DNA from: Clostridiales bacterium
GTDB taxonomy: Bacteria; Bacillota; Clostridia; Lachnospirales; Lachnospiraceae
NCBI GenBank assembly: GCA_021204025.1
Contig: JAJQAC010000010.1
Location: 1-32,510, forward strand
Length of the DNA stretch: 32,510 nt
Reading direction: 5' to 3'
This document shows, piece by piece, positions 1 through 32,510 of this stretch. The stretch's first letter is position 1, and every line of letters starts with the position of its first letter. The notes beneath the pieces were generated by a model. It ran no database searches and was not told the origin of the DNA. It worked only from the letters and a program-made list of their open reading frames with translations. The translations under genes were made by a program, and so were the position numbers.

Positions 1-51
1 AACACCAGCCTTCCAAGCTGGATACGTGGGTTCGATTCCCATCACCCGCTT
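1..51 (+). tRNA. tRNA-Gly (TCC), 3' part only
   Basis: The window opens inside a tRNA. An anticodon arm with loop CTTCCAA (anticodon TCC, Gly), a T arm with GGTTCGATTCC and a 3' acceptor strand ending CACCCGCT are visible. The D arm and 5' acceptor strand lie before the window. It begins a small tRNA cluster with the Val and Met tRNAs, but a strong promoter lies between it and them. Confidence 0.9.
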
Positions 52-142
52 TTTGTTCGCAGGATTTATCCTGCAGGACAAAATAACGCTCCGCATCATA
101 CAAATGTATAACGATATGGGTTGAAAAATTGTATAAAAAATC

Positions 143-171
143 TTGACAATTAAGACAATATCAGTTATACT
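143..171 (+). promoter_or_regulatory. Sigma-A type promoter for the tRNA-Val/tRNA-Met pair
   Basis: A perfect -35 TTGACA (143-148), a 17-bp spacer and TATACT (166-171) lie about 30 bp before tRNA-Val. A TATAAT at 171-176 overlaps but would give a 22-bp spacer. Near-consensus strength suits a stable-RNA promoter. Confidence 0.8.
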
Positions 172-202
172 ATAATATGTTCTGATTCGGAACGATGTGT
201 AT

Positions 203-275
203 GGGGTCTTAGCTCAGCTGGGAGAGCATCTGCCTTACAAGCAGAGGGTCACAGGTTCGAGCCCTGTAGGCCCCA
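203..275 (+). tRNA. tRNA-Val (TAC)
   Basis: A complete cloverleaf can be drawn. The acceptor GGGGTCT pairs with AGGCCCC with one wobble. The D arm is present, the anticodon loop is CTTACAA (TAC, Val), and the T stem ACAGG/CCTGT encloses TTCGAGC. CCA is not encoded. Confidence 0.95.
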
Positions 276-282
276 TATCTTT

Positions 283-356
283 GGCGGAATAGCTCAGTTG
301 GCTAGAGCACACGGTTCATACCCGTGGTGTCGAGAGTTCAAGTCTCCCTTCCGCTA
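283..356 (+). tRNA. tRNA-Met (CAT)
   Basis: The acceptor GGCGGAA pairs with TTCCGCT, the anticodon loop contains CAT, and the T arm carries GAGTTCAAGTCTC. The 7-nt spacing from tRNA-Val indicates co-transcription. The G1-U72 acceptor closing pair argues for elongator rather than initiator Met. A CAT tRNA modified to read Ile AUA cannot be excluded from sequence alone. Confidence 0.9.
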
Positions 357-365
357 TGCGAACAG

Positions 366-400
366 CCTGAAAACTTAAACAAAAGTTTTCAGGTTTTTTT
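366..400 (+). terminator. Rho-independent terminator of the tRNA operon
   Basis: A 10-bp perfect stem (CCTGAAAACT with AGTTTTCAGG) around an 8-nt loop is followed by seven T residues, 10 nt after tRNA-Met. Confidence 0.9.
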
Positions 401-442
401 ATTACCAGTTTATTATTTTTTATATGTATTTCATGACTTTTG

Positions 443-451
443 TGTTATACT
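443..451 (+). promoter_or_regulatory. Possible extended -10 promoter for the lipid kinase operon
   Basis: TGTTATACT is an extended -10 box (TGn plus TATACT), placed 30 bp before the first start codon and after a terminator. No good -35 is present at the matching distance, so this is tentative. Confidence 0.45.
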
Positions 452-480
452 TTCTGATAGACTGAAAGTATGGAGGAGTC

Positions 481-1410
481 ATGCATTATTTTATCGTCAA
501 TCCGGACGCCTGCTGCGGCCGTGCGTATGAGTTGTGGCAAAAAATCGAGCGCCGCCTGGAAAAAACAGGATTAGAATACGAGGTCATGCTGACGGAAAAA
601 TGTGGTGACGCCAGGATTTTTGCACGCTGTCTGACAGAATCTGCCGCAGATTCGCGAAACATCATGGTCGTGGTCGTGGGCGGGGACGGAACGATGAACG
701 AGGTGATCGATGGTCTTGTCTTTAATGTTCCGGTGACACTTGGTTTTATCCCGGCCGGTACCGGTAATTATCTGGCACGCAGTCTCAGGCTTCCTCTGAA
801 CTGGAAGAGGTGTCTGAAAAAAATTGAAAAGCCCAGATATCGACAGATTGGTTATGGAGTCCTTTCCTATGGGGAAGATGTTCCGATGCACAGGCGGTTT
901 ATGGAGAGCTGCGGGATCGGACTGGATGCGGCCGTATATCACAGTATGCTGGAGAAAAGAGCGGATGCCGGAAAATATGCGCGGTATGCGGGACGGGCCG
1001 GTTATCTGATACGGGGGCTGGCTCAGCTTTGCAGGAGTGAACCGGTAAAAGGATATCTGATTCTTGACGGAGTAAAAAAAGTAGAATTAAACCGGATCTA
1101 TGTGGTTTCGGCCTCTGCACGTACCCATGAAAAGAATCCATTATGGCGTCGTGCCCAGGAAGATTCGCGGGAGGATCAGCTGGAAGTAAAAGTGATTCAC
1201 GCGACGTCAAAACTGATGATCCTGCCGATGATTGTCGATGCGTGGAGAAATCAACCGGCAAAGAGGGGCGGCATCCGGCGTTATCGATGCCGGGAATTAA
1301 AGGTGCATCTGGATCGGCCAATGCCGGTGCACGTGGACGGTGAAAGCTGTTGCTGTCAGACGGATATCGTGATAAGCAGAAGGGAAAGAAAGATCCGGAT
1401 GATCGTCTGA
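481..1410 (+). CDS. Diacylglycerol kinase catalytic-domain lipid kinase (DgkB/YegS type)
   Basis: A 309-residue cytoplasmic or membrane-peripheral lipid kinase that probably phosphorylates diacylglycerol or a related lipid alcohol, feeding phosphatidate back into phospholipid synthesis. The family nucleotide-binding GGDGT is at residues 67-71 and PAGTGN at 91-96, in the usual order for the DAGK catalytic domain. A C-terminal beta-rich half ends in the usual VHVDGE stretch. Length is normal for the family (about 300). The start has GGAGG four bases upstream, which is short but the only Shine-Dalgarno available. It is the first gene after the tRNA terminator, and ispF follows 46 bp later. The exact lipid substrate cannot be told from sequence. 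Confidence 0.88.
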   Translation: MHYFIVNPDACCGRAYELWQKIERRLEKTGLEYEVMLTEKCGDARIFARCLTESAADSRNIMVVVVGGDGTMNEVIDGLVFNVPVTLGFIPAGTGNYLARSLRLPLNWKRCLKKIEKPRYRQIGYGVLSYGEDVPMHRRFMESCGIGLDAAVYHSMLEKRADAGKYARYAGRAGYLIRGLAQLCRSEPVKGYLILDGVKKVELNRIYVVSASARTHEKNPLWRRAQEDSREDQLEVKVIHATSKLMILPMIVDAWRNQPAKRGGIRRYRCRELKVHLDRPMPVHVDGESCCCQTDIVISRRERKIRMIV

Positions 1411-1456
1411 TAAAAGGGAAAATCCGTATTAATAAAAATCTGTTGTGAGGGAAATT

Positions 1457-1999
1457 ATGAGAATCGGACAGGGATATGATGTTCACCGGCTCGTTGAAAG
1501 GCGTGAACTGATTCTGGGTGGAGTAAAAATCCCGTATGAAAAGGGACTTCTGGGACATTCGGACGCGGATGTGCTGCTGCACGCTGTGATGGACGCACTT
1601 CTGGGAGCTGCTGCTCTGGGAGATATCGGGCGGCATTTTCCCGATACGGATCCGCAGTACAAGGGGATTTCCAGTATTTTGCTTTTAAAAAAAGTCGGAG
1701 AACTTCTGGAAGAAAAGGGCTATGTGATCGAAAACATTGACGCGACGATCATTGCCCAGCGGCCAAAGCTGGCGCCGTATCGCCCAAAAATGGAGGAAAT
1801 GATCGCCAAAGCGCTGCATCTGGAGACCAGTCAGGTAAATGTCAAGGCAACAACGGAGGAGGGTCTTGGATTTACCGGGACAGGCGAGGGGATCAGCGCG
1901 CAGGCGATTGCGCTGCTCATGGATATCCGGGATTACGGCGCGGATGATCGCGTTATGGCCGGGGGCTGTGGCAGTTGTCCGATGGCGGGACAGAGATGA
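1457..1999 (+). CDS. ispF: 2-C-methyl-D-erythritol 2,4-cyclodiphosphate synthase
   Basis: It catalyses the fifth step of the MEP isoprenoid pathway, cyclising CDP-ME-2-phosphate to MEcPP with release of CMP. The metal ligands D8, H10 and H42 fall exactly at the family positions when translation starts at ATG 1457, which has TGAGGG just upstream. An in-frame GTG at 1445 would overlap that ribosome binding site and is rejected. The [11 protein letters not shown] and [10 protein letters not shown] signatures are present. At 180 residues it is about 20 longer than usual; the extra C-terminal tail contains CGSC. cysS follows after 33 bp. Confidence 0.95.
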
Positions 2000-2032
2000 G
2001 AGTAAAATCAGAGAAGAGGAGACAAAAAAGTT

Positions 2033-3442
2033 ATGAAAATATTTAACACCTTATCGAAGAGAAAAGAAGAATTTGTTCCGCTGGAACCGGGAAAGGTCCG
2101 GATGTACGTCTGCGGACCGACCGTTTATAATTATATCCATATCGGGAACGCGCGCCCGATGATCGTGTTTGATACGGTCCGCCGTTATTTTGAGTATAAA
2201 GGCTATGAAGTCAATTATGTATCGAATTTTACAGATGTCGATGACAAAATCATCAAAAAGGCGATGGAAGAGGGCGTAGATTCGGAAGTGATTTCCGAGC
2301 GATATATCGAGGAATGTAAAAAGGACATGGCAGGGATGAATGTGCGGCCTGCGACGACCCATCCGAAAGCAACGCAGGAGATTCCGGGCATGCTGGAAAT
2401 GATTCAAACGTTGATTGATAAGGGACATGCCTATGTGGCAAAGGACGGTACGGTGTATTTCCAGGTGTCTTCCTTCCGGGAATACGGAAAACTTTCCCAC
2501 AAGAATCTGGATGAGATGATGTCCGGATTCCGGGAAATTAAGGTAACCGGTGAGGATAATAAGGAGAATCCTTCTGATTTTGTCCTCTGGAAACCAAAGA
2601 AAGAGGGAGAGCCGAGCTGGTCTTCTCCGTGGTGCGAGGGGCGGCCTGGCTGGCATATCGAGTGTTCGGTGATGTCAAAGCGGTATCTGGGAGAGCAGAT
2701 TGATATTCATGCGGGTGGTGAGGACCTGATTTTCCCGCATCATGAAAATGAGATTGCGCAGTCGGAAGCAGCGAATGGAAAACCCTTTGCCAATTACTGG
2801 ATGCATAATGCGTTTTTAAATATCGATAACCGGAAAATGTCCAAGTCTCTGGGCAATTTCTTTACCGTACGCGAGATCAGTGAAAAGTATGATCTGCAGG
2901 TTCTGCGGTTTTTCATGCTGAGCGCACATTATCGCAGTCCGCTGAATTTCAGCGCGGAGCTTATGGAAGCGGCTAAGAGTGGTCTTGAGAGGATCCTTAC
3001 AGCGGTTGACCGGTTAAAAGATGCGTCAGAGACTGCCAGGGACCGGGAACTGAACGCGCGCGAGCTTGCGGCGGCAGATGAGGCAAAAGCATTGGTTGCG
3101 AAGTATGAGGCGGCGATGGATGATGATTTTAATACCGCGGATGCGATCGCTGCGCTGTTTGAGCTGGTAAAGCTGAGCAACTCGACGCTTACGGGAACAG
3201 ACGCGAAGAAGTTTGTTGCTGATATGAGAGAAACGATCGAAAAACTTTGTGATGTGCTTGGCATCACTACCGAGCGTAAGACGGAATCGCTTGAGGACGC
3301 GGTTGAGGCTCTGATTGCGGAACGTCAGGCGGCGCGCAAGGCGAGAAATTTTGCCCGTGCTGACGAGATTCGCAGCCAGCTTTCCGATATGGGAATTATT
3401 CTGGAAGATACCAGAGAAGGTGTGAAATGGAAACGGGCTTAA
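2033..3442 (+). CDS. cysS: Cysteinyl-tRNA synthetase
   Basis: A class Ia synthetase of 469 residues that charges tRNA-Cys in the cytoplasm. C27 in YVCGPTVYN is the first zinc ligand. The HIGH box reads HIGN (36-39), as is normal for CysRS. The GWHIECSVM and HHENEIAQSEA segments supply the remaining zinc ligands, and KMSKS is at 268-272. A C-terminal helical anticodon-binding region follows. The mrnC start codon lies inside the last codons of cysS, so the two are translationally coupled. The cysS-mrnC-rlmB order is conserved across Firmicutes. Confidence 0.97.
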   Translation: MKIFNTLSKRKEEFVPLEPGKVRMYVCGPTVYNYIHIGNARPMIVFDTVRRYFEYKGYEVNYVSNFTDVDDKIIKKAMEEGVDSEVISERYIEECKKDMAGMNVRPATTHPKATQEIPGMLEMIQTLIDKGHAYVAKDGTVYFQVSSFREYGKLSHKNLDEMMSGFREIKVTGEDNKENPSDFVLWKPKKEGEPSWSSPWCEGRPGWHIECSVMSKRYLGEQIDIHAGGEDLIFPHHENEIAQSEAANGKPFANYWMHNAFLNIDNRKMSKSLGNFFTVREISEKYDLQVLRFFMLSAHYRSPLNFSAELMEAAKSGLERILTAVDRLKDASETARDRELNARELAAADEAKALVAKYEAAMDDDFNTADAIAALFELVKLSNSTLTGTDAKKFVADMRETIEKLCDVLGITTERKTESLEDAVEALIAERQAARKARNFARADEIRSQLSDMGIILEDTREGVKWKRA

Positions 3443-3882
3443 GAGAACAGATGAAGCAGGAACTGGAGCTTCAGGAGGTTGACGTCCACAGTTATTCGCC
3501 GCTTGCGCTGGCGTATATCGGCGACGCGGTTTATGAGCTTCTGATCCGTACGAAGGTGATGAACCATGGCAGCATGCAGGTCAATAAGATGCACAAAAAG
3601 ACGGCGAGCCTGGTTCAGGCAAAAGCACAGGCGGATATGATCAAGGCGCTGATGGAGGAACTGACAGAAGAAGAAACCGTGATCTTTAAGCGGGGACGTA
3701 ACGCCAAATCGGTGACGGCGGCGAAACATGCGACCATTTCAGACTACCGGATGGCGACAGGATGTGAGGCGCTGATGGGATATCTGTATCTTACGGGACA
3801 GACGGAGCGCCTGCTGCGGCTGGTTCACGACGGCCTGGAAAAGATGGGAGAGTTATCATGCGATACGAAGAATTTACCATAG
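3427..3882 (+). CDS. mrnC: Mini-ribonuclease III
   Basis: A 151-residue RNase III-like catalytic domain without a dsRNA-binding domain. In Bacillus the homologue matures the ends of 23S rRNA. The signature SPLALAYIGDAVYEL holds the catalytic Asp (D33), and the later CEALMGYLYLTG helix carries the second acidic residue. The start at 3427 overlaps the end of cysS by 16 bp and has AGAAGG upstream. Its 3' end overlaps rlmB by 25 bp. Grouping with an rRNA methyltransferase fits a role in rRNA maturation. Confidence 0.93.
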   Translation: METGLREQMKQELELQEVDVHSYSPLALAYIGDAVYELLIRTKVMNHGSMQVNKMHKKTASLVQAKAQADMIKALMEELTEEETVIFKRGRNAKSVTAAKHATISDYRMATGCEALMGYLYLTGQTERLLRLVHDGLEKMGELSCDTKNLP

Positions 3883-4601
3883 AGGGGCGAAATGCTGTCC
3901 TGGAAGCATTTCGTTCGGGAAAAACAATTGACAAGCTTTTTGTGCAGGAAAACAGTAAGGATGGCCCGATCCAGACGATTCTGCGGGAAGCGAAAAAACA
4001 TGACACAATTGTGCGCCGTGTGACGAAAGAGCGGTTGGACCAGATATCTGAGACGGGAAAACATCAGGGGATAATCGCTTACGCGGCGGCTTATGAGTAT
4101 GCGGAAGTGGAAGATATCTTAAAGAATGCGGAGGAAAAGGGTGAGCCACCGTTTGTGATCCTGCTGGACGGGATCGAAGATCCGCATAATCTGGGAGCGA
4201 TTATCCGTACGGCAAATCTGGCCGGCGCGCACGGGGTGATTATACTGAAAAACCGGGCGGCAGGGTTGACGGCAACCGTTGCCAAGGCGTCCGCCGGTGC
4301 GCTGAATTATACGCCGGTGGCAAAAGTAACCAATCTGGTCAATACAATGGAAAGCCTGAAAAAGCGGGGCCTGTGGTTTGTCTGCGCGGATATGGGCGGC
4401 GAGGAAATGTATCGGCTGGATCTGACTGGTCCGATCGGACTGGTAATCGGCGGCGAAGGAAGCGGAGTCGGAAGGCTGGTCCGTGAAAACTGCGATATGG
4501 TAGCGGCGATTCCGATGAAGGGAGAGATCGATTCCCTGAACGCGTCGGTGGCGGCGGGAGTTCTCGCCTATGAGATTGTGAGACAGCGGTTAAAAAGGTA
4601 A
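3858..4601 (+). CDS. rlmB: 23S rRNA 2'-O-ribose methyltransferase of the TrmH/SPOUT family (RlmB-like)
   Basis: A SAM-dependent methyltransferase expected to modify G2251 (E. coli numbering) of 23S rRNA. Residues 1-75 form the L30e-like substrate-binding domain. The SPOUT domain carries motif 1 (DPHNLGAIIRTAN, with catalytic R117), motif 2 (IGGEGSGVGRLV) and motif 3 (IPMKGEIDSLNASVAAGVLAYE). Length (247) is typical. The ATG lies within mrnC with a GGGAG box before it. Related TrmH enzymes can target other nucleotides; the gene neighbourhood favours RlmB. Confidence 0.92.
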   Translation: MRYEEFTIEGRNAVLEAFRSGKTIDKLFVQENSKDGPIQTILREAKKHDTIVRRVTKERLDQISETGKHQGIIAYAAAYEYAEVEDILKNAEEKGEPPFVILLDGIEDPHNLGAIIRTANLAGAHGVIILKNRAAGLTATVAKASAGALNYTPVAKVTNLVNTMESLKKRGLWFVCADMGGEEMYRLDLTGPIGLVIGGEGSGVGRLVRENCDMVAAIPMKGEIDSLNASVAAGVLAYEIVRQRLKR

Positions 4602-4631
4602 CGCGGTTAAATAAAAATTTCTTTTTCTGTC

Positions 4632-4664
4632 TATACTATCGTAAAGAACTTTAGCCATTTACGA
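4632..4664 (+). promoter_or_regulatory. Possible ldh promoter element with overlapping inverted repeat
   Basis: TATACT at 4632-4637 is followed by TCGTAAA (4639-4645) and its complement TTTACGA (4658-4664) across a 12-nt spacer. No convincing -35 is present. The repeat would lie at and just downstream of a transcription start. Low confidence. Confidence 0.3.
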
Positions 4665-4742
4665 TTGTGCCGGATGCAGGGGTGTATAAGCAGCGATTCC
4701 TTATGTATCCGTGCGCATAGCAGAAGGAGGAATACCGATATT

Positions 4743-5687
4743 ATGAGGAGCGATAACAGAAAAGTTGTACTGATTGGCGCCGGAATGGTGGGGATGAGCT
4801 ATGCTTACAGTATGCTGAACCAGGGGGTATTTGACGAGCTGGTGCTGATTGATATTGACAGAAAAAGAGCGGAAGGCGAGGCTATGGATCTGAATCATGG
4901 CCTTGCCTTTTCTCCTGCCAACATGAAAATTTACGCTGGAGATTACCGGGACTGTAAGGACGCGGATATTGTGGCGATCTGCGCGGGTGCGGCACAGAAG
5001 CCGGGTGAGTCAAGGCTGGATCTGTTAAAACGAAACCGCATGGTTTTTCAATCGATCATAGATCCGGTGACAGAGTCCGGGTTTAACGGGATCTTTCTGG
5101 TGGCGACGAACCCGGTCGATCTTATGACACGCATGACATATGACCTGTCTGGTTTTAACGCCGGCCGTGTGATCGGCACAGGTACGGCGCTGGATTCTGC
5201 GCGTCTGCGATATCTTCTGGGGGATTATATGGATGTCGATCCGCGCAATATCCATGCTTATGTCATGGGGGAACATGGAGACAGTGAATTTGTGCCGTGG
5301 AGCCAGGCAATGCTGGGAACCCGGCCGATCTGTGATATCTTAAATATCTGTGATCATACGGAGGAGATGGAGCGGCTGGAAGCGATGGAAGCAGAGGTCA
5401 AAGGCGCCGCTTATAAGATCATTGAGGCAAAACGCGCGACTTATTATGGAATCGGCATGGCGATGACGCGTATTTCAAAAGCGATCCTGGGAGGGGAAAA
5501 CAGTGTTTTGACCGTATCCGCACGGCTGCGCGGCGAATATGGCCAAAACGATGTTTTTATCGGAGTTCCCTGTATTATCAGCAAGGATGGAGTAAAACGC
5601 GTCGTGGAGCTTCGGCTGGACGAGAAGGAACTTGAGCGGTTTGCGTTGTCCTGCACGGTTTTGCGCGAGAATTATGAGGAACTGTAG
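4743..5687 (+). CDS. ldh: L-lactate dehydrogenase
   Basis: A 314-residue NAD-dependent enzyme that reduces pyruvate to L-lactate at the end of fermentative glycolysis. The Rossmann motif GAGMVG is at residues 12-17. The substrate loop reads AAQKPGESR; the Gln in place of Arg marks lactate rather than malate dehydrogenase. VIGTGTALDSARLR and the catalytic His in MGEHGDSEF are intact. The open frame extends to 4665, but the family N-terminus fits ATG 4743. The AGGAGG there is 12 nt away, a little long. It converges with the DUF4397 gene, whose stop is only about 10 bp away. Confidence 0.94.
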   Translation: MRSDNRKVVLIGAGMVGMSYAYSMLNQGVFDELVLIDIDRKRAEGEAMDLNHGLAFSPANMKIYAGDYRDCKDADIVAICAGAAQKPGESRLDLLKRNRMVFQSIIDPVTESGFNGIFLVATNPVDLMTRMTYDLSGFNAGRVIGTGTALDSARLRYLLGDYMDVDPRNIHAYVMGEHGDSEFVPWSQAMLGTRPICDILNICDHTEEMERLEAMEAEVKGAAYKIIEAKRATYYGIGMAMTRISKAILGGENSVLTVSARLRGEYGQNDVFIGVPCIISKDGVKRVVELRLDEKELERFALSCTVLRENYEEL

Positions 5688-5696
5688 GGCTCGCGT

Positions 5697-6710
5697 TCAG
5701 TCCTGTGCAAGAAGGATCTGCAGACCTGCGGTCGACCAGGTATTACCGATCAGATAGGCAGTGTAGTCGTTTCCGGCGGCAATCGCTGCGGAAAAAATAA
5801 GGATCGACTCATGAGCCGTGACAGAAACACCTTCGGCACCCAGGATGATAAGCGGCAGTTCACGGATGAAAGCGTAGCCGGAAGCGGCAACGACAGTGAA
5901 CTGATAATTACCTGCGATTGCCTGTTTGTAGGAAGAGACGGACTGATAGCTGATGTTGCGGAAAACCATTTCATTTCCAAGCATCAGATCGAAATAGGAT
6001 CCCGGCCATGTCATATTGGCAAAACGGAAGCAGGCAGAGTTGGATGGCAGATTGCTGCATCCGGTATCAACGACGCGGACCAGATCCAGGCTGCCGTCCG
6101 CTGCGTCAGTCAGGACCAGAGTGACCTTCTGTCCGGCGAGGAAAGGAAAGGTCTGCTGAAGCAGGATAGAACGCAGACCGGAAGCGCTGCGGATCGTTAC
6201 CGTGTGAAATCCGTCACTGATCCAGTCATATGCCGACAGGGAAGCAAATCCGGCTCCGGCAAAGTAGGAGCTGCCGTCGATGGAAACATTGACAGAGGAA
6301 GAGCCGGTTGACGCATTCAGGAAGCGGACCTGGCCGTAATTTTGCGATGGGACAGTGGGATAGCCCGGCCAGGCAGGGTAGGGTGGCATCCACGGCCGGG
6401 AAGAAGAGCCGGGAGCGTCCGGAAGCTGTGGCGGCTGGGACGGAGCAGAGGGCTTCTGTTCCGGAGGAGGAGTCGGATCTCCGGGTCTGTCAGAACCGGG
6501 GGAGCCGGAAGGAGGATTATTGGATCCGGGTCTGTCAGAACCCGGGGCATCCGGAGCCGGTGAATTCGAACCGGAACCGCCGGTTCCCGGCGAAGAACTG
6601 TTTCCGGGATAAGCGGGGGGATTCGAACCGCTTCCCGGTGCCGGTCTCCCTGTCTCGGAAGCCGGAGCCTGGGAGTAGATCCTGTTGTAATGCATATCAT
6701 TGTCAGCCAT
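5697..6710 (-). CDS. Proline-rich DUF4397-domain protein
   Basis: A 337-residue protein of unknown function. Residues about 20-125 are a low-complexity Pro/Gly/Ser region with repeated GSDRPG and GSN blocks. Two DUF4397-like beta modules follow, from about 127 (QVRFLNASTG onwards) and 220 (RFANMTWPGSYFD onwards). DUF4397 modules are usually in exported proteins, but I see no signal peptide or membrane segment here, so export would need another route. ATG 6710 is chosen over 6722 because TGAGG lies six bases before it. Convergent with ldh and divergent from tRNA-Thr. Confidence 0.75.
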   Translation of the reverse strand: MADNDMHYNRIYSQAPASETGRPAPGSGSNPPAYPGNSSSPGTGGSGSNSPAPDAPGSDRPGSNNPPSGSPGSDRPGDPTPPPEQKPSAPSQPPQLPDAPGSSSRPWMPPYPAWPGYPTVPSQNYGQVRFLNASTGSSSVNVSIDGSSYFAGAGFASLSAYDWISDGFHTVTIRSASGLRSILLQQTFPFLAGQKVTLVLTDAADGSLDLVRVVDTGCSNLPSNSACFRFANMTWPGSYFDLMLGNEMVFRNISYQSVSSYKQAIAGNYQFTVVAASGYAFIRELPLIILGAEGVSVTAHESILIFSAAIAAGNDYTAYLIGNTWSTAGLQILLAQD

Positions 6711-6795
6711 AGAGTACCTCATGGGTTTTTAATTTACTTTATGAATGAAAATGAAACCTGTGCAAAAAAACCAGAGGAAAAACTGTAAAAATCCG

Positions 6796-6827
6796 TTGAC
6801 AAAATAAATTCATCATGATAGTATAAA
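6796..6827 (+). promoter_or_regulatory. Promoter for tRNA-Thr
   Basis: A perfect TTGACA (6796-6801) is followed by TAGTAT at a 17-bp spacer (6819-6824), with an overlapping TATAAA (6822-6827) at 20 bp. The exact -10 is ambiguous, but placement 20-25 bp before the tRNA fits. Confidence 0.65.
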
Positions 6828-6847
6828 TGAGTCGTCTGAAAGACTAA

Positions 6848-6920
6848 GCTGCTGTGGCTCAGTCGGTAGAGCGTCACATTGGTAATGTGGAGGTCACGAG
6901 TTCGATTCTCGTCAGCAGCT
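6848..6920 (+). tRNA. tRNA-Thr (GGT)
   Basis: The acceptor GCTGCTG pairs perfectly with CAGCAGC. The anticodon loop TTGGTAA gives GGT (Thr). The T stem ACGAG/CTCGT encloses TTCGATT. CCA is not encoded. Confidence 0.95.
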
Positions 6921-6925
6921 CGTTC

Positions 6926-6958
6926 AAAGGGGAAAGTCATTTAGACTTTCCCTTTTTT
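6926..6958 (+). terminator. Terminator after tRNA-Thr
   Basis: The 9-bp perfect stem GGGAAAGTC/GACTTTCCC has a 5-nt loop. A-rich sequence precedes it and six T residues follow. Confidence 0.9.
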
Positions 6959-6980
6959 GATGCGCAGGGGCGCGAAAGGA

Positions 6981-7077
6981 AATATTCCAGCTGACGCTGC
7001 ATCCGCCCGGCGCAGCGAGTATGAGGCGAAAAAGCCGCCTCCTGCTCGATCACAGAGCCGGGCAGGGTATTTTGCGG
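6981..7077 (+). repeat. Interspersed structured repeat, copy 1
   Basis: About 97 bp shared with 28871-28967. Positions 6988-7043 are identical to the second copy over 56 bp, followed by one mismatch and 13 more identical bases. It can fold as CGCTGC/GCAGCG (6995-7000 with the GCAGCG ending at 7017) followed by CGAGTA-T-GAGGCG paired with CGCCTC-C-TGCTCG around a 7-nt loop. This copy also has GAGCCGG pairing with CCGGCTC around 7055-7084. It fills the gap between the tRNA-Thr terminator and glnS. No reading frame in it looks genuine. Confidence 0.85.
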
Positions 7078-7111
7078 CCGGCTCGATTTTATCGGAAAAG
7101 GAGATAAAGCC

Positions 7112-8803
7112 ATGGAAAAAGATACGGCTGTCGTGAACAAACCGGAAGAAAAGAAAGTGGTTTCTCGAAATTTTATTGAAATGGAGATTGATAAAGATCT
7201 GGCGGAAGGTGTGTATGATCACGTACAGACGCGTTTCCCGCCGGAGCCGAACGGATATCTGCATATCGGACATGCCAAGTCGATCCTGTTAAATTATGGA
7301 TTGGCTCAGGAATACGGCGGCAAGTTCAATATGCGTTTTGATGATACGAATCCAACAAAGGAAAAAATTGAGTTTGTCGAATCGATCAAGGCGGATGTCC
7401 AGTGGCTGGGGGCGGATTTTGAAGACCGGCTGTTTTTTGCATCCGATTATTTCGGGCAGATGTATGAATGTGCGGTGCTGCTCATCAAAAAAGGCAAGGC
7501 ATTTGTCTGTGATCTGAGTGCGGACGAGATTAAGGAGTACCGTGGAGATTTTACGACTCCGGGAAAAGAAAGTCCGTACCGGAATCGTTCGATTGAGGAA
7601 AATCTGCGGTTGTTTGAAGAAATGAAAGAAGGGAAGTACGCGGATGGTGAGAAGGTGCTCCGTGCGAAGATTGACATGGCTTCTCCTAATATTAATATGA
7701 GAGATCCGGTTATTTATCGTGTGGCGCATATGAGTCATCACAATACCGGAGATCAATGGTGTATTTACCCGATGTATGATTTTGCGCATCCGATCGAGGA
7801 TGCGATCGAACATATCACACATTCGATCTGCACACTGGAGTTTGAAGACCATCGCCCGCTGTATGACTGGGTGGTGCGGGAATGTGAGTTTGAAAATCCG
7901 CCGCGCCAGATTGAGTTTGCAAAACTTTACCTGACCAATGTAGTGACCGGTAAACGTTATATCAAAAAGCTGGTCGAGGACGGTATCGTAGACGGATGGG
8001 ACGATCCGCGCCTGGTATCGATCGCGGGGCTGCGTCGGCGTGGTTATACACCGGAATCCATCCGCAGATTTGTCGATCTGGTCGGCGTCGCAAAGGCGGA
8101 TAGTTCTGTAGACTATGCAATGCTGGAATATTGTATCAGGGAAGATTTAAAATTAAAGAGACCTCGCCTGATGGCTGTTTTAAATCCGGTCAGACTGGTG
8201 ATCGACAATTATCCGGAAGGACAGACCGAGGTTCTGGAGATCCCGAATAACCTGGAAAATGAGGAGCTTGGTTCGCGGCAGGTTGTTTTCGGGAGAGAGC
8301 TTTATATCGAGAGAGATGATTTTATGGAGAACCCGCCGCGTAAATATTTCCGTCTCTTTCCGGGCAATGAAGTGCGCCTGATGGGAGCGTATTTTGTGAA
8401 ATGTACCGGATGTGAAAAGGACGCGGACGGCAACGTCACAGTCGTACATGCGACTTATGATCCGGAGACGAAGTCTGGTTCCGGATTTACCGGGCGTAAG
8501 GTAAAGGGTACGATCCACTGGGTATGTGCCGGGGAAGCAACGAAAGTCGAATGTCGTCTGTATGAAAATATCGTAGATGAAGAAAAAGGCAAGCTGAACG
8601 CGGATGGCACATTGAATCTGAATCCCAATTCGCTGACGGTTCTGAAAAACTGTTATGTAGAACCAGAACTGGCGAGGGCAAAAGCCTATGACAGCTTTCA
8701 GTTTATGCGCAACGGATATTTCTGTGTGGACTGCAAGGACAGCAGGGAGGGCGCGCCGGTCTTTAACCGGATTGTGTCATTGAAGAGTTCGTTTAAGCTA
8801 TAG
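7112..8803 (+). CDS. glnS: Glutaminyl-tRNA synthetase
   Basis: A class Ib synthetase (563 residues) that charges tRNA-Gln directly. The HIGH box lies in [16 protein letters not shown], and the GlnRS-specific [10 protein letters not shown] and DWVVRECEF segments are present. The KMSKS loop reads VVTGKRY instead of the VMSKR common in GlnRS. The C-terminal two-barrel anticodon-binding region ends at the normal place. GGAGAT precedes the ATG. The leader holds the interspersed repeat; I found no T-box motif. Confidence 0.95.
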
Positions 8804-8852
8804 GGAACGGTAAATGTATTCGACGTTTGCTATATAATCAGGAGATGAAGGC

Positions 8853-10265
8853 ATGGAACTGCTGGTGCCGATCGAGACACATGGGAAAAAACCGATTTAC
8901 GAACAGATTTATACTTATATCCGCAAAGAGATCCGCAGGGGAAATCTGAGAGAAGGAGAACGTCTTCCTTCCACGCGCAGCCTGGCGGAAAATCTGAAGG
9001 TAAGCCGGTGCACGACTCAGATGGCATATGAACAGCTGGTCGCGGAGGGGTATATCGAGGCCAGGCCATGCCGTGGCAATTATGTGGCGCATATCGGCGG
9101 GCTTGTCCGTATGGAACAACGTACGCCGGTTCTGATGCAGATGGATCGTGAAATCCCAGACACAAAGAAAAACGTCGGAGACTGGATCGATTTTTCACCC
9201 AGGGGTATTGATCTGGATCATTTCCCATATAACACCTGGCGTAAACTGTCAAAAAATGCCTTGGCGGATGACAATAAAGAATATTTTCATTCCGGGACTC
9301 CGCAGGGAGAGCCGGGGCTGCGCACCGCGATTCTGACTTATCTTCATGCAGCGAGAGGCGTGAATGCCACGGAGGAACAGATCATTATCGGCGCCGGAAG
9401 TGAATATCTGCTGATGCTGCTTTCGCTGATTCTGGGACAGGAAAAGGGGATCGCGATGGAAAATCCGACCTATAAGCAGGCTTATCGGGTTTTTTACAGT
9501 CAGGGACACCCGGTATATCCGGTGGGTATGGACGCTTTTGGCATGAATCCGGAGAAGCTCTCGCAAAGCGGAGCGAACGTTGCGTATATTATGCCGGCAC
9601 ATCAGTATCCGACGGGGGTTATTATGCCGGTGGGCCGACGTCAGGAGCTGCTGAACTGGGCGGGAGAGGAGCCGGAACGTTATCTGATCGAGGATGATTA
9701 CGACAGTGAGTTCCGGTATAAGGGAAAACCGATTCCTGCGCTTCAGGGAATGGACAGGGAGGGAACGGTTATCTATATCGGAACGTTTTCCAAGAGTATC
9801 GCGCCGGCAATCCGTGTCAGCTATATGGTACTTTCAGAGAAACTGCTGGAGGTTTACCGTGAAAAGGCCGGATTCTATGCCTCGACCGTATCGCGGATCG
9901 ATCAGCATATTTTATATCAGTTTTTGTCCCAGGGATATTTCGAGAGACATTTAAACCGCATGAGAGGAATTTACCGGAGTAAGCACGATACGCTGCTCGC
10001 AGCGCTGCGGCCGTTGGAACAGGATTTTGAGATCCACGGGGAAAATGCGGGGCTGCATATCCTGCTGACAGATCGTCGTGGGCGGACAGAAGAAGAACTG
10101 ATGGAGCTGGCTAAGAACAGTCAGGTTCTGGTTTATGGGATGAGCAGTTATTATATTGATCCTTTGAAAGGACACAGGCCGGGAGTCGTGTTGATCGGAT
10201 TTGCGAACCGGAAGGAAGAAGAAATTATCCGGGGGGTTCAGCGCCTGACGAAGAGCTGGAGATAA
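8853..10265 (+). CDS. MocR/PdxR-type transcriptional regulator (GntR HTH plus aminotransferase fold)
   Basis: A 470-residue chimera. The N-terminal winged helix-turn-helix of the GntR family is at about 10-75 (IYEQIYTYI, LPSTRSLAENLKVSR, YEQLVAEGYI). A fold-type I aminotransferase-like domain follows, with PLP lysine K314 in TFSKSIAPAIR and an upstream YDSEFRY segment. Such proteins use PLP or a PLP adduct as effector, often controlling vitamin B6 or amino-acid genes. No pdx gene is nearby, so its target is unknown. GGAG lies 8-9 bases before the ATG. Confidence 0.9.
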   Translation: MELLVPIETHGKKPIYEQIYTYIRKEIRRGNLREGERLPSTRSLAENLKVSRCTTQMAYEQLVAEGYIEARPCRGNYVAHIGGLVRMEQRTPVLMQMDREIPDTKKNVGDWIDFSPRGIDLDHFPYNTWRKLSKNALADDNKEYFHSGTPQGEPGLRTAILTYLHAARGVNATEEQIIIGAGSEYLLMLLSLILGQEKGIAMENPTYKQAYRVFYSQGHPVYPVGMDAFGMNPEKLSQSGANVAYIMPAHQYPTGVIMPVGRRQELLNWAGEEPERYLIEDDYDSEFRYKGKPIPALQGMDREGTVIYIGTFSKSIAPAIRVSYMVLSEKLLEVYREKAGFYASTVSRIDQHILYQFLSQGYFERHLNRMRGIYRSKHDTLLAALRPLEQDFEIHGENAGLHILLTDRRGRTEEELMELAKNSQVLVYGMSSYYIDPLKGHRPGVVLIGFANRKEEEIIRGVQRLTKSWR

Positions 10266-10344
10266 ATTAAGAAAAACAGAGAAGCATAAAAACATAAAAA
10301 TAGAAAAACATACAGGAAAAGCAATCGATAAGAAAGCAAAACAG

Positions 10345-10394
10345 ACAGCGGGCGGGAGACAGCTTCCATATAGAAGTGATCTTCCGCCTGTTGT
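10345..10394 (-). terminator. Terminator-like stem downstream of the acidic protein gene
   Basis: ACAGCGGGCGGGAGA (10345-10359) pairs with TCTTCCGCCTGTTGT (10380-10394), with a few G-U pairs. Read on the minus strand it is followed by a T-rich run (GTTTTGCTTTCTT). It may also end the MocR-type transcript arriving from the other side. Confidence 0.6.
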
Positions 10395-10404
10395 TTGCAG
10401 GTAT

Positions 10405-11127
10405 TTAATCTAAAGTGATGGTCGCGTCCTCTTCATCGGCTTCACCTGCTGCATCCTGCGTGGTTTCTGCGGCGGCATCAACAGGAGTCTGCGCGGTGTC
10501 GGCGGATGCTTCCTGTACCATATCGTCCACTGCCTCTTCTACAATCTCAGCAGTTTCCTGGACAGCTTCTTCCGCTGCTTCAGCGGTTTCCTCAACAGCG
10601 TTTGCCGCCTCTTCGAGAACATCTTCCATGTCTTCCTGAGTTTCTTTGGAAGAGCCGAATTTTTCCTGCGCCGCATGCAGAACGGTGTCTTTTGCCGCAG
10701 TGATTGTTTCTTTTGCGGTACAGAGCGGACACTGGGTAGAGTCAGAGACAATGGAGGCAGCTTCCTTTGCGACATTTTTCACAACGCCGGCAATGCCCTT
10801 CGCTCCGGTCAGCATCGTGTCGGCGGCATCCAGGAAGTCGTCTTTGTTTGCATTTAGAGAGACATAGATGCGATCCTTCGGGGAAGCCTCGCTATCTTCG
10901 TCGTCTTCGTTTTCATCCATTTCATCGTCGGTCACGTCCTTGGATTCTTCATCTTCATTGTCTGTGCTATTGAATTCCAGATCCTCTTCGTCGATGAAAT
11001 CATCTTCGTCGTCTTCGCTGTCCATTGCTTCCTCAAATTCTTTGGATTTTTTGAGATAAGCGACGCCGGCAGCAGCCGCTCCGGCAACAGCCGCGAGTGT
11101 AACCAGTTTTCCCAATTTTTTTGCCAT
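10405..11127 (-). CDS. Acidic, N-terminally membrane-anchored protein of unknown function
   Basis: 240 residues. A basic start (MAKKLGK) precedes one hydrophobic segment rich in Ala/Gly/Val (about 8-26), then KKSK. The rest is very acidic, with Asp/Glu runs at about 35-80 and an Ala/Glu/Val-rich helical tail (150-240) likely to form amphipathic or coiled helices. A TQCPLC motif sits near the middle. ATG 11127 is preferred over 11133 because AAGGAG lies seven bases before it but only one before the other. Divergent from groES with CIRCE between them. I recognise no domain; YtxH-like proteins share the anchor-plus-helix layout only loosely. Confidence 0.7.
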   Translation of the reverse strand: MAKKLGKLVTLAAVAGAAAAGVAYLKKSKEFEEAMDSEDDEDDFIDEEDLEFNSTDNEDEESKDVTDDEMDENEDDEDSEASPKDRIYVSLNANKDDFLDAADTMLTGAKGIAGVVKNVAKEAASIVSDSTQCPLCTAKETITAAKDTVLHAAQEKFGSSKETQEDMEDVLEEAANAVEETAEAAEEAVQETAEIVEEAVDDMVQEASADTAQTPVDAAAETTQDAAGEADEEDATITLD

Positions 11128-11232
11128 AACCATACTCCTTTTTATAATTTTTAATAACTTGTGTATATTTTAATATGAAAGGGAGAAAAAGAAAAGGGGG
11201 AAATAACGGCGAGATGTAAAAAAAATATAAAA

Positions 11233-11259
11233 TTAGCACTCGATGCTTGACAGTGCTAA
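11233..11259 (+). promoter_or_regulatory. CIRCE operator (HrcA binding site)
   Basis: TTAGCACTC, nine bases, then CAGTGCTAA: the CIRCE inverted repeat with one departure from consensus (GAGTGCTAA) in the right arm. HrcA binds this element and represses chaperone operons until heat shock. It lies 95 bp before groES. Confidence 0.95.
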
Positions 11260-11275
11260 CAGTACGTGGTATAAA
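11247..11275 (+). promoter_or_regulatory. groESL promoter embedded in CIRCE
   Basis: TTGACA (11247-11252), a 17-bp spacer and TATAAA (11270-11275) with a TG extension at 11267. The -35 box overlaps the CIRCE spacer and right arm, so bound HrcA would directly block polymerase. Confidence 0.88.
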
Positions 11276-11353
11276 TAGTATTGTGTTTCAGAACAGAAAA
11301 GAAAAGGGAGCCGGAAACGGCTGCTTATAAATTGATCAAGGAGGCATTTATCC

Positions 11354-11638
11354 ATGAAATTAGCACCATTATTTGACAGGGTTGTATTAAAACAGCTGGT
11401 AGCGGAAGAAACCACCAAGTCAGGGATCGTTCTTCCGGGTCAGGCAAAGGAGAAACCGCAGCAGGCAGAAGTGATCGCAGTAGGACCGGGCGGCGTAGTG
11501 GACGGAAAAGAGATCACAATGCAGGTAAAGGTTGGCGATCAGGTTATTTACTCCAAGTATTCCGGCACGGAAGTAGAGCTGGATGAGGAGAAGTATGTTA
11601 TAGTAAAGCAGAATGATATTCTGGCTGTTATTGAGTAA
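11354..11638 (+). CDS. groES: Co-chaperonin GroES
   Basis: A 94-residue Cpn10 that caps the GroEL chamber. The N-terminal LAPLFDRVVLK strand, the mobile loop (EETTKSGIVLPGQAKEKPQ, about 19-37) and the C-terminal YVIVKQNDILAVIE are all typical, and length is normal. AAGGAGG precedes the start. First gene of the CIRCE-controlled operon. Confidence 0.97.
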   Translation: MKLAPLFDRVVLKQLVAEETTKSGIVLPGQAKEKPQQAEVIAVGPGGVVDGKEITMQVKVGDQVIYSKYSGTEVELDEEKYVIVKQNDILAVIE

Positions 11639-11653
11639 TCAGAATTTTAATAA

Positions 11654-13300
<1,647 letters not shown>

Positions 13301-13301
13301 T

Positions 13302-13799
13302 ATGAACGATTCCTATGCCGAACACCTGATCAAAAGAAAAACTCCGGTCAGCGCATATCTGGTCAACGCCATGATGGTGGTGCTGACCCTGATCAGCCTG
13401 TTTCTTGCGTTTACATTTAACGGGGTTTCGATCCTGCTGTTTTGCGCGGTAAGCTTCTGCACCTATCTCATTTTCCGCAATTCTTATGTGGAATTTGAAT
13501 ATCTGGTGATCGACGGACAGCTTACGGTGGAACAGATCATGGGCAGAGCAAAGCGCAAAAAGATCTGTGATATCAATATGACAGATGTCCGGATGATTGC
13601 GCCATCTGACTCGGATGTCCTGAAGGATTACCGGACCGGCAGCGAGAGAATCGTAGATTTCGGTTCTCATATGCCACACGCAAAGAAGTATTCTGTGATT
13701 GTTGCGTCACGAAACGGGCAGAGAGAGGTTATTTTCGAGCCTGATGAGAAAATGCTCGCCTGTCTCTGGCAGTCCGCACCGAGGAAAGTTGTAAAATAA
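13302..13799 (+). CDS. Small membrane protein resembling the DUF6106 family
   Basis: 165 residues. Two adjacent hydrophobic segments (about 18-38 and 41-60) form a hairpin anchor. A basic/acidic cytoplasmic domain follows, containing YVEFEYLVIDGQLTVEQIMGR, a typical beta pattern, and ending in an EPDEKML element. It starts one base after the groEL stop with no separate promoter, so it is probably read through from groESL. Lachnospiraceae proteins of this shape are grouped as DUF6106; I make that link from memory. Function unknown. Confidence 0.75.
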   Translation: MNDSYAEHLIKRKTPVSAYLVNAMMVVLTLISLFLAFTFNGVSILLFCAVSFCTYLIFRNSYVEFEYLVIDGQLTVEQIMGRAKRKKICDINMTDVRMIAPSDSDVLKDYRTGSERIVDFGSHMPHAKKYSVIVASRNGQREVIFEPDEKMLACLWQSAPRKVVK

Positions 13800-13819
13800 A
13801 AAGTGTTGTAAAATGATAA

Positions 13820-13874
13820 AGAAGCAGCAGGGTCAGATCTGTGAGGATCTGGTCAGGCTGTTTCTTTTTCTTTT
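13820..13874 (+). terminator. Terminator of the groESL operon
   Basis: A long interrupted stem: AGAAGCAG (13820-13827) pairs with CTGTTTCT, and the inner CAGATC pairs with GATCTG around TGTGAG. A T/C-rich tract follows, 20-30 nt after the DUF6106-like gene. Confidence 0.8.
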
Positions 13875-14039
13875 ACTTTATATCTTTCATTGTGTTTTAT
13901 AAAGTTTGCATTTTCTGTCGGATTATGGTATGATGAGGACACTTTCCTGAAAATACGATTCAGGCGAAAAGGTAAAGATACGTCCGATAAAATCACACTT
14001 GTGATAAAAGCAAAGAAATCAGTAAAGGAGACAGAAAAG

Positions 14040-14498
14040 ATGACCGAAGAAACAAAGATGATTCTGGATGAGATTCGATCGCTGAAAACGGATGTATCGG
14101 ATATGAGAGCGAATATGACCGAAATGAAGACGGACATATCAGATTTAAAGACAGAAGTATCGGCATTGAAGGCGGATATGGTCGAAGTGAAGACAGAAGT
14201 ATCGGCATTGAAGGCAGATATGGTCGAAGTGAAGACAGAGGTATCGGCATTGAAAACGGATATGGCCGAAGTGAAAGCGGACATATCCGGCATGAAGGAA
14301 GAGATAAGAAATATCAATCTTGTGTTGGAAAATGATATCAGCAAAAGGATTGATATTATCGGTGAGGGGCATGATTTTATTAATCGCAAACTTGACCGGG
14401 CTCTTTTGCGGGAGTCCCACTGGGAGCGGATCGAGTTGGAGATTATCAGTCTCAGGACAGATACACGGATGATAAAAAAGCATTTAAACATAGCGTAG
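14040..14498 (+). CDS. Coiled-coil protein with tandem 14-residue repeats
   Basis: 152 residues, almost entirely helical. From about 10 to 95 it shows heptad spacing of hydrophobic residues (SLKTDVSDM, EMKTDISDLKTEV, ALKADMVEVKTEV). The centre is three near-identical 14-residue units, followed by a short basic C-terminal region. No catalytic motif is visible. AAAGGAG lies nine bases before ATG 14040; the frame stays open upstream to 13890, but that segment looks non-coding and lacks a ribosome binding site. Stand-alone between two terminators. Related coiled-coil proteins of unknown role are common in Clostridia. Confidence 0.7.
   Translation: MTEETKMILDEIRSLKTDVSDMRANMTEMKTDISDLKTEVSALKADMVEVKTEVSALKADMVEVKTEVSALKTDMAEVKADISGMKEEIRNINLVLENDISKRIDIIGEGHDFINRKLDRALLRESHWERIELEIISLRTDTRMIKKHLNIA
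14148..14273 (+). repeat. Three tandem 42-bp in-frame repeats
   Basis: Units at 14148-14189, 14190-14231 and 14232-14273 each encode KTEVSALK(A/T)DM(V/A)EV. The first two differ by a single base. Partial, older units are recognisable on both sides (TEMKTDISDL before, KADISGMKEE after). Confidence 0.92.
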
Positions 14499-14610
14499 TC
14501 TGAAGGACAGGATTTTATAGATGTAAGAAAATGCTGAAAGAAAAAGAACACAAATGACTTGCGAAGATCTGCGCGGAGAGATACAGGAAAACATGAAAGG
14601 AAAGTCATAA

Positions 14611-14648
14611 AAACAACCGGAAGCGGGGTGATGCTTCCGGCTGTTTTT
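14611..14648 (+). terminator. Terminator between the coiled-coil and HxlR genes
   Basis: CCGGAAGC (14617-14624) pairs perfectly with GCTTCCGG (14633-14640). Flanking A-rich and T-rich arms extend it, so it could serve both converging genes. Confidence 0.85.
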
Positions 14649-14703
14649 GTATAAGCATTTAATCATTGATACGATGTTTTCTGTAAAGAAGCGGTGATGC
14701 AAT

Positions 14704-15078
14704 TCAGTGATAGTCACATTTCTGGCAATGAGGCATGGTCGCTTCAGCGTCCGGTTTATAAAAAATCCCCGACCATTTACAGATACTCTGCAGGATAGGC
14801 ACAACCGACTGCCCTTTTTCTGTCAGGCTATATTCCACTCGCGGGGGAATCTCGTTATAAGAAATCCGTTGTACAAGCTCATGTGAGATCAACGATTTTA
14901 ACGTAGAGCCAAGAACCGCATCGGTGATATTGCCCATCTCGCGGCGAATCTCGCTGTAACGCAGTGTTCCGAGGCTTGCCAGGACACAGATAATCCTGGA
15001 GTTCCACTTGCCGCCGAAAATCTCCATACCGTATTCCAATGGACAGCGGATATCCTCTTTTAATTTTTTCTGACACAT
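14704..15078 (-). CDS. HxlR-family (MarR/DUF24) transcriptional regulator
   Basis: A 124-residue winged-helix DNA-binding protein. The family opening is seen at CPLEYGMEIFGGKWNSRIICVL (read in two parts: C12 through the GGKW motif), followed by the recognition region GTLRYSEIRREMGNIT and SLISHELVQR. The wing ends in PPRVEYSLTEKGQSV. C12 matches the redox-sensing N-terminal Cys of YodB/HypR-type members. The C-terminal HCQKCDYH adds a possible metal or thiol site. AAAGGAG precedes the ATG. Its neighbours, a flavin-type protein and a redox operon, make thiol or quinone-type signals plausible, but its target is unproven. Confidence 0.92.
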   Translation of the reverse strand: MCQKKLKEDIRCPLEYGMEIFGGKWNSRIICVLASLGTLRYSEIRREMGNITDAVLGSTLKSLISHELVQRISYNEIPPRVEYSLTEKGQSVVPILQSICKWSGIFYKPDAEATMPHCQKCDYH

Positions 15079-15157
15079 GGCAAACTCCTTTTACGTAAAA
15101 GCATGTTTTGCGGATCTTGCAGCTTATTAAGAAGCTATAAGGTATGTCAATGCAATA

Positions 15158-15301
15158 GTCTCTGAGCGGGAAGAATATCCGCAGAGGGCATTTTTCACGT
15201 CGGCACTTAACGAACCGGACGCTTTTCCGGTGAGTTTAGTACCGCTACGTGAAAACTTAAGTGCGAACGGTCCTCGGAGGATATTCTTCCCGCTCAGGGA
15301 C
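15158..15301. repeat. Long palindromic structured element (144 bp)
   Basis: The outer arms 15158-15187 and 15272-15301 are complementary over 30 nt with about four mismatches, including a 19-nt uninterrupted core. Inside are three perfect short pairings: 15192-15200 with 15247-15255 (9 bp), 15203-15210 with 15257-15264 (8 bp), and the hairpin 15214-15219 with 15226-15231. The first two cross each other. It lies between the flavin-type gene and HxlR and encodes no convincing protein. It could be a MITE-like element or a structured RNA. Confidence 0.8.
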
Positions 15302-15398
15302 GGGCGATTCACCAATAATATCCTATCACATAATCGCGAAAAATGATAGAAGAAGCTGATTGCCATATAGGATAAAAATCATGGCCGGATCGATATTT

Positions 15399-15797
15399 CT
15401 ACGCCAGAACCTTCTTATTATCCGCGCCCGGAGTGGTAACGATCACCTGCTCAGGAGTGATGATGAGTGCTCCCTTTGCGGTAGCAGCTCCGTTGAACAT
15501 CTTTTCAACCATAGCCTTAAAGATATCAACGACCTCGCCGGAGGTTACATACTCAGCGGTGCCTTTGATCTGATAGCCCTCAAGGGAAGATGCGTCATAT
15601 GCGGAGATTGCGATCTTTCTGCCGTTTGCCTGGATGTTGTTCAGAGTGGTCTCAAGGAATACATCGCCTACCAGCAGTTTGCCATCATCGCTCACACTTT
15701 TAAAGGCAACCGGAACTACATTCGGTTCGCCGTTCTGGCAGGTAGCCAGATCCCACATACTTGCGTCTAAAACTTTCTTTACATTTTCAGTTAACAT
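15399..15797 (-). CDS. Pyridoxamine 5'-phosphate oxidase-like, FMN-binding fold protein
   Basis: A 132-residue split-barrel protein of the PNPOx-like superfamily. An opening helix precedes ATCQNGEPNVVPVAFK, a KLLVGDVFLETTLNNIQ segment that normally contacts flavin phosphate, and the KIAISAYD and GYQIKGTAEYV strands. Members bind FMN, F420 or heme and act on small molecules; true PNPOx activity is unlikely at this size. GGAGG precedes the ATG. Its promoter is divergent from the DUF401 permease and shares its operator, so it probably belongs to the molybdoenzyme regulon downstream. Confidence 0.85.
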   Translation of the reverse strand: MLTENVKKVLDASMWDLATCQNGEPNVVPVAFKSVSDDGKLLVGDVFLETTLNNIQANGRKIAISAYDASSLEGYQIKGTAEYVTSGEVVDIFKAMVEKMFNGAATAKGALIITPEQVIVTTPGADNKKVLA

Positions 15798-15932
15798 TTT
15801 AAATTTCCTCCTTTAAAAATTTTCTGTTTTGTCTGCCTGGTACCGCGAACAGGAATTTTTCTGGACATATAAAAATTTTTTCACATAAAAAAATTTCCTG
15901 ATATCCCGATGCCGTTTTCTGTGTACAACTGC

Positions 15933-15961
15933 ATTATATTGATATTAGGTTGACGAAACAA
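15933..15961 (-). promoter_or_regulatory. Promoter of the PNPOx-like gene
   Basis: Read on the minus strand: TTGTTT (15961-15956), a 17-bp spacer and TATAAT (15938-15933). TATCTTG (15965-15959) overlaps the -35 box as in the other two promoters of this group. Confidence 0.75.
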
Positions 15962-15983
15962 GATATCAGTAAATTTATGAGTT

Positions 15984-16001
15984 ACTAATAAATTTAATAG
16001 T
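15984..16001. promoter_or_regulatory. Shared operator between two divergent promoters
   Basis: ACTAATAAATTTAATAGT is an AT-rich palindrome with one mismatched pair. Its centre is 31.5 bp from the outer edge of the -35 box on both sides. The same palindrome, perfect, occurs at 17359-17376 before the ferredoxin operon at the same distance. The placement (centre near -66) resembles the recognition site of LysR-type activators; the protein that binds it is not identified. Confidence 0.75.
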
Positions 16002-16023
16002 TACCTATAAATCTCCTTGTATC

Positions 16024-16052
16024 TTGAAAATATCAGGCAACTGATATAAAAT
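16024..16052 (+). promoter_or_regulatory. Promoter of the DUF401 permease gene
   Basis: TTGAAA (16024-16029), a 17-bp spacer and TAAAAT (16047-16052). TATCTTG at 16020-16026 runs into the -35 box. Identical layout to the promoter at 17399-17427. Confidence 0.75.
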
Positions 16053-16093
16053 GACATCCATTAAATCGGAAACTCAGAGGGGAGATTGGAAGG

Positions 16094-17296
16094 ATGGAAG
16101 TATTATATCTGGGAATTGTGTTTTTGATCATTATCGCTGTTCTGGCATTGCGGCATCCGCTGCATCATGCGATTCTGGCCGGACTGGTGGTGATTGTGGT
16201 ATTATACCGGATCCCGCTGGGCGACGCGGCTGTCTGCACTTCGCGGGTCATTACCGTGTGGTCGTCATTTTCGGTGCTGGTGACATTTTATCTGATTACT
16301 TTTTTACAGAGGATTCTGGAAGCGCGTCAGCAGATCCGGCTGGCGCAGCAGGATCTGAACGGAATCTTTCATAACCGGCGTGTGAACGTAGCCGGTGCGT
16401 CGCTGTTTATCGGATTGCTGCCGTCCGCGGCGGCAATGATTCTCTGCGGTGATATTGTCAAGAGTGCGACGGACGGTTATCTGGAACCGAAGGAGCAGGC
16501 GTTTGTCACGACATGGTTTCGACACATTCCGGAGAGTGCGCTTCCTACTTACACGGCGGTGTTGCTGATGCTGAGCCTGTCCGGTGTGGAGCTGTCAAGT
16601 TTCCTGCCGGGGATGATTGTGCCGGTACTGACGCTGGCATTGCTGGGGTATGTGACTTATCTGCGAAGGATACCGAAAGATCCGGGGACACCGGTCAGTC
16701 AGTCGAGAGGCATGGATGTGATCCATCTGTTTCAGCATCTGTGGTCGCTGCTGCTGATCCTGGTTTTGATCCTGGGGTTGGGGTTCGATGTGGTATCTGC
16801 AGTGTTTATCGTTATTATTGCTTCCATTGTGATTTACCGGATAACCTTTGCAGAACTCAGAGAAATGATTGTGTCTGCTTTTGAAAAGAAGATGCTTGGC
16901 AATACTTTCCTGGTACTGGTATTAAAGGAATTTATTTCCTATACCGGTGTTCTGGAGCAGCTGCCGGAGCTGATGTCTGGTTTGCCGCTCCCTCCGTACC
17001 TGGTATTTGCGGTGCTGATGTTTGCGGCTACGGTGATCAGTGGTTCTACAGGAGCGATCGCGATGGGGACACCGTTAGCGTTTGCGGCGATACCGGGAGG
17101 CATGCCGCTGATGGTGTATCTGATGTGCATTACCCATGCGGCCAGTCAGATTTCACCGACTCATGTCTGTCTGGTAGTGGCGTCGGATTATTATCATATC
17201 TCGCTGGGAGAGCTGGTGAGGAAGACGATACCGTTTTCACTGGTGTTTTGCGTGCTGATGACGGTGTATTATCAGATTTTGCTTATGCTTGTTTAA
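16094..17296 (+). CDS. DUF401-family integral membrane permease
   Basis: 400 residues with about ten hydrophobic segments spread over the whole length, starting with an N-terminal segment at 3-20. The LFIGLLPSAAAMILCGDIV, PESALPTYTAVLL and AATVISGSTGAIAMGTPLAFAA stretches match the DUF401 family, a member of the ion-transporter-like superfamily of anion permeases. It probably imports an organic or inorganic anion; the substrate is unknown. It shares promoter design with the redox operon just downstream, which suggests it brings in the substrate of the molybdoenzyme. The start is set by GGGGAG about nine bases upstream. Confidence 0.85.
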   Translation: MEVLYLGIVFLIIIAVLALRHPLHHAILAGLVVIVVLYRIPLGDAAVCTSRVITVWSSFSVLVTFYLITFLQRILEARQQIRLAQQDLNGIFHNRRVNVAGASLFIGLLPSAAAMILCGDIVKSATDGYLEPKEQAFVTTWFRHIPESALPTYTAVLLMLSLSGVELSSFLPGMIVPVLTLALLGYVTYLRRIPKDPGTPVSQSRGMDVIHLFQHLWSLLLILVLILGLGFDVVSAVFIVIIASIVIYRITFAELREMIVSAFEKKMLGNTFLVLVLKEFISYTGVLEQLPELMSGLPLPPYLVFAVLMFAATVISGSTGAIAMGTPLAFAAIPGGMPLMVYLMCITHAASQISPTHVCLVVASDYYHISLGELVRKTIPFSLVFCVLMTVYYQILLMLV

Positions 17297-17358
17297 AATA
17301 TAGCAATGATAATGAAAATATGGAAAACTACAAAAATTTATATTCAGAAGATATGGAT

Positions 17359-17376
17359 ACTAATAAATTTATTAGT
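17359..17376. promoter_or_regulatory. Operator upstream of the ferredoxin operon
   Basis: ACTAATAAATTTATTAGT is a perfect 18-bp palindrome, the same sequence as 15984-16001 but for one base. It is centred 31.5 bp before the -35 box. Confidence 0.75.
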
Positions 17377-17398
17377 TACTCGTAATTCTGCTGGTATC

Positions 17399-17427
17399 TT
17401 GAAGACAGGGACTATTTGCTATAAAAT
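17399..17427 (+). promoter_or_regulatory. Promoter of the ferredoxin/FAD/molybdoenzyme operon
   Basis: TTGAAG (17399-17404), a 17-bp spacer and TAAAAT (17422-17427), overlapped by TATCTTG (17395-17401). The leader to the first ATG is about 145 nt. Confidence 0.75.
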
Positions 17428-17578
17428 GTTAATTAGCAGAACAAAAAGATCGTATCCGGTCATGTAGAGGGTATGTGGTTTGACCAGGTGGTCTTTTGTG
17501 GGCAGGGGTGCGAAGGGAAACCTCTGTTTTATCACTAAGACTATGATGACCGGCAAACAAACTAAGGGGAGGGATATC

Positions 17579-18139
17579 ATGAGCCGTTGGGGGTTCCTTT
17601 TCGACCAGACCAGATGCGTGGGCTGCAATGCCTGTCAGATGGCCTGTAAGGACAAAAATAACCTGGAGCTTGGGCAGTTTTTCCGTCGGGTAGCGACATA
17701 TGAGACCGTGAAGGATGGGAAAACATTCTGCGTGAATTATTCGGGTGCCTGCAATCACTGTAAGGACGCGGCCTGCGTGAAGGGATGTCCGACAGGTGCG
17801 ATGCATTATCGGGAGGACGGAACAGTCGCTCACGATGATGAGAAGTGCATCGGCTGTGCGACCTGCGTGTGGGTATGCCCGTATGGAGCCCCGTCTCTGA
17901 GCCATAAGAGGGGGATCGCACTCAAGTGTACCTCCTGTGTGGACCTTCGCAGGGAAGGGAAAAATCCTGCCTGTGTTGACGCCTGCATTATGCACTGCCT
18001 GGAATTTGTGGATCTGGATGAACTGGATGCGAAATCAGAAGAAAAGATGGTTCGGGACCTGCCATTTTTGCCGGATTCTTCCCTTACTGATCCTTCCCTG
18101 AGAATCATTCCGAAAGTTTGGAAGCGAGGTGAGCGATGA
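17579..18139 (+). CDS. Four-cluster ferredoxin-type electron-transfer subunit (DmsB-like)
   Basis: A 186-residue polyferredoxin that passes electrons to the molybdenum subunit. Sixteen Cys are arranged as in DmsB/NrfC: C13-16-19-23, C58-61-66-70, C90-93-96-100 and C117-120-132-136. That predicts four [4Fe-4S] clusters. There is no Tat signal or membrane segment. ATG 17579 with AGGGGAGGG upstream is chosen; the frame extends upstream to 17480, but that part is leader sequence. Its stop overlaps the start of the FAD gene. In DmsABC-type systems this subunit meets a membrane anchor; none is present here. Confidence 0.93.
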   Translation: MSRWGFLFDQTRCVGCNACQMACKDKNNLELGQFFRRVATYETVKDGKTFCVNYSGACNHCKDAACVKGCPTGAMHYREDGTVAHDDEKCIGCATCVWVCPYGAPSLSHKRGIALKCTSCVDLRREGKNPACVDACIMHCLEFVDLDELDAKSEEKMVRDLPFLPDSSLTDPSLRIIPKVWKRGER

Positions 18140-19350
18140 TGTCAGAGATTGTAATCCTGGGAAATGGAATCGCCGGTTATGCGGCGGCACGGGAAATCCG
18201 TAAATATGATACAAAATCGCCGATCACCTTTATTTCAGAGGAAAGGAGCACCACCTATCTGCGACCGCTTTTAAGTAAGACGTACTTCAAATCTTTTCAG
18301 AAAGAGAAGATTCGTCTGGAGACGGACGAGTGGTACCGGGAACAGGGAATGCGTCAGATCCTCGGTACGAGGATTATCGGAATCCGGACAAAGGAAAAAT
18401 GCGTGGAACTGGATCATGGTACTGTGATACCCTACGATATCTGTATCTATGCTCTGGGATCGAGCTGCTTTGTGCCGCCGTTTGGAGGAAAGGACAAAAA
18501 GGGCGTGATGGTCGTTCATTCTTTCCGGGACTTTGATCAGATTCGCAGGAGGCTTTACACCGCATCCAATGCGGTTGTGATCGGCGGCGGTGTGATCGGG
18601 TTGGAGATGGCCTGGGAGTTAAAGCAGATGAACTGCGGGCTGACAATCCTGGAGGCCGGACCGAGGCTGATGGGCAGACTTCTGGATGAGCAGTCTGCGG
18701 GAGTCTTAAGTGACGCGATCCGCAGTCAGGGGATCACAGTGGAAGCAGGAGTTAATATTAAGGAAATCACGGGGGATGAGGCAGCGACAGGCGTGGCCTG
18801 TGCGGATGGCTCTTGGTATCCGGCAGACGTGGTAATCGTCTCCTGTGGCGTCCGTGCCAATAGTCAGATTGCCAGAGAGGCTGGCCTGACCTGTGATCGC
18901 GGCGTAATAGTCGATGAAACGATGCGGACAAGCGATCCGTGCATCTATGCTGCGGGAGACTGTATGCAGGCAGCGTCACCAAACCCCTCCCTGTGGTCTT
19001 ATTCGAAGGTATCCGGGGAGACGGCAGGATATAATATCTGTCATCCGGACACGCCGCGGCCATTTATCGCGCCGCCGTCGCCGGTTATCATTTCCGGGTT
19101 TGGGACGAATCTTTTTTCGATTGGAGATGTGTCAATCGGGGAAGGTGTGACAATCGTGGATGGAGACGATTGCACGGAAAAGAGTCCCGAGCCGGTTCAG
19201 ATGGCAGGGAGAAGATTCCGGGTCAATGAGGCCAGAGGCGGCGATACGCATTATTCGCGGCGCATTTATCGGGATGGGAAGCTGAAAGGTGCGGTTCTGC
19301 TCGGTGATCTGTCAGACATGGCGGCGATCAAGGCGGAGCTGGGATTCTAA
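18136..19350 (+). CDS. FAD-dependent NAD(P)H-type oxidoreductase (rubredoxin/ferredoxin reductase-like)
   Basis: A 404-residue flavoprotein of the pyridine nucleotide-disulfide oxidoreductase superfamily without redox Cys pair. FAD-binding GNGIAG is near the N-terminus, the NAD(P) Rossmann motif GGGVIGLE near 155, and the FAD-contacting IYAAGDC near 275. It probably takes electrons from NAD(P)H and hands them to the polyferredoxin. The start overlaps the previous stop (ATGA), indicating coupling; a second ATG three bases on is equally possible. The molybdoenzyme gene follows after 10 bp. Confidence 0.9.
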   Translation: MMSEIVILGNGIAGYAAAREIRKYDTKSPITFISEERSTTYLRPLLSKTYFKSFQKEKIRLETDEWYREQGMRQILGTRIIGIRTKEKCVELDHGTVIPYDICIYALGSSCFVPPFGGKDKKGVMVVHSFRDFDQIRRRLYTASNAVVIGGGVIGLEMAWELKQMNCGLTILEAGPRLMGRLLDEQSAGVLSDAIRSQGITVEAGVNIKEITGDEAATGVACADGSWYPADVVIVSCGVRANSQIAREAGLTCDRGVIVDETMRTSDPCIYAAGDCMQAASPNPSLWSYSKVSGETAGYNICHPDTPRPFIAPPSPVIISGFGTNLFSIGDVSIGEGVTIVDGDDCTEKSPEPVQMAGRRFRVNEARGGDTHYSRRIYRDGKLKGAVLLGDLSDMAAIKAELGF

Positions 19351-19360
19351 GGAGGGTCAG

Positions 19361-22306
19361 ATGGACAGACGGGAATACGGGATTTATACAGATTTACTCT
19401 CATGCGCGTCGTTCTTTTGGCGTCGTGATTATGGCGTGTCGATCATCCGGAGGATGGATGACTGGAAGGAACACACAGAACGCGAGTGGGAACTGGAATA
19501 CGACGCGCTGTACCGTGGAACAAACGCGGATTATCATATGCCGCTCTGGGCGTCCGTCTTTCTGGGAGATAAGGCGCTCCTGAACCAGACGACGCTGGAA
19601 GTGATCCAGACCTATCATAAATGGGGATACGAACCTGTGCGTATGGAGGGCAATCCTCCGGATTATATCGGCGAGCAGTTCCGGTTTCTCGCCTATCTGA
19701 CGGCGGCGGGTATTTATGCAGAGGAACACGGTGACTCCCCGGCAGTTGAGGAGATAAGGGAAGAGAGAGAGGAGTTCATCCTTTATTATACCTGCGGCGA
19801 GATCCGGATGATGAAGGATGCCGCGGGTAAAAACGGGACTTATCAGGGTTACGTCGATCTGCTGGAAAAGTACCTGGCATTTCTGGCGGATGAAGACCAC
19901 GGACATGGTAATTTCCCATTGGCGGGAAAGAATCATGAATGTAGTGATTCTGCGTTGGCGGAAGAGAATCATGGAGATGACACTTTCTTATTGCCGGAGG
20001 GCTTTCAGGATGAGGAACTGGAACAGGTCATGCTGCATGGCAGACATCCGGAGATCCCCAATGAGAAAGCGCATGTTATCCCAACCGGCGGCATCAATAA
20101 CTGCGGCGGCATCTGCGTGATCCGTCCGACTGTGCAGGAGGGTTGTATGCTGTCGATTGAATCAGACTGTACCAGCAACCATCCTCAGATCCGTGCCTGT
20201 GTGCGGGGGCGCGGATACCGCAAGACGTTTTTAAATCCGGATCGCCTGCGCTATCCGATGAAGCGGATCGGCGAGCGGGGCAGCGGGAAGTTCGAGCGCA
20301 TCAGCTGGGACAAAGCGGTTTCTATTATCTATGAGAACTGGGTGCGGATCCGTGATACCTATGGGCCGGGATCGCGTTATCTGATCTATGGCACGGGGGT
20401 GACCGGCATCATGCGTCCGGGCAACCTGATCAAGCGGCTGCTGGCAATGGATGGCGGGTATCTGGATTATTTTAATTCCTACAGTTCCGCGCAGGTTAAC
20501 TATATCATGAACTATGTGTATGGATCGACACACGGTTCAAACAGCGCGATGGATCTGGTCAATACAAAGCTGCTGATCCTCTGGGGACACAATCCTTCTG
20601 AGACCATTTTCGGGCCGGAGCGCAATTATTATCTGTCAGAATTAAAAAAGAAAAATATTCGTGTCATAGCGATTGATCCCAGATTAAATAATACGGCGGC
20701 GGCCTATGCGGATCAGTGGATCGCCCTGCGTCCGGCGACGGACAGCGCGCTGGCGGATGCCATGGCCTATGTGATCTGGTCGGAGGGGCTGCAGGATCAG
20801 CATTTCATGGACACCTACTGCATCGGTTTTGATGAGGATCATATGCCGGAAGGCGTGCCGTGGGGTGAGAGCTATCACACCTATCTGTTTGGTTTAAAAG
20901 ATGGGGTGCCGAAGACTCCGGAGTGGGCGGAACCGATCACCGGAGTCAGCGCGGATGTGATCCGGGGTCTTGCCAGAGAACTGGCGGCGGCAAAGCCTGC
21001 CTGTATTCAGGCGGGGCTGGGACTCCAGCGCCATGGAAACGGGGAACAGAGCGCAAAAAGTGTGATGATGCTGAGCTGCCTGACAGGTAATGTCGGTATC
21101 TCGGGCGGCAGTCCGGGCGGCAATGCCAGTAACCTGGAAGAACATCATACGCCGTCTCTTTTTACGAATACGGTTGCCAATCCTTATCCGGGAAAGATAC
21201 CGGTTTTCCTGTGGACGCGGGCGATCGAGCATGGTACCGAGATGACGCCGAGGGGAGACCGCCTGAAGGGTGTCGATCATCTGGACAGCAATATTAAGAT
21301 GCTCTTTAATATCGCGAGCAATACACTGATCAACCAGCATGCGGATATTAATGACACGATCCGCATCTTAAAGGACGATACGAAGTGTGAGTTCATCCTG
21401 TGTTCGGATATCTTTATGACAGCGAGCGCGCGGTATGCGGATATTGTCCTGCCGGCCACGTCGGTCTTTGAAGGAAATAATATCGTGGCTTCCTGGGCGG
21501 GCGGCAATTATTTCCTGAGAAATAATAAAGTCGTGGAGCCGTTATTTGAGAGCCGCTTTGAATGGGAATGGATCAAGGAAATCGCGGGACGTCTGGGGAT
21601 CCGCGAGGAATTTACCAATCATATGGAGGATGCCGAGGACTGGCTGCGGGCGAATTACGAGATCCTGCGTGAGAAAGAGCCGGGACTTCCGGAATATGAG
21701 GAGTTTTGCCGGCTCGGCGGCTGGCAGTTCGAGGATCCGATTAACGGAATCCCGTTTTATAATGAGATCCATGATCCGGAGCATTACCGTTTTAACACGC
21801 CTTCCGGCAAGATTGAGATCTTTTCGAAAGAATTATATGATTTTGGGCAACTGGAAGATATCCCGGCGATCCCGAAGTATGTTCCGGCGCCGAGAGGATA
21901 TGAGGACTCGCGTCGGGAACAGTATCCGTTGCAGTTAATCGGCTGGCATACCCGCAGGCGGTGCCATTCCATTCATGATAACAATGAGTGGCAGGATGAG
22001 GTGGAGATGCCGTCCGTATGGATGCATCCGTCAGATGCGGCCAGACGCGGCATCCGCAATGGAGACCTGGTCGAGGTCTATAATGAGCTGGGCAGGGTAC
22101 GGCTCCCGGCGACGCTGACCAACCGTATCCGGGAGGGCGTCGCGGCGATGTCCCAGGGAGCCTGGTATACGCCGGATCGGGATGGGACGGATATCCGCGG
22201 CTCGATCAACGTGCTGACGTCGGCGGCAGAACCGTCGCCGCTTGCCAAGGGCAATCCGCAGCATACCAACCTGGTTGAGATCTGTGCGGCGTCAGTGCCG
22301 GCGTAA
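19361..22306 (+). CDS. Molybdopterin oxidoreductase with an N-terminal TorD/DmsD-like chaperone domain
   Basis: 981 residues in two parts. Residues 1 to about 215 resemble the all-helical TorD/DmsD chaperones, notably PLWASVFLGDKALL and PPDYIGEQFRFLAYLTAAG (99-117), ending in a His/Asp/Glu-rich linker. From about 235 runs a DMSO reductase-family catalytic subunit: Fe-S motif region C248-C252-C280, RGRGYRKTFLNPDRLRYPMKR, YSSAQ, a HGSNSAMD segment that may hold the Mo ligand Ser, and a C-terminal molybdopterin-dinucleotide domain (about 865-975). The first of the four usual Fe-S cysteines is Gly (G244). There is no Tat signal, so the enzyme should stay in the cytosol. Start set by GGAGGG. The substrate is unknown. 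Confidence 0.9.
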   Translation: MDRREYGIYTDLLSCASFFWRRDYGVSIIRRMDDWKEHTEREWELEYDALYRGTNADYHMPLWASVFLGDKALLNQTTLEVIQTYHKWGYEPVRMEGNPPDYIGEQFRFLAYLTAAGIYAEEHGDSPAVEEIREEREEFILYYTCGEIRMMKDAAGKNGTYQGYVDLLEKYLAFLADEDHGHGNFPLAGKNHECSDSALAEENHGDDTFLLPEGFQDEELEQVMLHGRHPEIPNEKAHVIPTGGINNCGGICVIRPTVQEGCMLSIESDCTSNHPQIRACVRGRGYRKTFLNPDRLRYPMKRIGERGSGKFERISWDKAVSIIYENWVRIRDTYGPGSRYLIYGTGVTGIMRPGNLIKRLLAMDGGYLDYFNSYSSAQVNYIMNYVYGSTHGSNSAMDLVNTKLLILWGHNPSETIFGPERNYYLSELKKKNIRVIAIDPRLNNTAAAYADQWIALRPATDSALADAMAYVIWSEGLQDQHFMDTYCIGFDEDHMPEGVPWGESYHTYLFGLKDGVPKTPEWAEPITGVSADVIRGLARELAAAKPACIQAGLGLQRHGNGEQSAKSVMMLSCLTGNVGISGGSPGGNASNLEEHHTPSLFTNTVANPYPGKIPVFLWTRAIEHGTEMTPRGDRLKGVDHLDSNIKMLFNIASNTLINQHADINDTIRILKDDTKCEFILCSDIFMTASARYADIVLPATSVFEGNNIVASWAGGNYFLRNNKVVEPLFESRFEWEWIKEIAGRLGIREEFTNHMEDAEDWLRANYEILREKEPGLPEYEEFCRLGGWQFEDPINGIPFYNEIHDPEHYRFNTPSGKIEIFSKELYDFGQLEDIPAIPKYVPAPRGYEDSRREQYPLQLIGWHTRRRCHSIHDNNEWQDEVEMPSVWMHPSDAARRGIRNGDLVEVYNELGRVRLPATLTNRIREGVAAMSQGAWYTPDRDGTDIRGSINVLTSAAEPSPLAKGNPQHTNLVEICAASVPA

Positions 22307-22360
22307 CATCAATCAAAAAAGACATTCAGAAGTAACTTTTGCATAGTATATTCCTCTTAT

Positions 22361-22415
22361 GAATTCGACGGAGTGAAACCGTGTCTTGTGAGACAGGATT
22401 CGCTCCGTCGAATTC
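22361..22415. repeat. Long hairpin after the molybdoenzyme gene
   Basis: GAATTCGACGGAGTGAA (22361-22377) pairs with TTCGCTCCGTCGAATTC (22399-22415) with one G-U. Inside, TGTCT pairs with AGACA around TGTG. No T run follows in either direction, so it is not a standard terminator, although it may still limit read-through. A second small hairpin (CCTGCCA/TGGCAG) lies at 22443-22456. Confidence 0.8.
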
Positions 22416-22530
22416 GTGTTAGCCATAGCATACGGAAGGACCTGCCAGTGGCAGATCCTGCAGTTGAAAGGATTTTATAGGGAACGACTGAAGCCGTATC
22501 CTATAACGAAATGAATCGTTCAATGAACGT

Positions 22531-22686
22531 TTATGCGGGGCTGAACTGGTCTTTGCCGACCATGCAGAGCGGACATACCCAATCGTCAGGGAGATCTTCC
22601 CATTTGGTTCCGGGCGCGATTCCGTTGTCCGGATCACCGAGAGCTTCATCATATTCATAGCCGCAGACATCGCAGATATATTTCAT
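22531..22686 (-). CDS. Rubredoxin
   Basis: A 51-residue one-iron electron carrier. The iron is held by C5-x2-C8 and C38-x2-C41, with the conserved [20 protein letters not shown] in between. Length is normal. The frame is open further upstream, but GGAAAGGAGG and the family N-terminus ([13 protein letters not shown]) fix ATG 22686. It has its own promoter with an embedded operator. Rubredoxin typically donates electrons to superoxide reductase, which is encoded 2 kb away. Confidence 0.97.
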
Positions 22687-22722
22687 GTGTATCACAGCCT
22701 CCTTTCCGTTGATGTTAGAGGT

Positions 22723-22751
22723 ATCATAGCATAGTTTATGGCATATGTCAA
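22723..22751 (-). promoter_or_regulatory. Rubredoxin promoter
   Basis: Minus strand: TTGACA (22751-22746), a 17-bp spacer and TATGAT (22728-22723), giving a leader of about 30 nt. The -35 box is the inner end of the left operator arm. Confidence 0.85.
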
Positions 22752-22776
22752 CAAAGCTATTGGCATATGCCATAAA
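22735..22776. promoter_or_regulatory. Paired GGCATATGCC operator between rubredoxin and FMN-binding genes
   Basis: TTTATGGCATATGTCAA and TTGGCATATGCCATAAA form an inverted repeat with one mismatch and an 8-bp spacer. Each arm is itself a near-palindrome centred on CATATG; the centres are 22 bp apart, two helical turns. It overlaps the rubredoxin -35 box, so a bound protein should repress. Confidence 0.85.
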
Positions 22777-22826
22777 TGGACGTAAGATTAACGCGAATGT
22801 GCATTTTGTATTTTTTCCTTGAGTTA

Positions 22827-22854
22827 TTGTTTTTTATTTATCCATAACTATAAT
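22827..22854 (+). promoter_or_regulatory. Possible promoter of the FMN-binding protein gene
   Basis: TTGTTT (22827-22832), a 16-bp spacer and TATAAT (22849-22854), close before a GAGGAGG. The short distance to the ribosome binding site leaves a very short leader, so the call is tentative. Confidence 0.45.
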
Positions 22855-22871
22855 TTGAGGAGGAAAGGTAC

Positions 22872-23555
22872 ATGGGAAAACAAATGGCACTGGTTCTTGC
22901 AGCAACCGTGGCCGTATCCGCGACCGTGTGCTCGAGTGGCAGCAGCTCTACTGCGACGACGACTGTGGCGCCGGCGGAGACAGCCGGGGCATCCGGCGCG
23001 TATGTCGCCGGTACTTACACAGGGGAAGATTCCGGCTTTGGCGGGACGGTATCCGTTACGATCACGACGGATGGGAGTAGCATCACAGACGTAGAGGCAG
23101 TCGGCAACGATGAGACGGAGACGATCGGTGGAGCGGCGTTGGCTGATCTGGCGCAGCAGATTCTGGACGCACAGAGCGCGGAGATCGACGGCGTGTCCGG
23201 GGCGACGATCACTTCCGGTGCTGTGAAGGAAGCGGCGCAGGCGGCAATTGAGGCCGCAAAGAGCGGAGAAGATACCGCAGCATCCGCGGAGGGCGGTGAG
23301 ATCACTTATACGGCGGGAACCTATACTGGTACCGGATCTGGTTACAATGGCGATGTGGTGCTGGATGTGACTTTTGGTGATGATGCGATTACGGATATTC
23401 AGGTGAATACATCTGGAGAGACGGCGCATGTGAGTGATATCGCGTATGACATTATGTTTGCAGATGCGATCGAGGCGAACGGTTCCGGTATTGACTCGGT
23501 GTCTGGCGCAACGTTTACGAGTCGGGCGATCAAGGAAGCTTTCCGGGTATTATGA
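22872..23555 (+). CDS. Exported protein with two FMN-binding (flavinylated) domains
   Basis: 227 residues. A short hydrophobic signal (about 4-19) ends at Cys20, but with Val at -1 the lipobox is poor, so lipidation is uncertain. A Ser/Thr-rich linker follows, then two FMN_bind modules ending in the ApbE flavinylation motif: DGVSGAT (106-112) and DSVSGAT (208-214), where the Thr would carry covalent FMN. Such proteins carry electrons outside the membrane. The last module stops abruptly at AFRVL, slightly short. GAGGAGGAAA precedes the ATG. No apbE or membrane flavoprotein partner is in the window. Confidence 0.88.
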   Translation: MGKQMALVLAATVAVSATVCSSGSSSTATTTVAPAETAGASGAYVAGTYTGEDSGFGGTVSVTITTDGSSITDVEAVGNDETETIGGAALADLAQQILDAQSAEIDGVSGATITSGAVKEAAQAAIEAAKSGEDTAASAEGGEITYTAGTYTGTGSGYNGDVVLDVTFGDDAITDIQVNTSGETAHVSDIAYDIMFADAIEANGSGIDSVSGATFTSRAIKEAFRVL

Positions 23556-23736
23556 ATTGGGCGAGGGCAGTTTTTACCCCATACTTGCCTTGCGGGTTGT
23601 TGTGTGCCGATGGCATGCACATTTCGTTTCAGTCGATTCTTAGCGTGTGCCATTGGCGCACAGAACCGTTTAGCAACGACCGAAGCGGAGCGCAGACCGG
23701 GGGTGTTAGCCGCAAAATTCTTTGCCAGGTTCCACA

Positions 23737-23789
23737 CACAATAAATGGCATATGCCAATGATTATTATTGACATATGCCATTTATTGTG
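23737..23789. promoter_or_regulatory. Paired GGCATATGCC operator before the DUF134-NifX gene
   Basis: CACAATAAATGGCATATGCC (continuing AAT) at 23737-23759 and its complement at 23767-23789 form a 23-bp inverted repeat with one mismatch and a 7-bp spacer. The CATATG centres are 23 bp apart. Same motif and same overlap with the -35 box as at 22735-22776. Confidence 0.88.
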
Positions 23790-23796
23790 CTATGAT
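23768..23796 (+). promoter_or_regulatory. Promoter of the DUF134-NifX gene
   Basis: TTGACA (23768-23773), a 17-bp spacer and TATGAT (23791-23796). From the -35 through the -10 it closely matches the rubredoxin promoter (TTGACATATGCCAT near the start and GCTATGATA at the end). Confidence 0.85.
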
Positions 23797-23827
23797 AAGG
23801 AAAATCGAGCGATTGGAGGTGACCGAA

Positions 23828-24670
23828 ATGCCGAGACCAACAAAATGTCGGATGATCTGCCGCTTTCCCCAGACTCTGGAATTTATTCCGGTAAGGAGTG
23901 AGGATGAGAGCGAACCGGTGATTCTGACTGTGGATGAATTTGAGACGGTACGCCTGATTGACAAGGAAGGATTATCCCAGGAAGAGTGCAGCAAACGGAT
24001 GCAGGTCGCCCGGACAACCGCGCAGAAGATCTATAATTCTGCCAGGCTGAAGATAGCGACCGCCCTGGTAGAGGGATTGCCGTTAAAGATCGAGGGCGGA
24101 GAATATCAGCTGTGTGACGGCTGGAATCGGTCCTGCGGGTCCGCGAACTGCCGTAAGCAGAAACTTTATCAGATTTACCAGAAATCGAAAGGAGAAACGA
24201 TTATGAGAATAGCGGTTACTTATGAAAATGGTCAGATTTTTCAGCATTTTGGCCGTACAGAGCAGTTTAAGATTTATGACACTGAGGATGGAAAGATCGT
24301 ATCCTCGGAGGTAGTCAGCACCAATGGCGAGGGTCACTGTGCGCTGGCGGAGATTCTGCGGGCGCTGCAGGCGGATGTGCTGATCTGCGGCGGGATCGGA
24401 GGGGGCGCACAGGCGGCGCTGAACTCCCTGGGCATTAAACTGTACGGTGGAGTGAGCGGAGACGCTGACGCGGCGGCACAGGCGCTGCTTGAGGGAACGC
24501 TTGCTTATGTGCCGGATGTGCGGTGCAGCCATCATGAGGAGCATCACCATGGGGAAGGGTGCGGAGAGCACCATCATGGAGAGGGCTGCGGTGGCCATGG
24601 AGGACATCATCATGGGGAAGGCTGCGGCGGTCATCATTACGGAGAGGGCTGTGGGAATCATGCGGAGTAG
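23828..24670 (+). CDS. DUF134 (UPF0251) DNA-binding domain fused to a NifX/NifB-type domain with His/Cys-rich tail
   Basis: 280 residues in three parts. Residues 1-125 are a UPF0251/DUF134 protein, with MPRPTKCRMIC, LTVDEFETVRLIDKEGLSQEECSKRM and a sigma-like HTH (VARTTAQKIYNSARLKIA). Residues 126 to about 230 are a dinitrogenase iron-molybdenum cofactor-type domain (MRIAVTYENGQIFQHFGR, LICGGIGGGAQAALNSLGI), a fold that binds metal clusters. Residues about 233-280 are four HHHGEGCG-like repeats likely to bind metal. ATG 23828 has GGAGG. The two domains are often separate genes. It may sense iron or cluster status and bind the GGCATATGCC operator upstream of itself; this is inference. Confidence 0.88.
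   Translation: MPRPTKCRMICRFPQTLEFIPVRSEDESEPVILTVDEFETVRLIDKEGLSQEECSKRMQVARTTAQKIYNSARLKIATALVEGLPLKIEGGEYQLCDGWNRSCGSANCRKQKLYQIYQKSKGETIMRIAVTYENGQIFQHFGRTEQFKIYDTEDGKIVSSEVVSTNGEGHCALAEILRALQADVLICGGIGGGAQAALNSLGIKLYGGVSGDADAAAQALLEGTLAYVPDVRCSHHEEHHHGEGCGEHHHGEGCGGHGGHHHGEGCGGHHYGEGCGNHAE
24203..24670 (+). other. Possible internal translation start giving the NifX-type domain alone
   Basis: An in-frame ATG at 24203 begins exactly at the NifX domain (MRIAVTYENG) and is preceded by AAAGGAG at the right distance. A separate 155-residue product could be made besides the fusion. This may be an active start or the relic of two formerly separate genes. Confidence 0.5.
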
Positions 24671-24810
24671 CAGGGAATTTCCCGCAGAATAACTTCGATG
24701 CATAGTCTTGAAGTAAGAAAAGAAAATTATGAAAGGGAACCAGAAACAGTAGGAAAGTATGACAGAGGCGGTAAAAGTCGAAGTCGGAAATAATTTAGGA
24801 GGATATTCAT

Positions 24811-25185
24811 ATGGCATTAAAATTTTATATCTGTGAGCATTGCGGAAATATTATCATGAAAGTGAAGGATCAGGGAGTTCCGGTGATGTGCTGCGGTCAG
24901 AAGATGAAGGAGATCATTCCGGGGACGACCGACGCCGCAGTAGAGAAGCACGTTCCGGATTATAGGGTGGAAGGAAATCTTGTCAAGGTTAACGTAGGCT
25001 CCGTTGATCACCCGATGCTGGATGTACACTATATTGAATGGATTGCCCTGAAGACAAAAGAGGGTGTGCAGATCAAGTACTTAAAGCCGGAGGAGAAACC
25101 GGCCGCGAGTTTCGCTCTCAGCGAGGAAGATGAAGTCGAGGAAGTTTACGCGTACTGCAACCTGCATGGTCTGTGGAAAGCCTGA
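24811..25185 (+). CDS. dfx: Desulfoferrodoxin (superoxide reductase)
   Basis: A 124-residue two-iron protein that reduces superoxide to hydrogen peroxide without making oxygen. The N-terminal desulforedoxin centre is C8, C11, C27 and C28. The catalytic centre II is H47, H67, H73, C116 and H119, all present (EKHVP, VDHPM, VHYI, YCNLHGLW). Length is normal. AGGAGG lies upstream. Electrons normally come from rubredoxin, encoded nearby. No own strong promoter was seen in the 140 bp after the DUF134-NifX gene, so co-transcription is possible. Confidence 0.97.
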   Translation: MALKFYICEHCGNIIMKVKDQGVPVMCCGQKMKEIIPGTTDAAVEKHVPDYRVEGNLVKVNVGSVDHPMLDVHYIEWIALKTKEGVQIKYLKPEEKPAASFALSEEDEVEEVYAYCNLHGLWKA

Positions 25186-25220
25186 TGATCCGGTAAGATT
25201 CATAACCAGCCATGATTTCG

Positions 25221-25254
25221 GACGCCTGTTGAAGAGAGATCTTTGACAGGCGTC
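25221..25254 (+). terminator. Stem-loop after dfx, possible terminator
   Basis: GACGCCTGT pairs perfectly with ACAGGCGTC around a 16-nt loop, 35 nt after the dfx stop. No T run follows, so function as an intrinsic terminator is doubtful. Confidence 0.45.
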
Positions 25255-25334
25255 AGGTATTGTAACAGGAGACAAGAATCAGAAGTTTTTCGTAACTATT
25301 TGAGCCGTAGCAAAGCGGCAGAATGGGGATTCAT

Positions 25335-26039
25335 ATGGAAAATACCATAAAAATTCACGGTTTACAAAAGTTATCCATGGTTGATTATCCTGGAAAGATC
25401 GCTGCTACGGTATTTACGGGCGGCTGCAATCTGCGCTGTCCGTTTTGTCATAACGCCCTGCTGGTGACGCGGCTTTCGGAATCGCCGGAACTGGATACTG
25501 AGGATATTCTGCAATTTCTTCACAAGCGCAGAGGTTTGCTGGATGGTGTTGTTCTGTCCGGTGGCGAGCCGCTTCTCCAGGAGGGAGTGATGGAATTCTT
25601 ACGGGCGGTCAGGGAGCTGGGATTTCTGATTAAAGTTGATACGAACGGGTGTTATCCGGAGGTTCTTGCTGATATTCTGGACAGGGGGCTGGCGGATTAT
25701 ATCGCGATGGATATCAAAAACACTCCGGAGAAATATGCTCGGACGACGGGGATTCCCTGTTTTGATATGAAACCGGTTAAGGAAAGCGTGAAGATTCTGA
25801 TGGAAGGCCGGACAGACTATGAGTTTCGCACTACGGTTATCCGGGAATTTCACACGACGGAAGATATTACTGCAATCGGGCGCTGGCTTAAGGGAGCGCC
25901 GCGATATTTTCTACAGAACTTTGAGGATTCGGGAAATCTCATCGGCGCGGGGTTTCAGGGGTTTTCACTGGGTGAGATGGAGGCGATGGCTGCGGCTGCC
26001 GGACCTTATTTTGAACAGGTTAAGATTCGAGGGCTCTGA
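25335..26039 (+). CDS. nrdG: Anaerobic ribonucleotide reductase activating protein (radical SAM, NrdG-like)
   Basis: A 234-residue radical SAM enzyme that makes the glycyl radical on NrdD using a [4Fe-4S] cluster and SAM. The cluster motif CNLRCPFC gives C31, C35 and C38. VLSGGEPLLQ and YIAMDIKNTPEKY are typical. It belongs to the YjjW/NrdG-like longer activases common in Clostridia rather than the 150-residue E. coli form. ATG 25335 has GGGGA five bases before it; ATG 25323 lacks a ribosome binding site. It precedes nrdD by 280 bp, and nrdD has its own promoter. Confidence 0.9.
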   Translation: MENTIKIHGLQKLSMVDYPGKIAATVFTGGCNLRCPFCHNALLVTRLSESPELDTEDILQFLHKRRGLLDGVVLSGGEPLLQEGVMEFLRAVRELGFLIKVDTNGCYPEVLADILDRGLADYIAMDIKNTPEKYARTTGIPCFDMKPVKESVKILMEGRTDYEFRTTVIREFHTTEDITAIGRWLKGAPRYFLQNFEDSGNLIGAGFQGFSLGEMEAMAAAAGPYFEQVKIRGL

Positions 26040-26235
26040 TTTGGTTCCTGAGGCGAATCGCTTTTTGGTTGTGTATCGGATTAAAAAAATGGTGATTAAA
26101 AAATAAGAGCATTGGAGCATAGGGTTTCAGTGTTCTTTTTGATTTTGCTGCCATTTCCGGAACTGACGGCAGTGGAAGAGATGACAGGGAGTGGTTATCT
26201 GATAAACAGGATAATCAAGATATTGTATTTTCACG

Positions 26236-26263
26236 TTGACACAGAATCAATATATGGTATAAT
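26236..26263 (+). promoter_or_regulatory. nrdD promoter
   Basis: TTGACA (26236-26241), a 16-bp spacer and TATAAT (26258-26263), both perfect hexamers, about 55 bp before the ATG. I looked for paired NrdR boxes and did not find a convincing pair. Confidence 0.85.
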
Positions 26264-26318
26264 AGAACCCGGACTCAAATTTGGAACTTTTGCTTTGGAA
26301 ATACGGGGAGGAGTTGTT

Positions 26319-28769
26319 ATGTACCAGGTAACAAAGAGGGATGGCACGATCGCTGATTTTGATCTGACAAAGATCAGCAGAGCGATCACAAAAGCATTTG
26401 AAGCCACAAACACAGAATATACACCGGACATTATTGATTTTATCGCGTTGAAAGTAACGGCCAACTATCAGGGAAAAGTCAAAGATGGCCAGATTACTGT
26501 GGAGGATATCCAGGACAGCGTTGAGGCTGTCTTATCACGCGCCGGCTATGAGGAAGTTGCCAAGGCATACATCCTGTACCGTAAGCAGCGGGAAAAGATT
26601 CGCAACCTGAAGACTACCATGCTGGACTATAAGGACCTGGTGGATAATTATCTGCAGATCAATGACTGGCGGGTAAAAGAAAATTCGACGGTTACTTACT
26701 CTGTGGGTGGGCTGATTCTCTCAAATTCCGGAGCAATTACTGCCAATTACTGGCTGAGCGAGATCTATGATCCTGAGATTGCCAATGCCCATAAAAGCGG
26801 CGATATTCATCTGCACGACCTGTCTATGCTGACCGGGTACTGCGCGGGGTGGAGTCTGAAACAGCTGATCGAGCAGGGGCTGGGCATCCCCGGAAAGATT
26901 AATTCCTCACCGGCCAGCCATTTATCCACGTTATGTAATCAGATGGTCAATTTCCTCGGTATTATGCAGAATGAGTGGGCCGGCGCGCAGGCATTTTCCT
27001 CTTTTGATACTTATCTGGCGCCTTTTGTCAGGGTGGACAGACTTTCGCAGAAAGAAGTAAAGCAATGCATTCAGTCATTTATTTACGGAGTGAATACCCC
27101 AAGCCGCTGGGGGACGCAGGCACCGTTTTCTAATATCACGCTTGACTGGACGGTTCCGGCAGATCTGGCGCATCTTCCGGCCATTGTTGGCGGTAAGAAG
27201 ATGGATTTTACTTATGGCGACTGCAAAAAAGAAATGGATATGATCAATAAGGCGTTTATTGAGATCATGACAGAGGGCGACGCGGTGGGTCATGGATTCC
27301 AGTATCCGATTCCTACGTACTCGATTACAAAGGATTTTGACTGGAGCGATACCGAAAATAACCGGCTTCTCTTTGAGATGACGGCGAAGTACGGGACTCC
27401 GTATTTTTCCAATTATATTAACTCGGATATGGAGCCTTCGGACGTCCGGTCCATGTGCTGCCGTCTGCGTCTGGATCTGAGGGAACTGCGCAAGAAATCC
27501 GGCGGATTCTTTGGTTCCGGCGAATCGACTGGCTCCGTCGGTGTGGTAACGATTAATCTGCCCCGCATTGCTTATCTGTCGGAGACGCCGGAGGAGTTTT
27601 ATCAGAGACTGGATCGGATGATGGATATCGCGGCGCGTTCGTTAAAGACAAAGCGCACGGTGATCACCCGTCTGATGGAGGCGGGGCTGTATCCTTATAC
27701 GAAACATTATCTTGGCAGTTTTGACAATCATTTTTCTACCATTGGACTGATCGGTATGAATGAAGCGGGGCTGAACGCCAGATGGCTGCGTAAGGATCTG
27801 ACACATCCGGAAACGCAGGCGTTTGCAAAGGCTGTCCTGAACCATATGCGGGAGCGCCTGTCGGACTATCAGGAGCAATACGGCGATCTTTATAACCTGG
27901 AAGCGACGCCGGCGGAATCGACGACTTACCACCTGGCAAAGCATGATAAGGAACGGTATCCGGATATCATCACCGCTGCCAGGAGTGAGGAGGATACGCC
28001 GTACTATACCAATTCCTCTCATCTGCCGGTAGGCTTTACCGAAGATATCTTCGAAGCGCTGGCGATCCAGGATGATTTGCAGACTTTGTATACCTCAGGT
28101 ACGGTTTTCCACGCGTTTCTGGGCGAAAAACTGCCGGACTGGAAGGCAGCCGCCAGTCTGGTGCGTAAGATTGCTGAAAACTTTAAATTGCCTTATTATA
28201 CCATGTCGCCTACTTATTCGATTTGCCATCAGCACGGATATCTGACAGGGGAGCAGCCGGTCTGTCCGTATTGCGGCGCGGCTACGGAGGTATGGAGCCG
28301 GATTACCGGGTATTATCGCCCGGTCCAGAACTGGAATGACGGCAAGGTTCAGGAATTTGAGGACAGGAGGGAATATGTACCGGAGACCTCTGAGATTGAG
28401 GGACGCCGTTTGAGTGACCGTGAAAGCATGGCAGTTTCTTCGGGTAAACTGTTTGCGGATAAACCATCTGCTGATACACAGTCTGCCGATAAACGGTCCG
28501 CTGATACTCAGAAAAAGACATCTGTGGCTGGGAAGAAGGACCAGATGCTTTTATTTACTACTACAACCTGCCCGAACTGTAAAATCGCCAGATATGAACT
28601 GGATGACGCGGGCGTATCTTATGAAGTCAGGAATGCCGAGGAGTGGCCGGAGCTGGTAGAAAAGTATGGGATCCGCCAGGCGCCGACATTAGTTGTTCTT
28701 GAGGGCGGTGTCGCGGAGAAATTTGTAGGCGCGGGAGCGATCCGGCAGTTTGCCTGTGCCGGATCCTGA
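26319..28769 (+). CDS. nrdD: Anaerobic (class III) ribonucleoside-triphosphate reductase with C-terminal glutaredoxin domain
   Basis: 816 residues. It reduces NTPs to dNTPs by glycyl radical chemistry under anoxia. An N-terminal ATP-cone covers about 1-95 (VTKRDGTIADFDLTKI). The large catalytic barrel follows. CHQHGYLTGEQPVCPYCG is the zinc site, and SRITGYYRP holds the radical glycine G664. A low-complexity linker (repeated SADTQ/SADKR, about 715-735) then leads to a glutaredoxin-like domain (743-816) with C751-P-N-C754 and QAPTLVVLEGG. Usual length is 700-730, so the last 100 residues are an addition. GGGGAGGAG and the promoter fix the start; the frame is open to 26112, but that part precedes the promoter. 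Confidence 0.94.
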   Translation: MYQVTKRDGTIADFDLTKISRAITKAFEATNTEYTPDIIDFIALKVTANYQGKVKDGQITVEDIQDSVEAVLSRAGYEEVAKAYILYRKQREKIRNLKTTMLDYKDLVDNYLQINDWRVKENSTVTYSVGGLILSNSGAITANYWLSEIYDPEIANAHKSGDIHLHDLSMLTGYCAGWSLKQLIEQGLGIPGKINSSPASHLSTLCNQMVNFLGIMQNEWAGAQAFSSFDTYLAPFVRVDRLSQKEVKQCIQSFIYGVNTPSRWGTQAPFSNITLDWTVPADLAHLPAIVGGKKMDFTYGDCKKEMDMINKAFIEIMTEGDAVGHGFQYPIPTYSITKDFDWSDTENNRLLFEMTAKYGTPYFSNYINSDMEPSDVRSMCCRLRLDLRELRKKSGGFFGSGESTGSVGVVTINLPRIAYLSETPEEFYQRLDRMMDIAARSLKTKRTVITRLMEAGLYPYTKHYLGSFDNHFSTIGLIGMNEAGLNARWLRKDLTHPETQAFAKAVLNHMRERLSDYQEQYGDLYNLEATPAESTTYHLAKHDKERYPDIITAARSEEDTPYYTNSSHLPVGFTEDIFEALAIQDDLQTLYTSGTVFHAFLGEKLPDWKAAASLVRKIAENFKLPYYTMSPTYSICHQHGYLTGEQPVCPYCGAATEVWSRITGYYRPVQNWNDGKVQEFEDRREYVPETSEIEGRRLSDRESMAVSSGKLFADKPSADTQSADKRSADTQKKTSVAGKKDQMLLFTTTTCPNCKIARYELDDAGVSYEVRNAEEWPELVEKYGIRQAPTLVVLEGGVAEKFVGAGAIRQFACAGS

Positions 28770-28810
28770 TCGATAGGCGGCAGGATGAAAAGCCGGAAAC
28801 AGGTAATAAA

Positions 28811-28849
28811 GACAGGGAGCAGACAGTGATTTGTCGGCTCCTTGTTTTT
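28811..28849 (+). terminator. nrdD terminator
   Basis: CAGGGAGC (28813-28820) pairs with GCTCCTTG (28837-28844) with one G-U, followed by TTTTT, 40-80 nt after the nrdD stop. Confidence 0.85.
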
Positions 28850-28870
28850 ATGAGCACGGGCGGATATGGA

Positions 28871-28996
28871 AATTTTGCAGCTGACGCTGCATCCGCCCGG
28901 CGCAGCGAGTATGAGGCGAAAAAGCCGCCTCCTACTCGATCACAGAGTCGGATAAGGAATTTTGCGGCTTATGCCGCCTTCTACTTGATCACAGAG
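28871..28996 (+). repeat. Interspersed structured repeat, copy 2, with partial internal duplication
   Basis: 28871-28967 matches 6981-7077. The main hairpin here is fully paired except for one T-C mismatch (CGAGTA-T-GAGGCG with CGCCTC-C-TACTCG). A 24-bp segment (28924-28947, GCCGCCTCCTACTCGATCAC then AGAG) recurs with two changes at 28973-28996. The stretch 28850-29138 holds no convincing gene. Confidence 0.85.
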
Positions 28997-29109
28997 GAAA
29001 AATCTCTTATAAATCAACAAATCCATAAAAATTTCTGTTTTCCTGTATTTTTTTGTATACAGGCTGTCTGGCGAAACAAAATTCCATTTACAAGAAAATA
29101 ATTATAGAT

Positions 29110-29130
29110 ACTTCTATTATTAATAGAAGT
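29110..29130. repeat. 21-bp near-perfect palindrome
   Basis: ACTTCTATTA and TAATAGAAGT flank a single central T. It lies between the interspersed repeat and the truncated lyase gene. It could be an orphaned operator or a remnant of a mobile element. Confidence 0.7.
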
Positions 29131-29138
29131 GACAGAAT

Positions 29139-29657
29139 TTGCTAACAGGTCAAAATTTTATTAAAATTACCTCACAAAACGATAAGAAACTTTCCAACAT
29201 TATGATCCGCGATGAGGATATGAGAAAGGTATGGCTGAGCCGCCATTATAACTTTGACAACCCGCTCAGCATTGCTGCGGCGCAGGCAGCCTATGAGAAG
29301 GGCAGTGACTGGGTGCAGGAGCTCCGGGCGTACCTGGATGAGAATTTCCGCTTCACACAGGAGTATCTGGCGGAGCATCTGCCGAAGGCGAAATTCCGTA
29401 TCTCCGAGGCGACTTATCTTGCCTGGGTGGATCTGAACGCGTATTTTGAGCCGGATGAGCATCTGCCGTTATTCTTTGCCTATAAGGCGGGCGTGCTCCT
29501 GGAGGGAGGCAATATGTTCGTACAGAAGTCCGACGGCTTCATCCGTCTGAATCTGGCCTGCCCGAAGGCGACACTTGCGGAAGGGTTAAAGCGCATCTGC
29601 GAGGCAGTGAATACGAAGCATACCGAGAAGTATCTGGGCGAAGACGCAGCAAACTAA
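29139..29657 (+). pseudogene. 3' remnant of a PatB/MalY-family C-S lyase gene
   Basis: From about 29193 the frame matches the C-terminal third of PatB-type PLP enzymes (SNIMIRDEDMRKVWL, LPKAKFRISEATYLAWVDLNAYF, GFIRLNLACPKATLAEGLKRI). It lines up with residues from about 245 onward of the intact paralogue at 30673. The whole large domain, including the PLP lysine, is missing, so it cannot be catalytic. Sequence before 29190 has no similarity to the family, placing a breakpoint there. The frame begins at TTG with no ribosome binding site. Confidence 0.85.
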
Positions 29658-29677
29658 ACAGGAGAAACTATGGGGCT

Positions 29678-29707
29678 TATCCCTGTTTCACCTGTGAGAC
29701 AGGGATA
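29678..29707. repeat. Hairpin between the two decayed genes
   Basis: TATCCCTGTTTCA pairs with TGAGACAGGGATA over 13 bp with one G-U and a 4-nt loop. It shares TGTGAGACAGG with the hairpin at 22361-22415. No T run follows. Confidence 0.75.
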
Positions 29708-29733
29708 TCAATTCAGAAAATCAGGAGAAAGTC

Positions 29734-30264
29734 ATGAAAGAACGAAGTGAGAAAAATTATAAGGCGCTCGCGCTGATGCCAATGCTGTTGTTCCTTGTCT
29801 TATATGTAGGGTGTGGGATCGTCTTTACGATTATGGGAAAGAGCAGTCCGTTCAGCATTATGTCGCGCTATACGGCGATACTGATCACCATTATGGTGGC
29901 GCTGCTCTGCTATGATACAAAGACCTCTGTCAATGACAAGCTGGAAGTATTCTGCCGGGGATATGGCAGTCAGGGAGTGGGTCTCCTGGCGATCATTATC
30001 TCTGCCCCGATTGCCAAAGAACTCGGAGGAAAGTATAAGATCGCGCCGAAGAGACTGGCGAGCCTTCTGGATATCTTTGCCTGCGCGGCTCTGATGCTGG
30101 TGCCGCACGACAGCGCGGTACTGCTGGTGTCGCAGTATGGCGGCGCATCGTATGGTGAGATTATCCGCTGGCAGTTCTATCCGGTTCTGCTGTTACTCTT
30201 CACCGTATGTACGATTCAGTTTGGTCTGCTGCGGACAAAAGATGAGAAAAATGCGTCTGTATGA
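29734..30264 (+). pseudogene. NhaC-family antiporter gene with a large internal deletion
   Basis: 176 residues, against about 430 or more for the family. Residues 1 to about 80 fit the N-terminus of NhaC-type Na+/H+ antiporters (KALALMPMLLFLVLYVGCGIVF, then TSVNDKLEVFCRGYG). Residues about 83-176 fit the C-terminal end (IISAPIAKELGGKYKIAPKRLASLLDIFAC). The central transport core is absent, joined in frame. CAGGAGA precedes the ATG, so a small membrane protein may still be made, but transport is not expected. I rely on memory of the family for this alignment. Confidence 0.7.
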
Positions 30265-30382
30265 CGAGGGAGCAGAAGCGGAGCACCTTTTCAGGTCAGA
30301 TGAAACAGAAGTGTTTCGGCAGTAACGTTAAGATACAGGAAACGATAAGATCTGTTTTTTAAGATATTTCAGGAGGAAGAAA

Positions 30383-30640
30383 ATGAAGGTAAAAGTAATC
30401 GGAAGCAGCTTTTGTCAGGACACGTTGTTTGCCATTATCAAACTGAAAGAAAAAGGCGCACAGGTTGAGTTTCGCAATCTGTCCACAGATTTTTCCGCAT
30501 TGAAAGAATTTTTAAAGCTCAGGGAAAGCAGCCCGCTTTATGATGCGGTAAAGGCAAATGACGGGATCGGGATGCCGTTCTTTGAACTGGAGGATGGCAC
30601 TCAGACGCTTGATCTGCAGGAAGTATTGGGACGTTTATAA
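30383..30640 (+). CDS. Glutaredoxin-like monothiol protein
   Basis: An 85-residue thioredoxin-fold protein. The active-site turn is SSFCQDT with a single Cys (C11), and the cis-Pro loop is GIGMPFFELEDG. It resembles small glutaredoxin-related proteins of Clostridia; function could be thiol transfer or cluster handling. AGGAGGAAG precedes the start. patB follows 32 bp later, so the two are probably co-transcribed. Confidence 0.85.
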   Translation: MKVKVIGSSFCQDTLFAIIKLKEKGAQVEFRNLSTDFSALKEFLKLRESSPLYDAVKANDGIGMPFFELEDGTQTLDLQEVLGRL

Positions 30641-30672
30641 ACAGGAGTTGAGAAGAATACAGGGGTGAAGAT

Positions 30673-31866
30673 ATGACAAAACAGGAGTTTCTGGAAAAAT
30701 ATCTGGTAGAGCGTCATGGGACTCATTCGATGAAATGGGATGGTCTGAAGGATAAGTTCGGCGAAGAAGATCTGCTGGGTATGTGGGTTGCGGATATGGA
30801 GTTTTCGACCTGTGACGCGATTAAGGAAGTGCTGCAGGAGCGGGTACAGCACGGTGTGTTCGGTTATACGGTTGTGCCGGACAGTTATTATGAGGCGCTT
30901 TCTAACTGGATGGAAAGAAAACATCATTTTCCAATCAAAAAGGAATGGGTTCGGTTCTCTCAGGGCTGCGTGACCGGGATCGCCTGGTCGATCGGCGCGT
31001 TTACCCGGCCGGGAGATGCCTGCATGATCCTGACACCGGTCTATTATCCGTTCCACAATGTCGTTACAAACAATGACCGTAAACTGGTAAAAGTAAAGCT
31101 GAATTATGATAACGGCTATTTTACGATGAATTACGACGCGATTGAAAAAGCGATCACGGAAGAGAAGGTAAAGATGCTGATCCATTGTTCCCCACAGAAT
31201 CCGGCCGGACGTGTCTGGACGGAAGAAGAGATGGACCGGTTGCTCGCGATCTGCGAGAAGCATCATGTACTGGTGGTAAGTGATGAGATTCATCAGGATC
31301 TGGTACTGGAGGATGTGCCTTTTGTGCCGGCTGCGGCGGTATCCGGCGGGAAATATCAGGATATTATCATCACGCTGAATTCCGCGTCGAAGGATTTCAA
31401 TCTGGCGACACTGCTTCATTCTCATATTATTATCACCAATGAGAAACTTCGTGAGATCTATGACCGTTTCGCGTCCGGTATGAACCGGACGGAGATCAGC
31501 GTTATGGGAATGCTGGCGACCGAGACAGGTTTTAATCATGGCGAAGAATGGCTGAACGCGGCGCTCGGAGTCATTCGTGACAATTATCATTATTTAAAAG
31601 ACACGCTGGCAGAGAAGCTGCCCAAAGCGACGGTCTGCTGTCTGGAGGCGACCTACCTGCCGATGATCGACCTGAGAGCTTATGTGGATCCGGAAAACAT
31701 CGTGAAGGTTGTCCAGGGGCGGTGCCGCCTGGGTGTGGACTACGGCGAATGGTTCGGCGAGGATTATAAAGGATTTATCCGCATGAATCTGGCGACGGAT
31801 CCTGCTTATGTGGAGCAGGCAGCAGAGAGGCTTGTCCGCGAATGCTTAAAGGAAGAAAAGAACTAA
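30673..31866 (+). CDS. patB: PatB/MalY-family PLP enzyme (cystathionine beta-lyase / C-S lyase)
   Basis: A 397-residue fold-type I PLP enzyme. MalY/PatB signatures are seen: MWVADMEFSTCDAI near the N-terminus, YYPFHNVV, CSPQNPAGRVWTEEE, SDEIHQDLVL, and SASKDFNLATL with PLP lysine K240. It probably cleaves cystathionine or other cysteine S-conjugates to pyruvate, ammonia and a thiol; a transaminase role cannot be excluded. GGGGTGA precedes the ATG. A RidA gene follows, which fits because the lyase releases reactive enamine/imine intermediates. Confidence 0.92.
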   Translation: MTKQEFLEKYLVERHGTHSMKWDGLKDKFGEEDLLGMWVADMEFSTCDAIKEVLQERVQHGVFGYTVVPDSYYEALSNWMERKHHFPIKKEWVRFSQGCVTGIAWSIGAFTRPGDACMILTPVYYPFHNVVTNNDRKLVKVKLNYDNGYFTMNYDAIEKAITEEKVKMLIHCSPQNPAGRVWTEEEMDRLLAICEKHHVLVVSDEIHQDLVLEDVPFVPAAAVSGGKYQDIIITLNSASKDFNLATLLHSHIIITNEKLREIYDRFASGMNRTEISVMGMLATETGFNHGEEWLNAALGVIRDNYHYLKDTLAEKLPKATVCCLEATYLPMIDLRAYVDPENIVKVVQGRCRLGVDYGEWFGEDYKGFIRMNLATDPAYVEQAAERLVRECLKEEKN

Positions 31867-31930
31867 AAAGGCTCCTGAGATGATCTCAGTGAAACTATTA
31901 AACAAAGAAAACGCAGGAGGTAATTTTATC

Positions 31931-32299
31931 ATGAAAGTAATCGAAACAACCAAGGCGCCGGGAGCAATCGGACCTTATTCTCAGGGATTTGAAGTGAACG
32001 GAGTGGTTTATACATCGGGGCAGATTCCGGTTGACCCGGCAAACGGCCAGGTACCGGAGGGCATCGCCGCTCAGACTGAGCAGAGCTGCAAAAATGTAGC
32101 AGCTATCCTGGAAGCGGCGGGAAGCAGTATGGAGCAGGTATTTAAGACGACCTGTTTCCTGGCAAATATGAGTGACTTTGCGGCTTTTAATGAAGTCTAT
32201 GCGAAATATTTTGTATCCAAACCAGGACGGAGCTGTGTGGCGGTAAAGGATCTTCCGAAGGGAGTTCTTTGTGAGATTGAGGCCATCGCGGTGAAGTAA
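31931..32299 (+). CDS. ridA: RidA-family 2-iminobutanoate/2-iminopropanoate deaminase
   Basis: A 122-residue trimeric YjgF/YER057c/UK114 protein that hydrolyses reactive imines formed by PLP enzymes. PGAIGPYSQG, TSGQIPVDP and PGRSCVAVKDLPKG with the substrate-binding Arg, plus a final EIEAIA, are all present. AGGAGG lies just before ATG 31931; the upstream in-frame ATG at 31880 has no ribosome binding site. It follows patB by 64 bp. Confidence 0.96.
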   Translation: MKVIETTKAPGAIGPYSQGFEVNGVVYTSGQIPVDPANGQVPEGIAAQTEQSCKNVAAILEAAGSSMEQVFKTTCFLANMSDFAAFNEVYAKYFVSKPGRSCVAVKDLPKGVLCEIEAIAVK

Positions 32300-32356
32300 A
32301 CCGGGGCGTATAAAAGATCAGGTCAGAGGATGCAGGACTGCATATCGACGAATCAG

Positions 32357-32380
32357 GGAGGGGATTTTCCCCTCCTTTTC
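32357..32380 (+). terminator. Terminator after ridA
   Basis: GGAGGGGA pairs perfectly with TCCCCTCC around TTT, followed by TTTT. Confidence 0.9.
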
Positions 32381-32427
32381 GCGTTCGGAAGCGGCATGAA
32401 ATACTGGAAACTTGTGGGGAAATGTGC

Positions 32428-32456
32428 TTGACGGAAGTAAGGAAATTCGTTATACT
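32428..32456 (+). promoter_or_regulatory. Promoter of the next, cut-off gene
   Basis: TTGACG (32428-32433), a 17-bp spacer and TATACT (32451-32456). A GAGGTGA ribosome binding site follows at 32488-32494, so a gene begins at the very end of the window or just beyond. Confidence 0.75.
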
Positions 32457-32510
32457 ATCCCGTCTTCGACACTTGAGAATTTTAAAAGAGGTGAGAATCC
32501 CTGAAAAACA

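Follow-up and report, generated by a model that had tools for sequence, protein, structure and literature searches.

A palindromic operator at a fixed distance from the promoter stands before three transcription units in the window (the whole 32,510-nt stretch of DNA analysed here, within which all positions are numbered), and comparison with other genomes makes it very probable that this element is the DNA target of the adjoining HxlR/DUF24 regulator, which would activate the genes behind it, with thiol-reactive stress as the probable signal. In this way a previously unexplained repeat becomes a regulon that can be tested in anaerobic Clostridia, and operator, spacing and regulator together are specific enough for targets to be predicted from sequence alone. 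Moreover, a stress regulator would thereby be linked to a molybdenum-dependent S/N-oxide-reductase-like enzyme and to a class M sirtuin, and this linkage offers a route to the signals and substrates of both.

Operator and promoter geometry

Two palindromes were found in the window: ACTAATAAATTTAATAGT at 15984-16001 (centre 15992.5), in which one base deviates from perfect symmetry, and ACTAATAAATTTATTAGT at 17359-17376 (centre 17367.5), a perfect 18-bp palindrome. They lie upstream of a gene for a PNPOx-like protein (minus strand), a gene for a DUF401 membrane protein (plus strand) and an operon that begins with a DmsB-like gene (plus strand). At all three promoters, TATCTTG started 27.5 bp from the palindrome centre (16020 and 17395 on the plus strand, 15965 on the minus strand), the TTG of the -35 box started at 31.5 bp, and the spacer between the -35 and -10 boxes was exactly 17 bp. 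From the two distances, the first-pass annotation of this DNA had proposed one operator design with identical geometry at three promoters, the first palindrome being common to two divergent ones; on alignment the distances were exact throughout, and both the design and the divergent arrangement were found to be conserved in other genomes too. That annotation had also remarked that the sequences between palindrome and -35 box are alike. They are, but their nature had been missed, as they constitute a second operator, a degenerate copy located 19 bp downstream.

The full element consists of three boxes 19 bp apart (GTNAC-N14-GTNAC-N14-ATATC), the third of which directly abuts the -35 box (TTN/TTG), with 17 bp then leading to the -10 box. 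Judged by its layout, the element reads as two overlapping operators with one common half-site. The 19-bp step was independently recovered in the window by a repeat finder, which placed the two sites 1375 bp apart and 85% alike over 46 bp. Operator 1 (op1) of the divergent pair is the 24-bp palindrome GTTACTAATAAATTTAATAGTTAC at 15981..16004, a zero-mismatch match in a looser palindrome scan. On the minus strand, the predicted degenerate operator 2 (op2) of the PNPOx promoter, GTAACTCATAAATTTACTGATATC at 15962..15985, has one half-site in common with op1 and abuts the -35 box TTGTTT (15956..15961), which is followed by the -10 box TATAAT (15933..15938). On the plus strand, promoter alignment and matrix scoring placed op2 of the DUF401 promoter, GTTACCTATAAATCTCCTTGTATC, at 16000..16023, with TTGAAA at 16024..16029 and TAAAAT at 16047..16052 as the aligned -35 and -10 boxes. 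For the DmsB-like operon, op1 is GATACTAATAAATTTATTAGTTAC at 17356..17379, which encloses the perfect 18-bp core; op2, GTTACTCGTAATTCTGCTGGTATC, was placed in the same way at 17375..17398 (plus strand), and the aligned boxes are TTGAAG at 17399..17404 and TAAAAT at 17422..17427. At both plus-strand promoters, DUF401 and DmsB-like, op2 is weak.

Allowing up to three mismatches, the 18-mer occurred twice in the window where 0.03 occurrences were expected, and none of 100 shuffles reached two. A scan of the window's own genome (G000, 3.04 Mb) returned only these two places at the same threshold. The reversed control pattern had 7 matches on each strand of G000, so genome-wide the bare AT-rich 18-mer does not stand out; at the level of sequence, the case is carried by exact copies, fixed geometry and conservation. 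In G000 the looser palindrome again found only these two places, with 3 and 1 matches for its reversed control; in the sister genome G020 it found one further place, and the control matched 0 and 3 times.

Comparison of G000 with G020 showed that the operators and promoter boxes of both elements were kept. Identity was 20/24 and 23/24 in op1, 16/19 and 14/19 in the remainder of op2, 6/6 and 5/6 in the -35 box, and 6/6 in both -10 boxes, compared with 7/17 and 9/17 in the -35/-10 spacers and with 17/60, which equals background, in the 60 bp upstream of either element. The strict form of the whole element was present in only 2 of 41 genomes, namely these two; a looser form was distributed more widely, and further genera in both the family and the class also have this promoter.

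Promoters were sorted into class A (a far palindrome plus a degenerate near copy, with op1 centred 31.5 bp before the -35 box, at about -66.5) and class B (a single palindrome immediately adjoining the -35 box, at about -47.5). Thirty-three non-redundant class A promoters were collected, 32 of them with enough downstream sequence, and one (L114) was added later to make 34; these counts are not independent events because the genomes are related. The -10 box lay at 17 bp in 31 of the 32 and at 18 bp in the other. In 33 of the 34, the -35 boxes matched TTGACA at a mean of 3.4 of 6 positions, and the -10 boxes matched TATAAT at 5.2 of 6. When the operator matrix was applied without the common box, scores peaked at an offset of +19 (mean 1.9 bits, against a mean of -29 with sd 6 over all offsets), a peak that is partly built in because op2 formed part of the matrix by which the 34 promoters were chosen. 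No such selection bias affects the window's direct repeat.

Association of the element with HxlR orthologues

The proposed binder of the operators is a HxlR/DUF24 regulator of 124 aa encoded at 14704..15078 on the minus strand (Pfam HxlR, E 4e-27). Its score against PF01638 (94.4 bits, cut-off 20.8) makes it a member of the family, and its PDB relatives are YdzF, YtcD, HxlR, YybR/HypR, YodB and QsrR. The first-pass annotation had preferred a LysR-type activator and named the HxlR protein as another candidate. The second candidate gained strong support from its linkage to the sites, from co-occurrence, from the sites in front of hxlR genes and from the paralogue comparison; the LysR preference is disfavoured, as the site tracks HxlR.

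With up to three mismatches, the element was present in 13 of 250 genomes of the window's family (reversed control, 0), and HxlR orthologues (E<=1e-25) were present in 14 of the 250. In the 249 genomes other than G000, both were found in 9, the motif only in 3, HxlR only in 4, and neither in 233 (Fisher p 1.7e-11). The motif-only genomes comprise G110, with a HxlR fragment behind the element, G263, with a truncated PNPOx gene, and G066, without a recognised gene or close HxlR. Of the HxlR-only genomes, two (G177 and G239) show class B sites, one (G247) has a 20.7-bit site, and the last (G077) has a 45% paralogue and no site.

Individual loci were scored with a matrix built from the G000 and G020 sites only. 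A site scoring 12.6 bits or more was present at 23 of 24 loci with a close (at least 54%) HxlR orthologue and at none of 14 paralogue loci, where the highest score was 10.6 bits; the 12.6-bit line is the lowest orthologue score and was set after the fact. When the G000 and G020 loci were omitted, 21 of 22 orthologue loci had a site. The exception was a cut contig (L104), and L077, a close HxlR fragment with a degenerate site (16.8 bits), was counted in neither group. Under a matrix trained on the full set of sites, a reversed-control match at one locus, L107 (16.8 bits), outscored the site of L069 (11.9 bits).

The association extended beyond the family. In other families of the class, 6 HxlR orthologues were found in 391 genomes (E<=1e-40), and 5 of the 6 had an adjoining site. 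A scan of a contig database found the element in seven stretches, two of which were G020's record. One was a Mycoplasma sequence (L024), taken as a chance match in an AT-rich unrelated genome. The remaining four (other Clostridiales, Lachnospiraceae or Yanshouia records) all had a HxlR gene nearby; in L023 this gene spans two frames, and the site of L028 is identical in sequence to that of G003.

Within the genus, a close HxlR was found in six of 24 genomes (G000, G002, G003, G004, G013 and G020; a second close HxlR of G013, on C109, lay outside the examined loci). In G020, hxlR and the PNPOx gene are on contig C12, and C27 carries the sites of DUF401 and of the DmsB-like gene, so those targets would be regulated in trans. 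G011 encodes a DmsB-like subunit with 61% identity and no close HxlR, and no site was found before its DmsB-like gene; G023 has an 80% PNPOx protein, no close HxlR and no site there. Contrary cases are G066, described above, and G018. In the latter, a site precedes a PNPOx gene that runs off its contig at residue 57, and the genome yielded no close HxlR. Partial PNPOx copies in G020 (L098), G003 (L099) and G247 (L041) had no site. Among the examined loci, one LysR-like neighbour (L061) was recognised by reading the ORF listings. A Fnr/Crp-type palindrome, considered for the 5-6-5 layout, was dropped given the HxlR linkage; three loci (L036, L052 and L094) have, by reading, a Crp/Fnr-like gene close to the one for PNPOx.

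The cysteines of the regulator were compared in 25 of 26 intended orthologue rows (L069 was left out). Cys12, the N-terminal redox cysteine, was present in 25/25 rows, and Cys31, Cys100, Cys118 and Cys121 in 25, 23, 23 and 22, so that the conserved cysteines include a C-terminal CxxC in the window protein. Losses were confined to three rows: L026, which reaches a contig end, L105, which has a stop, and the frame-shifted L070, where the match at 118 is accidental.

Genes behind the two promoter classes

PNPOx-like proteins are the usual conserved target, accounting for 19 of the 34 class A promoters, some with truncated genes. The window's own PNPOx-like protein (132 aa, 15399..15797, minus strand; Pfam PNPOx_N, 1.9e-11) shows weak similarity to HupZ chains. 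Five promoters lead into a 96-aa protein without known family, two each into DUF401, DmsB-like and SIR2-like genes, one into a TSCPD protein and one into a HxlR fragment; behind the last two nothing was recognised (L051, at a contig end, and L048 of G066). The class A promoter of L048 lies at about 1491-1560; nothing that follows it could be recognised as a gene, and G066 has no close HxlR.

The 96-aa protein is conserved under the element (L023:1357-1647, minus strand; also L050, L075, L107 and L108). It was tried as a small monooxygenase, and this was rejected, with no Pfam or NCBIfam match at cut-offs and no PDB match below E 1.7; given the lack of a database match, no function is claimed. 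SIR2-like proteins stand directly behind class A promoters in G280 (L034:2222-3088, minus strand) and in G020 (L114, downstream of 1543, plus strand). The L034 protein matched a solved SIR2-family chain, 5A3A, at E 4e-61, which we take to be the class M sirtuin of a 2015 study. That study links class M sirtuins to the response to reactive oxygen (PMC4518038).

In the window, the DUF401 membrane protein (400 aa, 16094..17296, plus strand; Pfam DUF401, 1.1e-21) and the DmsB-like iron-sulfur subunit (17579..18139, plus strand; by profile matches), the first gene of its operon, both retain their site in G020. At E<=1e-60, the DmsB-like gene was found in none of the 249 other family genomes. Next in the operon are a FAD/NAD(P) oxidoreductase (18136..19350, plus strand), related to NirB N-terminal and NorW reductases at scores below their curated cut-offs, and a molybdoenzyme of the DMSO/selenate-reductase family (19361..22306, plus strand; NCBIfam TIGR02166, 880.6 bits, cut-off 777.7). 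Together, the molybdoenzyme and the FAD reductase suggest, from their sequences, a soluble NAD(P)H-linked S/N-oxide reductase. The PDB relatives of the molybdoenzyme are TMAO/DMSO reductases, and a chaperone-like Nitrate_red_del domain (Pfam PF02613) covers its N-terminal residues 36-139. No membrane anchor subunit was noticed beside the two genes.

Class B comprised 24 rows. Fifteen lead into hxlR, including a fragment (L077), a gene broken after residue 88 (L040) and one at a contig end (L026), and two lead into LysE. A further three are second copies of class A promoters (L026, L028 and L075), one is a coincidence at a DUF401 fragment (L012, 18.8 bits), and three match no query (L033, 37.8 bits; L106, 24.9 bits; L077, 18.0 bits). 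The strong L033 site (1705-1800) faces an ORF from 1798 that is DUF134-like by reading, and a similar ORF is present in the window at 23768-24670.

At several loci one palindrome serves both classes, with hxlR at the near side and a divergent class A gene at the far side (L026, L050, L034/L062, L074, L075, L076, L107 and L108), or with LysE and a class A gene (L023). The window differs in that one palindrome serves two class A promoters, and no site was found upstream of the G000 hxlR among the listed promoters. In L053, L077, L040 and L052, the hxlR or PNPOx genes are degraded and the operator is retained, which suggests that the module was lost in several lineages.

Proposed mechanism and comparison with known regulators

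We propose that, once the signal is sensed, one HxlR dimer would seat on op1 and assist a second dimer onto the weaker op2, where HxlR would contact RNA polymerase at the poor -35 box and activate transcription. Since op1 is palindromic, one copy can serve two divergent promoters, and three promoters in G000, those of the PNPOx-like protein, the DUF401 membrane protein and the DMSO-reductase-like molybdoenzyme operon, would be switched together. Activation from about -66 is plausible, and the geometry makes activation most likely; it is favoured because the strong operator lies upstream, the near operator lies at a poor -35 box, and B. subtilis HxlR and HypR are described as activators (PMC7835342, PMC10458429). 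The kinds of target genes suggest redox or electrophile stress, and the signal is probably thiol-reactive. The palindrome against the -35 box could repress, rather than activate, hxlR itself.

Other explanations of the element were weighed. LysR-type activators use a recruitment site upstream (about -66) and an activation site nearer the -35 box, and the element resembles them in both respects. However, the LysR motif T-N11-A is odd-spaced and the window palindrome is, by reading, even; moreover, the site follows HxlR orthologues across families and sits at hxlR promoters, and in the ORF listings that were read no LysR gene was seen to track it. Because the site tracks HxlR, we consider it very unlikely that the palindrome is bound by an activator of the LysR type with its gene elsewhere. 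That the likeness of the three promoters reflects recent duplication only, with no regulator behind it, is scarcely credible: the two window sites are indeed 85% alike over 46 bp and only 1375 bp apart, but the element also stands upstream of unrelated genes in many genera, and against G020 its operators and promoter boxes are kept with upstream flanks at background. Duplication may nevertheless be the route by which the DUF401 and DmsB-like promoters gained the element.

It also seems unlikely that HxlR binds these sites as a repressor released by oxidation or a ligand, in the manner of YodB and CatR. Several DUF24 proteins are repressors (PMC10458429) and the proximal half-site abuts the -35 box, but the -10 box and the start are both free of operators, the strong one lies upstream, at -66.5, and poor -35 boxes go with good -10 boxes. 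The YodB/CatR/QsrR proteins belong to the same DUF24 family as the window protein and have the N-terminal Cys in common with it, yet they are repressors, unlike the activator proposed here; YodB and CatR control detoxification pathways (PMC10458429).

HxlR/DUF24 activators are already known; the proposed regulon and the promoter layout appear to be new. In the open-licence literature, no HxlR regulon was found described for anaerobic Clostridia, nor was this operator, regulon or two-register promoter layout found. The hxlAB promoter of B. subtilis has two upstream 25-bp HxlR sites. B. subtilis HxlR (PDB 7BZD/7BZE/7BZG), of the same Pfam family as the window protein (phmmer E ~1e-16), is described as a transcriptional activator that was crystallised with a 20-bp palindrome (PMC7835342). 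The window protein is only distantly related to it and has extra conserved cysteines, including the C-terminal CxxC; its operator is unlike the crystallised DNA, and no hxlA or hxlB was seen among class A and B targets. The Lys13 position was located by alignment to chain u120027 of 7bze, a K13A variant of HxlR (PMC7835342). The window protein reads C12-P-L14, with Leu where the formaldehyde-crosslinking Lys13 of the Cys11-Lys13 pair stands, and formaldehyde chemistry is therefore not expected. HypR controls a nitroreductase. This solved relative (YybR of B. subtilis; PDB 4A5M/4A5N; E 2.6e-15) is described as a thiol-based DUF24 activator that responds to hypochlorite and electrophiles (PMC10458429, PMC6943732).

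A wider reading is possible, and we hold it with low confidence: the regulator may be a Clostridia-wide HxlR-type thiol/metal sensor that uses one palindrome in two registers to control a stress regulon including a captured molybdoenzyme. The far register (-66.5 plus the degenerate operator) would serve effectors, and the near register (-47.5) the regulator's own gene on the other strand. The regulon would take in PNPOx-like proteins, LysE exporters and the class M sirtuin, and the soluble DMSO-reductase-like molybdoenzyme of the species pair would have been newly captured by copying of the whole operator-promoter module.

No Rfam element reached its gathering score in 14000-24000 of the window. 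Between the PNPOx-like gene and hxlR, a large imperfect hairpin was observed at 15158-15301 (41-nt arms, 80% complementary, 62-nt gap), which could be a terminator or a mobile repeat. In the ORF list, the ORF at 13890-14498 carries a tandemly repeated coiled-coil-like motif (EVSALKADMVEVKT).
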